64,000 bases of DNA from Candidatus Sulfopaludibacter sp. SbA3 (GTDB taxonomy: Bacteria > Acidobacteriota > Vicinamibacteria > Vicinamibacterales > UBA2999), in NCBI GenBank assembly GCA_945903265.1, contig CAMDNQ010000002.1, forward strand, positions 186,001 through 250,000. Reading direction: 5' to 3'. The notes below the pieces were generated by a model. That model made no database searches and had not been told where the DNA came from. It saw only the letters and a list, made by a program, of their open reading frames with translations. The position numbers and the translations under genes are program-made. This document shows, one piece after another, positions 1 to 64,000 of the stretch. Position 1 is the stretch's first letter. The number at the start of each line of letters is the position of its first letter.

Positions 1-1
1 G

Positions 2-448
2 TACATGTTCGGAAACATGGGTGCGTTTCTCGTGGTCGAGACCATCGCGCAGTCGGAGAAATCCGAGGGGATGGAAGCGTATCGCGGGCTTGCCCAGCGT
101 TCGCCGCTGCTCGCACTCTCGATGCTGATCTTCCTGCTGTCGCTCGGCGGGATTCCCTTCGTCGCCGGCTTCTGGGCCAAGTTGTATATCTTCTGGGCGG
201 CGATCGAGCGCGGGATGTACGGCCTGGTCTTCCTCGGAGCCCTGCTGACGGTCGTCGCGCTCTACTACTACCTGCTCGTCGCGCGCCGGATGTACATCGA
301 GGCCCCGGACAAGCCGGAGCCCGTGCCGGTCTCCGCGCCGCTCCGTTTCGGCATTCTCATATGTCTGGTGGGCGTGGTCGGGATGGGGGCCTACCCGGGC
401 CCGTGGGTCACGCTGGCGCAGCGCGTCGCTTCGACACTCTTTTCATAG
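2..448 (+). CDS. nuoN: NADH-quinone oxidoreductase subunit N, C-terminal part
   Basis: This is the last 148 codons of a membrane subunit of respiratory complex I; the gene starts before the window. NuoN is one of the antiporter-like proton-pumping subunits. The visible part has several hydrophobic helices, and the segment FLLSLGGIPFVAGFWAKLYI is the conserved proline/glycine helix with the functional lysine seen in NuoN. The protein stops 13 bases before the next gene. Subunits L and M share this fold, but the short C-terminal tail and its place as the last gene of a presumed nuo operon favour N. Confidence 0.85.
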   Translation, partial: YMFGNMGAFLVVETIAQSEKSEGMEAYRGLAQRSPLLALSMLIFLLSLGGIPFVAGFWAKLYIFWAAIERGMYGLVFLGALLTVVALYYYLLVARRMYIEAPDKPEPVPVSAPLRFGILICLVGVVGMGAYPGPWVTLAQRVASTLFS

Positions 449-449
449 C

Positions 450-455
450 TACAAT
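450..455 (+). promoter_or_regulatory. -10 element (TACAAT) for a leaderless SDR transcript
   Basis: TACAAT lies six bases before the GTG start at 462, so transcription would begin at or next to the start codon. No Shine-Dalgarno sequence is visible before that GTG and no good -35 is seen. The same arrangement recurs at several other genes in the window. Confidence 0.45.
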
Positions 456-461
456 CCACGC

Positions 462-1238
462 GTGCACGCTCTGGAGCTGTTCGACCTTTCCGGGAAGATC
501 GCGCTCGTGACCGGAGGCTCGCGCGGGCTCGGCCTGGAGATCGCGACCGGACTGGGTGAAGCAGGCGCGACAGTCGCCATCACCGCCAGGCGCGCCAACT
601 TTCTCGCGTCGGCGGAGGCCGAGCTTCGTTCCAGGGGCATCACGCCCCTCGTCCTCACGTGTGACGTCACCTCTCCCGAACAGATTGCGGACTCGGTCGC
701 CGCCACGATCGCGGCGTACGGACGCATCGATATTCTGGTGAACAACGCGGGGATTGCGTGGGCCGCGCCGGTAGAGACGATGCCGCTCGACAAGTGGCGG
801 CAGGTCATGGAGACGAATGCCACTGGCTGCTTTCTCATGACGCAGGCGGTTGGGCGGGAAATGATCCGCGCGGGCGGCGGCGGCGCGATCGTGAACACCG
901 CGTCGTATGTCGCCGCGATGGGAAGCCCCACGGAGATTATCGATGCGGTGGGCTATACGGCCAGCAAGGGGGCCGTCGTCAGCATGACGCGCGATTTCGC
1001 GGTGAAATGGGCCCGCCATGGGATCCGTGTCAACGCCGTGGCACCGGGGTACTTCGACACGCGCCTCTCATCGGGTGTGCTCAGCCAGGCCAAGGAGCGC
1101 ATCGAAGCCATGACACCCTTGCGTCGCATCGGGAGGCCCGGAGAATTGAAAGGGGCTGTGGTGTTCCTCGCGTCCCCCGCCGCCGCCTACGTGACCGGAC
1201 ACATCCTTGCCGTCGACGGCGGGATGACCGCGCTTTAA
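462..1238 (+). CDS. SDR family oxidoreductase (FabG/gluconate dehydrogenase-like)
   Basis: A 258-residue classical short-chain dehydrogenase, NAD(P)-dependent, cytosolic. The cofactor motif TGGSRGLG is at residues 17-24, NNAG at 94-97, catalytic Ser148, and Tyr165/Lys169 in the YxxxK motif. The C-terminal VDGG motif completes the fold. The length is normal for the family. The substrate cannot be told from sequence: 3-oxoacyl-ACP, gluconate and other alcohols are all possible. The start is GTG, chosen because it precedes the first beta strand at the usual distance and follows a TACAAT hexamer by six bases. A dehydratase, sugar or acyl partner gene is not next to it. Confidence 0.85.
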   Translation: MHALELFDLSGKIALVTGGSRGLGLEIATGLGEAGATVAITARRANFLASAEAELRSRGITPLVLTCDVTSPEQIADSVAATIAAYGRIDILVNNAGIAWAAPVETMPLDKWRQVMETNATGCFLMTQAVGREMIRAGGGGAIVNTASYVAAMGSPTEIIDAVGYTASKGAVVSMTRDFAVKWARHGIRVNAVAPGYFDTRLSSGVLSQAKERIEAMTPLRRIGRPGELKGAVVFLASPAAAYVTGHILAVDGGMTAL

Positions 1239-1288
1239 CGTCAGGATCGGCGCCGCATACGAGGTGGGCGGCGCGTCCCCCCAAAACC

Positions 1289-1294
1289 TATAAT
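1289..1294 (+). promoter_or_regulatory. -10 element (TATAAT) before DUF5916 gene
   Basis: A perfect TATAAT lies 14 bases before ATG 1309 and two bases before the alternative GTG 1297. The predicted transcription start near 1301 falls after the GTG, which favours the ATG. A -35 hexamer at the right distance is not recognisable. Confidence 0.4.
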
Positions 1295-1308
1295 TCGTGA
1301 AGGGTCTC

Positions 1309-3543
1309 ATGCACAACCGTTGCGTCGCAGCTCTGCTCTGGCTGTTCGTCGTCGCCTCGCCGGCCCACGCGCAGTCCGGCGCGGGCATGACGTCGGAGGC
1401 GGCAACCCGCACGGTCACCGCAACGCGCGCGACCGGCCCAATCATCGTTGACGGTCGGCTTGACGAGGACGGGTGGAGCATCTCGTCCGTGGCGCGCGGC
1501 TTCATCCAGACCGAACCGCGTGAAGGACAGCCTGCGACGTTCGATACCGACGTTCGTGTGATCTACGACGACAATGCCGTCTATTTCGGCGTGACCGCGC
1601 ACGATTCGGATCCGTCGAGCATCGTGGTCACGGACCTGAAGAAGGATTACGCCGTCGACGCCAGTGATGCGTTCGTGGTGGTGCTCGACACGTTCGACGA
1701 CGGCCGAAATGGATACCAGTTCGCCACTAATCCGGCTGGCGCCAAGTGGGACGCGCAGATCGGGAACGAAGGGCGCGACTTCAACGTGAACTGGGACGGT
1801 ATCTGGTCGGTCGAAACCACGATCACCGAGACCGGCTGGGTGGCAGAGATCGTCATTCCGTTCCGCACGCTGAAATTCGCCGACCGCGATCCGCAGACCT
1901 GGGGAATGAATTTCCGCCGGAAGATCAGGCGCCTGAATGAAGACAGCTTCTGGTCCCCGCTGCCGCGCATCTACGGGCTCGAGCGCGTGTCGCTGGCGGG
2001 CAGCCTGGACGGGCTCCGGGGCATTCGCGCCGGCCGGAACATTCGTATTAAGCCTTACGCGCTGTCGAGCGGCAGCACGATCGGGCGGTCAGCGACCCGG
2101 GGCGACTTCGACGCAGGGTTCGATGTGAAGTACGGCGTGACACCGGGGCTCGTATGGGATTTCACCGTCAACACCGACTTCTCGCAGGTCGAGGCGGACG
2201 AGCAGCAGGTGAATCTCACGCGCTTCAGCCTGTTTTTCCCCGAGAAGCGCGACTTCTTTCTCGAGAACGCCGGCGTGTTCGACTTCGGCGCCACCGACGG
2301 CGGCTTCTTCGGCGGGTTCGGCGCGGGGGCGATCATCTTCGGTGGCCGCCAGAACCGGTCACCACAGATGCGGCTGTTCTTCAGCCGCCGGATTGGCCTG
2401 TCGGACGACGGCTCCGCCGTCCCTATCGTCGGCGGCACACGCCTCACCGGCCGCGCCGGAGCGTATTCGATCGGCGCGCTTAACATCCAGCAACGAGAGC
2501 AAGGGTCGCTGCCAGGCGCTAATTTCACGGCGCTCCGGCTCCGGCGAGATATCTTCGCGAATTCCGACGTAGGCATCGTGCTGCTCAACAAGGATCAGAG
2601 CGGCCCCGCCTACAACCGGATGGCGGGTGTCGACGCCAATTTCAGATTCGGATTCCTGACGGTGAACGGGTTTGCCGCAAAAACCGTGTCGCCGACGGGC
2701 GCGACGCCTGCGGAAGGAAACGAGTATGCAGCCCGCGCGCACGTGAACTATCAGGACCGCACGTGGCAGTTCCGCGGGCGGTTCGACGCGGTGGGGAGCC
2801 AGTTCAACGACGAGCTGGGATTCATCCCGCGACGCGGCGTCAACAACGAGTTCGCATTTGTCGGACGGGCGTTCCGCTCCTCCTGGTTCCCGACGTGGCT
2901 GCGCGAGCTGCGGCCGCACTGGGAAATGGACATGTTCACGCGACAGGACGACGGCAGTCTCGACCAGCGGCTGCAGGATTTCCACCTGCCGCTGACGTTC
3001 TCGGACGGCGGGTTTTCGGAGATCGGCTGGAACACGAACGTGGAAGTGATCCGGGCGCCCTTTCTGCTGAACGCCCAGCGCCGTGTGATGATTCTGCCCG
3101 GCCGCTACGAGTTCACCGAATATTTCGGGTTTTACTTCGGGAACGGGTCCGCGGCGGTCACGCCATCGCTGCGATATTCCGTGGGGAACTTTTACAACGG
3201 ATACAAGAGGACGTACCAGTTCGGGCCGTCGGTCCGGCCGAACGAGAGATTGAGCGCGTCCCTCAACTTGCAGATCAACGACATCGATCTGCCCGGTGTG
3301 TCGTACGTGTCGACCCTTACCTCGGCGCGTGTGAACTACAACTTCAGCACGAACGTCTTTCTGAACGCGCTGCTGCAGTACAGCACCGACACGCAGCAGG
3401 TCAGCTCGAACATCCGGTTCAACGTGATTCACCGCCCCCTGAGCGACTTCTTCTTCGTGTACAACGAGCGGCGCGATGAGCGGTCGAATGTGCGCCTCGA
3501 CCGGGCGCTCATCGCAAAGTTCACGTACATGGTCGCGTTGTAG
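1309..3543 (+). CDS. DUF5916 outer-membrane protein with N-terminal CBM9-like domain
   Basis: About 744 residues, exported. The signal peptide begins MHNRCVAALLWLFVVASPAH and is followed by a mature start near AQSG. Residues roughly 40-230 form the carbohydrate-binding family 9-like domain (VDGRLDEDGW motif, FRTLKF strand). The rest is the DUF5916 region with many alternating beta strands and a final aromatic strand, as in an outer-membrane barrel. Function is unknown; relatives are common in Acidobacteriota and Bacteroidota. ATG 1309 is preferred because AAGGG precedes it and it opens the signal peptide; GTG 1297 would add four residues. A close paralog is at 54843-57059. Confidence 0.8.
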   Translation: MHNRCVAALLWLFVVASPAHAQSGAGMTSEAATRTVTATRATGPIIVDGRLDEDGWSISSVARGFIQTEPREGQPATFDTDVRVIYDDNAVYFGVTAHDSDPSSIVVTDLKKDYAVDASDAFVVVLDTFDDGRNGYQFATNPAGAKWDAQIGNEGRDFNVNWDGIWSVETTITETGWVAEIVIPFRTLKFADRDPQTWGMNFRRKIRRLNEDSFWSPLPRIYGLERVSLAGSLDGLRGIRAGRNIRIKPYALSSGSTIGRSATRGDFDAGFDVKYGVTPGLVWDFTVNTDFSQVEADEQQVNLTRFSLFFPEKRDFFLENAGVFDFGATDGGFFGGFGAGAIIFGGRQNRSPQMRLFFSRRIGLSDDGSAVPIVGGTRLTGRAGAYSIGALNIQQREQGSLPGANFTALRLRRDIFANSDVGIVLLNKDQSGPAYNRMAGVDANFRFGFLTVNGFAAKTVSPTGATPAEGNEYAARAHVNYQDRTWQFRGRFDAVGSQFNDELGFIPRRGVNNEFAFVGRAFRSSWFPTWLRELRPHWEMDMFTRQDDGSLDQRLQDFHLPLTFSDGGFSEIGWNTNVEVIRAPFLLNAQRRVMILPGRYEFTEYFGFYFGNGSAAVTPSLRYSVGNFYNGYKRTYQFGPSVRPNERLSASLNLQINDIDLPGVSYVSTLTSARVNYNFSTNVFLNALLQYSTDTQQVSSNIRFNVIHRPLSDFFFVYNERRDERSNVRLDRALIAKFTYMVAL

Positions 3544-3561
3544 CCCCCAGGGAAGAGGACC

Positions 3562-5133
3562 GTGGAAGTCCCCCTCACGCCTCTCGAGTTCGCCCGCCGG
3601 GCCCGACGCCTGTACGGCGAGCGAGAGGCCGTCGTCGACGGAGACCGGCGATTCACCTACGCGCAGTTCTTCGACCGATGCGATCGGTGGTCGGCGGCGC
3701 TGCAGGCGTTCGGCCTCAGCTCCGGAGATCGTGTCGCGTATATCGCGCCGAACACGCACGCACAGCTCGAGTCGTTCTACGCCGTCCCGCAGATAGGTGC
3801 GGTGCTGGTCCCGCTGAACTACCGCCTGACGGCCGACGACTTCGCGTACATGATCGGCCACTCGGGCGCGCGCGTGGTGTGCGCTCACGCAGATTATCTG
3901 GCTGCGATTGACAGCGTCCGCGATCGGCTGCCCGGCGTCGAGCGCTTCGTCGCGCTCGAAGGCGCCAGGGATGGCTGGATCGATTACGAAACGGCGGTTG
4001 CTTCAGCCGCGCCAGTCGTCGCACCGGTCGAGATCGGCGAACGCGATCTGATCACGATTAACTACACCAGCGGCACGACCTCGCGGCCGAAGGGCGTGAT
4101 GATCACGCACCGCAACGCGTACATGAATGCGGTCGGGACGTTGATTCACCAGCCGATGAGCACGGCGGATCGGTACCTCTGGACGCTGCCGATGTTTCAC
4201 GCGAACGGCTGGACGTTTACCTGGATCGTGACCGCCGCCGGGGGGACCCACATCTGCCTCCGGAAGGTCGATCCGGCCGTCGTCTTCCCGCTGATGGCCA
4301 CCGAGTCGGTGACGATGCTGTGCGCCGCGCCGACGGTGCTGATCTCGCTGGCAAATGCGCCGGAGTCGCTGCGTGCACAGGCGCCGCGCGGCGTACGAGT
4401 GGTGACGGCGGGTGCGCCTCCGTCGGCTGCCACGATTCAGCGCATGGAGGAGGATCTTGGCTGGACGGTGACGCACGCCTACGGACTCACTGAAACAGCC
4501 CCATTGATCACCGTGTGCGAGCCCCGCCCGGAGCATGCACGTCTCGCGCCTGAGGAGCGCGCGACCATCAAGGCACGCCAGGGTGTCGAGCTCATCACGT
4601 CCGGAGAGTTGCGCGTCGTCGATGAGGAGGGACACGAAGTGCCGCCAGACGGCGCGACGCTTGGCGAGATCATCGTCCGCGGAAACGTGGTGATGGCCGG
4701 GTACTACAACGATCCTGAGGCTACCGCGAACGTGATGCGGGACGGATGGTTCCACAGCGGCGATGCCGCCGTCGTGCATCCCGATGGCTACGTTGAGATC
4801 CGCGATCGGTTCAAGGACGTCATCATCAGCGGCGGAGAGAACATCTCGTCTGTTGAGGTTGAAGGCGTGCTGATGCGGCACCCGGCGGTGCAGGAAGTCG
4901 GTGTGGTGGGCATGCCTGACGAACGGTGGGGAGAAGTCCCGCACGCCTTTGTGGTGCTGAAAGCCGGCGGCTCGGCGACTGGCGATGACCTCATCGCGTT
5001 TGTTCGCGAGCGGCTCGCGCATTTCAAGGCGCCACGTGCCGTCAGTTTTATCCCGGAACTGCCGAAGACGGCGACCGGCAAGATCCAGAAATTCGTACTG
5101 AGAGCGGGACGCGCGGCAATCGCGCCCCAGTAG
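3562..5133 (+). CDS. Fatty-acyl-CoA synthetase (AMP-binding enzyme)
   Basis: A 523-residue adenylate-forming ligase that activates a carboxylic acid with ATP and transfers it to CoA. The phosphate-binding loop YTSGTTSRPKG is near residues 169-179, the YGLTET motif near 310, and GWFHSGD and the KDVIISGGENISS hinge motif follow. The C-terminal lysine motif PKTATGKIQK is intact. The closest recognisable group is the medium/long-chain acyl-CoA synthetases of the LcfB/AlkK type. The GTG start has GGAAGAGG four bases upstream. It lies 18 bases after the DUF5916 gene and 8 before the DsbA-like gene, so the three may be cotranscribed. Confidence 0.87.
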   Translation: MEVPLTPLEFARRARRLYGEREAVVDGDRRFTYAQFFDRCDRWSAALQAFGLSSGDRVAYIAPNTHAQLESFYAVPQIGAVLVPLNYRLTADDFAYMIGHSGARVVCAHADYLAAIDSVRDRLPGVERFVALEGARDGWIDYETAVASAAPVVAPVEIGERDLITINYTSGTTSRPKGVMITHRNAYMNAVGTLIHQPMSTADRYLWTLPMFHANGWTFTWIVTAAGGTHICLRKVDPAVVFPLMATESVTMLCAAPTVLISLANAPESLRAQAPRGVRVVTAGAPPSAATIQRMEEDLGWTVTHAYGLTETAPLITVCEPRPEHARLAPEERATIKARQGVELITSGELRVVDEEGHEVPPDGATLGEIIVRGNVVMAGYYNDPEATANVMRDGWFHSGDAAVVHPDGYVEIRDRFKDVIISGGENISSVEVEGVLMRHPAVQEVGVVGMPDERWGEVPHAFVVLKAGGSATGDDLIAFVRERLAHFKAPRAVSFIPELPKTATGKIQKFVLRAGRAAIAPQ

Positions 5134-5141
5134 GAGCCGAC

Positions 5142-5753
5142 ATGAGGCAACTGTTGCGAACGGTCGTTCTGGCCCTGGTGCTCGTCCCCTCGACCGCCTC
5201 GGCCCAGGGCCGGTTTATCGGCGTCGATGACGACCCGGCGCTGGGCGATCCGAAGGCGCCCGTCACGATCATCGAGTTCGGGGACTACCAGTGCCCATTC
5301 TGCCGCGTGTTCTGGCGCGACACCTTCCCGCGGCTCAAGAAGGACTACATCGATACCGGGAAGGTGCGGTTCATCTACCGAGACTACCCACAGGCCGTGC
5401 ATCAGGAAGCGGTGCTGTCGGCGATGGCGGCCGAGTGCGCGGACGACCAGGGGCAATACTACGAGTTTCACGACAAGCTGTTCCGTGAGCAGGACCGGCG
5501 CGGCCGAGACGTCGTGCGCTACAAGGCAGCGGAACTGAAGCGGTGGGCGGCCGACATCAAGCTCGACACCGCGGCGTTCAATGCCTGTCTCGACAGCGAG
5601 CGCCACAAGGACGAAGTGATGAAGGACTTCAAGGACCTCGACGGCCTCGGCTTCGACGGGACGCCGATCTTCTTCGTCAACGGACGCGTGCTGGCCGGGG
5701 CGCACCCCTTTGCGACGTTCCAGAAAGTGATCGAAGAATTCCTGAAGCCATGA
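5142..5753 (+). CDS. Secreted DsbA-family thioredoxin-fold oxidoreductase
   Basis: A 203-residue periplasmic protein. It has a signal peptide (MRQLLRTVVLALVLVPSTAS, then AQG), and a CPFC redox motif at residues 51-54 within the strand VTIIEFGDYQCPFC. The cis-proline strand is GTPIFFVNG near 177. This is the DsbA/DSBA-like (Thioredoxin_4) family, which forms or shuffles disulfides in exported proteins. No DsbB or VKOR gene is next to it. The start has a GGAG sequence upstream in the preceding gap. Its TGA overlaps the ATG of the following MFS gene. Confidence 0.88.
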   Translation: MRQLLRTVVLALVLVPSTASAQGRFIGVDDDPALGDPKAPVTIIEFGDYQCPFCRVFWRDTFPRLKKDYIDTGKVRFIYRDYPQAVHQEAVLSAMAAECADDQGQYYEFHDKLFREQDRRGRDVVRYKAAELKRWAADIKLDTAAFNACLDSERHKDEVMKDFKDLDGLGFDGTPIFFVNGRVLAGAHPFATFQKVIEEFLKP

Positions 5754-7039
5754 CGGACGACGGGGCGGTAGGCCGCAGGACGATCGCGCTCGTCCGCCGC
5801 CGGCTGATCCCCTTCATGTTCCTGCTCTACATCGTCGCCTACCTCGATCGCATCAACGTCGGCTTCGCCGCGCTCCAAATGAACCAGGATCTGGGGTTCA
5901 GCGATGCCGTCTACGGGCTGGGTGCCGGCATCTTCTTCCTCGGCTACGTCGTCTTCGAAATTCCCAGCAACCTGATCCTCCATCGTGTAGGCGCGCGCGT
6001 CTGGATCGCGCGGATCATGATCACGTGGGGATTCGTCTCCGCGGCGATGATGTTCGTCCAGAGCGCCGCGATGTTCTACGCACTGCGGCTGCTCCTTGGC
6101 ATTGCAGAGGCGGGCTTCTTTCCCGGCATGCTCTTCTATCTGACGCACTGGTTTCCTGAACGTGAGCGCGCCCGCGCCGTCGCCCTGTTCATGACGGCCA
6201 CTGCGGTGGCCGGGCTGATCGGCGGGCCCATATCGGGCGCATTGCTGCAGTTGCACGGTGTCGGCGGGCTTGCCGGATGGCAGTGGCTCTTCGTCCTCGA
6301 GGGCCTCCCGGCAGTCGTACTTGGTGTCATCGTCTGGTTTTACCTGGCCGAGGGGCCGCAGGATGCCCGGTGGCTGCCGGCTGCGGAGCGAGCCTGGCTC
6401 ATCGCGACGCTCGAGCGCGAGCGCGATGTGACAGCGGCGCGAGACGGGTATACCGCTCGGTCAGCACTCCTGAGCGGGCGCATCTGGGCGCTCGGAGGCC
6501 TTTACTTTCTCCTGGTCACCGCGATGTATGGCGTAGCGTTCTGGCTGCCGCAGATCGTGCGGAATCTGTCCGGCTTCGGCGACTTCGCCGTCGGGCTCGC
6601 GTCTGCGGTGCCGTATCTCGCGGCGGCAATCAGCATGGTGCCCGTCGCACGGCATTCGGACCGTACCGGCGAGCGGCGGTGGCACGTGGCCGTCCCCTGC
6701 GCGCTCGGCGGACTGGCCATGATCGCCACCGCGTACGTGGATCACCCGATCGCCGGGCTTGCGCTGCTCTCGTGCGGTGCCATCGGCATCTGGTCCGCGC
6801 TCGGACCCTGCTGGGCGCTGCCGATGCGCGTGCTGAGCGGGCCCGCAGCGGCTGCGGGCCTCGCCTTGATCAATTCGATTGGAAATGTCGGAGGGTTTGT
6901 CGGGCCGTCGCTCGTCGGCGTTGCGCGCCAGGCGACGAACAGCTTCGAGGGCGGGCTGCTGGTGATTGCCGCGTCGATGATCGGCGCGGCAATCGTCGCA
7001 GTGTGTATTCGAGAAGCGCCGGCTAAAGCGCCTTGTTAA
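5750..7039 (+). CDS. MFS permease, anion:cation symporter (tartrate/phthalate) type
   Basis: A 429-residue major facilitator with about 12 hydrophobic helices. The N-terminal stretch [20 protein letters not shown] is the signature of the ACS family, which imports organic anions such as tartrate, phthalate or hexuronates; the actual substrate is unknown. The ATG is chosen because it overlaps the stop of the DsbA-like gene (ATGA), its first helix follows at the usual distance, and upstream in-frame codons read through the previous gene. The 3' end overlaps the convergent sodA gene by 17 bases. Confidence 0.85.
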
Positions 7040-7619
7040 TCTCCGCCCAGTTCGCGACGTTCCACCAGGCCGCAAGATAATCCGGCCGGCGGTTCTGGTA
7101 CTTCAGGTAGTACGCGTGCTCCCAGACGTCGATGCCAAACACCGGCACCTTGCCGTCCATGAGCGGGTTGTCCTGATTCGGCGTGCTGACGATGGCCAGC
7201 TTGGTGCCGTCCTTGACGACCCAGGCCCAGCCGCTGCCGAACCGGCCGACGCCCGCCTTGCCCATCTGCTCCTTGAAGGCGTCGAAGCCGCCAAATGAGC
7301 CGTTGATTGCGTCCGCGATCTTGCCGGTCGGCGCCCCGCCGGCGTTCGGCGCCATCCACGTCCAGAACTTGGAGTGATTCCAGTGGCCGCCACCGTTGTT
7401 GCGCACGGCGGTGCGGACATCCTCAGGCACGGTGCTGATGCCCTTGCAGAGGTCCTCGATGCTCTTCGACTGCAGGTCGGGATGTTTTTCGAGAGCGGCG
7501 TTGAGATTGGTCACGTACGCCTGATGATGCTTCCCGTGATGGATCTGCATCGTCTGTGCGTCGATGTGCGGTTCGAGAGCGGCGAAATCGTACGGGAGCT
7601 TGGGAAGTTCGTGCGCCAT
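7023..7619 (-). CDS. sodA: Superoxide dismutase, Mn-type (Fe/Mn family)
   Basis: A 198-residue cytosolic enzyme that disproportionates superoxide. Metal ligands are His27 (QIHHGKHHQ), His82 (WNHSKFW), Asp164 and His168 (DVWEHAYY). Gly78 in NNGGGHWNH and Gln149 in TPNQDNP are the residues usual in manganese enzymes rather than iron enzymes, though cambialistic use cannot be excluded. A strong GAGGAGGA ribosome site precedes the ATG. A candidate promoter lies at 7646-7675. No signal peptide is seen. Confidence 0.92.
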
Positions 7620-7645
7620 GAGTCCTCCTCGGAGGTTGAAAGGCG

Positions 7646-7675
7646 ATCGTAGGTCGGACGCTACTGGATAGACAA
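7646..7675 (-). promoter_or_regulatory. Candidate sigma-70 promoter for sodA
   Basis: On the minus strand TTGTCT (7675-7670) and TACGAT (7651-7646) are separated by 18 bases, about 26 bases before the sodA start. The -35 matches the consensus at four of six positions, so this is only a moderate candidate. Confidence 0.35.
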
Positions 7676-8794
7676 CATCCGATCGAGCGCGACCCGCGTC
7701 CAGGACTTCTGGTCGTCGGGTACGACGATCTGGTTGTGCACGCGCCCGTCGACCAGCTCTTCCAGAATCCAGAGGAGATGATTCGGCGACACGCGGAACA
7801 TGGTGGAACAGAGGCAGCCGAACGGTTCCAGCGAGAGGACCGTCCGGTCGGGAGCGAGCTCGGTGGCAAGCCGGTTGACGAGGTGCACCTCGGTGCCGAC
7901 CGCCCAGATCGATCCAGCCGGGCTGTTGGCGATCGTCTTGATGATGTATTCCGTGCTGCCGCTGTCATCGGCGGCCTGGACGACATCCCACGGCACTTCG
8001 GGATGCACGATCACGCGAACACCCGGGTGTTTCTTCCGGATCGCGTCAATGTGCTGAACGGTGAAGCGCGTGTGGACGGAGCAGTGCCCCTTCCACAGGA
8101 TCATCCGCGCGCGTGTGACCTCGTCCGGATCCAGCCCGCCATAGATTTCGTTCGGGTCCCACACGACCATCTCGTCGAGCGGAATGCCCATCTTGTAGGC
8201 GGTGTTGCGCCCCAGATGCTGATCCGGCAGGAACAGCACTTTCTCGCCTCGCTCGAACGCCCATTTGAGCGTCGCCGCCGCGTTGGACGACGTGCAGACA
8301 GTGCCGCCGCGTTCACCAACGAACGCCTTAATGGACGCGGCGGAGTTGATGTACGTCACAGGGACAACCCCGTTCACGCCCATCTGCGTCAGCTCGTGCC
8401 AGCAGGTTTCGAGTTGATCCGGCGCCGCCATGTCGGCCATCGAACAGCCCGCGGCAAGGTCCGGGAGGATGACTTTCTGGTGCGGTTCGGTCAACACATC
8501 CGCGCTCTCGGCCATGAAATGCACGCCGCAGAACACGATGTATTCGGCTTCGGGGCGCTGCGCAATCTGCCGCGCGAGCTTGAACGAGTCGCCTGTGTAA
8601 TCGGCGAACTTGATGACCTCATCGCGCTGGTAGTGATGGCCGAGAATGACGAGTTTTTTGCCGAGCTTCGCCCGGGCGGACGAGATACGGGCATCCATCT
8701 CGGCGTCCGAGAGCCCGAGATACTTCTCCGGGAGCGCCTGGCGCTCGGAGATGTTCTCCTTCTCGAATTCGGTCAGCAGCGGAATCAGTGTCAT
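7661..8794 (-). CDS. nadA: Quinolinate synthase
   Basis: A 377-residue [4Fe-4S] enzyme that condenses iminoaspartate with dihydroxyacetone phosphate to quinolinate in NAD synthesis. Recognisable are the [15 protein letters not shown] segment, FCGVHFMAE with the first cluster cysteine, CTSSNAA with the second, and GCLC near the C-terminus with the third. The ATG at 8794 starts the family-typical helix [10 protein letters not shown]; a longer frame to 8863 runs into the leader hairpin and is not needed. AAGGG precedes this ATG closely. nadB and nadC are not in the window. The leader holds a terminator-like hairpin at 8846-8889. Confidence 0.92.
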
Positions 8795-8845
8795 CGCCCT
8801 TGGACTTGTGTACCTTGTGAAACTTTTCGCAATGTATGGACGTGA

Positions 8846-8889
8846 AAAAGGCCAAACCGCCAACCGGGCTATTGCCCCGTGCGGTTTGG
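8846..8889 (-). terminator. Hairpin with T-tract between mqnE and nadA
   Basis: CCAAACCGC (8852-8860) and GCGGTTTGG (8881-8889) form a perfect 9-base-pair stem with a smaller GGG/CCC stem inside. On the minus strand the stem is followed by CCTTTTTC, as in an intrinsic terminator. It lies after mqnE and 52 bases before the nadA start, so it either ends the mqn transcript or attenuates nadA. Confidence 0.55.
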
Positions 8890-8915
8890 ACCCGATCGCA
8901 GTATAGCGCCTGCTT

Positions 8916-8939
8916 CCCGCCTGCGAAAGCTCAGGCGGG
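8916..8939 (-). other. Inverted repeat at the end of mqnE
   Basis: CCCGCCTG (8916-8923) and CAGGCGGG (8932-8939) form a perfect 8-base-pair stem that includes the mqnE stop codon. No T-tract follows on either strand, so it is probably an mRNA end-stabilising hairpin rather than a terminator. Confidence 0.35.
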
Positions 8940-10034
8940 GACCGGCTCCTTGACGTTGTAAAAGGTGTCGCGCTCGTAGGGCTCCCGGCCGGCCGAACGG
9001 ACCAGGCGGGAGAGGTGCGACATGGTCACGCCCTCGGGAGTCGGCGACCCGGCCATGTGATAAATCTTCTCCTCCTGGACGGTTCCGTCCAGGTCGTCCA
9101 CGCCAAACCAGAGCGCCGTCTGGGCCACGTCCAGGCCGGTCGCAATCCAGAACGCCTTGATGTGCGGAATGTTGTCGAGCATCAGGCGCGATACGGCATG
9201 CACGCGCAACGTATCGAACGCGCTCGGCGCGGGGAGCTTCCGCATCTGGTTGTTGTCGGGATGAAACGCGAGCGGAATAAAGGCCTGGAATCCGCCGGTC
9301 TCGTCCTGCAGCCCACGCGCGCGCAGCATGTGGTCGACGCGCTCTTCGATGGTCTCGATATGCCCGTACAGCATGGTGACGTTCGTCTTCATGCCGAAGC
9401 CATGCGCAATCCGATGAATGGATAGATACCGATCGGCGTCGCACTTGTCGTGGGCGATCTTGCGCCGGACACGCGGAGCGAAGATTTCGGCGCCGCCCCC
9501 CGGGAGCGAATCGAGGCCCGCGGCCATCAGCTCCGTCAGCACCTGCTCGTCCGTCATCCCATAGAGATCAGCGAAGTACGCGATCTCGACCGCCGTGAAG
9601 CACTTGAGATGAATGTCGGGACGGATGCGCTTGAACCCGAGCAGCAGCTCCGTGTAGTAGCTGAATGGGAGATCGGGATTCAGGCCGTTGACGACGTGGA
9701 TTTCAGTGAGCGGCTGGTGGGCACGCTGACGCAGCTTGTCCCACGCCTTCTCGAGGGTCATCGTGTACGCCGCCGCGTCGGTCGGCTTGAGACGCGCAAA
9801 GGAGCAGAACAGGCAGCTGGCGACGCAGACATTGGTCGGCTCGAGCCGCAGGTTGAAATTGAAGTAGGTCTTCGCGCCGTGACGCTTCTCGCGCTCGCGG
9901 TTGGCGAGGGCGCCCACGGCCAGCAGGTCGTCGCACTCGAACAGCCGTACGCCATCCTCGAGCGCGAGGCGTTCGCCGCCCCGAAGCTTCTCGTCGATGT
10001 CGGCGATTCCGGCCGCGCGAATGCGTGACTGCAC
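8931..10034 (-). CDS. mqnE: Aminofutalosine synthase (radical SAM)
   Basis: A 367-residue radical SAM enzyme of the futalosine menaquinone pathway; it joins SAM-derived adenosyl radical to the chorismate-derived enolpyruvyl-benzoate. The cluster motif CVASCLFC (Cx3CxxC) is near residues 71-78, preceded by NFNLRLEPTNVC, which is typical of MqnE/MqnC. MqnE is favoured over MqnC by TMLYGHIETIEERVDHMLRA and by the length. The start is GTG. It shares a minus-strand run with mqnD, separated by an FAH-family gene. Together with menG at 21021-21782 this shows menaquinone synthesis by the futalosine route. Confidence 0.88.
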   Translation of the reverse strand: MQSRIRAAGIADIDEKLRGGERLALEDGVRLFECDDLLAVGALANREREKRHGAKTYFNFNLRLEPTNVCVASCLFCSFARLKPTDAAAYTMTLEKAWDKLRQRAHQPLTEIHVVNGLNPDLPFSYYTELLLGFKRIRPDIHLKCFTAVEIAYFADLYGMTDEQVLTELMAAGLDSLPGGGAEIFAPRVRRKIAHDKCDADRYLSIHRIAHGFGMKTNVTMLYGHIETIEERVDHMLRARGLQDETGGFQAFIPLAFHPDNNQMRKLPAPSAFDTLRVHAVSRLMLDNIPHIKAFWIATGLDVAQTALWFGVDDLDGTVQEEKIYHMAGSPTPEGVTMSHLSRLVRSAGREPYERDTFYNVKEPVPA

Positions 10035-10060
10035 CAGAAGGTCCTGAAGGAATTTTACCT

Positions 10061-11161
10061 TTACGAACCGACGACCGGGTTCGTGAGCGTGCCCACACCC
10101 TCGTAGGTGCAGACCGACCTGTCACCCGGTTTGAAATAGACCGGCGGCACGCGCGCCGATCCGACGCCGGCCGGAGTGCCGGTGACGACAATATCGCCGG
10201 CCCGCAGGGTCATGATGCTGGACGCATAGGCGACCAGCTCGTAGACGTCATGAATCATGAATGACGTATTCGCCTCCTGCATCACCTGGCCGTTCAGCGA
10301 AAAGCGGATCGCCAGTTTCTGCGGATCCGCCACGAATTCCTTCGGCGTAATGAAGGGACCGAGTGGCGCAAAGGTGTCGTGGTTCTTGCTCACGAGCCAG
10401 TCGGACCCATATCGGGTATCACCCCGGCCCCCGCGGTCGGAGACGTCGTTCTGGAGCGTGTAGCCGAAGATGTGCTGGGCCGCCTGGCCCACGGGCACGC
10501 GAGCTGACTGCCGGCTCAGAACGACGCCCAGCTCGCATTCCCAGTCCACCTGCGTCCGGCCCGGCGGCAGCCTGATCGCTTCTCCCTCCGCAATGATCGC
10601 CGACGGAAGTTTGATGAAGAGGTACGGATTCCACCGGGTATCGGTCGTCGCGCGTTCCCAGATGCCGGGCGCGCTCCGGGTGCCTGCCGCCGCGCCGCCG
10701 GCCGTCGGCGCCGCGTTGGTAGTGATCTGATCGCGCAGCGCCGTGGCCACTTCGGCGTCATGCGCGGCGTAATTCACCGCCGCGTTCAGCATGACGGTCG
10801 GCATCACCGGCGGCAGAATCTTCAGCGCAGCAACGTCGGACACATAGGCCAGCCGGGCATTTCCGGCGGCTTCCACGCTCCGGATGATGTCGCCGATGCG
10901 CGCGCGAAGGCCCATGTCGTAGCGCGCGATCAGATCCTTCATGTCCGCTGGCGGCGCGACCGTCGAGGCGGGCGTGGCGATCGCCTTATGGGCCGCGGCG
11001 AAGTCAATCACCACGGATTCACGCAGCACGATGCCGACAAACGTCCGGCTGCCCCGCTCGAAGGTCCCGAGCTTAAACGACGGCTGTGCCTGCGCCTGCA
11101 ACAACGCGCCGGCAAGCAGGCACGCTCCGCACACACCGAGAACTACGCGAATCATCTTCAT
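10061..11161 (-). CDS. Fumarylacetoacetate hydrolase family protein with signal peptide
   Basis: A 366-residue protein whose last 250 residues are an FAH-type fold: DWECELGVV holds the metal-binding Asp/Glu residues, and GDIVVTGTPAGVG is the family's closing motif. Relatives are 2-oxo acid decarboxylases or C-C hydrolases acting on 4-oxo acids. Unusually, the N-terminus (MKMIRVVLGVCGACLLAGAL, then LQAQAQ) is a convincing signal peptide, so it may act in the periplasm. It lies 8 bases after mqnD and 26 before mqnE, suggesting one transcript; a menaquinone role is not implied by its family. ATG 11161 is chosen over a longer frame because it opens the signal peptide. Confidence 0.75.
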   Translation of the reverse strand: MKMIRVVLGVCGACLLAGALLQAQAQPSFKLGTFERGSRTFVGIVLRESVVIDFAAAHKAIATPASTVAPPADMKDLIARYDMGLRARIGDIIRSVEAAGNARLAYVSDVAALKILPPVMPTVMLNAAVNYAAHDAEVATALRDQITTNAAPTAGGAAAGTRSAPGIWERATTDTRWNPYLFIKLPSAIIAEGEAIRLPPGRTQVDWECELGVVLSRQSARVPVGQAAQHIFGYTLQNDVSDRGGRGDTRYGSDWLVSKNHDTFAPLGPFITPKEFVADPQKLAIRFSLNGQVMQEANTSFMIHDVYELVAYASSIMTLRAGDIVVTGTPAGVGSARVPPVYFKPGDRSVCTYEGVGTLTNPVVGS

Positions 11162-11169
11162 CGTTTTCT

Positions 11170-11997
11170 CTAAGCGCTGTATTCGATGTGGAGCTTCTTC
11201 GGGATGAGGCGCTTGTCCCACGCCTCGTCAAACAGGAGCTGCACGGCCTTGCGCCCACGGTCTCCGTATTCGAGGGTGAGCTCGTTCACGTACATGCCGA
11301 CGAACTTGTCGGCCTTCGCGCGATCGAGCCCTCGGCCGAACTGCAGCGCGTAATCGAGCGCTTCCTGCCGGTGATTGAGGGCGTACGCGATACTGTCATG
11401 CAGCAGCCGCGAGACCTTCTCGATCACCTGCGGTCCGAGGTCGCGCCGGATGACATTGCCGCCGAGCGGCAGCGGCAGCCCGCCGGTGCGCTCCGCCCAC
11501 CACTCCCCCAGGTCGACAATCTTCTTCAGTCCATCGTCCTGGTATGTCAGCTGCCCTTCGTGAATCAGTAACCCCGCTTCGACGCGCCCGTCGCGCACGG
11601 CTTCCTGGATCTCGTCGAATGGCATGACGACCGTCTGGACCGACGGGTCGTAGATACGCAGTCCGAGGAACGCCGTCGTGAGCGTGCCTGGAATCGCCAC
11701 CGTGACGCCCTTCAGCGATGAAGGTCCATCCTTCCGCGCCACGACAATCGGGCCGTAATCGTCGCCCATGCTGGAACCATGGGGCAGGAGGATGTATTTG
11801 TCCGTGAGGTGCGCGTACGCATGAAACGACACTGCGCTCACTTCGTACTTCCCCTCGAACGCGGCCCGATTGAGTGTTTCGATATCTGCGAGGAGGTGGC
11901 CGAACTCGAGCCCCTCGGTCGGCACCTTGCCGCTCGCGAGACCGTAATGCATGAAGGCGTCGTCCGAATCCGGACTATGAGCGACCGTAATTTTCAT
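11170..11997 (-). CDS. mqnD: 1,4-dihydroxy-6-naphthoate synthase
   Basis: A 275-residue enzyme of the futalosine pathway that converts cyclic dehypoxanthinyl futalosine to 1,4-dihydroxy-6-naphthoate. It has the periplasmic-binding-protein fold. The opening MKITVAHSPDSDDAFMHYGL and SAVSFHAYAHLTDKYILLPHG are diagnostic, including the conserved active-site region. Length matches the family. A small inverted repeat, GGTAGC/GCTACC (12000-12016), lies between this gene and the upstream secreted protein gene. The ATG start has no strong ribosome site. Confidence 0.9.
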   Translation of the reverse strand: MKITVAHSPDSDDAFMHYGLASGKVPTEGLEFGHLLADIETLNRAAFEGKYEVSAVSFHAYAHLTDKYILLPHGSSMGDDYGPIVVARKDGPSSLKGVTVAIPGTLTTAFLGLRIYDPSVQTVVMPFDEIQEAVRDGRVEAGLLIHEGQLTYQDDGLKKIVDLGEWWAERTGGLPLPLGGNVIRRDLGPQVIEKVSRLLHDSIAYALNHRQEALDYALQFGRGLDRAKADKFVGMYVNELTLEYGDRGRKAVQLLFDEAWDKRLIPKKLHIEYSA

Positions 11998-12011
11998 CAG
12001 GTAGCTCTAGG

Positions 12012-12410
12012 CTACCTTTTCGCGGCGCGTTCGGCCAACCAGCGCAGGAGGGCCGAAAAATCAGCGACGGGAGCCCGGTATTCCTTCGGCGTCATCTGCT
12101 CCAGCATGTCCTTATGGGTAGGACCGCCGTAGGGCACGGGGCCGTGTACGAGATTGTCTTCGGGACCGAAGACGACGAGCGGCGGGGCCTGGGTATTGAC
12201 GTTCACGTAATAGCGAAGATTGAGGCCGTCGCGTTCCTCGCGCGTGGCTGTCTGTTGCAGCTGGCGGTGGATCCGCTCCAGATCGATCGGCAGCCGGCTG
12301 ACATCCACCTGTTCCTGCGCTTCCTGCGCATCCTGCGCATTCAGAGGCACTGCCAGAGGGGTTGCCAGAGCCATAGCCATGAGCGCCGCCGGAACAGACC
12401 TGGTGATCAT
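12012..12410 (-). CDS. Small secreted protein of unknown function
   Basis: A 132-residue protein I do not recognise. It has a signal peptide (MITRSVPAALMAMALATPLA, then VPLNAQ), a short acidic/glutamine-rich stretch, then a soluble region with PLVVFGPEDNLVHGPVPYGG and a basic C-terminal helix. No cysteines or catalytic motifs are seen. It begins one base before the end of iscS and ends 14 bases before mqnD, so it is part of the same minus-strand run, which may be simple cotranscription. Confidence 0.55.
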   Translation of the reverse strand: MITRSVPAALMAMALATPLAVPLNAQDAQEAQEQVDVSRLPIDLERIHRQLQQTATREERDGLNLRYYVNVNTQAPPLVVFGPEDNLVHGPVPYGGPTHKDMLEQMTPKEYRAPVADFSALLRWLAERAAKR

Positions 12411-12411
12411 G

Positions 12412-13620
12412 TCAGTTGAGACGTCTCAATGACGCCACTGGTTCTTCATCCACGTGTTGTGCCAAAGGCGACATCTCGCGCAGCCTGCGCACAATGCTCG
12501 TGATCTTGGCAGACACGTAGTCAATTTCCTCGGCTGTGGTCGATCGTCCAAGGCCGAAGCGAATCGACGCGCGCGCGAGGTCATCCGCTAACCCGAGCGC
12601 CTTGAGCACATACGACGGCTCCTTGCTCGCGGACGTGCACGCGGACCCGGACGACACGGCGATGTCGTCGACCGCCATGAGCAGGGCCTCCCCTTCGAGC
12701 CCCGTGAAGCTGACGTTGAGATTGTGTGGAAGGCGATGTTCCAGCGACCCGTTGACGACGACATCTTCGAGATCGCGGCGCAGCGCCTCGAGCAGCCGAT
12801 CGCGAAGTTCCCGCGTCCGCGCGCCTTCAGCGGCCATTTCCGCCTGGCAGAATCCAGCTGCGGCGCCGAACCCGACGATCCCCGGCACGTTGAGGGTGCC
12901 GGCGCGCAGTCCGCGCTCGTGGCCACCGCCTTGGATCTGCCCGGCAATCGACGCCGCGGAACTCTTGCGCCGCACGTAGAGCGCACCGACGCCCTTGGGC
13001 CCGTACATCTTGTGTGCGGAAAGAGATACGAGGTCGGCGTTGATCGCGTCCACGTTGAAAGGAATCTTGCCGACCGCCTGTACGGCGTCCGTGTGGAAAG
13101 CGACGCCTCTTTCCCGGGCGATCGCGCCAATCGCTTCCACCGGCTGAATCGCGCCGATCTCGTTATTCGCCGCCATCACCGAAATGAGAATCGTGCGATC
13201 CGTGACCGCCAATCGAACATCGTCCGGGTTGATGCGACCGTCGGCGGCGACCGGGAGATAACTGACGCTCAATCCGCGCTCTTCGAGATGCCGGCAGGTA
13301 TCGAGCACCGCGCGATGCTCGGTCACACACGTGACTATGTGATCGCCTCGAGACCGGAAGGCTTCGGCGATACCAGCGATGGCGAGGTTGTCGGCCTCCG
13401 TCGCTCCACTCGTGAAGATGATGTCTTTGGGATGTGCGCCGATCAGGCCGGCGACCTGGACTCTGGCGTGCTCGACGGCGTCACGCGCCGCCCACCCGAA
13501 TGCATGGTTCCGGCTGGCGGCGTTGCCGAACGTCTCGGTGAAGTACGGCACCATCGCCTCGACCACCCGCGGGTCGACCGGCGTCGTCGCGTGGTGATCG
13601 AGGTAGATGGGGCGTTTCAA
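12412..13620 (-). CDS. iscS: Cysteine desulfurase (IscS/NifS type)
   Basis: A 402-residue PLP enzyme that takes sulfur from cysteine as a persulfide. The opening is [18 protein letters not shown]. The PLP lysine is in [12 protein letters not shown], and the catalytic cysteine is in [20 protein letters not shown], an IscS-like (group I) active loop. The start is the TTG at 13620, which overlaps the TGA of the upstream E1-rhodanese gene (TTGA) and gives the family-typical N-terminus; upstream codons belong to that gene in another frame. This coupling suggests it supplies persulfide sulfur to the rhodanese domain next door. No iscU is present here. Confidence 0.9.
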
Positions 13621-15071
13621 TACTTCGGCTGCGTCGGATCGACTGTGTCGATCCACCCGAGGATGCCGCCTTTGAGGTTCTTCACCTTCGTAAAGCCGAC
13701 GGTGCGCAGGAACTCCAGCGCCTTCTGGCTGCGGCCGCCCATCTTGCACTGCGTGATGATCTCGACGTCCTTCGGCAGTTCCTGATAGCGGCGCGGCAGC
13801 TCGCCCAGCGGGATCAGCGTCGAGCCGGCGATCTTGTTGATCTGGTATTCGTTCGGCTCGCGCACGTCGAGGACGAACACCTTGTCGCCCTTGTCCATCC
13901 GCTGCTTCAGTTCGACCGGCGTAATTTCCCACTCGTTCATGACGGCTCCCGTGGCTTCCACGTGCGGCTCCGGGCGGATGCCGCAGAACTGCTCGTAATC
14001 AATCAGTTTCGTGACGGTCGGGTGGTCACCGCAGACCGGGCACTCCGGATCGCGCCGGAGCTTGAGCTCGCGGAACTTCATCTTCAGCGCGTCGTAAATC
14101 AGGAACCGGCCAATCAGCGGCTCGCCGATGCCCAGAATCAGCTTGATGCTCTCGGTCGCCTGGATGACGCCGATGATCCCGGGCAGCACGCCCAGGACAC
14201 CGCCCTCGGCGCAGCTCGGCACCAGTCCGGGCGGCGGCGGCTCGGGATAGAGACAGCGGTAGCACGGACCGCCCTTGGTTGCGAAGACCGATGCCTGTCC
14301 TTCGAACCGGAAGATGCTGCCGTAGGCGTTCGGCTTTCCGGTGAGCACGCAGGCGTCGTTCACGAGATATCGGGTCGGGAAGTTATCGGTCCCGTCGAGA
14401 ATCACGTCGTACGGCTCGAACAGCTTGATCGCGTTCTCCGACGACAGTGACGTCTCGTATGTGTCGATCTGGACATGGGGATTCAGGTCGTGAAGGCGAT
14501 CCTTCGCAGACGCCAGCTTCGTTCGGCCGACGTCGGCCGTGCCGTGCAGCAACTGGCGCTGCAGGTTGCTGAAATCGACGACATCGAAATCGACGATGCC
14601 GATGCGGCCGAGGCCGGCGGCGGCCAGATACATGGCGGCCGGCGAGCCAAGACCGCCGGCGCCGATGCACAGCACGCTTCCCGTCTTCAGCTTGCGCTGC
14701 CCGTCCATGCCGACCTCCGGCATGATCAGGTGCCGGCTGTAGCGCTTGATCTCGTCCTGCGAGAGATCGGTGGGAGACGGGGCGACAGCCGTCGGCGCGC
14801 CTCCAGCCACCGAGGGCACGATGCTCAGCGAGTCGCCCGGCTTGACCGGCGTCTGCTCGCGCTGCATGTAGCGGATGTCTTCGTCATTCAAATACACGTT
14901 GACGAAGTTCCGCAGCTTTCCCTCTTCCGTATACAGGTGCTTGCGAAGCCCGTCGTAGCGCTTCGTCAAATCGGCGAGGAGCTCGCCGACCGTCGCGCCC
15001 GTCACCTCGACGGATTCCTGCTTGTCAGTGAACGGACGAAGTGGTGTCGGGATGTGGATTGTGTTCGCCAT
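13617..15071 (-). CDS. Fused ubiquitin-like protein / MoeB-ThiF E1 / rhodanese
   Basis: A 484-residue three-part sulfur-carrier system. Residues 1-91 are a MoaD/ThiS/CysO-like ubiquitin fold ending SIVPSVAGG (Gly90-Gly91). Residues 104-355 are a MoeB/ThiF adenylating domain with GAGGLG at 137-142, zinc cysteines C270, C273, C344 and C347, and Cys287 in PSCAEGG. Residues 383-484 are a rhodanese with active Cys442 (QCKMGGRS). The carrier's GG is internal, so it must be cut out to become a C-terminal thiocarboxylate; the JAMM protease gene overlapping its 5' end is the likely agent. With cysM alongside, this resembles the CysO-dependent cysteine route. Confidence 0.85.
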
Positions 15072-15477
15072 AAGTCAATGGTTCCTGGTCGAAAGCCGAA
15101 CGGTCATCACGCAGGCGCCAGGAGGTCATGTCCTCCGGAACGCCCGCGCGCACCGCAACGATGATGTACGAGAAGAACGGCCACGCGTGATCGAGATCGT
15201 ACTGCGACGGGCGGGCCGGATGATCGGGATGCGAGTGATAGAACCCGAGCAGCTCGCCGCCGTGTTCTGACGCGCGGCGCTCGGCGTCGCGATAGTCCTG
15301 CGGACGCACCATGAACCGCCGGCGCGGGCCCTCTTCCGTGGTGTTGGGCAGCGCATACGCCTCGGTGACGACCCCATCGCGCCCGATCAGCGCGCCGCAG
15401 CATTCGTTGGGATAGATCTCGGCGCCATGCCGACGAATCGCGTCCCAGACGCCAGGACCGAGTGCGATCCCTGTCAT
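15025..15477 (-). CDS. JAMM/Mov34 metallopeptidase, Mec+ type
   Basis: A 150-residue zinc protease of the M67 family. Glu25 (YPNECCGALIG), His81 and His83 (FYHSHPDHP) and Asp94 (PSQYD) make the full JAMM motif. In actinobacteria Mec releases cysteine from the CysO-cysteine adduct; here it could do that or process the internal GG of the fused carrier. The start overlaps the cysM stop by four bases (ATGA). Its own last 47 bases overlap the start of the fusion gene, so the three are tightly coupled. Confidence 0.87.
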   Translation of the reverse strand: MTGIALGPGVWDAIRRHGAEIYPNECCGALIGRDGVVTEAYALPNTTEEGPRRRFMVRPQDYRDAERRASEHGGELLGFYHSHPDHPARPSQYDLDHAWPFFSYIIVAVRAGVPEDMTSWRLRDDRSAFDQEPLTYGEHNPHPDTTSSVH

Positions 15478-16424
15478 CGTGCCCGGTCGCCCTGCCCCTT
15501 CTCGTCCCAGAACCGCTCGGACAGATACTTCTCCCCGCCGTCGCAGAACACCACGACGATGACGGCGTTGGATGTGCTGCGCGCGACGTGCAGCGCTCCT
15601 GCCAGGTTGGCCCCGCTGGAGATGCCGACGAACAATCCAGTGCGCGCGAGCTGACGCGTCAGCTCGAATGCGTCCTCGGTCGAGACCGGAATGTCCTCAT
15701 CGGCCAGCGACGGATCGTAAATGCCCGGAACGATCGCGGTGGCCATGTGCTTCAGGCCTTCGAGCCCGTGCAGCGGCGAATCGGGCTGGACCGAAATCAG
15801 CCGGATGGATGCGCTGTGTTCGCGGAGGCGCCGGCCCGCGCCCATGAACGTCCCGCTCGTGCCGAGGCCCGCGACGAAATGCGTCAGCCGTCCTTCGGTC
15901 TGCTCAATCAATTCAGGCGCCGTGGTGTCGTAATGGGCCCGCCAGTTGCCAGGGTTGTTGTACTGGTCCGGGTAGAAGTAGACGTCCGGATTCTCCGCGT
16001 ACATCGCCTTCGCGCGGATGATGGCGCCATCGGATCCTTCCATCGGGTCCGTGAAGACGATCTCGGCGCCGTAGGCACTCAGGATGCGCTTCCGCTCCGG
16101 GGTGACGTTCTCGGGCACGCACAACCGCACCCGATAGCCGCGTGCGGCGCCAATCATCGCGTACGCGATGCCGGTGTTGCCGGACGTGGCGTCGAGGATG
16201 ATCTTGTCGCGCGTGAGCTGGCCGCTGCGCTCGCCGTCCAGAATCATGCGAGCCGCCGGGCGGTCTTTCACGGACCCGCCCGGATTCTTCCATTCGGCCT
16301 TGGCCCAGAGCTCGACGTTGCGCAGCCCTGCCTCGAACGCCGACAGCCTGACGAGCGGCGTGTTACCGATCAGGTCGAGGACGGACTGGGACGTACGGGG
16401 GAGCCCTGGGGTGACGGCTGGCAT
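15474..16424 (-). CDS. cysM: Cysteine synthase, CysM type
   Basis: A 316-residue PLP enzyme. The PLP lysine is Lys53 in NPGGSVKDRPA, the TSGNTG substrate loop is at 80-85, and GTSGTFMGAGR is the phosphate-binding loop. In the CysO pathway CysM adds the thiocarboxylate sulfur to O-phosphoserine; CysK uses sulfide and O-acetylserine. The neighbours (JAMM protease, carrier-E1 fusion) favour the first role, but the acceptor cannot be proved from sequence alone. It is the first gene of the sulfur operon. A palindrome (16441-16459) lies just upstream. Confidence 0.87.
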   Translation of the reverse strand: MPAVTPGLPRTSQSVLDLIGNTPLVRLSAFEAGLRNVELWAKAEWKNPGGSVKDRPAARMILDGERSGQLTRDKIILDATSGNTGIAYAMIGAARGYRVRLCVPENVTPERKRILSAYGAEIVFTDPMEGSDGAIIRAKAMYAENPDVYFYPDQYNNPGNWRAHYDTTAPELIEQTEGRLTHFVAGLGTSGTFMGAGRRLREHSASIRLISVQPDSPLHGLEGLKHMATAIVPGIYDPSLADEDIPVSTEDAFELTRQLARTGLFVGISSGANLAGALHVARSTSNAVIVVVFCDGGEKYLSERFWDEKGQGDRAR

Positions 16425-16440
16425 ATCCGACTGTGTAAGT

Positions 16441-16459
16441 CCGATTTTATCAAAATCGG
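16441..16459. promoter_or_regulatory. Palindrome between M16 protease and cysM
   Basis: CCGATTTT and AAAATCGG form a perfect 8+3+8 inverted repeat in the 36-base gap. It could be a weak terminator for the protease gene or an operator for the sulfur operon: TAAAAT inside it is a plausible -10 on the minus strand. Confidence 0.4.
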
Positions 16460-16460
16460 C

Positions 16461-19256
16461 TTACTTCGCCGGTTTGCCTTCCGCATCGCGGATTTCCACG
16501 GCGCCAAGGCTCAGCTTCCTCAGTTCGGCCTCGATCGCCGCCCGGTCGCCAACCGCAATGACGACCAACCTCTCCGGCACCACGTACCGGCGGGCGACGT
16601 CGAGCGCCTGCGCGGCGGTGACCGCGCTCACTTCCCTGCCGTAGCGCGTGTAGTAGTCGAGCCCCAGGTCGTAGATGAAGATGTTGCTGAAGCTGCCGAC
16701 CACGGTGTTGTTCGTCTCGAACGCGCCGGGCAGCGAATTGATCATCGCGTCCTTCGCCTTCTTCAACTCGTCGGGGCTCAGCTCCATCTCCCGGATGGCC
16801 GCGACCTCCTTGAAGATTTCGCTGACGGACGCCGCCGTCACGTCCGTGCGGACGCCGGCGCCGATCGCGAAGGGCCCGGCGCTCCGGCGGAATATGAACT
16901 GCGAAAACGCGCCGTAACTGTACCCGTGCTGCTCGCGCAGGTTCATGTTGACGCGGCTGGAAAACAACCCGCCCAGCGCGTTGTTCATCACCTGCAGGGC
17001 CCGGAAATCCGGCGACGAACGCGGCGCGCCGATCGCCGCGACGCGCAGCTGCGTCTGCGGCGTCCCCGGCTTGTCGACGAGGACGATCCGCGCGGTGGTG
17101 GTTTCTGGCGAGCCGAGCGACGGCCGCGGCGGCGTGCCGCGCTGCCACGCGCCGAACGCCTTCGTGGCGAGCGACCGCAGTTCGTCCATCGAGATGTCAC
17201 CCGCGACGACGAGCGCGGCGTTGTTTGGAACGAAGTGCTGTTCCCAGAAGCGCACCATGTCGGCTCGCGTCGTGGCCTTCACCGCGGGTTCGGTTCCGAT
17301 CTCCGCGTGCCCGTACGGATGCCGCGGCCCGTAGAGGGCCGAAGCCATGGCGGCGGTCACGAGCTCGGCAGGACGATCACGCTGCTCAACCAGCTGTCCA
17401 AGGCGATCCGCGCGCTGCCGCTCGATTTCCTCCGCGGGAAATGCGGGCCGCAGCGTGATGTCGGCCAGCAGATTGAAGACCGCCGGAAAGTTCTTCGACA
17501 GCGACGAGGCACGGACGGTGATCGCGTCCATCGTGCTGTTCGTTTCCAAATCGGCGCCCAGATGCGCGACTTCGTCGGCAATCTGCGGGGCCCCTCGCGT
17601 CGAGGTGCCCTGGTCGAGCATCGCGGTCATGAAACTCGCGAGACCTGGACGGTCCTGCGGATTTGAATCGCTCCCGCTCTTGAACACCAGGTTCGCCGAC
17701 ACCAGCGGCAGCCCGCGGCGTTCGCTGAGGATCAGCGTCAGCCCGTTGGGAAGGACGGCGGTCGCCGGCGCCGCGATCTGAAGCGGACGCGCGAGGCCGC
17801 CCGGCGGCATGGCGTCCCGCCATGGCTCTTCGGCATTGATCGACTGACTGCCCTCGCCTCCTGTTGCAGGTTTCGGCGGCGTCGGCGCAGTGGCCGGCGC
17901 CTGCGGCTGTCCTGGAACGGCATGCAGCACCGCGCGTGCGGACGGCGCGAGGTACGCCTTGACGAACGCGTGGACCGATGCGGGCGTGACGCTCCGGTAC
18001 CGCTGGATGTCCTTCTCGAGGTAGTCGGGAGTCCCGAGGTAGTGGTTATAGAGATTCAAACGATTGGCGATCCCGTTGAACCGCTCGAGGCCGCCGACGA
18101 TGGACGTCTCGATCGTGTTCCGCGCCTGTTCGATCTCACGCAACGTGGGAGGCTGAGCGCGCATCGCGGTCAGCTCCTCGTCGATGGCGCGCTCGAGCTC
18201 TTCGGCGGTGTGGCCAGGCCGCGCGGTCGCCTGGATCATGAAAGTCGATGTGAGCAGCATCGAGTCCTGCCAGGCGCCGACGTCCTGCGCAATCTGCCGC
18301 TCGTAGACCAGCTTCTTGTACATCCGGCTCGCGGCGCCGTTGCCGAGAATGGTCGACGCGACCATGCCATCAGCATTCCCTGGCTTGAACATTGACGGCG
18401 CAAGCCATGACATGTAGACGCGCGGCAGCTCGACGCGCGACGGCAGCACTTGCCGGCGTTCGGATGTGATTGGGGGTGTTTCGACCTTGATGGGTGCGAC
18501 AGCCGGGCCGCGCTTCAGCGTGCCGAAATATTTTTCGACGAGCGCCTTCGCTTCGGCGATCTCGAAGTCTCCAACCAGCGCAATCGTCGCGTTGTTCGGC
18601 GCGTAATATTCCCGGAAGAACCGGTTGACGTCATTCAGCTGCACCGCCTGGATGTCTTCGTGGGAGCCGATGACGTTCCCGTAGTACGGATGCCCCTTCG
18701 GATACACCATCTGGACGAGCGCTTCGTACGCCACACCATCAGGATCGTTCTCGCTTTGCCGGCGCTCGTTCCGGACCACGTCCTGCTGATTGGACAGCGA
18801 GGTCTGATCGACTTTCTCGAGGAGGTATCCCATCCGATCCGACTCGAGCCACAAGGCGAGCGGCAGCTGATTGGCGGGAACCGTCTCGAAGTAGTTGGTG
18901 CGGTCGTTGTTCGTCGTGCCGTTGAGCCCGGTGGCACCGGCGGACTCGAGCAGCTTGAAATGGCCGTCGGCCGGCACGTGCTTCGACCCCTGAAACATCA
19001 TGTGCTCGAAGAGGTGCGCGAACCCGGTGCGGCCTGGCTCCTCGTTCGCCGGCCCGACGTGGTACCAGAGATTGACCGCCACGCTGGGAATGCGGCGGTT
19101 CTGACTCAGGATGACCTCGAGGCCATTCGGCAGCGTGTACTTCTCGAACTGCAGTCGCGGGACGTCCGCGGTCCCCGTCTGCGCAGCGGGAGGCGCCTGC
19201 ACAAGCGCGACGAGGACGAGGCCAAGCAGGAAGGTGACGTGAGAGCGATGGCGCAT
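16461..19256 (-). CDS. M16 family zinc peptidase, secreted, two-domain
   Basis: About 931 residues with a signal peptide (RSHVTFLLGLVLVALVQAPP). It carries two pitrilysin/processing-peptidase repeats. The N-terminal half has the inverted zinc motif HLFEH at residues 81-85 and the downstream glutamate region, so it is the catalytic half. The C-terminal half lacks the motif and is structural. A proline-rich linker lies near 450-480. Such proteins degrade peptides in the periplasm. The ATG at 19256 has a perfect AAGGAG eight bases upstream, overlapping the stop of the AlkA-type gene; the longer frame is rejected for that reason. Confidence 0.88.
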   Translation of the reverse strand: MRHRSHVTFLLGLVLVALVQAPPAAQTGTADVPRLQFEKYTLPNGLEVILSQNRRIPSVAVNLWYHVGPANEEPGRTGFAHLFEHMMFQGSKHVPADGHFKLLESAGATGLNGTTNNDRTNYFETVPANQLPLALWLESDRMGYLLEKVDQTSLSNQQDVVRNERRQSENDPDGVAYEALVQMVYPKGHPYYGNVIGSHEDIQAVQLNDVNRFFREYYAPNNATIALVGDFEIAEAKALVEKYFGTLKRGPAVAPIKVETPPITSERRQVLPSRVELPRVYMSWLAPSMFKPGNADGMVASTILGNGAASRMYKKLVYERQIAQDVGAWQDSMLLTSTFMIQATARPGHTAEELERAIDEELTAMRAQPPTLREIEQARNTIETSIVGGLERFNGIANRLNLYNHYLGTPDYLEKDIQRYRSVTPASVHAFVKAYLAPSARAVLHAVPGQPQAPATAPTPPKPATGGEGSQSINAEEPWRDAMPPGGLARPLQIAAPATAVLPNGLTLILSERRGLPLVSANLVFKSGSDSNPQDRPGLASFMTAMLDQGTSTRGAPQIADEVAHLGADLETNSTMDAITVRASSLSKNFPAVFNLLADITLRPAFPAEEIERQRADRLGQLVEQRDRPAELVTAAMASALYGPRHPYGHAEIGTEPAVKATTRADMVRFWEQHFVPNNAALVVAGDISMDELRSLATKAFGAWQRGTPPRPSLGSPETTTARIVLVDKPGTPQTQLRVAAIGAPRSSPDFRALQVMNNALGGLFSSRVNMNLREQHGYSYGAFSQFIFRRSAGPFAIGAGVRTDVTAASVSEIFKEVAAIREMELSPDELKKAKDAMINSLPGAFETNNTVVGSFSNIFIYDLGLDYYTRYGREVSAVTAAQALDVARRYVVPERLVVIAVGDRAAIEAELRKLSLGAVEIRDAEGKPAK

Positions 19257-19261
19257 GACGG

Positions 19262-19885
19262 TCACTCCTTCACCGGCGTGTTCTCGAGACTCCGCCACAA
19301 GTACCAGCAGGCGACGGAGCGGTAGGGTCTCCACTCTTCACCGAGCCGCATTAACCGTTTCGGGGACGGCAGTGTGCGCATGCGGTACGCCCGCTGCACG
19401 GCTTTGACGATACCGAGATCGTCGACCGGCAGCACGTCCGGACGATGAAGCCGGAACATCAGGAACATTTCGGCCGTCCACCGGCCGATGCCTTTGACTT
19501 CGGTCAGGACCCTGATGACCTCTTCGTCATCCATCCGGCCGAGGGTGGCCAGCGGCAACAGGCCGCCTTCAATTCGCGCGCAGAGGTCGCGTATGTAGCG
19601 GAGCTTCTGGCCGCTCAGTCCCACGGCGCGCAGCTGATCGTCAGGCGCCGCGTTGACGCGTGCCGGAGTCGGTTTCCCATCGAACAGCGCCTCGAAACGC
19701 CTGGCGATCGTGGCGGCCGCCTGCGTGGACAACTGCTGCGAGATGATGGCGCGGACAAGCGCGCGAAACGGGTCGGTATGCTGGGAATCGGCAAGGCCGC
19801 ACGGCCCGTACCGGCGCATCAGGTCGCGCAGGACGGGGTCGCGGCGCGCCAGCAGGCGGCGCGCCTTTGCGTAGTCGATCGACAC
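19262..19885 (-). CDS. DNA-3-methyladenine glycosylase II (AlkA-like, HhH-GPD)
   Basis: A 207-residue base-excision repair glycosylase that removes alkylated purines. The core shows IISQQLSTQAA, the helix-hairpin-helix VKGIGRWTAEMFLMFRL, and the catalytic aspartate in LPVDDLGIVKAV. It lacks the N-terminal domain of E. coli AlkA, like the short enzymes common in other phyla. It ends inside the ribosome-binding region of the M16 gene. Confidence 0.88.
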   Translation of the reverse strand: MSIDYAKARRLLARRDPVLRDLMRRYGPCGLADSQHTDPFRALVRAIISQQLSTQAAATIARRFEALFDGKPTPARVNAAPDDQLRAVGLSGQKLRYIRDLCARIEGGLLPLATLGRMDDEEVIRVLTEVKGIGRWTAEMFLMFRLHRPDVLPVDDLGIVKAVQRAYRMRTLPSPKRLMRLGEEWRPYRSVACWYLWRSLENTPVKE

Positions 19886-19894
19886 GCGCTAAGC

Positions 19895-20593
19895 CTACTG
19901 AAGTTCTGCGGTCAGCGTCACGTTGGCGCGCAGTTCCAGCTGGCCCGCCGAAATGACCGGGGCGTCGTTGGCCTGGGCCGCCGCCTCGCGCACGGCCATG
20001 TACGGCATCGGGGGGCGCGAGACAACGCCATGCTCCTCCACCCTGAGGATCCGGCCCAGCCGCCCATTGGCGCCCGACGCCGCGGCCTCGGCCTTGGTGC
20101 GGGCATCGGCCACGGCCAGGCGCAGCGCTTCCCGCTCGAGGCTGCTGCGATCCTTCAGATCGAAGCGGATGCCGCCAACCGACGTCGCGCCTGACGACAC
20201 GGCGATCTCGAGATACTCGCCCACCCGATCGATCGCGTCGACGCGAACATCGATGGTGTTCCTCGCGACAAACCCTCGCGACACCCGCCGGTTCTGGACG
20301 TAGTCCCATTCCTGCTGCAGGTCGTAGGCGACGGTCCGAATGGCATCGGCCGGGAGGCCGGCCGCGCGGAGCTTTTGCTGCACGGGCGCCATCGCGTCGG
20401 CGTTGCGCTTCTGTGCCTCGCGCGGGTTCGGGGCGCGCGACTCGGCGGTGATCGTGACCCACGCCCGATCAGGCGCCGCCTGGACCAGGCCTTCACCGGA
20501 CGTGACGACGGTCGGCACGACAGCCGCGCGCGGCTCCTGGGCCGAGGCGGCGACCGGCATGAACAACATTGCCGTGACGAGGATGGTTCTCAT
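19895..20593 (-). CDS. SIMPL-domain (DUF541) periplasmic protein
   Basis: A 232-residue exported protein. Signal peptide: MRTILVTAMLFMPVAASAQE. The rest is a SIMPL/BP26 domain, with the opening VVTSGEGLVQAAPDRAWVTI, the repeating helix AVADARTKAEAAA and the final strand LRANVTLTAEL. BP26-like proteins form ring-shaped oligomers; their role is unclear. ATG 20593 is chosen because it opens the signal peptide. It lies nine bases after the glycosylase gene and faces the unknown gene at 20654 across a short divergent gap. Confidence 0.75.
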   Translation of the reverse strand: MRTILVTAMLFMPVAASAQEPRAAVVPTVVTSGEGLVQAAPDRAWVTITAESRAPNPREAQKRNADAMAPVQQKLRAAGLPADAIRTVAYDLQQEWDYVQNRRVSRGFVARNTIDVRVDAIDRVGEYLEIAVSSGATSVGGIRFDLKDRSSLEREALRLAVADARTKAEAAASGANGRLGRILRVEEHGVVSRPPMPYMAVREAAAQANDAPVISAGQLELRANVTLTAELQ

Positions 20594-20640
20594 ATGCCTA
20601 TTCTGACGCCGGACAGGCAGAAGAGGTTGGCGGGTCCACG

Positions 20641-20646
20641 TACAAT
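20641..20646 (+). promoter_or_regulatory. -10 element (TACAAT) for leaderless transcript
   Basis: TACAAT seven bases before the GTG at 20654. The spacing matches the pattern at 450-455 and 35795-35800. No Shine-Dalgarno sequence precedes the GTG. Confidence 0.45.
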
Positions 20647-20653
20647 TGGCGCA

Positions 20654-21094
20654 GTGGAAATCTCGACTGTCCGTAACCAGCTCACCCGGGCCATTGAGGC
20701 CGCTCGTCTTCGAAACCAGCGCAGGCGCGAGCTCACCGCCGAGGCCGAGCGCGGCTTCCAGCTGTTTCTGGACCAGGTCGCGACGCCGATAACCAGGATG
20801 GTCGCCACCGCGCTCAAGTCGGAAGGCCATCAGTTCATCGCAATGACGCCCGGAGGCGGATTGCGGCTCGCGTCAGAGACCCGCCGCGACGACTACATCG
20901 AGTTTGCCCTCGATACGGTCGCCGAACCTCCTCAGGTGATTGGCCGGATCAGTCAGACACGCGGCTCGAGAACGCTGAGCGACGAGCGGCCAGTGAAACC
21001 CGGCACTGCGCCCGACGCGATTACGGAAGAAGACGTGCTGGCGTTTCTTCTCGACGCGCTGGAGCCGTGGCTGGAAGGCCGTGGCCGCGCGTAG
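20654..21094 (+). CDS. Conserved hypothetical protein, helical N-terminus
   Basis: A 146-residue cytosolic protein I cannot assign. The first 50 residues are a charged helix rich in Arg/Glu, followed by VATPITRMVATALKSEGHQF and a small alpha/beta region, ending in a helical DVLAFLLDALEPWLEG. No signal peptide or membrane helix. GTG 20654 is preferred for the TACAAT hexamer just upstream; an ATG at 20594 would add 20 residues. The last 74 bases overlap the convergent menG gene, a larger overlap than usual. Confidence 0.55.
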   Translation: MEISTVRNQLTRAIEAARLRNQRRRELTAEAERGFQLFLDQVATPITRMVATALKSEGHQFIAMTPGGGLRLASETRRDDYIEFALDTVAEPPQVIGRISQTRGSRTLSDERPVKPGTAPDAITEEDVLAFLLDALEPWLEGRGRA

Positions 21095-21782
21095 CCACGT
21101 GAATGGCCATCAGGCCGCCCAGCAATAGCTCCACGCGCACGTCTCCGAAGCCTTCCTCGGCCATCATCGCGGCAACACCATTCGCACCCGGATAGAGGCG
21201 GATCGATTCCGGAATGTAGCGGTACGTGTCGGCATCGCCATGCAGCATCAGACCGAGTGTGCTGCCGACCGCAGTCAGGTACACGAGGTACGCCGCGCGC
21301 AACAGCGGCTGTTCCGGCCGATTGAAGTCGAGGGACAGCACTCTTCCCCCTGGCGCGAGGACCCGGTGAATCTCATGTAACGCGCCTCGCAAGTCCGGCA
21401 CGTTCCGCAGGCCATACCCCGTTGTCACGACGTCGAACGACCCTGCCGGGAACGGAAGCGCGAGCATGTCGCCGCAGACGACCGTCGTGCCTGCGCTGCG
21501 CGCCACAGCGAGCTGCAGCATGCGGTACGTGAGATCCAGCCCCACAACCGTCCGGGCGCCCGCGGCCGCACACGTCAGATCGCCTGTGCCGCAGGCAAGA
21601 TCGAGCACGCGGTCTCCGGGGGTGATGCGCGCCAGTGCGATGAGCCGCGCTTTCCAGCGGCGGTCCTGTCCGTATGAGAGAAAGCGGGTGATGAAGTCGT
21701 AGCGGTCGGCGATGGTGGCAAAGAGCCGCCGCACGTAGCGGCGTTTGCCCTCGGGCGTGGCAATCGTGGAGCGGAGTGTCAA
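21021..21782 (-). CDS. menG: Demethylmenaquinone methyltransferase (UbiE/MenG)
   Basis: A 253-residue SAM-dependent methyltransferase for the last step of menaquinone synthesis. Motifs: VRRLFATIADRYDFITRFLS, VLDLACGTGDLT (SAM loop), ALPFPAGSFDVVTTGYGLRN and FNRPEQPLLR, all typical of UbiE/MenG. The start is TTG 21782, which overlaps the TGA of the cupredoxin gene (TTGA) and gives the usual N-terminus. It is the last gene of the metal operon, an odd place for a quinone gene, but it fits the futalosine genes at 8.9-12 kb. Confidence 0.85.
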   Translation of the reverse strand: MTLRSTIATPEGKRRYVRRLFATIADRYDFITRFLSYGQDRRWKARLIALARITPGDRVLDLACGTGDLTCAAAGARTVVGLDLTYRMLQLAVARSAGTTVVCGDMLALPFPAGSFDVVTTGYGLRNVPDLRGALHEIHRVLAPGGRVLSLDFNRPEQPLLRAAYLVYLTAVGSTLGLMLHGDADTYRYIPESIRLYPGANGVAAMMAEEGFGDVRVELLLGGLMAIHVATRGHGLPATAPARREETPARLLP

Positions 21783-22174
21783 TAGATGCGGATTGTGCCT
21801 CGCATCATCAGCCGATGGGGCTGGCATTCGTACTGATACGTGCCCGGCCGCTTCGGCGCCGTGAACGTCACCTGGTCGGACTCGTTCCACCCGAGTTGAT
21901 CGACGGACTTCTTCAGGACGGGCACCGCGAAGTCGTGGATGATGCCCCGCTCCTGATTGCGCAGCGTGATCCGGACGCGCTCGCCCGCTTTAATGTCGAG
22001 CGTCGGGTTCGGCGTCTTCAGATCGCTGTCGAGATAGAACGCCATGCCCTTCGCGACGAGCGTGATCTCGCGCGTCGGCGTCTTGCTGAGCGCCGGTGCG
22101 AGTACGGCAAGGATCATCAGCACGGCCATGGCCGCGATCGCGCGAAGCGGAACCCGTTTCCCCAGTATGCTCAT
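21779..22174 (-). CDS. Membrane-anchored or secreted cupredoxin-like protein
   Basis: A 131-residue protein with an N-terminal hydrophobic segment (AIAAMAVLMILAVLAPALS) and a single plastocyanin-like domain. Candidate copper ligands are the His in IIHDFAVP and the Cys, His and Met of YECQPHRLMMRG, giving a type-1 pattern C-x2-H-x2-M. This suits a small electron carrier in the periplasm. It is coupled by ATGA to the ZIP gene and by TTGA to menG. The likely partner is the multicopper oxidase of the same operon. Confidence 0.75.
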   Translation of the reverse strand: MSILGKRVPLRAIAAMAVLMILAVLAPALSKTPTREITLVAKGMAFYLDSDLKTPNPTLDIKAGERVRITLRNQERGIIHDFAVPVLKKSVDQLGWNESDQVTFTAPKRPGTYQYECQPHRLMMRGTIRIY

Positions 22175-23358
22175 CCGACCAGCATCCCCGTCACGTACAT
22201 CACTGCAAAACCCGCGAACAATCCGGCCAGGACCGGGGCCGTGGCCAGCATCCGGCCGACCGATTCCTGTCGAGCCATGTGGCGCACAATCTGACCGATC
22301 ACCTGTCCGATAGCGCCGACCCCAATCCCCAGGAAGACGACCGCCCACACAGGCGAATACACAAACCCGCCGAGCCACGCGCCGGCGATCGTCGGAACGC
22401 CGCCGATCAACCCCAGCTTGATGAGGTCGACGACCGACACCCGCTGCTTCGCGCGGGCCAGCGGCGAGATGATCGCGAGCCCCTCGGTCGTGTTGTGCAG
22501 CGTGAAGCCGACGATGAGCAATGTTCCGAGCGCCGCCTCGCCAAGGGCGAACGCGGATCCAATCGCAAGCCCCTCGCCGAAGTTGTGAAGACCGATGCCG
22601 ACCGCGATGAGTACGGCGAGCACCCAGCCGCCCGTCCCGTCGCCAGCCCCGCCGCCCGCTCCGCGTTTTCGGCCTTTGAGCCACGCGCCGATAGCCTCGA
22701 GCAGAAGGTACGCACCGATTGCGGCAGTCGCGAACAGGACGACACCCTGGAACGATTCCGGCAACAGGTTCGCCGCCTCGAGTCCTTCACTTCCCCCGTC
22801 GATCAGAAGAAATGCGAGCAGGCCGACCGTCAGCGCCATCAGAAAATCCATGGCGCGGTCCGAGAGTCTCGCAATGAACGGATACCAGAGCAGCCCGATC
22901 ACCACCGGAAGGACACCGACATACACACCGATCAGCGTGAAGATGCCGAAGAACCGCGCGTTCGGGGTGGGACTCGCGACGGCAACGGGAATCTCGTGTT
23001 CGAACACCGTTCCGGTTGACGTCAGCAGCTTGACGACATGCGCGTCGCCCTGCACCCACGGATACGGAATACGCAGCGTCGTCCTGCCGAGGTGATCGAG
23101 GGCGGTTCCATCCTCGGTCGTAAATGTCCAGAACGCGTCGTCGATCTGGACCTGCGCGATCATCACCGGATCGGGCCCGTCGTTGAGCACGCTGACGACG
23201 ATGAAATCAGGTTCCAGGATGACGCGCTGGAATGTCAGGCGTTCCACCGGCGGGACATTTTCGCCGCGAAGCGCATCGGCCGGGCCGGAGCGGACGATCA
23301 CCGTCAGGAGGATGGCGAGAAGGACCAGCGGAATGAAGGCGAGGAGAACGCGGCGCAT
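22171..23358 (-). CDS. ZIP family metal transporter with extra periplasmic domain
   Basis: A 395-residue membrane protein. Residues about 5-25 form one helix, 30-135 a beta-rich soluble region not usual in bacterial ZIP proteins, and 140-395 the eight-helix ZIP core. Metal-site motifs HNFGEGLAIG and HNTTEGLAI are in the two central helices. ZIP proteins import divalent zinc, iron or manganese. The start overlaps the oxidase stop (TGATG). Its regulator is a DtxR-type protein encoded divergently, which points to manganese or iron rather than zinc. Confidence 0.8.
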   Translation of the reverse strand: MRRVLLAFIPLVLLAILLTVIVRSGPADALRGENVPPVERLTFQRVILEPDFIVVSVLNDGPDPVMIAQVQIDDAFWTFTTEDGTALDHLGRTTLRIPYPWVQGDAHVVKLLTSTGTVFEHEIPVAVASPTPNARFFGIFTLIGVYVGVLPVVIGLLWYPFIARLSDRAMDFLMALTVGLLAFLLIDGGSEGLEAANLLPESFQGVVLFATAAIGAYLLLEAIGAWLKGRKRGAGGGAGDGTGGWVLAVLIAVGIGLHNFGEGLAIGSAFALGEAALGTLLIVGFTLHNTTEGLAIISPLARAKQRVSVVDLIKLGLIGGVPTIAGAWLGGFVYSPVWAVVFLGIGVGAIGQVIGQIVRHMARQESVGRMLATAPVLAGLFAGFAVMYVTGMLVG

Positions 23359-24395
23359 CAGGTGGCCGGGGCCGCCTCGGCCCTGAAGAGACCCATCCAG
23401 CCCAGCTCGGCGAATTCGCTCTGGTGGGCGTGGAACATGAAATCGCCGGGATACCGGAATGTCGTCTCCAGGATGGCCCGCTCGCCCTGGCAGAGCATGA
23501 GTGTGTCGGTGCGCTCGGAGGGCGTGAGCGCCGTACCCGTGCGAATGACGTCGAAGAACATGCCATGCGTGTGCATGCTGTTGATCGGATCGAACTCGGT
23601 GAGGTTCACCAGATAGATCCGGACCAGGCGGCCGACCGTCACGCGAATCGGCTCGTGCATGTAGGCGTTGGCCACCGTGTTCGCGGCATACACCTCGTTC
23701 TCGACATCGAAGTTCGTGTCGAACGCGTTCATCACCATCACCATCTCGTCGGCCGGCGCTCTCCCCTCGCGGGGATCGATGATGAACGTGCCGTACAGGC
23801 CTTTGTGGATATGGCGCTTCAGCGGCACGGTGTGGCAGTGATAGAGATGCAGACCGAACGGGTCGGCGTCGAACTCGTAGACGAACGTCTCGCCTGGAAA
23901 AACTTCCTGCCCAGGAAGCGCGCCGTCCATTGCCGGCATGTGCCATCCATGGAAGTGGATCGAATGCGGGTGGCTCCCGGAATTCCTGAACGTCACCTTG
24001 ACGCGATCGCCTTCGGTGGCTCGAATCGTCGGCCCCGGCACCTGCCCGTTGTACGTCCAGGCCGGAAAGAACAGGCCGGGCGCGATCTCGATGTCGCGAT
24101 CGACCGCGTAGATCTCGTACTCGCGGAGCATCGTGCCGTCGGGACGGGGCGTTTCCTTGTAGAACTTTGCGCGCGCGTCCGGTTCCAGCTCCGAGAAGTT
24201 CCAGTTGCGCAGGAAGGTCGTCGGATTAAACGCGTCGAGCGACGGCGTCCCGACCGTGCCCATGACATGTGAGCCATGCGCCTGGTGCCGGCCCTGGCCG
24301 GCGGTCTGTCCGGACAGCTTCGCGCCAAGGAGGCTTCCGCTCAGCGACGCCAGTCCCGTCGCCTGCAACCACCCGCGCCGGCTCATCGTCCACAT
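23358..24395 (-). CDS. Two-domain multicopper oxidase (Tat-exported)
   Basis: A 345-residue exported enzyme. SRRGWLQATGLASLSG near the start is a twin-arginine signal. Domain 1 has HSIHFHGWH and HLYHCHTVPLKRHIHKG; domain 2 has NSMHTHGMFF and FMFHAHQSEFAELGW. The only type-1-like cysteine is in domain 1, the pattern of trimeric two-domain laccases or nitrite-reductase-like oxidases with the trinuclear site between subunits. Oxidation of Fe(II), Mn(II), Cu(I) or phenols is possible. It is the first gene of the operon. ATG 24386 is an alternative start closer to the twin arginines. Confidence 0.82.
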   Translation of the reverse strand: MWTMSRRGWLQATGLASLSGSLLGAKLSGQTAGQGRHQAHGSHVMGTVGTPSLDAFNPTTFLRNWNFSELEPDARAKFYKETPRPDGTMLREYEIYAVDRDIEIAPGLFFPAWTYNGQVPGPTIRATEGDRVKVTFRNSGSHPHSIHFHGWHMPAMDGALPGQEVFPGETFVYEFDADPFGLHLYHCHTVPLKRHIHKGLYGTFIIDPREGRAPADEMVMVMNAFDTNFDVENEVYAANTVANAYMHEPIRVTVGRLVRIYLVNLTEFDPINSMHTHGMFFDVIRTGTALTPSERTDTLMLCQGERAILETTFRYPGDFMFHAHQSEFAELGWMGLFRAEAAPAT

Positions 24396-24410
24396 TTTGA
24401 TGAGTCAAAA
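24395..24410. promoter_or_regulatory. Palindromic operator 1, DtxR/MntR type
   Basis: TTTTGATGAGTCAAAA is a perfect 6+4+6 palindrome touching the multicopper oxidase start. It overlaps TATTTT, a possible minus-strand -10. The half-site TCAAAA/AGTCAA resembles manganese-repressor sites of the DtxR family. Confidence 0.5.
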
Positions 24411-24422
24411 ATACAGTGGAGA

Positions 24423-24436
24423 TGACTAAAAAGTCA
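24423..24436. promoter_or_regulatory. Palindromic operator 2, DtxR/MntR type
   Basis: TGACTAAAAAGTCA is a perfect 5+4+5 palindrome, 28 bases from operator 1 and sharing the AGTCAAA half-site. It lies in the 79-base gap between the divergent oxidase operon and the dtxR-like gene, so one regulator could control both. A further half-site, CAAAAGTC, is at 24450-24457. Confidence 0.5.
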
Positions 24437-24460
24437 AATAACTGAGCTTCAAAAGTCGGC

Positions 24461-24466
24461 TAAACT
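24461..24466 (+). promoter_or_regulatory. -10 element (TAAACT) for dtxR-like gene
   Basis: TAAACT eight bases before the ATG at 24475, fitting a leaderless or near-leaderless transcript. No ribosome site is visible. Confidence 0.4.
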
Positions 24467-24474
24467 TGGGCGCA

Positions 24475-25146
24475 ATGCTGCCTTCCAGCACCGTCGAGAA
24501 CTACCTCAAGGCTATCTATCTGGGGGCGGGCGCCCTCACGCCTCCCAGCCGCCTGGTGCCGATGGGCCAACTGGCGGGTGCGCTTGGCGTGGCGCCGGGC
24601 ACCGCAACGACGATGGTGAAGACGCTCGCCGAATCGGGTCTCGTCGAATACGAGCCGTATGCCGGGGTCGCGCTGACGAAGGCCGGCCAGAAGCTCGCGG
24701 CGCTCGTCGTCCGCCGCCACCGGGTCATCGAGATGTTTCTGGTGCGGATGATGGGCTACGGCTGGGACGAGGTCCATGACGAGGCCGAGCAGATGGAACA
24801 CGTCGTCTCCGATCGCCTCATCGACCGGATGGACGAAATGCTCGGCCGCCCCGAAGTGGATCCTCACGGCGATCCGATTCCGACTCCGGAGGGGATCGTC
24901 AAGCCGCAGCCGATGCAGAGCCTGCTGACCTGCCCCCTTGCGACGCCCGTCACGATTACGCGCGTCATCGACCAGGACAAGGTCTTCCTGCGGTTCATCG
25001 AGAAGCACAACCTGAAACCTGGGGAATCGATCGAGGTCGAGGCGCGGGACGCGGCGTCCGACAGCGTCCGCGTCCGGGGCCGCGATGAGCAGCGCATCAC
25101 GATCGGGACGAAAGCCGCGTCCAAGCTGCTCGTGCAGGCGCGCTAG
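24475..25146 (+). CDS. DtxR/MntR-family metal-dependent repressor
   Basis: A 223-residue three-domain regulator. Residues 1-65 form the winged helix (VENYLKAIYLG, MGQLAGALGVAPGTATTMVK), 66-140 the metal-binding dimerisation domain (GYGWDEVHDEAEQMEH, then DPHGDPIPTP), and 150-223 a FeoA-like SH3 domain. It represses metal uptake genes when loaded with Mn(II) or Fe(II). It is transcribed away from the multicopper oxidase/ZIP operon across two palindromes. ATG 24475 is chosen; a TTG at 24466 would add three residues. Confidence 0.85.
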   Translation: MLPSSTVENYLKAIYLGAGALTPPSRLVPMGQLAGALGVAPGTATTMVKTLAESGLVEYEPYAGVALTKAGQKLAALVVRRHRVIEMFLVRMMGYGWDEVHDEAEQMEHVVSDRLIDRMDEMLGRPEVDPHGDPIPTPEGIVKPQPMQSLLTCPLATPVTITRVIDQDKVFLRFIEKHNLKPGESIEVEARDAASDSVRVRGRDEQRITIGTKAASKLLVQAR

Positions 25147-25150
25147 TTCT

Positions 25151-25819
25151 TCAGCCGCTGAATCCCTTCAGCGCGCCTACCAAATCCACCGGCCTGGAAA
25201 TCCGCAGGTCCGAAGGCCTCAGCTGCTCCTCGCGGATCGTGCGCGCGCCAAACCCGTACTCCGCCAGACAGAACCCGGTTCCCGCCGCGGCGGCCGTCGC
25301 CGCGTCGATGTGCGAATCGCCCACCAGCACCGTCGTGTCGGGAGTCGCGGCGTGATCAGCGATCAGGTGCAGCAGGCCCGCCGGATCGGGCTTTCGCGGA
25401 AACGGTCCGTCACCGCCGACCGACGCTGAAAAGAACGGCGCGAGCTCGAGCTCCTCGAGCAGTCGTTGTGTATGGTCCAGCGGCTTGTTCGTGAGGACAG
25501 CGCAGTGGCTCCGCTGAGTCAGGACCTGCAGCGCCTCGATGATTCCTGGATACGGACGCGTTGTGCGCGTCAGGCGCTGGTCGTAGTGCTCGAGGAAACG
25601 CGAGAGGCTCCTGTCGTTCATCTGAAGCCGGGCGGCGTCGAATGCCCGGCGAATCAGGGCTGCGGCGCCGTCACCGACCATCGACGCGATCGATGCCAGC
25701 GGCAGCGCTTCCGCACCATCCTCGACAAGCAGCGCATTGACCGAGTCTGCGAGATCCCGCTCGGAGTCGATCAGCGTGCCGTCGAGATCGAACACGATCA
25801 GCCCGCGTAGGTTGCCCAT
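25151..25819 (-). CDS. HAD-superfamily phosphatase (phosphoglycolate phosphatase-like)
   Basis: A 222-residue cytosolic phosphatase. Motif I is VFDLDGTLIDSERDL, motif II is VLTNKP, the motif III lysine is in FPRKPDPAG, and motif IV is LVGDSHIDAATA. The helical cap matches the Gph/PGP subgroup, so 2-phosphoglycolate salvage is the best guess; other small phosphoesters are possible. It overlaps the queD stop by 22 bases. ATG 25819 (MGNLRGLIVFDLDG) is chosen over one six codons upstream. Confidence 0.78.
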   Translation of the reverse strand: MGNLRGLIVFDLDGTLIDSERDLADSVNALLVEDGAEALPLASIASMVGDGAAALIRRAFDAARLQMNDRSLSRFLEHYDQRLTRTTRPYPGIIEALQVLTQRSHCAVLTNKPLDHTQRLLEELELAPFFSASVGGDGPFPRKPDPAGLLHLIADHAATPDTTVLVGDSHIDAATAAAAGTGFCLAEYGFGARTIREEQLRPSDLRISRPVDLVGALKGFSG

Positions 25820-26199
25820 GACGAAGGGGTCTCCCACACGGTGACGCGCACGACCGGCAGCCCCTGCTCGCGCGACACGTCGTACAGGAGGCGCGCGATG
25901 CGTTCCGCGGTCGGGTTACTGTCGACGACGAACACCGGCTCGCCGAGCGCTTTGAGCGACGCGACGAGGGGATCGTCGTGCCGCAGAATCATCCGGTGAT
26001 CGAGCTCGCGATCGATCCATCCCTTCACGAGGCGCTTGATGTCGCCGAAGTCGGCGACCATGTTGCGCGCGTCGAGCGCTTCGGCGCGGATTTCGATCTC
26101 GGCGACCGCGTTATGGCCGTGCGGATGCTGGCACATCCCGTCGTAATCCATCAGACGGTGCCCGTAGCAGAAGTCGATGCGCTTGGTGACCGAATACAT
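25798..26199 (-). CDS. queD: 6-carboxytetrahydropterin synthase (QueD)
   Basis: A 133-residue zinc enzyme that makes 6-carboxytetrahydropterin from dihydroneopterin triphosphate, the second step toward queuosine. Zinc ligands are His14, His27 and His29; Cys23 in the CQHPHGH motif is the catalytic cysteine. A C-terminal ETPSSWATY segment binds substrate. It is transcribed away from queC with a shared 14-base palindrome between them. Confidence 0.87.
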   Translation of the reverse strand: MYSVTKRIDFCYGHRLMDYDGMCQHPHGHNAVAEIEIRAEALDARNMVADFGDIKRLVKGWIDRELDHRMILRHDDPLVASLKALGEPVFVVDSNPTAERIARLLYDVSREQGLPVVRVTVWETPSSWATYAG

Positions 26200-26202
26200 G
26201 GA

Positions 26203-26216
26203 CTGTAATCTTACAG
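26203..26216. promoter_or_regulatory. Shared palindrome with divergent -10 elements, queD/queC
   Basis: CTGTAATCTTACAG (6+2+6 inverted repeat) fills most of the 21-base gap between the two genes. It offers TAATCT on the plus strand, nine bases before queC, and TAAGAT on the minus strand, eight before queD, so the same sequence may be both promoters and an operator. Confidence 0.45.
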
Positions 26217-26220
26217 GCTG

Positions 26221-26889
26221 ATGTCTTCGACGGCCGTTCTGCTGTCAGCAGGTTTGGATAGCGCGGTGCTCGCCGCCTCTGAGGCGCGCACGCAGCGCAT
26301 CCATCCGATCTACGTCAGCACCGGGCTCGCATGGGAAGCGCGTGAGCTTGCCGCGCTCGAGCGGCTGCTGTCAGCGCCGCCGCTTGCGGGCAGAACCGAG
26401 CCGCTCGCACGCCTGTCGTTCACCGTGCACGATCTCTATCCGGCGGGGCACTGGGCGCTCCGAGGTACGCCACCGGCATTTGATACGCCTGATGAAGACG
26501 TGTATCTCACGGGACGCAACATTGCGCTCCTGAGCAAATCCGCGATTTACGCGGCGCAGCACCAGATCGGGCGCATCGTGCTCGGGCCGCTGGCGGGCAA
26601 CCCGTTTCCCGATGCCACTCGCACGTTCTTCGACGCGATGGCCGAGGCGCTCTCCCTCGGTCTCAATCACACGATCCGCATCGACACGCCGTTCGCGGCG
26701 ATGGATAAGAGCGACGTCATCCGTCTGGGTTTGGAACTGGGCGTTGCGCTTGAACTGACGCTGTCGTGTATGAATCCTCAGGCCGATCTGCACTGCGGTC
26801 AGTGCAGCAAATGCCGCGAGCGCCGGGATGCGTTTGCCGAAGCGGGTGTTGCCGATCCGACCCGTTACGCGACCAGGCCGCTACGCTGA
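26221..26889 (+). CDS. queC: 7-cyano-7-deazaguanine synthase (QueC)
   Basis: A 222-residue ATP-dependent ligase that turns 7-carboxy-7-deazaguanine into preQ0. The PP-loop is SAGLDS at residues 9-14 (usually SGGMDS, so one glycine is replaced by alanine). The zinc site is C183, C192, C195 and C198 (CMNPQADLHCGQCSKC). The family is slightly divergent but all key elements are present. queE and queF are not in the window. The 3' end overlaps nagA by nine bases. Confidence 0.83.
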   Translation: MSSTAVLLSAGLDSAVLAASEARTQRIHPIYVSTGLAWEARELAALERLLSAPPLAGRTEPLARLSFTVHDLYPAGHWALRGTPPAFDTPDEDVYLTGRNIALLSKSAIYAAQHQIGRIVLGPLAGNPFPDATRTFFDAMAEALSLGLNHTIRIDTPFAAMDKSDVIRLGLELGVALELTLSCMNPQADLHCGQCSKCRERRDAFAEAGVADPTRYATRPLR

Positions 26890-28068
26890 CGTGTAGGCCT
26901 GCTGCCCGTCGATGAACGTGTGACGGACGCGGAACGCGCGATCCAGTACGACCAGGTCGGCCACGGCGTCGCGGGCGATCACGCCGAATCCTGTGAGTCC
27001 AAGCTCGCGCGCCGGCGTACTCGCGCACAGCGTTGCAGCATCGACGATCGAGAGACCAAAGGCCGTGACAATCGTCTTGAAGGCACGATCCATGGTGAGC
27101 GTGCTGCCGGCGAGCGTCCCCTCATCCAGCACCGCCGCCGTATCCGTCACACGAATGCGCCGGCCCCCAAGCCGCGCCGTTGAACCTGGCGTCAGGCCCG
27201 ATCCGGCGGTGCCATCGGTGATGCCCATCATGCGGTGCGTGCCTTTCGCGGCGATCGCCATCCCCGCCATCGCGGGGTGCACGTGATAACCGTCGCAAAT
27301 GAGCTCGGCGGCGACATCCTCCCTCGCGAGGACGGCGCCGGCAATGCCAGGCGCGCGGTGCGACATCGGCGCCATCCGGTTGAAGAGGTGCGTCGCATGG
27401 CGCGCGCCGGCGTCGATCGCGGCCATCGCCTCGTCGAGCGTCGCTCCGGAATGGCCGATCGATACGCGATGACCCGCGGCGACGAGCGCCGTGACCAGTG
27501 CTATCGCTCCAGGGAGTTCCGGCGCGAGCGTCACGATCCCGACATCGGGCCGCGCCCCGCTGATGACGTCGAGGATGTCCTGCCCTGAAAAATCAAGGCC
27601 GGCGGGTCGCCCTGCATCTGGCATCCGCAGGCACTCGGCGGGCTGCGCGCCCTTGTACTCGGGATTGATGAAGTTGCTTTCGAGGTGCGCCGGCAGCACG
27701 CGTGCAGTTCCCGCGGCGCGCGAACTGCGCAGCGCGGTCACGCGCCGGAGCAGGGCGCGCAGCGGCGCGGGTCCACAGGCGACGGTCGTCGGGCAGAACG
27801 CGGTCACGCCGTATCGCGGCAGCCGCCGGGCCATCTCGCCGACCGGATCTCCCTCATCGAGCGTGTCGAAGCCTTCGACGCCATGTACGTGCACGTCGAT
27901 GAACCCCGGGACGACGAAACAGTCGCGCACATCGATGACCGTTGCGCCGGTGGCGTCGACGGCTGGCCGAGTCTCGACCGCCGCGATCCGGCCCTCGTCT
28001 ACGAGAAGGGATGCCCCGGTGAGGATGCGGTCCGGCAGTACGAGGTCGCCGCCCGCGAGAATGAGCAC
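26881..28068 (-). CDS. nagA: N-acetylglucosamine-6-phosphate deacetylase
   Basis: A 395-residue amidohydrolase that deacetylates GlcNAc-6-P in amino-sugar catabolism and wall recycling. Motifs: PGFIDVHVHGVEGFDT with the metal-binding HxH, HLESNFINPEYKGA with the conserved glutamate, GHSGATLDEA, ATHLFNRMAPMSHR, and the catalytic aspartate in MGITDGT. The GTG start directly follows the stop of the DUF5615 gene (TAG-GTG). No nagB or transporter gene is adjacent. Confidence 0.9.
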   Translation of the reverse strand: MLILAGGDLVLPDRILTGASLLVDEGRIAAVETRPAVDATGATVIDVRDCFVVPGFIDVHVHGVEGFDTLDEGDPVGEMARRLPRYGVTAFCPTTVACGPAPLRALLRRVTALRSSRAAGTARVLPAHLESNFINPEYKGAQPAECLRMPDAGRPAGLDFSGQDILDVISGARPDVGIVTLAPELPGAIALVTALVAAGHRVSIGHSGATLDEAMAAIDAGARHATHLFNRMAPMSHRAPGIAGAVLAREDVAAELICDGYHVHPAMAGMAIAAKGTHRMMGITDGTAGSGLTPGSTARLGGRRIRVTDTAAVLDEGTLAGSTLTMDRAFKTIVTAFGLSIVDAATLCASTPARELGLTGFGVIARDAVADLVVLDRAFRVRHTFIDGQQAYTSA

Positions 28069-28473
28069 CTAGTCTCCCGACCAGTCGACGTGCAGGTGCA
28101 CGTTGCGGCCTTCGAACGGGAGCGCCGACTGGAACATCTCGTCGATGCGCGTCAGCAGCGACTCGTATCCACGCTCGGTGGGAGCGGTGAGCACCACGAC
28201 ACCGCCGCTCTCGAGCGGCGGGAAATTGCGGTCGTCCAGATAATCGCGATCCAGCGTAATCAGCGTCCGCCCCAGCTGGCGTGCTAGCCGGTAGTGCTCC
28301 CCGTCGCGCGCGCGGCGGAGATCGTCATGCTCCATGACGAAGAGGACGTCCCAGTGAAGACGGGAGCGCATGAAGGCGACGAGACGGGCCGGAATGTTCG
28401 CGTCGACGTAAATCCGCGGCTGTCCCGAGAGGCGGTTGGCGTGCGGGCCGAGCTCGGAGGCCAGCGTGCCCAT
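28069..28473 (-). CDS. DUF5615 PIN-like protein, possible orphan toxin
   Basis: A 134-residue protein with a PIN-like fold. The acidic residues expected of the nuclease are in IYVDANIPARLV, HDDLRRARDGEH and LITLDRDYLDD. DUF5615 proteins are usually the toxin partner of DUF433 antitoxins; none is next to this gene, and a broken second copy with its antitoxin is at 47249-47568. The C-terminus carries about 40 extra residues. The first 18 residues may not be translated, because the fold starts at QPRIYVDAN. Confidence 0.6.
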   Translation of the reverse strand: MGTLASELGPHANRLSGQPRIYVDANIPARLVAFMRSRLHWDVLFVMEHDDLRRARDGEHYRLARQLGRTLITLDRDYLDDRNFPPLESGGVVVLTAPTERGYESLLTRIDEMFQSALPFEGRNVHLHVDWSGD

Positions 28474-28478
28474 GCGCC

Positions 28479-29648
28479 TTATCGGTGCCGCTCGAGATCG
28501 GGCATCGTCTCCACCGGGTCGGCGGGCTGCGGATGATCGCGTTTCGCCTCACGGGCTTCGCGCTTCAGCGCAGCGACCAGCTCGTCACGCTTGTGGACGA
28601 GGTCTTTGCGCGGCCGGCGATTGTGCTCGGCGCCAACGGCGTACTCGCAGAAGAGCGGAAAGGCGATCGTCGAGTCGCAGTATGCGACCACCGTGTCCGG
28701 GAGGACACCCGGGTTGACCTTGCCCCAGCTCACGGCCTCAGCCGGCGTCGCGCCCGACAACCCGCCCCAGACGACGGAGTCGGTCGTGATCTGGATGAAG
28801 TAGTCGTTCCCGCCCTTGGGAATGCCGTACACCTCCCAGAGGGTCGGCTGTCCCTGGAGGTAGAAGTTCTTCGGCGACCCTCCACCGAGGATGACGCACC
28901 CGTTCTTCTTGCCGGCGAGGATGAACGAGCAGACCTCGTTGACGTCCTTGTTCGGATCGACCATCAGCCGGCTGTCGTTCATCAACTCGTGAAACGCGAC
29001 GTTCATGCCGATCGAGCTGTCGCCGGGCGAGGAGGTGTAAATCGGGACGCCATAGGCCGCGGCGGCCGCCACAACCGAGTAGCCCTCGCATCCCGGCTGC
29101 CGCTCGAGCAGATCGCGGCCGAGTGCATAGTGCATCTCCGCGGTCGACACCGGCCCATTGGCGCCCCAGCGAACCAGGAAGTCACGGATGTACTGGTCGG
29201 TTTCGAGCAGCACCGTTGCGGGGAACAGGACGTCATAAATTCGAATGACGCCCTCTTCGTACAACTCGACGTCGTTCACGAAGGGCGAGCCGCGGTGCAG
29301 CGTGAAGTTCAGCGCGTAGTGCAGGTCGTGGTACAGGTTCGCGCCGGTGCTGATGACGAAGTCAATCAACCCGCGCTCCATCAGCTCCACGATGCAGCCG
29401 CCGAGGCCGGCGGGCGTCAGCGCGCCGGCGACCGTCAGGCCGATGGTGGTGTCGTGCTCCGGGAGGAGCATCTTGTCGGTGTAAATCCGGCACGCTTCGC
29501 CGAGACGGGCGGCGTTGAACGCCTGAAATCCGTCCTCGATCAGGTGCCGGATCTCGGCGCTCCCTTTCGGGCGGTAGTAGCGGATTGGCCGGCCGGACAG
29601 GTAGTCGGCGCGCGTTTTCTGCGGCGCGCCCGGCGATCGATAGGGCAC
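28479..29648 (-). CDS. Deoxyhypusine synthase-like enzyme
   Basis: A 389-residue NAD-dependent enzyme of the deoxyhypusine synthase family. VISTGANLYHDLHYAL, SSPGDSSIGMN and GGGSPKNFYLQGQPTLWE are recognisable; the lysine in GGGSPK corresponds to the catalytic lysine that carries the aminobutyl group. Bacteria lack eIF5A, so such proteins probably make homospermidine or modify another target. The GTG start lies six bases after a TAAGCT hexamer. It is divergent from the sigma-54 activator gene. Confidence 0.78.
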   Translation of the reverse strand: MPYRSPGAPQKTRADYLSGRPIRYYRPKGSAEIRHLIEDGFQAFNAARLGEACRIYTDKMLLPEHDTTIGLTVAGALTPAGLGGCIVELMERGLIDFVISTGANLYHDLHYALNFTLHRGSPFVNDVELYEEGVIRIYDVLFPATVLLETDQYIRDFLVRWGANGPVSTAEMHYALGRDLLERQPGCEGYSVVAAAAAYGVPIYTSSPGDSSIGMNVAFHELMNDSRLMVDPNKDVNEVCSFILAGKKNGCVILGGGSPKNFYLQGQPTLWEVYGIPKGGNDYFIQITTDSVVWGGLSGATPAEAVSWGKVNPGVLPDTVVAYCDSTIAFPLFCEYAVGAEHNRRPRKDLVHKRDELVAALKREAREAKRDHPQPADPVETMPDLERHR

Positions 29649-29654
29649 GCCGTT

Positions 29655-29660
29655 AGCTTA
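29655..29660 (-). promoter_or_regulatory. -10 element (TAAGCT) for leaderless DHS-like transcript
   Basis: On the minus strand TAAGCT is followed by six bases and then the GTG start at 29648. No Shine-Dalgarno sequence is present. Confidence 0.4.
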
Positions 29661-29714
29661 CCTTGACCGGACTGTCGGCCGCCGCTACCACGGCCGATAG
29701 ATCAAGGCGTCAAG

Positions 29715-31043
29715 GTGGACGATACAGCCAGCGCCGCCCGTCACGTGAGTGCCGACGCCACTCCGTCGGCGGACGAGGAAACCCGATTCCGCTCGCTCGT
29801 GCAGTCGCCGCTGCGCGCGGGACTGCTGCGCTTCCTCAATACCCGCCCGCAGGATGTCTTCGAAGTTGACGCGCTCATGTCGGCGTTCGGCCGGATGCGC
29901 ATGGACGTCGACAACTGCCTGCGCGAGCTCGTCGATTCCGGTCTCGCCCGCCAGGTCGGCGACCCTCCGGCGCGCTACGGCGCCCGGCAGCCCGCGTCCG
30001 GAGCGCTCGTCACCCTGCTCGAGGGGTTCCTCCAGCGCCGCGCCACCATCAGCGCCGAAGACCAGGCGCCCTCGGTCCAGCGCTTTCGCGAAATGATCGG
30101 CCGCGACGAAAAGATGCTGATCGTCTTCGAATGGATCCGCACGGCCGCCAAGTCCGACATCTCCGTGCTCATCCTCGGTCCCACCGGCTCGGGCAAGGAG
30201 CTCGTGGCCCGCATGATTCACGAGTTGAGCCGACGGTCGAAGGAACGTGTCCAGGCCGTCAACTGCGCCGCGCTGCCGGACACGCTGTTCGAGTCCGAGC
30301 TGTTCGGCTACGAGAAAGGCGCGTTCACCGGCGCGCACGATCGCAAGCCGGGACGGCTGGAGCTCGCCGACCGCGGCACGCTCTTTCTCGACGAAATCGG
30401 AGACCTGACGCTGATCGCCCAGGCCAAGCTGCTGCGCGCCCTCGAAGAACGGCGATTCGAACGGCTCGGCGGACAGAAGTCGGTCTACGTCGACTTCCGT
30501 CTGATTTCGGCCACCAATCGGCCCCTCGATCTCTTCGTGCGCGACGGGCGGTTCCGCGAGGATCTCTTCTACCGGATTAACGCGTTCGCCATCCGGCTGC
30601 CGTCGCTGCGGGAACGGCCCGTGGACATTCCCGTGCTCGCGTCCCGATTCCTGGCGCGGTACTGCGCCTCCAACGGCCTGCCGCTCGACGGCAAGACATT
30701 TTCTCCGGAAGCGATGACGCAGCTGCAGGCGTACCCCTGGCCCGGCAACATTCGCGAACTGGAAAGTACGGTGTCGCGGGCGGCGCTGTCGGCGCCAGGA
30801 CGGGTGATTCGTGACACCGACATCGATTTCCTGCACGCGAATGCCGCGAGCGAGGCGCTCGCGCCGTCGCGGCTGCCGACCCTGCGCGAGGCCGAGCAGA
30901 CCCACATCCGGCGTGCGCTCGAATTGACCAACTGGAACAAGAAGGAAGCGGCGCGAATACTCGAGATCAGCCGCGGGACGCTCTATCGAAAGATCGTCGA
31001 ATACAGCCTCGAACCGAACGCCAAAGCCTCACGCGCTGGCTGA
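29715..31043 (+). CDS. Sigma-54-dependent transcriptional activator without receiver domain
   Basis: A 442-residue enhancer-binding protein. Residues 25-95 look like a winged helix (SPLRAGLLRFLNTRPQDVFE) in place of a receiver or GAF domain. The AAA+ core has Walker A GPTGSGKE near 155, the sigma-54 contact loop GAFTGA near 203, Walker B LFLDEIGD, and an arginine finger region. The C-terminal Fis-type helix-turn-helix is NKKEAARILEISRGTLYRKI. It activates RNA polymerase-sigma-54; its signal is unknown. GTG start with CAAGG just upstream. The CTGCAC array after the gene (31083-31119) could be a binding site. Confidence 0.85.
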   Translation: MDDTASAARHVSADATPSADEETRFRSLVQSPLRAGLLRFLNTRPQDVFEVDALMSAFGRMRMDVDNCLRELVDSGLARQVGDPPARYGARQPASGALVTLLEGFLQRRATISAEDQAPSVQRFREMIGRDEKMLIVFEWIRTAAKSDISVLILGPTGSGKELVARMIHELSRRSKERVQAVNCAALPDTLFESELFGYEKGAFTGAHDRKPGRLELADRGTLFLDEIGDLTLIAQAKLLRALEERRFERLGGQKSVYVDFRLISATNRPLDLFVRDGRFREDLFYRINAFAIRLPSLRERPVDIPVLASRFLARYCASNGLPLDGKTFSPEAMTQLQAYPWPGNIRELESTVSRAALSAPGRVIRDTDIDFLHANAASEALAPSRLPTLREAEQTHIRRALELTNWNKKEAARILEISRGTLYRKIVEYSLEPNAKASRAG

Positions 31044-31082
31044 ACCCCGCTTACGTTTCTGCTTTCCAATTCGTCTGGCGGT

Positions 31083-31119
31083 TGTGCAGTTTCTGCACAC
31101 ACTCTGCACGTCCCTGCAC
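31083..31119. promoter_or_regulatory. CTGCAC repeat array at helical spacing
   Basis: TGTGCAGTTTCTGCACA (31083-31099) is a perfect 7+3+7 palindrome, followed by two more CTGCAC copies at 31104 and 31114. The three direct copies start at 31093, 31104 and 31114, so they sit on one face of the helix. It lies in the 200-base gap between the activator and S8 peptidase genes, which otherwise holds no recognisable element. Confidence 0.5.
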
Positions 31120-31243
31120 CACTCTGGCAGCTGAAATCATCACGCTGACGGCTTCAAGTACCTCAGAGCCAACAGCTTACGGGCGCTTGACCAACAGCAA
31201 CCGAGCCCGGCAGTAAACTTGCCCCCGTCCCTCACCTCCTCCT

Positions 31244-33079
31244 ATGCCTACGACACCTTTCGTTACGCGCTTTGGTAAGTACTGTCGTCTGTTTCTGCTC
31301 CTCGCGGTCGGGCTCGCCAGCCCCACAGCCGTCTGGAGCCAGGGCCTCCCCACCGGCACGCGCTCGCGCGTGATCGTCGAGTTCCGGGGAGCACCGGACG
31401 TCCGAATCATCACCGGCCACGGCGGCGTCGCGCGGCGGCAGCTCGCCGGGATGAAGGCGCAGGTGGCCGATCTCGATCCGGGCATGTTGCCGAACATCGC
31501 CGGCAATCCCCAGGTCGCATCGATCCGCCCCGACCACCCGGTCTTCCCGACCCTGGAGCGGACGGGGGCGGCGATTGCCGCGACGATCGCCAGACGGTCG
31601 TATGGGTTGACTGGCAAGGGCATCGGCGTCGCCGTCATCGACTCCGGCATCACGGCCTGGCATGACGACCTGTATCTGACCGATCCGGCATCGCCCCGCT
31701 CGGATCCACGCGTTGTCCACTTCCGCGATTTCACTGCGGACGACACTCCGGGCGTCTGGGCGTCGGATCAGCCGATCGACGTCTACGGCCACGGGACGCA
31801 CGTCGCGGGCGTCATCGCGGGGAATGGATTCGACTCCGATGGCCGGCGGATGGGCATCGCGCCTGCAGCGCACCTGATCGGCCTCAAGGTCCTGGATGGC
31901 GAAGGCAACGGCTACATGAGCGACGTCATCGCGGCGCTCGACTACGCGGTCGCCGTCAAGGACGTCTACAACATTCGCGTCATCAATCTCTCGGTCGCGT
32001 CGGGCGTCTTCGAGTCGTACAACACCGATCCGCTCGCGCAGGCGGCACGCCGTGCCGTGCAGGCGGGCATCGTCGTTGTGGCGGCCGCGGGCAATCTCGG
32101 GCTGAATGACGAGGGCGCCGTTCAGTGGGGCGGCATCACGTGCCCCGGGAATGCGCCATGGGTCCTGACGGTTGGCGCCGCAAGCCACGAGGGCACACGG
32201 CCGCGCAGCAACGACGTCCTCGCCGGCTTCAGCTCGCGCGGACCGACCTGGATTGATTTTGCCGCCAAGCCAGACCTGATCGCCCCCGGCGTCGGGACCG
32301 AATCACTCGCCGATCAGAACTCGACGCTCTACACGATGTACGACGATTACCTGCTCGACGGGACACGACCGACCTCGTATAGGCCGTACCTGAGTCTGAG
32401 TGGAACCAGCATGGCGGCGCCTGCCGTCGCGGGGACGGTTGCGCTGATGCTCGAGGCGAACCCGTCGCTGACGCCGAACGCCGTGAAAGCCATCCTGCAG
32501 TACACGGCTGAAGTGAGAGACGACGAGCCGGTCCTGGCGCAGGGGGCTGGGCTGCTGAACGCGCTCGGCGCCGTGCGAATGGCCCGCCACTTCGGCACTC
32601 CCGATCAGCAGCTGCCGAAGCCGGGCGACACCATCGAGAACGAGTTCATCGCCTGGAGCGAGCAGATTATCTGGGGCAACCGGCGCGTCGCGGGCGGCGA
32701 TCTGCGGCCAGGCGCCAACGCGTGGGCACTGACAACCACCTGGGGTGCGCGGGCCACCGCCGCGCGCCAGCCGATTGTCTGGGGCACGCGCGGCGACGAC
32801 AACATCGTGTGGAGTACCGGCCGAGGCGACAACATCGTGTGGAGCACGAGAGGTGACGACAACATCGTCTGGAGCACGAGGGGCGGGGACAACATCGTCT
32901 GGAGCACCGGCCGCGGCGACAACATCGTATGGAGCACCCGGGACGACGACGACAACATCGTGTGGAGCACCAGGGGCGACGACGACAACATCGTGTGGAG
33001 CACGAACACCGCCGGCCAGGTGATCTGGCCTTCGGTTGAACCCGTAGACGACCGTCGCCGGAAGACCGGCAGGCACTGA
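31244..33079 (+). CDS. Secreted S8 (subtilisin) serine peptidase with DNIVWST repeats
   Basis: A 611-residue exported protease. The signal peptide spans about residues 1-32 (core FLLLAVGLASPTAV). A short pro-region is at 40-105, and the peptidase domain at about 120-450 has Asp133 (VAVIDSGI), His183 (YGHGTHVAGV), Asn284 and Ser389 (LSGTSMAAP). The C-terminal 140 residues hold tandem DNIVWST repeats instead of a known domain. No plus-strand ribosome site is seen before the ATG; the start is set by the signal peptide. Confidence 0.87.
   Translation: MPTTPFVTRFGKYCRLFLLLAVGLASPTAVWSQGLPTGTRSRVIVEFRGAPDVRIITGHGGVARRQLAGMKAQVADLDPGMLPNIAGNPQVASIRPDHPVFPTLERTGAAIAATIARRSYGLTGKGIGVAVIDSGITAWHDDLYLTDPASPRSDPRVVHFRDFTADDTPGVWASDQPIDVYGHGTHVAGVIAGNGFDSDGRRMGIAPAAHLIGLKVLDGEGNGYMSDVIAALDYAVAVKDVYNIRVINLSVASGVFESYNTDPLAQAARRAVQAGIVVVAAAGNLGLNDEGAVQWGGITCPGNAPWVLTVGAASHEGTRPRSNDVLAGFSSRGPTWIDFAAKPDLIAPGVGTESLADQNSTLYTMYDDYLLDGTRPTSYRPYLSLSGTSMAAPAVAGTVALMLEANPSLTPNAVKAILQYTAEVRDDEPVLAQGAGLLNALGAVRMARHFGTPDQQLPKPGDTIENEFIAWSEQIIWGNRRVAGGDLRPGANAWALTTTWGARATAARQPIVWGTRGDDNIVWSTGRGDNIVWSTRGDDNIVWSTRGGDNIVWSTGRGDNIVWSTRDDDDNIVWSTRGDDDNIVWSTNTAGQVIWPSVEPVDDRRRKTGRH
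32790..33005 (+). repeat. Coding tandem repeat, seven copies of DNIVWST
   Basis: The peptidase ends in seven exact DNIVWST units with a period of mostly 10 residues (30 bases), joined by RGD or GRG linkers. Weaker units (QIIWGN, PIVWGT, QVIWPS) flank them, so the array has decayed edges. Codons vary between copies (GTC, GTG, GTA for valine), so it is not a very recent DNA duplication. Confidence 0.85.
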
Positions 33080-33159
33080 GAGGACAATCATGAGAACGCG
33101 CGTTACTATCATCTGGCTCCCGTAACCCGGATCCGGCCTCGTCGAGGCCAGGAATCGTG

Positions 33160-34377
33160 ATGCATCAATGGCCGTTCGCCGCCCGTGCCTACGCGGGCGG
33201 CGCGCTCGCTGCCGCGTGCGCAATCGTCGCGGCGTCGGCGATGTCGCTGTCCGCTGTCTGGGTCGGCCTCCTGACCACGGCCACCCTGTACCTGGGATAC
33301 CAGGCGTGTCTCTCGCACGTTCGGGTGGAGCGCGTGAAGGCGCGGCAGATGTCCGAGCTGACCACGACGCTCGACGGCATCGCCGCCGCGCACCGCGAGA
33401 TCAACGCACTCTACGAAATCGCGCAGACCATTGCGTCAGGGCTGACCGTGGCCGACACGATGGCGCTCGTCTCGTCCAAGCTGTCGAGCCTGGTCCCGTT
33501 CTCCGCCTGTGCCCTGTTTCTCTATTCGGACCGGACGGAGCAGCTCCATTGCCGCTTCGCCACGGGGATTGATGCCGAGCTCATTCAACAGCAGGTACTC
33601 AAGAACGGTCAGGGTCTGGTGGGATGGGTCGCCCGGAACCGGCGCTCGCTCGTGAACGCGCGGCCGCAGACCGATCTCGAGGTCATGGGCTCGAACGCGC
33701 CGACGGTCCTTGAATCGGCCCTCGTCTGTCCGTTGATCGTGGCGGGTGAGCTGATCGGAACGCTGGCGGTGTACCACACGGCGTCCGGCTTCTATCAGGA
33801 TGACCACTCGCGGCTGCTCGATCGGATCTGCGGGCAGGCCGCGGCGGTCATTCACAACGCGATCATCTTCGAACAGACGCAGCAGGATTCGCTGACGGAC
33901 CCCCTGACAGGACTCCCAAACACGCGCTCTCTCTACCAGCACCTGACGCGCGAACTGGCGCGAGCCGCACGAATGGGCTCTGCGGTTGCGCTGATTGTCA
34001 TGGACCTCGACGAGTTCAAGGAGATCAACGACACGTACGGCCATCGTGCCGGCGACCGCGCCCTGCGTGAAGTCGGCCGGGCCCTCCGGTCGGCGATACG
34101 GCCGTACGACATGTGCGTCCGTTACGCCGGGGACGAGTTCATCGTGGTGCTGTCGGGATGCGGGCGTGAGGAAGCCGACGCCAAGCGCCGCGAGCTGCAG
34201 ACCATCGTGGCCCGGCTCGCCCTCGATGTTGAATCAGGACAGATTGGGATGGCGATCAGCGCAGGAATCGCGGTCTTTCCGGAGGATGGCGATACGTACG
34301 AATTGCTGCTCGCCGTCGCAGATCGCGAGATGTACGTCGATAAGCACGCCAGGAAGACCGAGACGCTCGCCTCGTAG
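33160..34377 (+). CDS. GAF-GGDEF diguanylate cyclase, membrane-anchored
   Basis: A 405-residue signalling protein. Two hydrophobic helices are at about residues 10-55 (GGALAAACAIVAASA; WVGLLTTATLYLGYQ), then a short coiled segment, a GAF domain at 85-240, and a GGDEF domain at 250-400. The active-site signature is AGDEF within VRYAGDEFIVVLSG, an accepted variant, so it probably makes cyclic di-GMP. The GAF ligand is unknown. ATG 33160 is preferred over the GTG just before it because AGGA lies six bases upstream. Confidence 0.87.
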   Translation: MHQWPFAARAYAGGALAAACAIVAASAMSLSAVWVGLLTTATLYLGYQACLSHVRVERVKARQMSELTTTLDGIAAAHREINALYEIAQTIASGLTVADTMALVSSKLSSLVPFSACALFLYSDRTEQLHCRFATGIDAELIQQQVLKNGQGLVGWVARNRRSLVNARPQTDLEVMGSNAPTVLESALVCPLIVAGELIGTLAVYHTASGFYQDDHSRLLDRICGQAAAVIHNAIIFEQTQQDSLTDPLTGLPNTRSLYQHLTRELARAARMGSAVALIVMDLDEFKEINDTYGHRAGDRALREVGRALRSAIRPYDMCVRYAGDEFIVVLSGCGREEADAKRRELQTIVARLALDVESGQIGMAISAGIAVFPEDGDTYELLLAVADREMYVDKHARKTETLAS

Positions 34378-34400
34378 CGCGTACGCGTGTAGCGTGCGCC

Positions 34401-35764
<1,364 letters not shown>

Positions 35765-35794
35765 CGGGTTCCGGCCTGGCGCGTCGCCTCCGAG

Positions 35795-35800
35795 TACACT
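35795..35800 (+). promoter_or_regulatory. -10 element (TACACT) for leaderless reductase transcript
   Basis: TACACT seven bases before the GTG at 35808, with no ribosome site between. Confidence 0.4.
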
Positions 35801-35807
35801 GCGGCGA

Positions 35808-36509
35808 GTGCCGGTCGTTACGGTTCCCGTCCTGGACGTAGAGGCGATCACCCCGCGATCGCGCCTCATCACACTGGATCTTCGCGGACAGTCGCTCGTC
35901 TTCGATCCGGGCCAGGCGGTAATGGTGGGCAGGACTGGCGATCGGGTACGGCGGCCCTATTCGATTGCCTGCTCGCCAGAACAGGCGAGCGACACACTGC
36001 GCCTCGAGCTCCTGATCGGCGTAGAGGCAGAGGCGACCTCGGATTTCGGGTTCGCCGCCGGCAGGACGCTCGAGATCGAAGGCCCCATCGGCACGTTTAC
36101 GCTGCCGCCAGACGCCTCGGCCGGGTGGATCCTGTTCGTGGCCGGCGGCACGGGCATCGCCCCGCTCCGGTCGATGCTGGATCACCTGCTCCGGAAGCAT
36201 CAGGGTCAGCGGATTTCGCTGTTGTACAGCGCGCGCAGCGGCGATGAGTTCGCGTTCATCGGGGAGCTTGAACGCCACGTTCGAGCGGGCGTCCTCGAGC
36301 TGCATCAGACGGTCACTCGTGATGATACAAAGTGGGCAGGACGCAGGGGCCGCATCGGCCGCGATCATTTTGAAGCCGTGCTGCACGAACCAGCCGACAC
36401 GCTCTGCTTCGTCTGCGGACCCTCATCGCTCGTGGACGAGTCGGTCAGCACGCTGAAAGCGCTCGGCGTCGCCGAGCCGAAGATTCGAACGGAGAGCTGG
36501 GGGAGGTAA
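35808..36509 (+). CDS. Ferredoxin-NADP reductase-like flavoprotein
   Basis: A 233-residue FAD/NAD(P)H oxidoreductase. The FAD site is RRPYSIACSP (RxYS motif), the pyrophosphate loop is FVAGGTGIAPLRSML, and the C-terminal CGPSSLVDE is the NAD(P) region. There is no 2Fe-2S domain, so it is a bare reductase of the FNR/PyrK type that would feed a separate electron carrier. The partner is unknown. Start GTG 35808 is set by TACACT and by the first beta strand. The stop is followed at once by a palindromic repeat. Confidence 0.75.
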   Translation: MPVVTVPVLDVEAITPRSRLITLDLRGQSLVFDPGQAVMVGRTGDRVRRPYSIACSPEQASDTLRLELLIGVEAEATSDFGFAAGRTLEIEGPIGTFTLPPDASAGWILFVAGGTGIAPLRSMLDHLLRKHQGQRISLLYSARSGDEFAFIGELERHVRAGVLELHQTVTRDDTKWAGRRGRIGRDHFEAVLHEPADTLCFVCGPSSLVDESVSTLKALGVAEPKIRTESWGR

Positions 36510-36510
36510 C

Positions 36511-36562
36511 GCGCAGGCTGAAGCCTGCGCGCTACATGTAGAGCGCAGGTTTCAACCTGCGC
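36511..36562. repeat. REP/BIME-like pair of palindromes
   Basis: GCGCAGGCTGAAGCCTGCGC (36511-36530) and GCGCAGGTTTCAACCTGCGC (36543-36562) are two near-identical hairpins joined by a 12-base spacer. They lie between convergent genes, where such elements limit read-through or stabilise mRNA ends. Whether they recur genome-wide cannot be seen here. Confidence 0.6.
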
Positions 36563-36569
36563 GCCAGTA

Positions 36570-36872
36570 TTACTCCGGAATGATCTGCATGGAGTCCTTC
36601 ACTTCGACGACTCCATCAATGCCGCGCGCGAGGCCGAGGGCCTGGTCGCGCTCGGTCGGACTCTTGACGCGTCCTGACAGCGTCACGACGCCCTTGAACG
36701 TATCGACGTCGATCCGCAGGCCGCCAACGGCCGGATCGTTGAGCATGGCCGTCTTGACTCGGGGCGTGATGGTCGTGTCGTCGATGGCCTCGCCAACGGT
36801 CTTGCCGCACGAAACCGTGACCGCCAGGATCATCGCGAAGATTGTTGCCTTGAAATAGCCGGGGTTCCGCAT
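36570..36872 (-). CDS. BON-domain lipoprotein
   Basis: A 100-residue exported lipoprotein. The signal FAMILAVTVSCGK ends in a lipobox (TVSC). The rest is one BON domain (LRIDVDTFKGVVTLSGRVKS, then IDGVVEVKDSMQI), which binds phospholipid or envelope partners, as in OsmY-like proteins. ATG 36872 has GGAGG four bases upstream. An ATG six codons earlier is less likely because it would precede the ribosome site. Confidence 0.8.
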   Translation of the reverse strand: MRNPGYFKATIFAMILAVTVSCGKTVGEAIDDTTITPRVKTAMLNDPAVGGLRIDVDTFKGVVTLSGRVKSPTERDQALGLARGIDGVVEVKDSMQIIPE

Positions 36873-36912
36873 AGTGCCTCCGGCCGACAAGGCAGCAACC
36901 TACATGCCCGTC

Positions 36913-37683
36913 TTACATGCCCGTCGCGTGGAACCCCGCGTCGACCATGAGGACTTCGCCGGTAATCGCTTTCCCGGCATCGCTGAGAAGAAACGCCCCA
37001 GCCTCCCCCACCTCAGCCGCTTCGACGTTCCGCCGCAGCGGCGCGCGCTCCCGATAGACATTCAGAATCGATGAAAAGCCGGAAATTCCGGCCGCCGCGA
37101 GCGTTTTGATCGGGCCGGCGGAGATGGCGTTGACGCGGATATTTTTGGGGCCGACGTCGGCCGCCAGGTAGCGGACGGTCGATTCGAGCGCGGCTTTGGC
37201 CACACCCATCACGTTGTAGTTCGGAAACACGCGCTCACTGCCGAGGTAGGTCAGTGTCAGGACACTGCCGCCGCCTCGAGATTCCATTAGTGGCATCGCG
37301 CCGCGCGTCAGCGCGATCAGCGAGTACGCCGAAATATCGAGCGCGGTCCGGAATCCTTCGCGGCTGGTGTTGGCAAATGGCGCAGACAGCTCGTCGCGCG
37401 GCGCGAACGCCGCGCCGTGCACCACGAAGTCGAGACCGCCGAACTCGGCGCCTACCTTCGCAAACACGGCGTCGATCTCGCTGTCGTTGGAGACGTCACA
37501 CGGCAGGATGAGCGGCGAGTCCAGCCCTTCGGCCAGCTCGTGTACGTGTTCCTCGAAGCGTCCCTGAAATGTAATGGCGAGACGGGCGCCGCGTCGTGCC
37601 GTGGCCTGCGCGATCGCCCACGCGATGGATCGCTTGTTGGCGACGCCGACGATCAGTCCGGTCTTGCCGGCGAAGTCCGACAC
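36913..37683 (-). CDS. fabI: Enoyl-ACP reductase (NADH)
   Basis: A 256-residue SDR-fold enzyme that completes each fatty acid elongation cycle. FabI signs: LIVGVANKRSIAWAIAQ cofactor loop, the long Tyr-x6-Lys spacing in YNVMGVAKAALE, and LTYLGSERV with the catalytic tyrosine. The GTG start overlaps the stop of the RGG-rich gene (TAGTG). Two tandem copies of TACATGCCCGTC lie at its stop codon. Confidence 0.9.
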   Translation of the reverse strand: MSDFAGKTGLIVGVANKRSIAWAIAQATARRGARLAITFQGRFEEHVHELAEGLDSPLILPCDVSNDSEIDAVFAKVGAEFGGLDFVVHGAAFAPRDELSAPFANTSREGFRTALDISAYSLIALTRGAMPLMESRGGGSVLTLTYLGSERVFPNYNVMGVAKAALESTVRYLAADVGPKNIRVNAISAGPIKTLAAAGISGFSSILNVYRERAPLRRNVEAAEVGEAGAFLLSDAGKAITGEVLMVDAGFHATGM

Positions 37684-38453
37684 TATCGTCCGCGCTTACG
37701 CCCGCCGCCGGCGCGGCCGCCCGCGGGAGGAGCTCCCGGCCGGTTGCCGCGCGGGCCACCTGGACCTCCCTGGCCGCGGTTCCCCGGCGCGCCGCCCTGA
37801 CGTGGACCGCCGCCGCCCTGGCGCGGCTGCCCCTGCCCGAATCCGGATCCCGATCCCTGTCGAGAGGACTGGCCCTGCCATCCGCCCCCGCCCTGTGGCT
37901 GCGGACCGCGCATCGGCCGGCGTCCCCGGCCGCCGCCGCCACCGCCGCCTTTGGTCCGGCCATCTGGCCCGCGCATCCCTGGCTGGCGAACCGTGAATTC
38001 AGGTTCCTTGCGCTCGGGGACCTGACCCTCCTGCCGCGGCAGCGTCGCGCGGATCAATCGCCGGTGCACGGGACCGTCGTCTTCGGGCAACCGGGCTTCG
38101 TCTTCGCCCGTTTCATCGTCCGGCGCGCCATCTGCGTTGAGCTGTTCGGAGTCGAACGCCTCGCCATCGGCGGCTCCCTCGTCGTCGATCAGGCCCTCGT
38201 CTGCCGGCATGTCATCGTCCGTGGGACGGAGGCGGCCGGGCACCGACGGGTCGGCGGCGCCGTCTTCGGGACGCTTGCGGCGCTGCGGCGGAAGGCGGGC
38301 CGCCTTGTATTCATGGTCGGCATCGCAGGTCGTGCAGCGGGTCTGCTTCACCTCGTCTTCGATCATGGCGACGACGGCGTGATTGGTGATGCGGCGCTCA
38401 CGCGGGCAATAGTCGTCCAGAATGTCACCGAGCCGAGGCCGGCGTTGTTGCAT
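37683..38453 (-). CDS. Disordered RGG-rich protein with cysteine motif
   Basis: A 256-residue protein of unknown function. The first 60 residues hold a possible zinc-binding element (DDYCPRERR then TRCTTCDADHEYK). Residues 60-150 are acidic and low in complexity. The last 105 are Gly/Arg/Pro/Gln-rich with GRGRR, GGPRG and GGGRKRGR units, like RGG boxes of RNA-binding proteins. No signal peptide. Such a layout in bacteria suggests nucleic-acid binding, possibly ribosome-linked, but this is inference. It is directly upstream of and coupled to fabI. Confidence 0.6.
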   Translation of the reverse strand: MQQRRPRLGDILDDYCPRERRITNHAVVAMIEDEVKQTRCTTCDADHEYKAARLPPQRRKRPEDGAADPSVPGRLRPTDDDMPADEGLIDDEGAADGEAFDSEQLNADGAPDDETGEDEARLPEDDGPVHRRLIRATLPRQEGQVPERKEPEFTVRQPGMRGPDGRTKGGGGGGGRGRRPMRGPQPQGGGGWQGQSSRQGSGSGFGQGQPRQGGGGPRQGGAPGNRGQGGPGGPRGNRPGAPPAGGRAGGGRKRGR

Positions 38454-38543
38454 TAAAACTCCCCGATATGCCTTTCAGGTGGGATGCGCGGCGGACACGC
38501 GGCGCAGGTGCCAAAAAAGTGTAGCAAAAGCGCCGGGAGGTTC

Positions 38544-39929
38544 CTACAGATTCCGCCGGAGGCCCTGGAGCCAGGATCGGCTCTCCCCGATCGCCGCTTT
38601 AACGGCATCCGGGTGGGTCGACTGCGGCGTGCGGCGGGCCTGGACGGAGGCGAGCGCCGTCGCCGCCTGCAGCACGTCATCGCCGAACAGATCGCTCGAG
38701 TCCCGCCATTCCTTGAGCGTCATCGTGCTGAAGTCCCGCCCCTCGGCCAGGAGCCGCCGTACGAGCGCGCCGACGACTTCGTGCGCCCGGCGGAACGGCA
38801 TCCCGCGAGAGACCAGGTAGTCGGCTACGTCGGTCGCCAGCAGAAGCCCTGATGCGGCCTGGCCGGTCCGATCGGCATTGACCGTCAGGCGGGAGACGAC
38901 GGCGTAGGTGGCGCGCAGCGACACGTGCAGCGTCGCTTCGGCGTCGAAGACCGCTTCCTTGTCCTCCTGCAGATCCTTGTTGTAGCCGGTCGGGAGACTC
39001 TTCATCGTCGCCAGCCAACCGGTCAGCCGCCCGATGGCGCGGCCGCTCTTGCCGCGCACGAGCTCCAGCGGATCCGGGTTCTTCTTCTGCGGCATCATGC
39101 TGCTGCCTGTGGCCGACGCGTCGGCGAGCTCGAAGAAGCCGTACTCCTCGCCAGTGAAGATGATCAGATCCTCGGCGAACCGGCTCAGATGCACCATCGC
39201 GAGCGACACCGCGAAGAGAAACGACGCCACGAAGTCCCGATCCGACGAGGCGTCCATGCTGTTGGAGACGACGCGCGAGAAGCCGAGCGCGCGCGCGAGC
39301 GCGGCGGTGTCGATCGGATAGCTGGTGCCTGCGACCGCGCCCGAGCCGAGCGTCAGGGCGTCGGCTTCCGCGGCGGCCGCGGCGAGCCGTGCGTGATCCC
39401 GCCTGAACGCGGCGGCGTGCGACAGGAAATAGTGGGCGACCAGCACCGGCTGGGCGCGGCGCATGTGCGTGTAGGACGGCATCAGCGCCAGGCCGGCGTG
39501 CTCGGCCTGCGCGACGCACGCCTCGACGAGCGTGGACAGCGCGTCCTGCAGCAGCAGGATACGCCGGCGCAGATACAGACGCAGATCCAGCGAGACCTGC
39601 TCGTTCCGCGACCGGCCCGTATGCAGGCGGCGTCCCGCGTCGCCGATGCGCTCCACCAGCTTGCGCTCGACAAAGCTGTGCACGTCCTCGTCCGGCCCCG
39701 AGACGTACGCCGGATCGCGGCGCCCCTCGGCCAGGATTGATTTCAGGGCTTCGACGATCGAGCGCACATCATCCGCCGACAGTACGCCGGCCGCGCCAAG
39801 CGCGTCCGCCCAGGCGATGCTCCCGGTGACGTCATCTTCGAAGAGGGCTCGATCGAACCCGAACGAGATGCCGAAGTCGAAGGCCTCGGGATCCGGCGCC
39901 GTATCGAATCGTCCTGACCAGAGGGTCAT
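38544..39929 (-). CDS. argH: Argininosuccinate lyase
   Basis: A 461-residue enzyme that splits argininosuccinate into arginine and fumarate. The opening TLWSGRFDTAPDPEAFDFG, HTGRSRNEQV, SYTHMRRAQPV and the flexible signature GSSMMPQKKNPDPLELVRG with catalytic serine are all present. ATG 39929 overlaps the stop of the ArgG-like gene (ATGA), so the two are coupled even though that partner looks inactive. Last gene of the argR transcript. Confidence 0.93.
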   Translation of the reverse strand: MTLWSGRFDTAPDPEAFDFGISFGFDRALFEDDVTGSIAWADALGAAGVLSADDVRSIVEALKSILAEGRRDPAYVSGPDEDVHSFVERKLVERIGDAGRRLHTGRSRNEQVSLDLRLYLRRRILLLQDALSTLVEACVAQAEHAGLALMPSYTHMRRAQPVLVAHYFLSHAAAFRRDHARLAAAAAEADALTLGSGAVAGTSYPIDTAALARALGFSRVVSNSMDASSDRDFVASFLFAVSLAMVHLSRFAEDLIIFTGEEYGFFELADASATGSSMMPQKKNPDPLELVRGKSGRAIGRLTGWLATMKSLPTGYNKDLQEDKEAVFDAEATLHVSLRATYAVVSRLTVNADRTGQAASGLLLATDVADYLVSRGMPFRRAHEVVGALVRRLLAEGRDFSTMTLKEWRDSSDLFGDDVLQAATALASVQARRTPQSTHPDAVKAAIGESRSWLQGLRRNL

Positions 39930-40756
39930 TGCTGGCTCACTGTCTCCTGGCTCTGTATCTGCTGGCTCTGTATCTGCTGCACCTGGCACTCCACGACCGT
40001 ATGTTGGCCCTTGAGGAGCGCGATCCGCACGGAGCCGTGCACACGCTCTGGACCGCCGCCGGCGTTGTCCGCCAAAATGTCCCCAGAAATCGCGGCCGTG
40101 TGAAGCGCGCGATAGGCGGCGCGCAGGACGACGGCTGCGGGCGCTTCGCCATGGGCGTCGTGCAGGTCTATTCGGCCGACGCCATGGTGGCCGGCGATGA
40201 TGTTGAGGATGTCGATCAAATCCGTGGGGATCATCGGCACGCCGTTGACGGCCGACGGGACGCCCCGGTCAAAGGCAATCTCCACTTCGGCCGCGCCCTC
40301 CGGAGCGTCGGACGCCGGCCTGGTCCAGACGTAAGCACCGGTACGGCCCCAGAGCGTCGACGTGTCGCCCGCCTGGCCCAGGACCACGGTGGCGTCTTCG
40401 ATATCCGCGATCTCGGCCATCTTCTTCGCGACGAGCCGGGCGGCAAGCCGAACGCCGAGCGGGTCGCTGTCGGGGTCGCTGTCGGGGTCGCTGTCGGGCG
40501 CCGTCAGGCCCGCCTGGAGCGACGGCACCGCATAGTCGCGCGCGAACTCCTCGCGCACGTCGAGCACGTGGACGCGCACGGCGCCCGCGCCGAGCGCACC
40601 GTCGCGCAGATGTTCGAGCTCCTGTCCCTGGCCGAGATCGAGGACGAGGGCCACCACCTCGGCATCGTGCTGCCGCGCCATGGCGGGGATGGCGGCCGCG
40701 CTCGCCGGACTTCCGGAGAATGGCACGAGGATGCGCCGGCTCCTGAGCGGGTTCAT
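39926..40756 (-). CDS. ArgG-derived pseudoenzyme (degenerate argininosuccinate synthase)
   Basis: A 276-residue protein recognisable as the short (non-E. coli) ArgG type but missing its catalytic middle. Kept: VALVLDLGQGQELEH, EEFARDYAVPSLQAG, LAARLVAKKMAEIA, TLWGRT, DRGVPSAVNG, AGHHGVGRIDL and GSVRIALLKGQHTVVE. Lost: the PP-loop (SGSPASA instead of SGGLDTS) and the TGKGNDQVRFE region. It also carries a DSDP triplet repeat and a QQIQS tail repeat. The reading frame is intact and coupled to argR and argH, so it is either a decaying relic or reused for regulation. The functional argG is elsewhere. Confidence 0.75.
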   Translation of the reverse strand: MNPLRSRRILVPFSGSPASAAAIPAMARQHDAEVVALVLDLGQGQELEHLRDGALGAGAVRVHVLDVREEFARDYAVPSLQAGLTAPDSDPDSDPDSDPLGVRLAARLVAKKMAEIADIEDATVVLGQAGDTSTLWGRTGAYVWTRPASDAPEGAAEVEIAFDRGVPSAVNGVPMIPTDLIDILNIIAGHHGVGRIDLHDAHGEAPAAVVLRAAYRALHTAAISGDILADNAGGGPERVHGSVRIALLKGQHTVVECQVQQIQSQQIQSQETVSQQ

Positions 40757-41199
40757 GACCGGGATAGCCCCTCGAGGCGCTTGACGAGCGCCCGCGCGCG
40801 GCGGGCATCCGGCGCAATCGCAAGAATCGTGTCGTCGCCCGCGATCGTCCCCACCACTTCGGGCAGCCGCGCGCCGTCGAGCGCGACGCCGAGCAGCTGC
40901 GCCTGGCCGGGGCCGGTCCGCAGCACGACCAGCTGCTGCACGCGGGCCACGTGCGTGAGGTATTCGGCGACGGCACGGTTGAACAGCGCCTTCGACGAGT
41001 GGCCGTTGACGGCGGGAGCGGCCGGCGGCTGGTACGCGCCCTCGGCCTTCACCAGCCCGAGCTCCCGCACGTCACGCGACAGCGTCGCCTGCGTGACGTC
41101 GTAGCCGGCCGCGCGCAGCTGCCGGCGCAGCTGCTCCTGGCTGCGCACGCGCTGCCGCTGGATGGCGTCGAGGATGGCCGACTGTCGGCGCGCCTTCAT
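40753..41199 (-). CDS. argR: Arginine repressor
   Basis: A 148-residue regulator of arginine genes. The N-terminal winged helix (AILDAIQRQRVRSQEQLRRQ; DVTQATLSRDVRELGLVK) binds ARG boxes; the C-terminal domain (GIDs near TGPGQAQLLGVALD and GTIAGDDTILAI) binds arginine and forms hexamers. It is divergent from argC across a 71-base gap with a strong promoter and paired operator arms. Its stop overlaps the next gene (ATGA). Confidence 0.9.
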   Translation of the reverse strand: MKARRQSAILDAIQRQRVRSQEQLRRQLRAAGYDVTQATLSRDVRELGLVKAEGAYQPPAAPAVNGHSSKALFNRAVAEYLTHVARVQQLVVLRTGPGQAQLLGVALDGARLPEVVGTIAGDDTILAIAPDARRARALVKRLEGLSRS

Positions 41200-41226
41200 G
41201 GACAGCCGTCAGCATACCGCAAACGC

Positions 41227-41255
41227 TTGACTGTTTATGCATCGGACTGTATAAA
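41227..41255 (+). promoter_or_regulatory. Sigma-70 promoter for argCBDAJF
   Basis: TTGACT (41227-41232), 17 bases, TATAAA (41250-41255): the best sigma-70 promoter in the window. The start point would be near 41262, giving a leader of about nine bases before ATG 41271. Confidence 0.7.
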
Positions 41256-41257
41256 TA
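41232..41257. promoter_or_regulatory. Paired ARG-box-like arms over the argC promoter
   Basis: TGTTTATGCA (41232-41241) and TGTATAAATA (41248-41257) are opposite-facing arms; the first read in reverse is TGCATAAACA, eight of ten matching the second. They cover the spacer and -10, where bound ArgR would block transcription of argC and perhaps argR. Confidence 0.5.
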
Positions 41258-41270
41258 CTCTCTTTTGCCG

Positions 41271-42275
41271 ATGACCAGAATCGCCCCTGTTCCTGCCCGC
41301 GTCGCGATTGCCGGCGCCACCGGCTATGCCGGCCAGGAGCTCGTCAAGCTGCTGGCGCGCCATCCCGCGGTCACGCTGACCGACGCGATGTCGTCTGGCG
41401 CCACGAGCGCGCCGCGGCCGCTGCCGGCGTTGAAGCGCATCTGGGACGGCACGGTGGTCCCCCTCGACATCGATCGGCTGGCTGCGGGGTCCGACGTCGT
41501 CATGCTCGCGCTGCCGGAGGCCGCCGCGGCGGAGATCGGCACGGCGCTGATCCAGCGCGGCCTGCGCGTCATCGATCTCTCAGGTGCGTTCCGGATCCGG
41601 AGCGATGCCGACCGTCAGCGCTGGTACCCCGCCACCACCGCGCTGCCCGACGGGGTCGTCTACGCGCTCCCGGAGCGGCATCCCGACGCCATCCGCGGGG
41701 CACGGCTCGCCTCGTGCCCGGGCTGCTATCCGACCGCCGCGCTGCTCGCACTCGAGCCGCTGGCCGCCGCTGGACTGATGGAAGGCAGCGTCGTGATCGA
41801 CGCCAAGTCAGGCATCTCCGGCGCCGGCAAAGCGCCGAGCGACCGGACGCACTTCTGCGAGAACCACGGCAGCGTCGCCGCGTACGGCATTTTTTCGCAC
41901 CGGCACGCCGCGGAAATCGAACAGGAGCTCGGCACGACCGTTACGTTCGTGCCGCATCTCGTGCCGCTCGATCGGGGCATTCTCGAGACGGTCTATGTCT
42001 CGCTGAAGCGCGGTACGACGGAGGCACAGGTCGCCGCGGCGCTGCAGGCGGCGTATGCGTCGGCGCCCTTCGTCCGGCTCACCGGAGGCGACCTGCCGGA
42101 GATCAAGCACGTCGCGTATACGAACTTCTGCGACATCGGCTGGAAGGTCGATGAGAGCCGCAGCCGGCTTGTCCTGGTGGTGGTGCTCGACAATCTGCTC
42201 AAGGGCGCGGCGAGCCAGGGCGTGCAGAATCTGAACCTGATGCTCGGGCTCGACGAAACGACGGGCCTGCGATGA
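41271..42275 (+). CDS. argC: N-acetyl-gamma-glutamyl-phosphate reductase
   Basis: A 334-residue NADPH enzyme, third step of arginine synthesis. GATGYAGQELVKLL is the cofactor loop, and the active-site cysteine lies in ASCPGCYPTAALLAL. GISGAGKAPSD, HRHAAEIEQEL and VPLDRGILETVY also fit ArgC type 1. ATG 41271 is chosen; the TTG two codons upstream falls at the predicted transcription start. First gene of argCBDAJF. Confidence 0.93.
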   Translation: MTRIAPVPARVAIAGATGYAGQELVKLLARHPAVTLTDAMSSGATSAPRPLPALKRIWDGTVVPLDIDRLAAGSDVVMLALPEAAAAEIGTALIQRGLRVIDLSGAFRIRSDADRQRWYPATTALPDGVVYALPERHPDAIRGARLASCPGCYPTAALLALEPLAAAGLMEGSVVIDAKSGISGAGKAPSDRTHFCENHGSVAAYGIFSHRHAAEIEQELGTTVTFVPHLVPLDRGILETVYVSLKRGTTEAQVAAALQAAYASAPFVRLTGGDLPEIKHVAYTNFCDIGWKVDESRSRLVLVVVLDNLLKGAASQGVQNLNLMLGLDETTGLR

Positions 42276-43081
42276 AGAAACCCATCGTGTTGAAGCTGGG
42301 TGGCGAACTCCTCGAACAACCGGACGAACTGCAGGTTCTTGCCGGACGCATCGCGCGCCTGGCCGGCCGCGCGCCGCTCGTGGTGGTGCACGGCGGCGGC
42401 CGCGAAATCGATGCGGCGCTGGCCACCGCAGGAATTCCCAAACAGCAGGTCGACGGCCTGCGGGTCACCGACGCGCGCACCCTCGACGTCGTGGTCGCGG
42501 TCCTGGCGGGCGCCATCAATACACGCCTGGTGGCCGCGCTTCGCGCCGCCGGGGCGCGGCCGGTGGGACTGACGGGCGCCGACGCCGCGGTGGTCACGGT
42601 CAAACGCGCCGGCCCGATCGCGAGCGTTGCCGGCGGCACGGTGGACCTCGGACTGGTCGGATCGCCGATCAACAACGGCGCTCCGCAGCTGCTGACCGAT
42701 CTGCTGACGCGCGGCTATCTGCCGGTCGTCGCGTGCATCGGCGCCACGCGGCGCGGACAGCTGCTGAACGTGAATGCCGATACGCTGGCCGCTCACCTCG
42801 CCGGCGCTCTGGGAGCGGCACGTCTGGTCATCGCCGGCGGCACATCCGGCGTGCTCGACGAACAGGGCCGCACGATCGACACACTGACGACGCGATCGGC
42901 GGCGCAGATGGTGAAGGCCGGCACGGCCAACAAGGGCATGGTGGCGAAGCTCGACGCGTGCCGCGCCGCGTTGAAAAAAGGCGTCGGCGACGTGGTCATT
43001 GCCAACGGGCGCGAGGTGGCGCTCGAAACACTTGCGGCGGGCAGCGGCCGGCTGACCGGCTGCACACAGGTCACACGATGA
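42272..43081 (+). CDS. argB: N-acetylglutamate kinase
   Basis: A 269-residue amino-acid kinase, second step of arginine synthesis. Motifs: VLKLGGELLE, VVVHGGGREIDAALA, GLTGADAAVVTVKRAG, and GTSGVLDEQG near the ATP site. The N-terminal helix of arginine-inhibited hexameric forms is not obvious, so feedback control is uncertain. Coupled by ATGA to argC and argD. Confidence 0.92.
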   Translation: MKKPIVLKLGGELLEQPDELQVLAGRIARLAGRAPLVVVHGGGREIDAALATAGIPKQQVDGLRVTDARTLDVVVAVLAGAINTRLVAALRAAGARPVGLTGADAAVVTVKRAGPIASVAGGTVDLGLVGSPINNGAPQLLTDLLTRGYLPVVACIGATRRGQLLNVNADTLAAHLAGALGAARLVIAGGTSGVLDEQGRTIDTLTTRSAAQMVKAGTANKGMVAKLDACRAALKKGVGDVVIANGREVALETLAAGSGRLTGCTQVTR

Positions 43082-44292
43082 ACCCGACACTCGACGACAT
43101 CACGGCGCGCGAGTCGCGCCACATCGTGCAGACGTACAAACGCCAGCCGGTGGCATTTGTCCGCGGCCGCGGTGTGTCGCTGTACGACACAGAGGGCCGC
43201 GAGTATCTCGACCTCGTGTCGGGCATTGGCGTCGTGGCGCTCGGACATGCGCACCCGGGCCTGACCGCTGCCATTGCGGACCAGGCGGCCACGCTCGTGC
43301 ACACGTCGAACCTGTATTACCACCCGTTTCAGGGGGACGCCGCGGCAAGGCTCGCCGCACTGTCGGGGCTTCCGCGCGTCTTCTTCTCGAACAGCGGCGC
43401 CGAGGCGGTAGAGGCCTGCCTCAAGTTTGCGCGGCGCTACTGGTTTACACAGGGCGCGAAGGATCGCACCCGGTTTGTCGCGCTCCAGGGCGGTTTCGCG
43501 GGACGGACATTTGGCGCGCTGTCGGTCACGCACAACGACCATTACCGCGCGCCGTTTGCGCCGTTGCTCGAGGGGGTGACGTTCGTTGACCCCGCCGATC
43601 CCGCGGCGCTCGTGGCCGCGGTGAACGACAAGACGGCCGCGATTATCGCAGAGCCGATCCAGGGTGAGGGCGGCATCCGGCCGTTGTCTGCGCCATTTGC
43701 CGCCGCAATCAATGACGTCTGCGCCCGAACGGGAACCCTGTACATCGCGGATGAAGTGCAGACCGGACTGGGTCGCACGGGGTATCCGTTCTATTTCCAG
43801 GCTCTCGGCTTGAAACCCGACCTGATTGCGGTTGGAAAGGCACTCGGGGGCGGCATCCCCATCGGGGCGGCCCTCGTGTCCGAACGCGTCGCCGCGCAGA
43901 TTTCAGCCGGCGATCATGGCAGCACCTACGGCGGCAATCTTCTCGGCACACGCGCGGCGGCGTTCGTCCTCACGGAGCTCATGGAGCGCGGCCTGATGGA
44001 TCACGTCAAGACGGTTGGCGCCCACTTCGAGCGCCGCCTGCGCGCGCTCGCACTGAAGCACCCGGTCATCCAGGAAGTCCGGGGTGTTGGATTGATGCGG
44101 GGCCTTCAACTGAGCATTGACGCGATGCCCATTGTCGATACCGCGCGCGGCCACGGGCTGCTCGTGAATCGCACCGATGAGAAGGTCGTCCGCATGCTGC
44201 CGCCGCTGACGATCCAGGCCGCCGAGATCGACCGCGCGGTCGACATGCTGGACACGGTGTTCGCCAGCGTTGCACAGGGGGTACAGGTATGA
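43078..44292 (+). CDS. argD: Acetylornithine aminotransferase
   Basis: A 404-residue class-III PLP aminotransferase that makes N-acetylornithine. Motifs: YLDLVSGIGVVALGHAHPG, FFSNSGAEAVEACLKFAR, IIAEPIQGEGGIRPL, YIADEVQTGLGRTG, and the PLP lysine in DLIAVGKALGGGIPIGA. Start ATG 43078 overlaps argB (ATGA). The gene may also serve lysine synthesis, as in many bacteria. Confidence 0.92.
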   Translation: MNPTLDDITARESRHIVQTYKRQPVAFVRGRGVSLYDTEGREYLDLVSGIGVVALGHAHPGLTAAIADQAATLVHTSNLYYHPFQGDAAARLAALSGLPRVFFSNSGAEAVEACLKFARRYWFTQGAKDRTRFVALQGGFAGRTFGALSVTHNDHYRAPFAPLLEGVTFVDPADPAALVAAVNDKTAAIIAEPIQGEGGIRPLSAPFAAAINDVCARTGTLYIADEVQTGLGRTGYPFYFQALGLKPDLIAVGKALGGGIPIGAALVSERVAAQISAGDHGSTYGGNLLGTRAAAFVLTELMERGLMDHVKTVGAHFERRLRALALKHPVIQEVRGVGLMRGLQLSIDAMPIVDTARGHGLLVNRTDEKVVRMLPPLTIQAAEIDRAVDMLDTVFASVAQGVQV

Positions 44293-44816
44293 CACGTGCC
44301 GCACTCCGTACCGACACGTTCGCGGCGGTCCCGCGTCCGCCTGTTGGCGTGCTTGTCCGCGAGGCCTGCACCGAGGACGCCACCTCCATCCATGCCCTGA
44401 TCGTCGAGCACCAGGCGGAAGGGCGCCTGCTGCCGCGGGAGCTCGTGGAAATCGGCACCCATGCGCATCGCTTCGTCGTGGCGGAACAGGACGGTCACCT
44501 GATCGCGTGCGCCGAGCTGGCGCCCCTGAGCCGCTCGGTGGCAGAGGTCCGGTCGCTGGTCGTGAGCGCCGACGCACGGGCAGTCGGCGTCGGAAGCCGG
44601 ATGCTCGACGAGTTGATGGCGCGCGCCGTGACCGCGGGCTTCGAGAAGCTCTGCGCGTTCACGCATTCGCCGGCGTACTTCGTCCAGCGAGGATTTTCGA
44701 TCGTGCCGCACGTGTGGCTTCCCGAAAAGATCGTCACCGACTGTCATCGCTGTCCGCTGTTCCGGCGATGCGGGCAGTACGCCGTTGTCCGGCCGATTCA
44801 CCACGTCCATGGCTGA
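44289..44816 (+). CDS. Short N-acetylglutamate synthase (GNAT)
   Basis: A 175-residue acetyltransferase, probably the first enzyme of arginine synthesis. The GNAT core is EVRSLVVSADARAVGVGSRM (acetyl-CoA loop), and FTHSPAYFVQRGF follows. The C-terminal DCHRCPLFRRCGQYAV motif, with three cysteines, is typical of short ArgA-like synthases. It lacks the kinase-like domain of E. coli ArgA. With argJ present, this enzyme is needed only to top up the acetyl cycle. Overlaps argD by four bases and argJ by eight. Confidence 0.8.
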   Translation: MTRAALRTDTFAAVPRPPVGVLVREACTEDATSIHALIVEHQAEGRLLPRELVEIGTHAHRFVVAEQDGHLIACAELAPLSRSVAEVRSLVVSADARAVGVGSRMLDELMARAVTAGFEKLCAFTHSPAYFVQRGFSIVPHVWLPEKIVTDCHRCPLFRRCGQYAVVRPIHHVHG

Positions 44817-46047
44817 CGCCATCCGGTCGAGCGCAGCCGCGACGGTCACGCCAACGCGCGGAGGGATCACCGCTCCGCGTGGCTTCCGTACGGGCGCCGT
44901 CCACTGCGGCATCAAGAAGTCGCCCTCTGCCCTCGACCTGGCGGTGCTCGCCGCGGATGCCGCGGGATCGGCGGCGGGGCTGTTCACGACCAATCTCGCG
45001 CAGGCCGCGCCGGTCACGGTCTCGAAAGAGCATCTCGACCGCACCACCGGACGCGCGCGCGCCGTTGTCGTGAACAGCGGCTGCGCCAATGCCTGTACGG
45101 GCGATACGGGGATGCAGCACGCGCGTCAGATGGCCGCCGAGACGGCAGCGGCACTCGGCTGCGCGCCGGAGGAGATCCTCGTCGCCAGCACCGGGGTGAT
45201 TGGCGTGGCGTTGCCGATCGACCGCGTCATCGCCGGCATCCGGAGCGCGACAGGCTCGATGAGCGCCGATGCGGGCGCCGATGCGGCGCGGGCGATCATG
45301 ACGACCGATCCGTTCCCGAAGGACTACGCCGTCACGGTGACGACATCGCGCGGGACGTTCACGATCGGCGGCATGGCCAAGGGCTCCGGCATGATCGAGC
45401 CGAACATGGCGACAATGATCGGCTTCCTCACGACCGACGCACAGGTCGCGCCGGATCTCCTGCGGAAGGCGCTCCAGCTGTCGGCGCGCGACACATTCAA
45501 CGCGATCACGGTCGACGGCGAGTGCTCGACCAACGATTCGCTGTTCGCCCTGGCATCCGGGGCCAGCGGGGTGGTGATTGACGAGGCGCTGTTCCCTGCG
45601 CTCCTCGACGGCATGCTCGCCGTGTCGCGCGAGCTCGCGGTCGCCATCGTGCGCGGCGGCGAAGGCGCCACCAAGCTGATCGCGGTGACGGTCGAAAACG
45701 CCGCGTCGATTGACGACGCCAGGCAGGTCGCGCGCACGATCGCGAATTCGCCGCTCGTCAAGACGGCGGTGCACGGCGCGGATCCGAACTGGGGCCGCAT
45801 CGTCGCCGCTGCCGGCCGGTCGGGCGTGAAGTTCGATATCAACCGCCTCACGGTCCACGTCGGCGGGACGCTGCTCTTCGAGAACGGGTTGCCGCACGAT
45901 GAAGCCGCGCCGGTGGCCGCGGAACATCTCAAGGGCAAGACGGTGCAGATCGACGTCCGCCTTGGCGCCGGCCGTGAGCGCGCGACGATCTGGACCTGCG
46001 ATCTGAGCGCCGAATACGTGAAGATCAACGGCGAGTACCGGACGTGA
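44809..46047 (+). CDS. argJ: Bifunctional ornithine acetyltransferase/N-acetylglutamate synthase
   Basis: A 412-residue enzyme that recycles the acetyl group from acetylornithine to glutamate. Self-cleavage before the nucleophilic threonine occurs in PNMATMIGFL. Other marks: GVHCGIK-like start (GAVHCGIKKSPSALDLAVLA), NSGCANACTG, TVDGECSTNDS. ATG 44809 is chosen inside the end of the acetyltransferase gene. The cyclic pathway explains the lack of argE. Confidence 0.92.
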   Translation: MADAIRSSAAATVTPTRGGITAPRGFRTGAVHCGIKKSPSALDLAVLAADAAGSAAGLFTTNLAQAAPVTVSKEHLDRTTGRARAVVVNSGCANACTGDTGMQHARQMAAETAAALGCAPEEILVASTGVIGVALPIDRVIAGIRSATGSMSADAGADAARAIMTTDPFPKDYAVTVTTSRGTFTIGGMAKGSGMIEPNMATMIGFLTTDAQVAPDLLRKALQLSARDTFNAITVDGECSTNDSLFALASGASGVVIDEALFPALLDGMLAVSRELAVAIVRGGEGATKLIAVTVENAASIDDARQVARTIANSPLVKTAVHGADPNWGRIVAAAGRSGVKFDINRLTVHVGGTLLFENGLPHDEAAPVAAEHLKGKTVQIDVRLGAGRERATIWTCDLSAEYVKINGEYRT

Positions 46048-46997
46048 GCCCGTCTGGTCCGCCGGCGCTGCCGGGCAAAGACTTCCTATCCATCCTCGAT
46101 ATTTCCACCAGCCACCTGCTTCGCCTGCTCGAGGTAGCCGTCCGCCTCAAATCCGAACGCCGGCTCGGTGAGCGCGCGCCTACGGCGCACGCGCTCGGCG
46201 GTGCGCATGTCGCGCTCCTGTTCGAGAAGCCCTCGCTGCGCACGCGATCGACGTTTGAGATTGGCATACGCGAGCTCGGCGGCCATACCCTCGATTTGCC
46301 GCGGGAGTTCGCCGAGGGCACCCGCGAGCCACTCGAGGACGTCGCGCGCAACCTCGAGCGATGGGTCAAGGCGCTGGTCATTCGCACGTACGCCCACGAA
46401 AAGGTGCAGACATTCGCCGGCGCCACTGGCGCACTGAAAGTCATCAACGCGCTCAGCGACGCCGAGCACCCATGTCAGGCACTCGCCGACATGCTGACGC
46501 TGATGGAGCGCTGGGGCGACTGCAAGGGCCGGACGCTGGCCTACGTCGGCGACGGCAACAACGTGGCGACGTCGCTCGTCCATGCGGCGCCCCAGCTCGG
46601 GATCTCCGTGCACGTGGCGACGCCCCCAAGTTATGAGCTTCCCGCGACCGTGGTGCAGGAAGCCATGCGGTCGGCGCAGGGCGGCGCGCAGGTCAGGATG
46701 TTCACCGATGCCCGTGAAGCGGCAGCGGGCGCCGACGCGATCTATACCGACGTGTGGACGTCGATGGGCCAGGAGCAGGAAGCGAAGGTGCGCCGGCGGA
46801 TCTTCCAGCCGTTTCAGGTGAACGCGGCGTTGATGAGCGTCGCCCGCCCGGACGCGCTGTTCATGCACTGCCTCCCCGCGCATCGCGGCGAGGAAGTGAC
46901 GGCCGACGTCTTCGAGTCCGCTTCGTCAGTGGTGTTCGATCAGGCGGAAAACCGTCTTCACACCCAGAAAGCCCTGCTGCTGATGATGCTCGGGTGA
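46044..46997 (+). CDS. argF: Ornithine carbamoyltransferase
   Basis: A 317-residue enzyme making citrulline from ornithine and carbamoyl phosphate. The carbamoyl-phosphate loop is EKPSLRTRSTFEIG (Leu where STRTR has Thr). HPCQALADMLTL, TDVWTSMGQE and HCLPAHRGEEV are typical OTCase motifs; the last argues against acetylornithine or aspartate transcarbamylase. GTG start overlapping argJ (GTGA). Last gene of the operon; argG is not included. Confidence 0.9.
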   Translation: MSPSGPPALPGKDFLSILDISTSHLLRLLEVAVRLKSERRLGERAPTAHALGGAHVALLFEKPSLRTRSTFEIGIRELGGHTLDLPREFAEGTREPLEDVARNLERWVKALVIRTYAHEKVQTFAGATGALKVINALSDAEHPCQALADMLTLMERWGDCKGRTLAYVGDGNNVATSLVHAAPQLGISVHVATPPSYELPATVVQEAMRSAQGGAQVRMFTDAREAAAGADAIYTDVWTSMGQEQEAKVRRRIFQPFQVNAALMSVARPDALFMHCLPAHRGEEVTADVFESASSVVFDQAENRLHTQKALLLMMLG

Positions 46998-47034
46998 ACC
47001 GAATCGGAGGTAGCATGCCGAGAGAAGGCACGAC

Positions 47035-47268
47035 ATGCCCACACCAACCGTGCAATCCGTCGTCCGGTGCGACCCCGACGTGCTGGGTGGTACGCCCGTC
47101 TTCGCTGGCACGCGTGTCCCGCTGAAGAACCTCGTCGATTACCTGGCTGCCGGCGACTCACTCGACCGCTTCCTCGACCACTTTCCATCTGTGACGCGTG
47201 AGCAGGCGGTGGCGGCCTTGGAGATCGCCGGGGACTTACTGGCGTCCCGTGCGCATCCTGCTCGATGA
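47035..47268 (+). CDS. DUF433 antitoxin
   Basis: A 77-residue protein with the DUF433 winged-helix fold: SVVRCDPDVLGGTPVFAGTR, then VDYLAAGDSLDRFLDHFPSV and EQAVAALEIA. It would neutralise the DUF5615 toxin encoded next, and probably represses its own operon. AGAGAAGG lies six bases upstream of the ATG. Overlaps the toxin start by 20 bases. Its partner is broken, so it may be a free antitoxin. Confidence 0.8.
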   Translation: MPTPTVQSVVRCDPDVLGGTPVFAGTRVPLKNLVDYLAAGDSLDRFLDHFPSVTREQAVAALEIAGDLLASRAHPAR

Positions 47269-47568
47269 GTCGCTACCGCGTCCGCTGAGCCCGTTGCTCG
47301 TTGGGCACGACGTTTCAACCGTGGCTCGCAAGGCTGGACCAGTCTGAACAATGGCGCGCTGTTGCGCCAGGCGGCCATGACTTTCGATGTGATGCTGACG
47401 GCGGATCAGAACATCGAGTTCCAGCAGAACATCGCGACGTTACCAGTCGCCGTCATCGTCCTCATAGCGGAGAGCAATCGGCTCGAATCGCTTGAGCCCC
47501 TCGTTCCCGAGGTACTCGCCACCCTCAAGTCCTTGAGGCCGAAAACCCTCGTTCGCGTAGGCGCGTAA
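47249..47568 (+). pseudogene. Frameshifted DUF5615 PIN-like toxin
   Basis: Two frames together give a full DUF5615 protein. The first (GTG 47249) reads RILLDESLPRPLSPLLVGHD then VSTVARKAG, and stops at 47342-47344. The second resumes around 47335 with SLNNGALLRQAAMTFDVMLT, then ADQN. The join is at AAGGCTGG (47330-47337), where four bases (probably AGGC) seem lost. This disables the toxin unless frameshifting occurs. Confidence 0.75.
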
Positions 47569-47573
47569 GGCCG

Positions 47574-47629
47574 AATCAACTGGTCACCCTGGGGCGCCTT
47601 ATGAAGGCGCGCTCGTTCGATTGTTGGGT
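47574..47629 (-). other. attC-like site C, after Nmad3 gene
   Basis: On the minus strand ACCCAAC (47629-47623) and GTTGATT (47580-47574) bracket 42 bases. GCGCCTT/AAGGCGC makes a perfect 7-base-pair stem inside. ACCCAAC fits the RYYYAAC core; GTTGATT fits GTTRRRY at six of seven. The Nmad3 stop codon TAA touches the first core, as is common in cassettes. Weakest of the three sites. Confidence 0.4.
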
Positions 47630-48462
47630 TATGCAATCCCATCGATGAGCGCACGGGCCCATGGACCCGCTTCGGGATAATGCTCGCCATCCAGCACAAA
47701 CTCCTGCCCTCGCCCCACAGTGTCAAGAATCACTCCGGTTTCGATCTTTCGCCAACGCGACGGCTTGCCATGAAAGCTGAGGGACGAAGCGCGTCCCTCT
47801 GGGCTGAACCACGCCGGCAGCTGCCAACGGCTGCGGCTGTGATCCTCCGAAGAGAGTCGAAGCGCTCGGCGGTAGCTATCGAACGTGCCCCCACCAACGC
47901 CACCGTCTTCGACGGATCGAGACACATAGAGCGTGTTGTTTTTTGCTGGAATCCCATGGAAGTGCGGGTGGCTAGCAGCCCAGCGAGGCATGGTCGTCCA
48001 CTTCTCCGCGATCGGCACGGCTTCGGCAACTTCAAGCCAGCCGAACAGAACATGAAGATCCGGAGCATTTGGAATATAGCTCCAGCGTCCATTCGTTTCG
48101 CGCACTTCGTGGAACCAACCAAAGAACAGGAATAGATCCCCCGGCCCTACGCAATGCCTCTCAAGGTGTGTTTGGGCCGCACTGTCTTGGCCGAACAACG
48201 GTCGCCACCCAGCATCACGAGCAATGGCACTGGCTCGAAGATCAGGATCTAGGTGAGCGGGACTCGATGGTCCCAGAGCACCGCGCGTGAGATCAGACAC
48301 AATCCCGGCGATCGGAAGGTCTTCAAAGAGGATGTCCTGATAAGTCAAGAGGCCAGCAGCGTGCGGAATCGGCAATGAGAGCATCCTCCCATTCGGGAAG
48401 ATCGGACTCGGGACACCTCCGGCAGTGGAATCGAAGCCCTTTCGGCTCAGGATGATCTTCAG
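47629..48462 (-). CDS. Nmad3 domain protein (nucleotide modification associated)
   Basis: A 277-residue protein of the Nmad3 family, predicted in phage and defence contexts to act with DNA base modification. Marks: KIILSRKGFDSTAGGVPSP, LPIPHAAG, AHLDPDLR, GDLFLFFGWF, ASHPHFHG, SRWQLPAWF and GQEFVLDG. The family-typical start lies at CTG 48462, preceded at five bases by AGGGG; the first in-frame ATG (48384) would cut off the conserved N-terminus. So it uses CTG or has lost its start codon. It shares a presumed cassette with the 112-residue gene. Confidence 0.7.
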   Translation of the reverse strand: MKIILSRKGFDSTAGGVPSPIFPNGRMLSLPIPHAAGLLTYQDILFEDLPIAGIVSDLTRGALGPSSPAHLDPDLRASAIARDAGWRPLFGQDSAAQTHLERHCVGPGDLFLFFGWFHEVRETNGRWSYIPNAPDLHVLFGWLEVAEAVPIAEKWTTMPRWAASHPHFHGIPAKNNTLYVSRSVEDGGVGGGTFDSYRRALRLSSEDHSRSRWQLPAWFSPEGRASSLSFHGKPSRWRKIETGVILDTVGRGQEFVLDGEHYPEAGPWARALIDGIA

Positions 48463-48559
48463 GAAATCCCCTGCTCTGTATACCTGCAGCGACGCCGCGG
48501 ATGCTCCAATAGCTTCGGTCTTCCAATGGCCGACAGGTGCAGCGGCATTCGACCGCGGC

Positions 48560-48898
48560 CTACTCCTTTACCCAGCCAACTTCCCTGAGCGCTGCTGCGA
48601 ACTCCGGCCGGATTGAAAGGAGCCAATCGCGATTTGTGACGGCCTTGGGCTCGACTCCTGCGACCAAGAGAGTGATGTCAACATTGCGCCGTCCCATCGC
48701 GGAGCCTATCTTCTGTGCAAGCAAGCCATACCGAAGGTTAATACCATCGAATGACTTGTAGCCGGCCGCTTTGGCCAGTTTCGTCGCAGTCATCACGCCG
48801 GCGGATGCCTTACAGTGAGAGGCTAGGAAGACGGTCTGTCGCCCGCCGGGCTTCTTGAGCGATCGCATCGCCTTGACGAATTCGGCCTTACTCGGCAT
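48560..48898 (-). CDS. Unknown 112-residue helical protein
   Basis: Not assigned. The sequence has an Arg/Lys-rich start (PSKAEFVKAMRSLKKPG), a helix pair around TATKLAKAAGYKSFDGINLR and YGLLAQKIGSAMG, and a WLLSIRPEFAAALREVGWV tail. It vaguely recalls helical modules next to HNH nucleases, from memory only. GGAGGAG precedes the ATG. No attC-like site separates it from Nmad3 (98 bases), so the pair may travel together. Confidence 0.55.
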   Translation of the reverse strand: MPSKAEFVKAMRSLKKPGGRQTVFLASHCKASAGVMTATKLAKAAGYKSFDGINLRYGLLAQKIGSAMGRRNVDITLLVAGVEPKAVTNRDWLLSIRPEFAAALREVGWVKE

Positions 48899-49023
48899 GT
48901 CTCCTCCACTGCCTGCTTAGAGCAACTCCTGTTGGGTGAACCAAGCCCGTCGTAATTGGTATATGGGATCCCCTCCGGTCTCATGGCAGCCGGCGGCAAT
49001 AACCAAGCTGCGACACCGGTGCG

Positions 49024-49106
49024 GTCTAACGGAGACGAATGAGCCGCGCGCCGCAGCGAAAGGACCCACAGACGGTCGGAGCTTCGGCTCCGTTTGAATG
49101 TTAGCC
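49024..49106 (-). other. attC-like site A, after HEPN gene
   Basis: Minus strand: GGCTAAC (49106-49100) three bases after the HEPN stop, and GTTAGAC (49030-49024), 83 bases in all. GTTAGAC fits GTTRRRY exactly. Inside, AACGGAG and CTCCGTT pair next to the cores, and CGGAGC/GCTCCG forms a hairpin. Read on the plus strand it begins GTCTAAC, then GAATGAGCCGCGCGCCG, much like known attC sites. Confidence 0.6.
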
Positions 49107-49109
49107 AGT

Positions 49110-49781
49110 TCATGCCGGGTGTCGCGCAATGAAATCTCGAATGCCCGCAATCAGGAGACTCACCTGGGGCGTCTCGTACTCCGCATACTTGCCGTGAGCC
49201 GCCTTGTTGCGGAGATCAAGCCACGCCGTGACACTTTTCTGATCAAGTTTCGAGTACGTCTCAGCGCCAGCTAAGTCCGAATTGAGGCGATCAGCTTTCT
49301 TCGGCGTTGTTGAAGCACCGCTAGCGATCTCGAGGGTGATACCGCTTTTTTGACAGAGCTGCCTAAGGTGCGCCTCCAAGGAACTTCCGGCGATCACGGC
49401 TGCGGCATCTTTGTATCCCTCGTTCAAGAGGTGCTGAGCCATCTCAAGAAAATCAGCGAACAGTTCCGCATGCACGAGCTCTCGATGGGACTTGACATAC
49501 CCGGCCGCCAGATCGGATCTGAGCGATTGCAGAATCCCAGCCAATGAGCGCGCCAAAATTCCTGTGTAGCCTCCAGCCTTGAACACCCGCTCCGATTGGT
49601 CAGCATAGGGGGATGGCCGGCCAGCCACTCGATGAATAGCAGCCTCAGCCCGGCTGACAAACCTCCCGACTTCCGCTTCGGATAGGTCCGAAACGTCGTC
49701 GTATTTGGAGCGCTTCAGCAGGGCCGCAAACTCACTGAGCACGTCATCGAGTTGCGCGATGAGAACTTCCTGTATCGCCAT
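49110..49781 (-). CDS. HEPN-like helical protein
   Basis: A 223-residue, all-helical protein. The C-terminal half has AAAVIAGSSLEAHLRQLC and LDLRNKAAHGKY; R191-x4-H196 is the HEPN RNase motif, and the layout resembles DUF4145-like proteins. The N-terminal half (1-110) is a separate helical region. HEPN proteins often act as toxins or RNA-cleaving defence effectors; a nucleotidyltransferase partner is absent. It is one cassette between two attC-like sites. The ATG start is 14 bases after a cassette boundary. Confidence 0.6.
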   Translation of the reverse strand: MAIQEVLIAQLDDVLSEFAALLKRSKYDDVSDLSEAEVGRFVSRAEAAIHRVAGRPSPYADQSERVFKAGGYTGILARSLAGILQSLRSDLAAGYVKSHRELVHAELFADFLEMAQHLLNEGYKDAAAVIAGSSLEAHLRQLCQKSGITLEIASGASTTPKKADRLNSDLAGAETYSKLDQKSVTAWLDLRNKAAHGKYAEYETPQVSLLIAGIRDFIARHPA

Positions 49782-49795
49782 TCTTTTTCGGGTCT

Positions 49796-49867
49796 GGCTA
49801 ACGGCTGGCTTCAGCTGGGGCGGCTCACGATGTCACCGCTGCGGACGGCTGCAAACGGAGGTTAGAC
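49796..49867 (-). other. attC-like site B, after TIR gene
   Basis: Minus strand: GTCTAAC (49867-49861) overlapping the TIR gene stop TAA, and GTTAGCC (49802-49796), 72 bases. GTCTAAC fits the RYYYAAC core exactly; GTTAGCC fits six of seven of GTTRRRY. The interior can fold through GCGG/CCGC. It shares CTCCGTTTG next to its core with site A. Confidence 0.6.
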
Positions 49868-50662
49868 GACGATCTTGTTCAAGTCCACAGGGTAGCCAGC
49901 CCGCTTGAGCTCGCCTGCCAGCGTCAGTTTCCAAGCACCTGCGTCGTCCAGGGAATGGTACACAACGCCCAAAATGTCGGACGGCAGTTCGACGCCTCCC
50001 TTGTAGAGAACGCACACTTTCTCCCGCTTGAGTCGCCCAATGAAATAACCCATCTCGAGCACCACATTTTGACGCGCACGTGGACGCTTGCGATCTTCGG
50101 CGCCGAGTGGAAAACCGATGTCATCTGGGGTAAACAGAACGATGGCGAAGCCAGCCTGCTCGGCATATTCCTCGAATTTTTCGATGGTCGTCATGCCCTG
50201 ATTGACTCTCTCTTGAAGAACGATGACCTCCAAACCGAGTCGCTCAAGAAAGCGGGCCACCTTTTCCTTGGTCGCCTCATCTTGACCGTGAACTAGGAAC
50301 ACTGAACTGGCAGAAGGCTTATTGGTGATCATCGCGCTTTCCGGCCGGCGCGCTGTGAAAACACCGGCGGTTCCGAGAGACGACGTCCACTGACCGATGA
50401 GTTCACCGGTGTCAGCCAAGCGACACGAGGCTTGAATGGTTCCAAGCTGAAGGCTCTGATTGGGACTCGGCGTAAGGAAGAAAGAGAAATCGACACCTTT
50501 TCCGACACCCTGAATCTCGTACTCGTACGCGCCAAGAGCGGGCTCGTGGAACCGGCCAGTGCCGTACAGGCGGTCAAGCTCTTGGACAAGCTGCAGGAGC
50601 ATCCCGCCGGCGTTCGTGCCGGAGATCTCGCCAGTCCACGTGCCCGAGAGATTCGTGTTCAT
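49862..50662 (-). CDS. TIR-like (CAP12/Pycsar type) effector with N-terminal beta domain
   Basis: A 266-residue cytosolic protein. Residues 118-266 are the TIR-like nucleotide-binding domain of the CAP12/Pycsar group: SSVFLVHGQDEATKEKVA, TTIEKFEEYAE, IVLFTPDD, RARQNVVLEMGYFIGR and a WKLTLAGELKRAGYPVDLNK end. Members cleave NAD+ when activated. Residues 1-105 form a compact beta-rich domain (LSGTWTGEISG, SLQLGTIQASCR, GQWTSSLG) that could sense a ligand or lipid. No cyclase gene is adjacent. It is the first cassette of the island. Confidence 0.72.
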   Translation of the reverse strand: MNTNLSGTWTGEISGTNAGGMLLQLVQELDRLYGTGRFHEPALGAYEYEIQGVGKGVDFSFFLTPSPNQSLQLGTIQASCRLADTGELIGQWTSSLGTAGVFTARRPESAMITNKPSASSVFLVHGQDEATKEKVARFLERLGLEVIVLQERVNQGMTTIEKFEEYAEQAGFAIVLFTPDDIGFPLGAEDRKRPRARQNVVLEMGYFIGRLKREKVCVLYKGGVELPSDILGVVYHSLDDAGAWKLTLAGELKRAGYPVDLNKIVV

Positions 50663-50684
50663 CGCAATTGGAATGAGGCTCGTC

Positions 50685-50691
50685 GCCTAAC
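50685..50691 (-). other. Integron core site (GTTAGGC), 5' boundary of cassette array
   Basis: Minus-strand GTTAGGC fits GTTRRRY exactly and lies 22 bases before the TIR start, where the first cassette would begin. A partner TGTTAAC at 50784-50778 could make a degenerate 100-base site. No integrase or attI is visible beyond it. Confidence 0.4.
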
Positions 50692-50852
50692 TATTCTTGG
50701 AGTAGACCGTTGCTCCCACGCAGCTGACGCCGACCTCGTTCGCACACGCTGATCTCCAATCTTCGAGCGGGCAGGATGTTAACACGCACGGTGCCCGAAT
50801 TCGGGGGTGGTTGGCCGCAGGAATCGCCGTCCTGGGCGCTGGGAGTTGTCGG

Positions 50853-50858
50853 TAGAAT
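50853..50858 (+). promoter_or_regulatory. -10 element (TAGAAT) for leaderless fadD-like transcript
   Basis: TAGAAT six bases before GTG 50865, the same spacing as at 450-455. Confidence 0.45.
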
Positions 50859-50864
50859 GTGCGC

Positions 50865-52565
50865 GTGCATCCATGGCTCGCGCACTACGACGACGACGTC
50901 GCGCCAAGTGTCGCGCCGTATCCCGATAAGACCCTCCTCGACTACCTTTCCGAGCTCGCCCGCGACCATGGCGACAAGCCGGCGCTGCTTTTCAAGGGAA
51001 CGGCGACGTCCTATCGAATGCTGGAGGACCAGAGCACGGCGTGCGCTGCGGCGCTGGCCGATCTCGGCGTCAGGCCGGGCGACCGGGTGGCGCTGCTCCT
51101 GCCGAACTGTCCCCAGTTCTTCGTCGCGGAATTCGGCGCATGGAAGGCCGGCGCGGTGGTGGTCCCGGTCAATCCGATCTATTCGGAGCGCGAGCTGGAG
51201 GCGGCGCTGATCGCCACGGGAGCCACGATGGTCGTGGCGCTGACGCCGTTCTATCAGCGGCTCAAGAACATTCAGGCGCGCACATCGGTCCGCCGCGTCA
51301 TCGCGACGTCCATCAAGGAGTATCTGCCGCCGGTCCTGCGGGTCTTGTTCACCCTCTTCAAGGAAAAGAAGGACGGGCACCGGATCGCGATCCAGTCCCA
51401 CGATCGCTGGCTGCAGTCCCTGCTGTCGGCGCATGCCGGGTCGCCGCGTCCCGACGTCACAGTCCGGCCCGATGACAGAGCCGTGATTCTCTCGAGCGGG
51501 GGGACGACGGGGACTCCCAAAGGCGTCGTCGGTCTCCATCGTCACTACGTCGCGGCGGGCCTGCAGATCCACGCCTGGATGAAATCCGCACTGCGTCCGT
51601 GGATTGACCCGATCATGTTGCCGCTGCCGATGTTCCATGTCTATGCGAACGTGGGCGTGCAGCCGCTGGCATTCGTCGCGGGCGCGCCGCTGTCGCTCGT
51701 GCCGAATCCCCGCGACATCGGAGATTTGCTGAAGACGATCAAGCAGGTGAAGCCCGCGTTCTTCAACGGTATCCCGACGTTGTACACCGCCATCCTGAAC
51801 CATCCGGATGTGCGCGCCGGCAAGGTCGACCTCAGCTCGATCAAGTTGTGCATCTCCGGTGCCGCAGCGCTGATGGCCGACACGAAACGCCGGTTCGAGG
51901 AGGCGACGGGCGCCAGGATTGTCGAGGGGTATTCGCTGACCGAGGGGATGATGGCGTGCTGCATCAATCCCGTAAAAGGGACCAACAAGATTGGGTCCAT
52001 CGGCCTGCCGCTGCCAGACGTGGAAGTCCGGATCGTCGAGGCGGAAAAGGGCGACCGCGATATGGGGCCAGGCGAAGTCGGCGAATTGATTCTCCGGGCG
52101 CCGCAGCACCTGTCGGAGTACTGGAACAATCCTGACGAAACCGCCGACACGCTGCGCGTCCACGGGTCTGGGGCGCCGTGGGTCCACACGGGCGACCTCG
52201 CGTACATGGACGACGAGGGCTACGTCTTTCTCGTCGATCGCAAGAAGGACATGCTGAAGACCAGCGGCTTCCAGGTGTGGCCGCGCGAGATTGAGGAAGT
52301 GCTCGCGTCGCACCCGGCCGTGCAGGAAGTGAGCGTCGCCGGGATCCCCGACGCGCTGAAGGGCGAAGTGCCGAAGGCGTGGGTCGTGCTGAAAGCGGAC
52401 GCCGCTGCCACCGATGAGGAATTGCGCGCCTTCTGCCGGGAACGTCTCGCTCCCTATAAGGTGCCGGCGGCTGTCGAGTTCAGGAAGGATCTTCCGAAGA
52501 CGCTGGTGGGCAAGGTCCTGCGCCGGGTTCTTGTGGAAGAAACGAAGGCGAACAAAGCGACCTGA
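50865..52565 (+). CDS. Long-chain fatty-acid-CoA ligase
   Basis: A 566-residue adenylate-forming enzyme. The P-loop is ILSSGGTTGTPKGVVGLH, followed by GYSLTEG, WVHTGDLAYMDDEGYVF and the DMLKTSGFQVWPREIEEVL hinge; PKTLVGKVLRR holds the catalytic lysine. Its length and the IKEYLPPVLRVLF insert match FadD-like long-chain ligases. It is not closely like the ligase at 3562-5133. GTG 50865 is preferred over GTG 50859, which would overlap the presumed transcription start. Confidence 0.88.
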   Translation: MHPWLAHYDDDVAPSVAPYPDKTLLDYLSELARDHGDKPALLFKGTATSYRMLEDQSTACAAALADLGVRPGDRVALLLPNCPQFFVAEFGAWKAGAVVVPVNPIYSERELEAALIATGATMVVALTPFYQRLKNIQARTSVRRVIATSIKEYLPPVLRVLFTLFKEKKDGHRIAIQSHDRWLQSLLSAHAGSPRPDVTVRPDDRAVILSSGGTTGTPKGVVGLHRHYVAAGLQIHAWMKSALRPWIDPIMLPLPMFHVYANVGVQPLAFVAGAPLSLVPNPRDIGDLLKTIKQVKPAFFNGIPTLYTAILNHPDVRAGKVDLSSIKLCISGAAALMADTKRRFEEATGARIVEGYSLTEGMMACCINPVKGTNKIGSIGLPLPDVEVRIVEAEKGDRDMGPGEVGELILRAPQHLSEYWNNPDETADTLRVHGSGAPWVHTGDLAYMDDEGYVFLVDRKKDMLKTSGFQVWPREIEEVLASHPAVQEVSVAGIPDALKGEVPKAWVVLKADAAATDEELRAFCRERLAPYKVPAAVEFRKDLPKTLVGKVLRRVLVEETKANKAT

Positions 52566-52566
52566 T

Positions 52567-53346
52567 CTAGCTGCGGCCCACAGGCCTGACGTCGATGCCG
52601 GCGGCGTCGAGCGCCGACCTGAGTTGCGCCGCCAGCTCCGCCGCCCCAGGCGTATCGCCATGGACGCAGAGTGTGTCGATCCGGATGGCGATCGGACTGC
52701 CGTCCACCGCGTCGACGATACCGTCGCGAACCATGCGCACGGCCCTGGTCACCACATCGTCCGGATCGACAATCACGGCGCCGGGCTGCTGTCGTGAGAC
52801 CAGGGAGCCGCCAGGCTCGTAGGCACGGTCGGCAAACCCCTCGCACGCGGTGCGAAGCCCGGCCCGCGTACCCGCCGCAATCAGCTCCGAACCCGGCAAC
52901 CCGAACAGAATCAGCGAGCGGTCGATCACCGCGGTTGCCCGCGCAATCGCATCCGACAGCGCGGCGTCGCGAGCCGCCATGTGGAAGAGCGCGCCGTGCG
53001 GCTTGACATGCTGGAGCCGGACGCCCTGCGCCGCGGCAATCGCGGCCAGCGCGCCGACCTGGTAGGCGACGAAGTCTTCCACGTCGGCGGGGGCCACCTG
53101 AAGCTCGCGCCGGCCGAATCCTTCGAGATCCGGAAACCCGGGATGCGCGCCGACAGCCACGCCATGAGCCGCGGCCAGAGCCACGGTGTCCCGCATGACG
53201 CCCGGGTCTCCCGCGTGGAACCCGCAGGCGACGTTGGCGGACGTGATGTGCCGCATCAGCTCTGACTCGTGCGCCAGCGCACCGTCGTGTGCGGCGTCAC
53301 GACGGCGCTCGCCGACGTCAGCGTTCAGATCGAGGCGCACTGCCAC
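52567..53346 (-). CDS. pxpA: 5-oxoprolinase subunit A (LamB/YcsF)
   Basis: A 259-residue subunit of the ATP-dependent 5-oxoprolinase. Motifs: LDLNADVGE, SANVACGFHAGDPGVM, GAHPGFPDLEGFGRR, VKPHGALFH, DTLCVHGDTPGA. It needs PxpB and PxpC for activity; they are not in the window, so it is either orphan or assisted from elsewhere. GTG 53346; a second GTG at 53340 is possible. TGCCACCA occurs as a direct repeat at 53341 and 53371, just at and beyond the start. Confidence 0.87.
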   Translation of the reverse strand: MAVRLDLNADVGERRRDAAHDGALAHESELMRHITSANVACGFHAGDPGVMRDTVALAAAHGVAVGAHPGFPDLEGFGRRELQVAPADVEDFVAYQVGALAAIAAAQGVRLQHVKPHGALFHMAARDAALSDAIARATAVIDRSLILFGLPGSELIAAGTRAGLRTACEGFADRAYEPGGSLVSRQQPGAVIVDPDDVVTRAVRMVRDGIVDAVDGSPIAIRIDTLCVHGDTPGAAELAAQLRSALDAAGIDVRPVGRS

Positions 53347-53357
53347 CAGTCATACAC

Positions 53358-53370
53358 GGAATGTAATTCC
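53358..53370. promoter_or_regulatory. Palindrome upstream of pxpA
   Basis: GGAATGTAATTCC is a perfect 5+3+5 palindrome 12 bases before the pxpA start. It may be an operator for pxpA or for the plus-strand RNA beyond it. Confidence 0.3.
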
Positions 53371-53410
53371 TGCCACCAAAGCTGCAACCTCGGCCGTAAG
53401 TGAATGGCAG

Positions 53411-53554
53411 TTTTTATGGGCTTTTCTTGCGGCACAGCCGTTGCCCTACGAAGGGGCGTCGGTCTGAGGTTTACGGCGAATTGCCGTAAACGCTGGGGGG
53501 AGCCAGGCCGGCATAACAGGACGGGACGCTTCGGCGTCCCATCCTGTTTTTTTT
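53411..53554 (+). ncRNA. Candidate structured non-coding RNA
   Basis: Between pxpA and the DGQHR gene a plus-strand segment has consecutive hairpins: CGGCACAGCCG, GCCCTACGAAGGGGC, GTTTACGGC/GCCGTAAAC (53471-53489, perfect nine pairs) and a terminator. It contains no plausible reading frame. The ordered hairpins ending in a strong terminator suggest a small RNA; the start point is not defined. I do not recognise it as tmRNA, SRP RNA, 6S RNA or a named riboswitch. Confidence 0.35.
53516..53554 (+). terminator. Strong intrinsic terminator with TTCG loop
   Basis: ACAGGA-c-GGGACGC, loop TTCG, GCGTCCC-a-TCCTGT, then at least seven T (53548-53554). Fourteen base positions pair with one internal mismatch. 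It points along the plus strand although both neighbours are on the minus strand, so it must end another transcript. It could also buffer the end of the DGQHR gene. Confidence 0.8.
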
Positions 53555-54683
53555 ATACCCCGGCGCCTTCCGGATATTCCAACGCCAGCTTGAGTTCGCG
53601 CGCCAGCGTATCGACGGTGGTGCCGCTGCGCTTCCACGCGCCCTCGGACTCGAAGCGCTGATCGCCGATCCGGCGGCCCCACGGCGCGATGACACGGCCG
53701 ATGGCGCGGAAGTCGCTCCGATCGGCGTGCTCCTGATCGAGCCGGCGGACGACGTCGGGTGCAACCCGGATGAATGCCCGCAGGGCGGTCGCCGACCTGA
53801 TGCTGTACTTGCGGCCGTTCCACGCGGCGCCAAAGACCACCGCCACCTGCTTGAAGTAGTTCACGTAGAACTTCTTCCCGTCCTCGCGGAAGTCCGCAGT
53901 CTTGCGGGCGCCGCCGAACGCTTCGGCCGCAAAGAGCTTCTTGAGCTCCTGCGCCAGCGGCGCCTGCGCGACGCGGCCGTGGCCGACGCCCAGCAGCTTG
54001 ATTTCTCCGTACAGCGGAGAATCCTCCCGGTCGTTCAGCGCCCGGACGATGTCGTGGGCGGCGGCCAGCGACTCGTCGCGATAGAGCTGACGGCCAGAGA
54101 GGGTGACGAGATGCGACGAATTCAACCGCGTGTGCTTCGCGTTGATCGTCACGAACATCTGGACGATGTGGTCCTCGGGCAGCCGGTCGAAGATGATGGC
54201 CGGCACCGAGAAGTCCTGGTCGCGGATGTTCTCGATATCCGCATGGAGGGCGAGCAACCGGTGCTGTCCGTCGATCGCCCGGAGGATCCCCTCGCGCTCG
54301 GGCACCTTCAGGCGGCCGACGACCGCGCCCGACTCGACCGGCTCGAACGACAGCTTCTCATCACACGAGATGATGACCGCGCCCGGGATCGACGGCAGGT
54401 CGCGCGCCTGGCGGCACTGCTCGTAATACTGGACGAGTTCGTCAATCTTTCGCCTGATGATCTGGCGCTGGTAGGCCTTCTCGCTCGAGGCGATACGGCG
54501 CTCCAGCAGGTCCCAGTTGACCTTCGACGGGGTCTTTTTCTTGCCGCCGCGGACCGGCTGGCCCGACTCGCCGTAGCTCAGGACCTCGAAGCGAACGAGC
54601 TTGTCGATGTCGCTGGCAGTCAACGAAGCTTGGTAAAACTGCACACCAAACTGCTGCATTCGTATGGCAGCCACGCTTATCAT
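53553..54683 (-). CDS. DGQHR-domain protein (DndB-like)
   Basis: A 376-residue protein with the DGQHR motif at 138-142 (ILRAIDGQHRLLAL) and FVTINAKHTRLNSS, the signature shared by DndB/DpdB and related DNA-modification-system proteins. Residues 40-80 are basic with RGGKKKTPSK. The other dnd or dpd genes are absent, so it is a stand-alone copy; regulation of a modification or stress locus is possible. ATG 54683 with GAGAGGA upstream; ATG 54659 is an alternative. Confidence 0.72.
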   Translation of the reverse strand: MISVAAIRMQQFGVQFYQASLTASDIDKLVRFEVLSYGESGQPVRGGKKKTPSKVNWDLLERRIASSEKAYQRQIIRRKIDELVQYYEQCRQARDLPSIPGAVIISCDEKLSFEPVESGAVVGRLKVPEREGILRAIDGQHRLLALHADIENIRDQDFSVPAIIFDRLPEDHIVQMFVTINAKHTRLNSSHLVTLSGRQLYRDESLAAAHDIVRALNDREDSPLYGEIKLLGVGHGRVAQAPLAQELKKLFAAEAFGGARKTADFREDGKKFYVNYFKQVAVVFGAAWNGRKYSIRSATALRAFIRVAPDVVRRLDQEHADRSDFRAIGRVIAPWGRRIGDQRFESEGAWKRSGTTVDTLARELKLALEYPEGAGV

Positions 54684-54842
54684 GTGAAGTCCTCTCCGGC
54701 GCCTTTCTCGCGATACAGGGAAGAGGCGAATTGTATCGGCCTGCGGAGCAGTTGCTCAACCCGTTTTTCGGTTTTTTTTCGAAGCCGCGCAGGGTGCTGG
54801 GCTGGACTGCGACTGTATCTATCACGGGAACAAGGAGTTAGC

Positions 54843-57059
54843 ATGGTTCGTGTCGGCGCGGCGGTTTGCATCATATCAGGGTCGATGGCTGTGGCGGTCC
54901 CCTCATTCGCCCAGCAACCCTCCCTGGACTACTCGACGGCACATCTCGAGCGCCGTCTGAACGCGGTGCGGGCCACCGGTCCAATCACGCTCGACGGCGC
55001 CCTGGACGAGGCGGCCTGGAGCGGGGCCCCGCTGGCCACCAACTTCATTCAGAACGACCCCCGCGAAGGCGCACCCGCCACTTTTGACACCGAAGTGCGC
55101 GTGCTCTACGACGACGACGCGCTGTATTTTGGCGTGTTTGCGAAGGATGCCGAGCCGGGCCAGCTGATCGTCAACGACCTGAAAAAGGACTACAACACGG
55201 GCGGCAGCGACGGCTTCACCGTCATCCTCGACACCTTCCACGACGGACGCAACGGGTATCAGTTCGCCACCAATCCCGCCGGAGCGAAGTGGGACGCGCA
55301 GATGGCGAACGAAGGGCGCGAGAACAACGCGAACTGGGACGGTATCTGGGATGTCGCGACGAGGATCGCGGAGCTCGGCTGGTATGCCGAGATACGCATC
55401 CCATTCCGTACCCTCAAGTTCACCGGAAGCGATCTTCAGAGCTGGGGCGTGAACTTCGAGCGGAAGCTGCGCCGCATGAACGAGGACAGCTACTGGGCGC
55501 CGCTGCCGCGAATCTATGACTTGCAGCGCGTCTCGATGGCTGGGACGGTCGACGGCTTTCGCGGGCTGCGGCCCGGCATGAACCTCCGGTTCAAGCCGTA
55601 CGCCGCCAGCGCGTCGAGCCAGCTCGCGGGCCGGAAAACGACCGGCGACTTCGACGGCGGCATCGACGTGAAGTACGGCGTCACCTCGGGACTCGTGTGG
55701 GATTTCACCGTCAACACGGACTTTTCTCAGGTCGAAGCGGACGAGCAACAGGTCAACCTCACCCGCTTCAGCCTGTTCTTCCCTGAAAAGCGCGACTTCT
55801 TTCTCGAGAATTCCGGCATCTTCCAGTTCGGAAGCGGCGGCGGTCAGTTTGGCGGCATGGGCGGCATCAATCGATCCGAGATGCAGCTCTTCTTCAGCCG
55901 TCAGATCGGCCTGTCAGAGGACGGGGGCGCGATTCCCATTCTCGGCGGCACGCGCCTCACCGGGCGGCAGGGGGCGTACTCAATCGGCGTGCTGAACATT
56001 CAGCAGCGGGAGCACGACGCGAACCCGGGCGCCAACTTCTCTGCGTTCCGGCTTCGCCGCGACATCCTGGCCAACTCGGACATCGGCGCGGTGCTGCTCA
56101 ACAAGGAAGAAGGCGGTCCGAACTTCAATCGCGTCGCCGGCGTGGACGCGAATTTCCGGTTCGGCTTCCTCACGCTGAACGGCTACGCGGCAAAAACGTT
56201 CTCCCCCGACGCACTCCTCGTGGGCTCCGACGGCAATGACTTCGCGCAGAAGGCGCAGTTCAATTACGCGAGCCGGACCTGGCAGGCCACCTCCTCGTAC
56301 AGCGGCGTCGGCGAGCGCTTTCACGACGAACTCGGTTTCGTCCCGCGCCAGGGCGTCCATAACTACGACGGCCGGTATGGCCGGTATTTCCGCCCGGCGC
56401 GGTTCGCGAAGTGGATGCGGCAGACGCAGCCCCATCTTGAGTTCGACGTGTTCACACGCCAGCATGACAACAGCCTCGAGACGTCGTACATGGGATATCA
56501 CTGGAACGTGAACTTCCAGGACGGCTCGACCGCCGAAGTGGGTGTCAACCCGCAGATCGAAGACATCGAGGAGACGTTCTCCCTGAGTTCGTCACGAGGG
56601 GTGCGGGTGCACCCGGGCCGCTATGAGTTCTCTGAATATTTCGCGTTCTACAACAGCAGCAATGCGCGCACGTTCTCGGTCAACACCCAGTACCGGACCG
56701 GGCCGTTCTATGACGGGTACCGCCGGAATCTCAGTTTCGGACCCTCGATGCGGTTGAACGAGAACCTGAACATGTCGGTCAACCTCTCGCTGAACGACAT
56801 CTCGGTGGCAACCGGGTCCTTCGTCTCGAAGCTGGTAACCACGCGCGTCAACTACAACTTCAACACGAAGATGTTCTTCAATGCGCTGGTCCAGTACAAC
56901 AGCGACAACAGCCAGTGGACGTCGAACCTGCGGTTCAACATCATCCACCGGCCGCTCAGTGATTTCTTCCTGGTTTACAACGAGCGCCGTGACGAGCGGA
57001 CCGGCAATATGTTGAGCCGCGCGGTGATCTCCAAGATGACGTACCTGATGGCGTTCTGA
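54843..57059 (+). CDS. DUF5916 outer-membrane protein, second paralog
   Basis: A 738-residue exported protein of the same family as the one at 1309-3543: VRATGPITLDGALDEAAWSG, GRNGYQFATNPAGAKWDAQ and FSLFFPEKRDFFLENSG match it nearly word for word. Signal peptide: VCIISGSMAVAVPSFAQ. CBM9-like domain about 35-230, then the barrel. AAGGAG is five bases before the ATG. The final 85 bases overlap the convergent DUF1624 gene. A separate regulator or enzyme partner is not visible. Confidence 0.82.
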   Translation: MVRVGAAVCIISGSMAVAVPSFAQQPSLDYSTAHLERRLNAVRATGPITLDGALDEAAWSGAPLATNFIQNDPREGAPATFDTEVRVLYDDDALYFGVFAKDAEPGQLIVNDLKKDYNTGGSDGFTVILDTFHDGRNGYQFATNPAGAKWDAQMANEGRENNANWDGIWDVATRIAELGWYAEIRIPFRTLKFTGSDLQSWGVNFERKLRRMNEDSYWAPLPRIYDLQRVSMAGTVDGFRGLRPGMNLRFKPYAASASSQLAGRKTTGDFDGGIDVKYGVTSGLVWDFTVNTDFSQVEADEQQVNLTRFSLFFPEKRDFFLENSGIFQFGSGGGQFGGMGGINRSEMQLFFSRQIGLSEDGGAIPILGGTRLTGRQGAYSIGVLNIQQREHDANPGANFSAFRLRRDILANSDIGAVLLNKEEGGPNFNRVAGVDANFRFGFLTLNGYAAKTFSPDALLVGSDGNDFAQKAQFNYASRTWQATSSYSGVGERFHDELGFVPRQGVHNYDGRYGRYFRPARFAKWMRQTQPHLEFDVFTRQHDNSLETSYMGYHWNVNFQDGSTAEVGVNPQIEDIEETFSLSSSRGVRVHPGRYEFSEYFAFYNSSNARTFSVNTQYRTGPFYDGYRRNLSFGPSMRLNENLNMSVNLSLNDISVATGSFVSKLVTTRVNYNFNTKMFFNALVQYNSDNSQWTSNLRFNIIHRPLSDFFLVYNERRDERTGNMLSRAVISKMTYLMAF

Positions 57060-58099
57060 AGCGGATCGCGCAGCCTGACGAGCGCGAACATCAGCAGCGT
57101 AAAGGCGATGAACGCCGGATAGGACCACTCGAGCGGCAACCGATCGTGCAGCGGCGTCGTCAGTACGCCGTAGACGATCTCGACGTGAATCCAGTAGACG
57201 AACAGGGATGCGCGGCCGAATTCGCGCATCCGCTCCCACTCCCACCGGATGCTCAGGGCATACGCAAGCGGCACCAGCGCGATCACCAACCCGAGCCGAA
57301 CGAAAAAAAACGTTGGTGAGCTGGTCCAGAAGTTCGTCTGGTCGTAGAGGGGCGGGAGGAACGAGGCCGCATACCCGCCCACCGCCATCGCAATCCCGGC
57401 GATGGCGAGACCGATGTTCGCCCACCGTTCACCGGTCGTGTGCCGGGCCTGTTCCAGCACGACGCCGCAGGCAGCCCCCGCGAGCAGAAAGCCAGCCCAC
57501 GGCAGCAGCGTGAAGGCGGTCGTTCCGATCGCCGGAATCAGGTACCACTCCAGCGGATCAGGAAGCGCGCGGACCACCTCCGCGGCCCGCACGAGCGGCG
57601 TCACCATGGCGCACACCGCAGCCCCGCCGGCAAAGAGGGCGAAGCGTATGCGGGCACTGCGCCCGAGCGACCACCCGAGCGCCCACAGGACGGCGGCCGC
57701 CACCATCGACAGCCCCATGACGTTCAGGATGTCGACCTTGAGCAGCCTCACCATCGGCGGCCCGCCGCTGATCATCCACGACTGCAGCCGAAACAGGAAC
57801 GCGAGGCCGAAGATCTGCCAGCCGCGGCGCCGGGCCAGCGCCGCGACGTCGGCCAGTGTGCGTCCCTTCTCGAGCCGCGCGCCCGCCGCGAGCACGAGCG
57901 CGACGCCGGCGAGGAACAGGAACAGCGGCGCGCCGGCGACGCCGCCGACAAAGTGGATCCAGTGGTACGGCGTCTGCGCCTTGTCCATCGGCAGCGTCCA
58001 GGAATCCAGCGTGTGGCCCTGGATCATGACGATGACGCCGACGCCCCGCAGCCAGTCGAGATACGCCTTGCGGCTCGTGGCCCCGGTAGTCGGTGCCAT
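56975..58099 (-). CDS. DUF1624/HGSNAT-type membrane protein
   Basis: A 374-residue integral membrane protein with about ten helices. The opening RKAYLDWLRGVGVIVMIQGH, with a conserved histidine, is that of the heparan-alpha-glucosaminide N-acetyltransferase catalytic family (DUF1624), which may acetylate sugars across the membrane. Substrate unknown. The ATG overlaps the OsmC stop (TGATG). It overlaps the DUF5916 gene at the 3' end by 85 bases, so the last residues may be unimportant. Confidence 0.75.
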   Translation of the reverse strand: MAPTTGATSRKAYLDWLRGVGVIVMIQGHTLDSWTLPMDKAQTPYHWIHFVGGVAGAPLFLFLAGVALVLAAGARLEKGRTLADVAALARRRGWQIFGLAFLFRLQSWMISGGPPMVRLLKVDILNVMGLSMVAAAVLWALGWSLGRSARIRFALFAGGAAVCAMVTPLVRAAEVVRALPDPLEWYLIPAIGTTAFTLLPWAGFLLAGAACGVVLEQARHTTGERWANIGLAIAGIAMAVGGYAASFLPPLYDQTNFWTSSPTFFFVRLGLVIALVPLAYALSIRWEWERMREFGRASLFVYWIHVEIVYGVLTTPLHDRLPLEWSYPAFIAFTLLMFALVRLRDPLQNAIRYVILEITARLNILPVRSSRRSL

Positions 58100-58512
58100 C
58101 ACGGATGGATATCGAACGTGGTGATGAAGTCGATGTCGCGCCGCATCGAATGCCACACCGAGCAATAGGTCTGCCTCGACAGGGCGATCGCGCGTTCGAC
58201 GGCAGCCGGGGGAACGGCGCCGGTGATGTGGAAGTGCAGGGTGATGCGCAGAAAGCGCCGCGGGGGCTCGGCCGCCCGCTCGCCGGTGAACGTCGCGCGG
58301 AAGGCGGTGAGTCCCTGGCGGCCCTTCTGGAGGATCGCCACGACGTCGGCTGCCATGCACCCCGCAACGCCATATGCCGCCAGCTGCATTGGCGACGGCC
58401 CGGCGGCGCCGTCCCCGTCGATGACGAGCGCGCTGGGTCCGCTGGTGGCCCCGAAGCTCAGGCCGCCGGACCAGAGCAGTTCGGCGGTCAGCGGAGGCTT
58501 GGGATCAGCCAG
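58099..58512 (-). CDS. OsmC/Ohr-family peroxiredoxin-like protein (CTG start)
   Basis: A 137-residue redox protein. The two cysteines are in AYGVAGCMAADVVAIL and SRQTYCSVWHSM. The N-terminal beta sheet (LTAELLWSGGLSFGATSGPS, then ALVIDGDG) lies upstream of the first ATG (58389), so a start must be earlier. An in-frame stop occurs right before, and the only plausible initiator is CTG 58512, seven bases after AGGAAGG. It therefore probably starts at CTG. Hydroperoxide detoxification is the family role. Twelve bases after FTR1. Confidence 0.75.
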   Translation of the reverse strand: MADPKPPLTAELLWSGGLSFGATSGPSALVIDGDGAAGPSPMQLAAYGVAGCMAADVVAILQKGRQGLTAFRATFTGERAAEPPRRFLRITLHFHITGAVPPAAVERAIALSRQTYCSVWHSMRRDIDFITTFDIHP

Positions 58513-58524
58513 CGGCGTGCCTTC

Positions 58525-59310
58525 CTAACGCGCGGCAGTCTGCTGCACGGGGCCGCCCTTCTTGCCGCCGAACAGTCCGGCGAACAGAAGCCATGCAAGT
58601 GGCAGGGCGACGAGCAGATACGTCAGGTACTGGCCGTAGATGCCTTCAGGCCCGTACGGTTCGGTCGCCCAGTGCCACCGCTCGGCAAAGTCCGGCGGAA
58701 AGACGCTCGCTTCGGTGAGCTCGTGGAAGCCGTAGATCAACAGCTGCACGACGAAGACAGCGAGGAACACCGCCGTCACCTGGAAGAAGAGCCCGAGGTT
58801 CACGCGATGCCCGTAGCGGGACCAGAGCGCCGCGACGACGGCCGCGCAGATCGTGCCGGCCACCGCTCCACCGACCATACTCGCGGCACCGCTCTGGGAG
58901 AGCAGCGCATTCATCAGCAGGACGGTCTCCATGCCTTCGCGCGTGATCATGAGCAGCGTAAAGAAGAACACGCCCGCAAATGCCTTGGTCCCGAGTTGCA
59001 TCGCGCTCTCGCCAAGCCGGGTTTCGATCTCGCGCTTGATGTGTTTCGCATGCCGCCACATATGGACGATCAGTGATGCGACGAGCACGGCGGCGGCGAG
59101 CGCCAGGACGCCCTCCCACAGCGCTTGATTTGACGCACGCTGGAACAGGATGCCGGCGATGACGCTGACGATAATCGAGGCGCCAATCCCCCAGTACACC
59201 GCGGGAATCAGTTGATGCCGGCCGGTCTTCCGCAGGTACGCGAGGCTGATGGCAATGATCAGAAAGGCCTCGAGCCCTTCGCGCAGGGTGATGACGAACG
59301 CCTGAAGCAT
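58525..59310 (-). CDS. FTR1-family iron permease
   Basis: A 261-residue membrane protein with seven helices. The iron motifs are LREGLEAFLII near residue 10 and MITREGMETVLLM in the middle (REGLE/REGxE). FTR1 imports Fe(III) made by a ferroxidase; the multicopper oxidase at 23.4 kb is a possible functional partner but is not linked. ATG 59310 has GAGGG seven bases upstream. First gene of an operon with osmC and the DUF1624 gene, downstream of a terminator. Confidence 0.85.
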   Translation of the reverse strand: MLQAFVITLREGLEAFLIIAISLAYLRKTGRHQLIPAVYWGIGASIIVSVIAGILFQRASNQALWEGVLALAAAVLVASLIVHMWRHAKHIKREIETRLGESAMQLGTKAFAGVFFFTLLMITREGMETVLLMNALLSQSGAASMVGGAVAGTICAAVVAALWSRYGHRVNLGLFFQVTAVFLAVFVVQLLIYGFHELTEASVFPPDFAERWHWATEPYGPEGIYGQYLTYLLVALPLAWLLFAGLFGGKKGGPVQQTAAR

Positions 59311-59350
59311 GCTGAAACCCTCGAAATTGAGATTGGTTCGCAAATAATAC

Positions 59351-59388
59351 TAGAAAATAAAAAAGGCCAGGAGACTCGCCTCCTGGCC
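59351..59388 (-). terminator. Intrinsic terminator after the methyltransferase gene
   Basis: GGCCAGGAG (59365-59373), six-base loop, CTCCTGGCC (59380-59388), followed on the minus strand by TTTTTTATTTTC. A classical rho-independent terminator. The A/T-rich run also supplies TATTAT/TAGTAT hexamers that could start FTR1 transcription. Confidence 0.85.
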
Positions 59389-59415
59389 CTCTGTATCGCG
59401 TGAATGCCCGTCGAT

Positions 59416-59964
59416 TTACTTGATCGGGACCGTCCAGAGATAGATTGTCCGTCCGTTGACGTTCATCGTCTGCTGCGGCTTGATGTCGCCCATGTCGAAG
59501 GCGTGCGACACCACCCGGGTCCCCGGCTTCAGCTCGGCGTTGAGCTTCGGCATGACCTTCAGATTGAGCGAGGGCAGCAGGTAGAGCGTGACGACGGTCG
59601 CCTCGCTGATGTTGGTCGTGAACAGATCCTGGTTCAGGAAGCGGACCTTGTCGCCCTGCCCTGACGCCTGCAGGTTGGCGGTCGCCTCTTTGATACGCTG
59701 CGGATCGATGTCGATCCCGACGCCGCGCGCCCCGTACGTCCTGGCCGCAGTGATGGGGATTCGTCCATCGCCTGAACCAAGGTCGTACACCACGTCGGTC
59801 GCGGAGACCTTCGCGAGCTTGAGCATGGCATCGACGACTTCCTGGGGCGTTGGTACGAAGATGACGTCTGGCGACCGCAGCGGAGCGGGCGCCGTCTGCG
59901 CCAGGGCCGGTGCGGCAAGCGCCGCAAGAATCGCAAGTGACAGGACACAAGTACGCAGTTTCAT
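59416..59964 (-). CDS. Secreted SAM-methyltransferase-like protein
   Basis: A 182-residue protein with a clear signal peptide (KLRTCVLSLAILAALAAPA, then LAQ) followed by a class-I methyltransferase core: VPTPQEVVDAML, VVYDLGSGDGRIPITAA (SAM loop), GIDIDPQRI, NQDLF, and a final beta hairpin. Such enzymes normally work in the cytosol where SAM is made, so export is odd. GGGAGG precedes the ATG. Function and substrate unknown. Confidence 0.75.
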   Translation of the reverse strand: MKLRTCVLSLAILAALAAPALAQTAPAPLRSPDVIFVPTPQEVVDAMLKLAKVSATDVVYDLGSGDGRIPITAARTYGARGVGIDIDPQRIKEATANLQASGQGDKVRFLNQDLFTTNISEATVVTLYLLPSLNLKVMPKLNAELKPGTRVVSHAFDMGDIKPQQTMNVNGRTIYLWTVPIK

Positions 59965-59993
59965 GGGCCTCCCTCGATTAATGCCGTGGCCGG

Positions 59994-59999
59994 ATTATA
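59994..59999 (-). promoter_or_regulatory. -10 element (TATAAT) for the secreted methyltransferase
   Basis: A perfect TATAAT on the minus strand, 29 bases before ATG 59964, which has its own ribosome site. No clear -35 is seen. Confidence 0.45.
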
Positions 60000-60035
60000 G
60001 CCTGCAGGCCCGGCTCTTGCTCCCCGGGTAACCCG

Positions 60036-61247
60036 ATGGCAACGGTCGTCCAGAAGTATGGCGGATCCAGCGTCGCGGACGTCCAGAAGCTGCGGCACGT
60101 CGCGGAACGGGTCGTCCGCACCCGCAACCAGGGCGACGCGGTCGTCGTCGTCGTGTCGGCGATGGGCGACACGACCGACGAATTGCTCGCCAAGGCGAAG
60201 GAGGTCTCCGCGAACCCGGACCGCCGGGAACTGGACATGCTCCTGTCAGCCGGTGAGCGGATCTCCATGGCGCTGCTGTCGATGGCCATCCGCGAGCTGG
60301 GCGGCGATGCGATCAGCCTCACCGGCAGCCAGTCGGGCATTATCACCAACGATCGGCACGTCGACGCGCGCATCATCGAAGTCCGCCCCTTCCGCGTGCA
60401 GGACGCCCTGGCCCAGGGAAAGATCGTGGTCATCGCGGGGTTCCAGGGCGTCTCCTACAAGAAGGAAGTGACCACGCTGGGCCGCGGCGGCAGCGACACG
60501 ACGGCGGTCGCCATGGCGGCAGCGCTCGACGCCACCTACTGCGAGATCTGCTCGGACGTGGACGGCGTCTACTCCGCGGATCCGCGGGTCGTTCCCGCCG
60601 CGCGCCGCATCGGCACGCTGTCGTACGAAGAAACGCAGGAGATGGCGGAAGCCGGCGCCAAGGTGCTCAATGCGCAGGCGGTGGAGTTCGCCAAGGACAA
60701 AGGCATCGCCATCTACGCACGTGCGACCGCCGGCCCACTGCCCGGCGCCGACCCGTCCAGTGACGGCACGGTCGTCCGCAGGCATCCGCCCCGGATGCCC
60801 GGTACCGTCGTCGGTGTCGCCAGCGAGCGGGACGTCATCCTGCTCGAGAGCGAGGTGGCGCCGCCGGAGCTTCTGGCGCTGCTCGACGAGCGCGCTGTGG
60901 CCGGCAAGCAGCTGCACGTGGCCTCGGGGCGCACGACGCTGATCGTCCCCCGTGACAACCTGCACGACGAGACGCGGTTTCGCGACGCGCTCCGCGAATC
61001 CTTCGGCGCGCGGGCGCGGCTGATCGACGGGCTGGCGGCTGTGAGCGTGGTGGGCGCAGGCATCAACGCGACCTACACCAACGTGCGCGGCGGGTCGCAG
61101 GCGCTGATGGCGGCAGGCATTCCGCCCGCCGCCGTGGCGACGTCTTCGTTTCGAATTACGTGGATGGTGCCGCGCGCTCAGGCCGACGCCGCGGTGCGGA
61201 CGCTGCACGCGACGTTCATCGAAGCGACCCCGCCACTTCTCCCCTGA
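60036..61247 (+). CDS. lysC: Aspartate kinase
   Basis: A 403-residue enzyme, first step of the lysine, threonine and methionine pathway. The N-terminal kinase has [16 protein letters not shown] and [18 protein letters not shown]; the C-terminal 150 residues hold two ACT domains for feedback inhibition, with [20 protein letters not shown]. The ATG follows a GGGTAACCC spacer without a strong ribosome site. Its last 32 bases overlap the convergent HTH gene. Confidence 0.9.
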
Positions 61248-61707
61248 TGCGCCGCCGCACCGGACGCATGCTGTTCAGGCGCGTGCGGATCCACCAGCCC
61301 TGAAGGGCCTGCATGGCGGCGACATGCCATGCCGGTTCGGGAAGCATGTTCAGGCGGGGACCGCGGCGCCGCTCGGCGTCGGCAGGCCGATAGTCCTGGT
61401 ATTCCGACTGGTGGCCGATGATCGCCGACATGTCATGGATCAGACGTCCGGCGCGGCGATCGCCCTGGGGAAACAGCCGGCAGAATTCGTCAACCGTATC
61501 GATAGGATCGAGGCCGACGACGCTCGCGTAGGCGCGGATCCACGCCCTCGCGTACAGGCCGCGCGGCCACCCTGAAAGATCGTTACGCTCGAATGCTTCG
61601 AGCAGGTCGCGCTTGATGTTGGTGAGCACGACGATCTCGGCGAGTGGAATCCCACTGCGTTCCCGATACCGGCGAAGCCGTCCGACAAAGACATCCTGAG
61701 AGGTCAT
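61216..61707 (-). CDS. RodZ-like helix-turn-helix protein
   Basis: A 163-residue protein with an N-terminal HTH_25 domain ([20 protein letters not shown], then [33 protein letters not shown]) as in RodZ/YmxM. It lacks the transmembrane helix and the beta domain of full RodZ; the C-terminus is basic and may be disordered. ATG 61707 is favoured by GGAGAA upstream; ATG 61722 would add five residues. A DNA-binding or cytoskeletal role is possible. Confidence 0.6.
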
Positions 61708-61901
61708 TGGGTTCTCCGGCATCTCACCCCAGCAATTTCCGCGCCCCAGCCGGGCACGAAAACGTAATGGGGGTTGATGTTCAGGAACGTGAAGTTACGG
61801 GAACCGCGCCGAAAATTGTGATCCGTGGGTGTGCGGGATTGCGACAGTGAGCCCTTAGCGGCGTTGCAATTTCGACAACGTGCGGAATTTCGCGTACGTA
61901 G

Positions 61902-61948
61902 GGCGGGTCCGACGCGGACTAGAGCGTCCGCGTCCGCGGCGACCCGCC
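61902..61948. repeat. Long nested palindrome after hemQ
   Basis: Outer arms GGCGGGTC (61902-61909) and GACCCGCC (61941-61948), inner arms GACGCGGAC (61911-61919) and GTCCGCGTC (61926-61934). The hairpin begins two bases after the hemQ stop. No T-tract. It may be a dispersed extragenic palindrome, like that at 36511-36562 in position but not sequence. The rest of the 61708-61949 gap shows no gene. Confidence 0.6.
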
Positions 61949-61949
61949 G

Positions 61950-62771
61950 TCAGGCGAGCGCGGGAACCGCGCCGCTGAGAAAGACGTTGAGCTGGGCGGG
62001 CGCAAATTGCAGCCCCGTGTAGAACGGGCCGAACTCCGCGAACTTGGCGCTGGCTTCGTCGAAGCGCATCTCGTAGATCAGTTTCTTGAAGACGAGCGGA
62101 TCATCCGCAAAGAGATCGACGCCCCACTCCCAGTCGTCATATCCGATCGAGCCGGAGATCACCTGCGTCACCCGGCCCGCGTACTGACGGCCGATCATGC
62201 CGTGCTCGCGCATCAATGCGGCACGATGATCGAAACTCTCGCTGTACCAGTTGACGGATTCGCCCCGCCGCTTGTTCATCGGGTAAAAGCACACGTGCCG
62301 CCGCATCGGCATGTCGAGGAACAGGCGGCTCGTCACCCGCTGCCGCTGCGTTTCCATTTCGGCGTCGAACGCCTGCTCGAATTCATCGCTCCCCGGCTTG
62401 TGCTTCGCGCCGACCTGCTCGTGGACCTTGGCCGTCATCTCGTACATCCCGAGTTCCACGATGGACACATAGGACGTGGTGGGCTCGAGGAGCTCGTGCA
62501 ACTCGGTCTGGGAGAGGGCAAGCTGCGCCTGTCCGAGCGCGTCGAAGCTGCGGCGGAAGCAGATGAACATCAGATCCGCCTTGTGTCCGAGCATCTGCAC
62601 CATGGCCGTCGATCCCGCATCCGGAACCACAAGCGCCGTCGCCGCGTCCGCGGCGAGCCGGTCGCGTTCGGCAGACGATCGCCGCCGCAGCTGGTCCCAG
62701 CGGAGCCGGTACATCAGATGGAGCACGCTCCAGCCCTCGAGCGTCTCCGGTACGAACGGGTTGTGCATCAC
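61950..62771 (-). CDS. hemQ: Coproheme decarboxylase (HemQ, chlorite-dismutase family)
   Basis: A 273-residue enzyme that oxidises coproheme III to heme b in the coproporphyrin-dependent pathway. The core has YPMNKRRGESVNWY, the His in REHGMIGRQYAGRV and ISGSIGYDDWEWGVDLFADD. It lacks the arginine of true chlorite dismutases, as far as can be told. The sirtuin and ACT genes upstream share its direction. Confidence 0.85.
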   Translation of the reverse strand: MMHNPFVPETLEGWSVLHLMYRLRWDQLRRRSSAERDRLAADAATALVVPDAGSTAMVQMLGHKADLMFICFRRSFDALGQAQLALSQTELHELLEPTTSYVSIVELGMYEMTAKVHEQVGAKHKPGSDEFEQAFDAEMETQRQRVTSRLFLDMPMRRHVCFYPMNKRRGESVNWYSESFDHRAALMREHGMIGRQYAGRVTQVISGSIGYDDWEWGVDLFADDPLVFKKLIYEMRFDEASAKFAEFGPFYTGLQFAPAQLNVFLSGAVPALA

Positions 62772-62777
62772 GCGATA

Positions 62778-63518
62778 TTAACGGATTGCGGCGTCGATCA
62801 GCGGCAGCACGACCTCTGCCCCGCCCTGAATCGCGACGTCGACACCGTCGGACGCGCCCGTGGCTTCGAGATTGATCTCGGCGGTGAAGGCGCCGCGCGC
62901 CCTGGCCTCGTGTACCAGCCCCGCCGCCGGGTAGACGACGGACGAAGTGCCGACCGTGAGGAAGACATCACAGGCCGTCGCGGTCATCGCAGCGGCGAGA
63001 TCCTCGTGCCGGAGCGACTCGCCGAACCATACGATCGCGGGCCGCGCCAGCGAGCCGCAATGCACGCACCGTGGCGGCACTTCGGGTAACGGCTGCCGTT
63101 CGTCCCGCCAGGCGACCGCCCCCTCAGGGCAGGCATTCCAGCACGTCTGCTCCCAGATCGATCCATGGAGGCGCACCAGATTCCGGGTGCCGGCCCTCAG
63201 GTGCAGGTCGTCGACGTTCTGCGTCACGACGGTGCAGCCGGAACGCTGCGACCAACGGGCGATGATCTCGTGCGCCGCGTTCGGCCGGCAACCGCCAATC
63301 GTCTCGCGCCGCCACGCATACCACTCCCACACGAGGGCCGGGTCGCGTCGAAACGCCTGCGGGGTGGCGAGGTCCTCGGCGCGGTGCTGCCGCCAGAGGC
63401 CGTCTCGTCCGCGAAAAGTGGGCACGCCGCTCGCAGCGGATACGCCCGCCCCCGTCAGGATCGTGACGCGGGCGGCGGCCCCAATCCGTGCCGCAAGCGA
63501 CTCAATGCGGTCGTGCAT
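62778..63518 (-). CDS. SIR2-family NAD-dependent deacylase
   Basis: A 246-residue sirtuin. ILTGAGVSAASGVPTFRG is the NAD loop; TQNVDDLHLRAG and HGSIW with the catalytic His follow. The zinc cysteines are CWNAC and CVHC. WYAWRR carries a Tyr-x-x-Arg that in CobB/SIRT5 favours removal of succinyl groups. ATG 63518 is chosen; upstream in-frame codons overlap the aspartokinase end. Confidence 0.85.
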   Translation of the reverse strand: MHDRIESLAARIGAAARVTILTGAGVSAASGVPTFRGRDGLWRQHRAEDLATPQAFRRDPALVWEWYAWRRETIGGCRPNAAHEIIARWSQRSGCTVVTQNVDDLHLRAGTRNLVRLHGSIWEQTCWNACPEGAVAWRDERQPLPEVPPRCVHCGSLARPAIVWFGESLRHEDLAAAMTATACDVFLTVGTSSVVYPAAGLVHEARARGAFTAEINLEATGASDGVDVAIQGGAEVVLPLIDAAIR

Positions 63519-64000
63519 GCTGATCGAGCCGAAACGCGCGGTGGATGGCGCGTACGGCTTCGGCAGCATCCTGCTCGGTGACCACCAGCGAAATGTTCCG
63601 CTCGGACGAACCCTGGGAAATGGCGATGACGTTGATGCCGGCCTTGCCGAGCGCGCCGAACACGTTCGCCGCGATACCAGGCGTGCCGCGCATCCGATCG
63701 CCGATGGCGGCGACGATCGCGACCTGCTGTTCCGCGGTGATTTCCTCGATGTGCCCCCGCATCAACTCCACTTCGAGCACGGCCTTCAGCTCCGAGACCA
63801 CGCGAGGCGCTTCGGCGGCACTGAGCACGAAGCAGATGTTGTTCTCCGATGACGCCTGCGAAATCATCAGCACATTCGCCTGCTGCGCCGCCACCGCATC
63901 AAACGTCTTCGCGACGATGCCGGGAATCCCCTGCATGCCGGTGCCGTTGATGGCGACCAGGATGACGCCGCGGATCGACGTCACCGCCTTCACACCGCTC
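63502..64000 (-). CDS. Aspartokinase C-terminal ACT domains (partial)
   Basis: The gene runs off the window end. The 166 visible residues contain two ACT domains: ILVAINGTGMQGIPGIVAKT and VAIVAAIGDRMRGTPGIAAN, followed by INVIAISQGSSERNISLVV, as in lysine- or threonine-sensitive aspartokinases (LysC/ThrA). The kinase half must lie beyond 64000. It is thus the second aspartokinase in the window. GTG 63993 is only an internal codon. Overlaps the sirtuin start by 17 bases. Confidence 0.75.
   Translation of the reverse strand, partial: SGVKAVTSIRGVILVAINGTGMQGIPGIVAKTFDAVAAQQANVLMISQASSENNICFVLSAAEAPRVVSELKAVLEVELMRGHIEEITAEQQVAIVAAIGDRMRGTPGIAANVFGALGKAGINVIAISQGSSERNISLVVTEQDAAEAVRAIHRAFRLDQHARPH

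Follow-up and report, generated by a model that had tools for sequence, protein, structure and literature searches.

A multicopper oxidase-ZIP gene pair under MntR-like control as a putative metal acquisition unit, most likely for manganese

Results

In the window, i.e., the whole stretch of 64,000 nucleotides of DNA that was analysed, a gene for a Tat-exported multicopper oxidase (MCO) is directly followed by a gene for a ZIP-fold metal importer. Comparison with related loci indicated that this oxidase-ZIP pair probably represents a two-protein metal acquisition unit, widespread across many phyla of bacteria and archaea, most likely for manganese and under MntR-like control. Gene order, conserved ligands, pairing, regulator type, MntR boxes, linkage to NRAMP genes, and the operator-promoter layout were observed, whereas the metal, the docking of the two proteins, and the oxidation target of the oxidase are inferences.

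Organization of the locus

The original prediction described four coupled genes, encoding the oxidase, the ZIP importer, a cupredoxin, and MenG, together with a DtxR-type regulator. All five genes were found, with agreeing Pfam and NCBIfam assignments, and the regulator was confirmed as a divergent gene (Table 1). Neighbouring genes in the series from oxidase to menG share 1 to 4 bases (TGATG, ATGA, TTGA) and are therefore translationally coupled. The functional unit extends beyond what the window shows.

Table 1. Positions of genes and predicted regulatory elements in the window.
Feature	Position	Strand	Remarks
menG/ubiE demethylmenaquinone methyltransferase gene	21021..21782 (about)	-	TTG start overlaps cupredoxin stop
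Exported type-1 cupredoxin gene	21779..22174	-	131 aa
ZIP-fold metal importer gene	22171..23358	-	extra N-terminal domain
Tat-exported two-domain multicopper oxidase gene	23358..24395	-	345 aa
Palindromic operator (predicted), TTTTGA-TGAG-TCAAAA	24395..24410		directly before oxidase start, overlaps -10 element
Sigma-70-like promoter of oxidase operon, TTGACT-N18-TATTTT	24405..24440 (approximate ends)	-	
DtxR-family regulator gene, MntR type	24475..25146	+	divergent to oxidase operon
Candidate binding sequence for the window regulator, TTTTGATGAGTCAAAA			
FTR1 permease gene	58525..59343		unlinked to oxidase-ZIP pair

Oxidase and importer

The oxidase carries a Tat signal (SRRGWLQ) and the Pfam domains Cu-oxidase_3 and Cu-oxidase_2. 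It has the make-up of a type-C two-domain oxidase, namely a pair of cupredoxin domains of which domain 1 alone holds a type-1 Cys (H-C-H); Leu200 is the axial residue at the type-1 copper. All eight histidines of the trinuclear centre (H147, H149, H186, H188, H275, H277, H322, H324), whose presence had been left to an alignment, were found and, like the type-1 Cys/His/His, were invariant, undetermined residues apart, across 58 to 87 aligned homologues. Identity as a copper nitrite reductase (NirK) was rejected on the TIGR02376 score (104 bits, cut-off 296) and on the ligands.

The best folds matched by a structure model of the oxidase were 7rab, 3gdc, 9cck, 3g5w, and 2zwn. The dodecameric MCO of Marinithermus hydrothermalis (7rab, 58% identical) and the MCO of Arthrobacter FB24 (3gdc, 52% identical) are of the same oxidase type as the window protein; unlike the latter, neither has an oxidase-ZIP-DtxR functional context in the entries seen. 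An FB24 plasmid gene whose product is approximately 51% identical to the window oxidase adjoins genes for a DtxR and a ZIP protein. This gene is presumably the source of 3gdc, the organism of which we take to be Arthrobacter FB24. The Nitrosopumilus maritimus oxidase (9cck) is 36% identical and has an extra C-terminal cupredoxin domain. Type-C two-domain oxidases form trimers with the copper centres at the interfaces of their subunits; by homology, the window oxidase would likewise be oligomeric and use O2. PMC10673308 cites a laccase activity of the M. hydrothermalis enzyme.

The Pfam Zip match of the importer was weak (16.3 bits, below the gathering cut-off of 35.1). It was assigned to the ZIP family because its structure model (pLDDT 93.5) matched BbZIP (8j1m) with a Z score of 20.4 over 241 residues; a profile match to BbZIP was also obtained (6.6e-11). 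As modelled, the importer is a divergent ZIP branch by sequence with the same fold. Its HNxxEG metal motifs, H258-N259-x-x-E262 in TM4 and H288-N289-x-x-E292 in TM5, are invariant. At two positions, those of the BbZIP methionine in TM2 and of one BbZIP acidic residue, the importer has other residues. The structure model also bore out the extra extracytoplasmic domain noticed earlier, an Ig-like beta-sandwich of 95 residues near the N-terminus that follows the first helix and precedes the ZIP core. Its closest folds were stator domains of the archaellum proteins FlaF/FlaG (Z 11.9; rmsd 1.7 across 91 residues); the Ig-like fold common to these modelled and known structures is no certain pointer to function.

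Conservation of the pair

The comparison covered 80 related loci, among them loci of Acidobacteria, Gemmatimonadota, and DPANN archaea. A scripted count found the MCO gene directly followed by the ZIP gene in 73 of 77 testable loci. Three of the four misses were coordinate artefacts; at the fourth, the contig breaks off 0.5 kb downstream. A DtxR-type gene stood beside the pair in 59/72 loci. Pairwise identities of MCO and ZIP were correlated with an r of 0.94, and those of DtxR with either protein at about 0.89-0.90. The core of the cluster was found to be conserved in relatives, a point on which the original prediction had been open to refutation. DPANN archaea carry the arrangement DtxR-MCO-ZIP-NRAMP.

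Among cultured organisms, plasmid-borne copies of the pair occur in Sinorhizobium, Sulfitobacter, Deinococcus, Rhodococcus, cyanobacteria, and haloarchaea. A gene named mntR by PGAP is divergent from it in 7 of 21 plasmid contexts (S. meliloti, Ensifer, Sinorhizobium M14, Sulfitobacter, Phyllobacterium, Paroceanicella, and Shinella), and another DtxR-type gene lies nearby in 8 of the 21. Plasmid copies often sit among heavy-metal efflux genes; some relatives adjoin genes for ArsR-/Fur-type regulators, P-type ATPases, CopC/CopD, PCuAC, or Cbt, and CopC/CopD, PCuAC, SCO, or copper ATPases are encoded near the pair on several plasmids. Viral contigs yielded a single MCO relative (36%) and no ZIP relative, which indicated no viral link.

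Cupredoxin and menG

The cupredoxin matched the Pfam families Cupredoxin_1 and Copper-bind and has a complete type-1 site (H80, C117, H120, M124). The methyltransferase belongs to the MenG family (TIGR01934, 197.7 bits, cut-off 158.35) and no other MenG of the genome exceeds the family cut-off. Both are optional parts of the cluster. A cupredoxin gene follows the oxidase-ZIP pair in Acidobacteria and haloarchaea and was absent from all testable Gemmatimonadota and DPANN loci. Since menG follows the cupredoxin gene at no more than 11 of the 33 Acidobacterial loci, and since no second MenG of the genome passes that cut-off, it looks like a housekeeping passenger.

The earlier idea of a metal-scavenging module stood as far as metal uptake under a DtxR-type regulator is concerned, with a complete oxidase, an importer, and manganese as the best guess by comparison. 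The distribution of cupredoxin and menG gave no support to electron flow via cupredoxin to menaquinone as a general purpose.

Regulator, operator, and MntR boxes

The regulator, which is the only DtxR-family protein encoded in the genome, contains the domains Fe_dep_repress, Fe_dep_repr_C, and a FeoA-like C-terminal domain (FeoA). It combines a winged helix and a metal domain with Glu in place of DtxR Cys102; of 65 regulators, 55 have Glu and 9 have His at this position. The best NCBIfam match was the MntR model NF047407 (172 bits, below the cut-off of 350) and the best PDB match was the MntR-like 5zr4, with IdeR and DtxR well behind. By its sequence, the regulator is MntR-like and its DNA binding is predicted to be Mn-dependent.

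The operator, which overlaps the -10 box in Acidobacteria, is perfect in 37/42 Acidobacterial loci and often is the sole perfect copy in a genome. Extra copies in some genomes adjoin genes for outer-membrane-type proteins, which fits a role in uptake. With two mismatches allowed, operator matches in the genome were near control level (12 vs 8) and were set aside. The TTGAC of the promoter occurs at the same spacing in 27/42 loci, vs 0.3% in shuffles. In the stretches fetched from five rhizobial plasmids, exactly two ATAGC-N4-GCTAT palindromes were present in each, both between mntR and the oxidase gene. This palindrome is the E. coli-type MntR box, of which a sole copy occurs in 7 kb around E. 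coli mntH.

Linked and unlinked metal importers

Eight of the 80 loci (from Acidobacteria, Gemmatimonadota, Woesearchaeota, and Micrarchaeota) had an MntH-type NRAMP gene inside or beside the cluster, and such genes were also found on Deinococcus, Ensifer, and Rubrobacter plasmids. The window genome (98.9% complete) encodes neither an NRAMP nor a ZnuA-type binding protein, and FeoB_C is missing as well; its FTR1 permease could provide an iron route. MntH-class NRAMPs were rarer in genomes with the oxidase (8/31 vs 11/20; Fisher p 0.044, uncorrected for kinship), a deficit too weak to serve as evidence.

Discussion

The MntR-type site of the regulator, the linkage to MntH-type NRAMP genes, the plasmid-borne mntR genes, and the rhizobial MntR boxes together point to manganese. 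Manganese-oxidising oxidases raise intracellular Mn in Pseudomonas putida (PMC3798386), which was counted in favour of this reading. In the proposed mechanism, the MntR-like sensor would repress the unit when manganese is sufficient and release it when manganese is short. The exported oxidase would act on the outer face of the cell membrane, beside the ZIP protein, whose Ig-like domain is a likely docking or hand-off site, and the divalent ion would be imported through the ZIP core. The oxidase would most likely either clear competing reduced ions (Fe(II), Cu(I)) and so make a broad-range divalent importer selective for Mn(II), or act on the imported ion itself, in a coupling like that of Fet3-Ftr1. 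The cupredoxin would play an accessory part, probably by carrying copper or electrons for the oxidase, and menG would be a passenger. A more specific version of this mechanism is put forward tentatively: a ZIP-based oxidase-permease machine in which Mn(II) is oxidised to Mn(III), or competing Fe(II) is oxidised, at the Ig-like domain and O2-driven oxidation sets the selectivity or direction of import. Such a machine would be a manganese counterpart of Fet3-Ftr1, common to bacteria and archaea and spread by plasmids.

Several observations argue against manganese. Import of Mn(II) by ZIP or NRAMP needs no oxidation, so that manganese does not itself explain the role of the oxidase. The window regulator scores below the curated MntR cut-off, the importer departs from BbZIP at the two residues mentioned above, and the ArsR-/Fur-type, P-type ATPase, CopC/CopD, PCuAC, or Cbt genes beside some relatives could mean copper, zinc, or cobalt. 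In addition, MCO1 and the adjacent permease of Nitrososphaera viennensis showed a modest rise under copper limitation and were proposed to act in copper uptake (PMC7785015). Extended to the window, that proposal would have the oxidase convert Cu(I) to Cu(II), the ZIP protein import Cu(II), and the cupredoxin carry copper, in keeping with the copper genes near plasmid copies and with the cupredoxin gene behind the pair in Acidobacteria and haloarchaea. We consider it unlikely, given that the induction in N. viennensis was small (log2 0.8-1.3, amid 1,547 changed genes), that the pair is linked to MntR boxes and MntH-type NRAMPs, and that in most contexts its regulator is MntR-like rather than of the CueR, CsoR, or CopY type. 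Iron acquisition by a ferroxidase-permease pair under an Fe-sensing DtxR would account for the oxidase-permease layout; iron sensing is frequent in the DtxR family, members of the ZIP and NRAMP families are able to transport Fe(II), and the genome lacks a FeoB_C match. Glu or His at the Cys102 position, the closeness of the regulator to 5zr4, the PGAP naming of plasmid regulators as MntR, and a separate FTR1 permease in the genome make this quite improbable.

Two readings without metal import as their purpose were given very little weight. A respiratory or Mn(II)-oxidising module, in which oxidase and cupredoxin feed or drain the menaquinone chain, would explain why cupredoxin and menG share the operon in the window. 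It is hard to reconcile with the presence of menG at 11 of 33 Acidobacterial loci, its status as the only MenG above cut-off in the genome, the lack of a cupredoxin at the testable Gemmatimonadota and DPANN loci, and the DtxR-MCO-ZIP-NRAMP arrangement of DPANN archaea; respiratory use of the cupredoxin was rejected on this distribution. Metal resistance, with the oxidase detoxifying periplasmic metal and a neighbouring importer that is merely co-regulated, would suit the plasmid copies among efflux genes. It seems equally remote in view of the near-invariant importer partner and a repressor of the starvation type whose operator overlaps the promoter, which argue for uptake.

Like the oxidase-ZIP pair, Fet3-Ftr1 of yeast couples an oxidase and a permease at the cell surface; its permease is FTR1, whereas the partner here is a ZIP protein, and regulator and linked genes point to manganese instead of iron. 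MntR-MntH regulons share with the unit the MntR-type repressor, the E. coli-type MntR box (in rhizobia), and, in several lineages, an NRAMP partner. They differ in the regulated genes, as a multicopper oxidase and a ZIP protein with an Ig-like domain were not found described as MntR targets. In ammonia-oxidising archaea, a gene for a two-domain type-C oxidase adjoins a zinc/iron permease gene (MCO1-ZIP, NVIE_000600/000590; PMC7785015, PMC5767755), an arrangement likened to that of the window by gene order. Copper uptake and hydroxylamine oxidation have been discussed as roles of this archaeal pair, with no connection drawn to MntR or MntH. MCO-ZIP adjacency is already known from these archaea; the MntR/MntH link and the breadth of distribution appear new to the literature searched.

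If the manganese reading is true, many microbes, both cultured and uncultured, take up manganese with the aid of an oxidase for which no earlier tie to this metal was found in the literature searched, and a common group of two-domain oxidases gains a physiological role. It would also bear on nitrification. The archaeal pair has been suggested for hydroxylamine oxidation as well as for copper uptake; if that pair is orthologous, its occurrence together with MntR and MntH in organisms without known nitrification favours metal supply. The role of manganese can be tested directly in cultured Sinorhizobium, Rhodococcus, and Leptolyngbya, which carry copies of the pair.

Organization and conservation of the oxidase-importer pair

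In the window, overlapping stop and start codons were found at every junction from the multicopper oxidase (MCO) gene through menG (see table). Close to the DtxR-family regulator gene lie queD- and queC-like genes.

Genes and operator at the MCO locus (window coordinates)
Feature	Position	Strand	Basis
menG	21782-21021	minus	Pfam + NCBIfam
Cupredoxin	22174-21779	minus	Pfam + NCBIfam
ZIP importer	23358-22171	minus	Pfam + NCBIfam
Multicopper oxidase	24395-23358	minus	Pfam + NCBIfam
Operator	24395-24410		
DtxR-family gene	24475-25146	plus	Pfam + NCBIfam
queD-like gene	25798-26199	minus	Translation read by eye
queC-like gene	26221-26889	plus	Translation read by eye

A profile scan of approximately 85,000 genomes yielded 340 oxidase loci; the nearest relatives of the window oxidase were from Acidobacteria, and its distribution inside the phylum was patchy (9 of 297 genomes). 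The best 80 of the 340 loci were read, a selection by similarity to the window oxidase from which more distant members may differ and in which relatedness inflates locus counts. Among these 80, the oxidase was followed by ZIP in 73 of 77 testable loci (the other four comprised three coordinate artefacts and one contig ending too early), and a DtxR gene adjoined the pair in 59 of 72. In Acidobacteria this gene was divergent; in Gemmatimonadota and DPANN archaea it lay upstream in the same orientation. The cupredoxin, through which the original prediction had electrons pass, was present in 37 of 39 Acidobacterial loci and in none of the testable Gemmatimonadota and DPANN loci; MenG occurred in 11 of 33 Acidobacterial loci. 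Oxidase relatives were also detected on 157 plasmids. In 21 hand-picked, diverse plasmid contexts with automatic gene annotations, ZIP lay immediately downstream of the oxidase in 20 and was interrupted in the remaining one. Haloarchaeal plasmids showed the order DtxR-MCO-ZIP-plastocyanin.

Features of the oxidase and importer

With ligand roles taken from established knowledge of 2dMCO and NirK proteins, the two-domain window oxidase carries its type-1 copper site in domain 1 (C187, in HCH, with H144 and H195), and its trinuclear histidines (147, 149, 186, 188, 275, 277, 322, and 324) were invariant among 58 sequences. The axial position is occupied by Leu200, and by Met in alphaproteobacterial and some other relatives. 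Best solved matches were the dodecameric oxidase of M. hydrothermalis (7rab, 58%) and 3gdc (52%), with nitrite reductases farther away; identity as NirK was rejected, the NirK model score being far under its cut-off.

The Pfam match of the importer to Zip was weak. Its structure model (pLDDT 93.5, built from 66 sequences) showed the BbZIP fold (Z 20.4), and the HNxxEG motifs of TM4 and TM5 were invariant. Alignment with BbZIP showed replacement of its TM2 Met and of its acidic TM6 residue, and HN in place of the TM5 QD pair. Residues ~32-126 were modeled as an Ig-like beta-sandwich that best matched FlaF/FlaG, a stator domain of the archaellum (Z 11.9). The importer profile spanned this domain in all plasmid relatives checked, one copy being transposon-split; on Paroceanicella plasmid pD4M1E (L179:4603-8947), a TniB/TniQ-type transposon splits the ZIP gene directly after the oxidase.

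Regulation and candidate metal

The palindrome TTTTGA-N4-TCAAAA was perfect in 37 of 42 Acidobacterial oxidase upstream regions, and in 39 when one mismatch was allowed; one locus without a match has no upstream sequence. It overlaps the -10 element of the oxidase promoter, with TTGAC (-35) at fixed spacing in 27 of the 42 loci versus 0.3% of shuffles, an arrangement that, judged from sequence, is that of a predicted repressor site.

Several observations together point to manganese as the metal. In the regulator, the position of DtxR Cys102 is occupied by Glu (or His), and the closest structures were of the MntR type (151 bits for 5zr4, which we take to be M. tuberculosis MntR, versus ~62 bits for IdeR). 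MntH-type NRAMP genes were found inside or beside the unit in eight loci (L022, L070, L074, L078, L081, L089, L091, and L095) and with it on Deinococcus, Ensifer, and Rubrobacter plasmids; four of five NRAMPs scanned exceeded the curated MntH cut-off, L070 barely, and the truncated frame of L078 fell below it. A 98-residue NRAMP remnant between DtxR and oxidase genes (L072:6665-6958), where L081 has a full NRAMP, apparently reflects gene decay. In seven alphaproteobacterial contexts the divergent gene was labeled mntR by PGAP, and five rhizobial plasmids each carried two ATAGC-N4-GCTAT boxes, only between mntR and oxidase; the identical box core was the sole match within 7 kb around E. coli mntH. 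The genome holding the window (3.52 Mb, 98.9% complete) gave no matches to NRAMP, ZnuA-type, or FeoB_C models, and contained DtxR-family, plain ZIP, and FTR1 genes, one of each. The FTR1-family permease (58525-59343, minus strand), downstream of an exported methyltransferase-like gene (59416-59964), is apparently a separate ferric-type importer.

Proposed function of the unit

Starting from the observed pairing, regulator, ligands, and promoter layout, we propose that ZIP would import Mn(II), with the oxidase docking on the importer's Ig-like domain. The oxidase might clear competing Fe(II)/Cu(I) or, alternatively, act on the imported ion itself in a coupling like that of Fet3-Ftr1. A precedent for an oxidase aiding uptake is provided by P. 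putida, in which intracellular Mn falls when Mn-oxidizing oxidases are lost (PMC3798386). In most ammonia-oxidizing archaea, a ZIP gene adjoins MCO1, for which hydroxylamine oxidation was earlier proposed (PMC5767755); for Nitrososphaera viennensis, modest induction of such a pair under Cu limitation is reported, and Cu uptake has been proposed (PMC7785015). No description of an MCO-ZIP unit with MntR or NRAMP was found in open-access papers; the proposed function would make the unit a form of the known oxidase-permease metal uptake rather than categorically new.

Additional operator copies

The operator was found in 22 of 23 genomes searched, most with exactly one perfect copy; the reversed pattern was absent from all but one. 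Extra copies, in single genomes, preceded CarboxypepD_reg outer-membrane-receptor-like proteins, a TraF_2/PorV-like protein, and an ICMT-like methyltransferase. In the window's genome, a second perfect copy (L111:5110; G000:C10:107109) precedes a seemingly truncated 143-aa PorV/TraF_2-like outer-membrane ORF, of which intact ~320-aa relatives stand behind an identical operator in L147 and L148. A one-mismatch copy (L112:4927-7715; G000:C18) lies directly before a porin gene, after which come genes for a COX2/CuA-like cupredoxin and for a di-haem oxidoreductase (DHOR); this site may likewise be controlled by the regulator of the MCO operon. These copies and the promoter layout fit a nutrient-starvation regulon and do not name the metal. 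In two genomes of Acidobacteria (L141, L142), the operator was followed by an ICMT/PEMT-like membrane methyltransferase gene; on plasmids from Rubrobacter, Deinococcus, and haloarchaea (L167, L169, L177), such genes also lay close to MCO-ZIP. In lineages without TTTTGA-N4-TCAAAA, a different DtxR-type box, TTTAG-N6-CTAAA, often preceded the oxidase (L076, L083, L097, L096, L067, L015).
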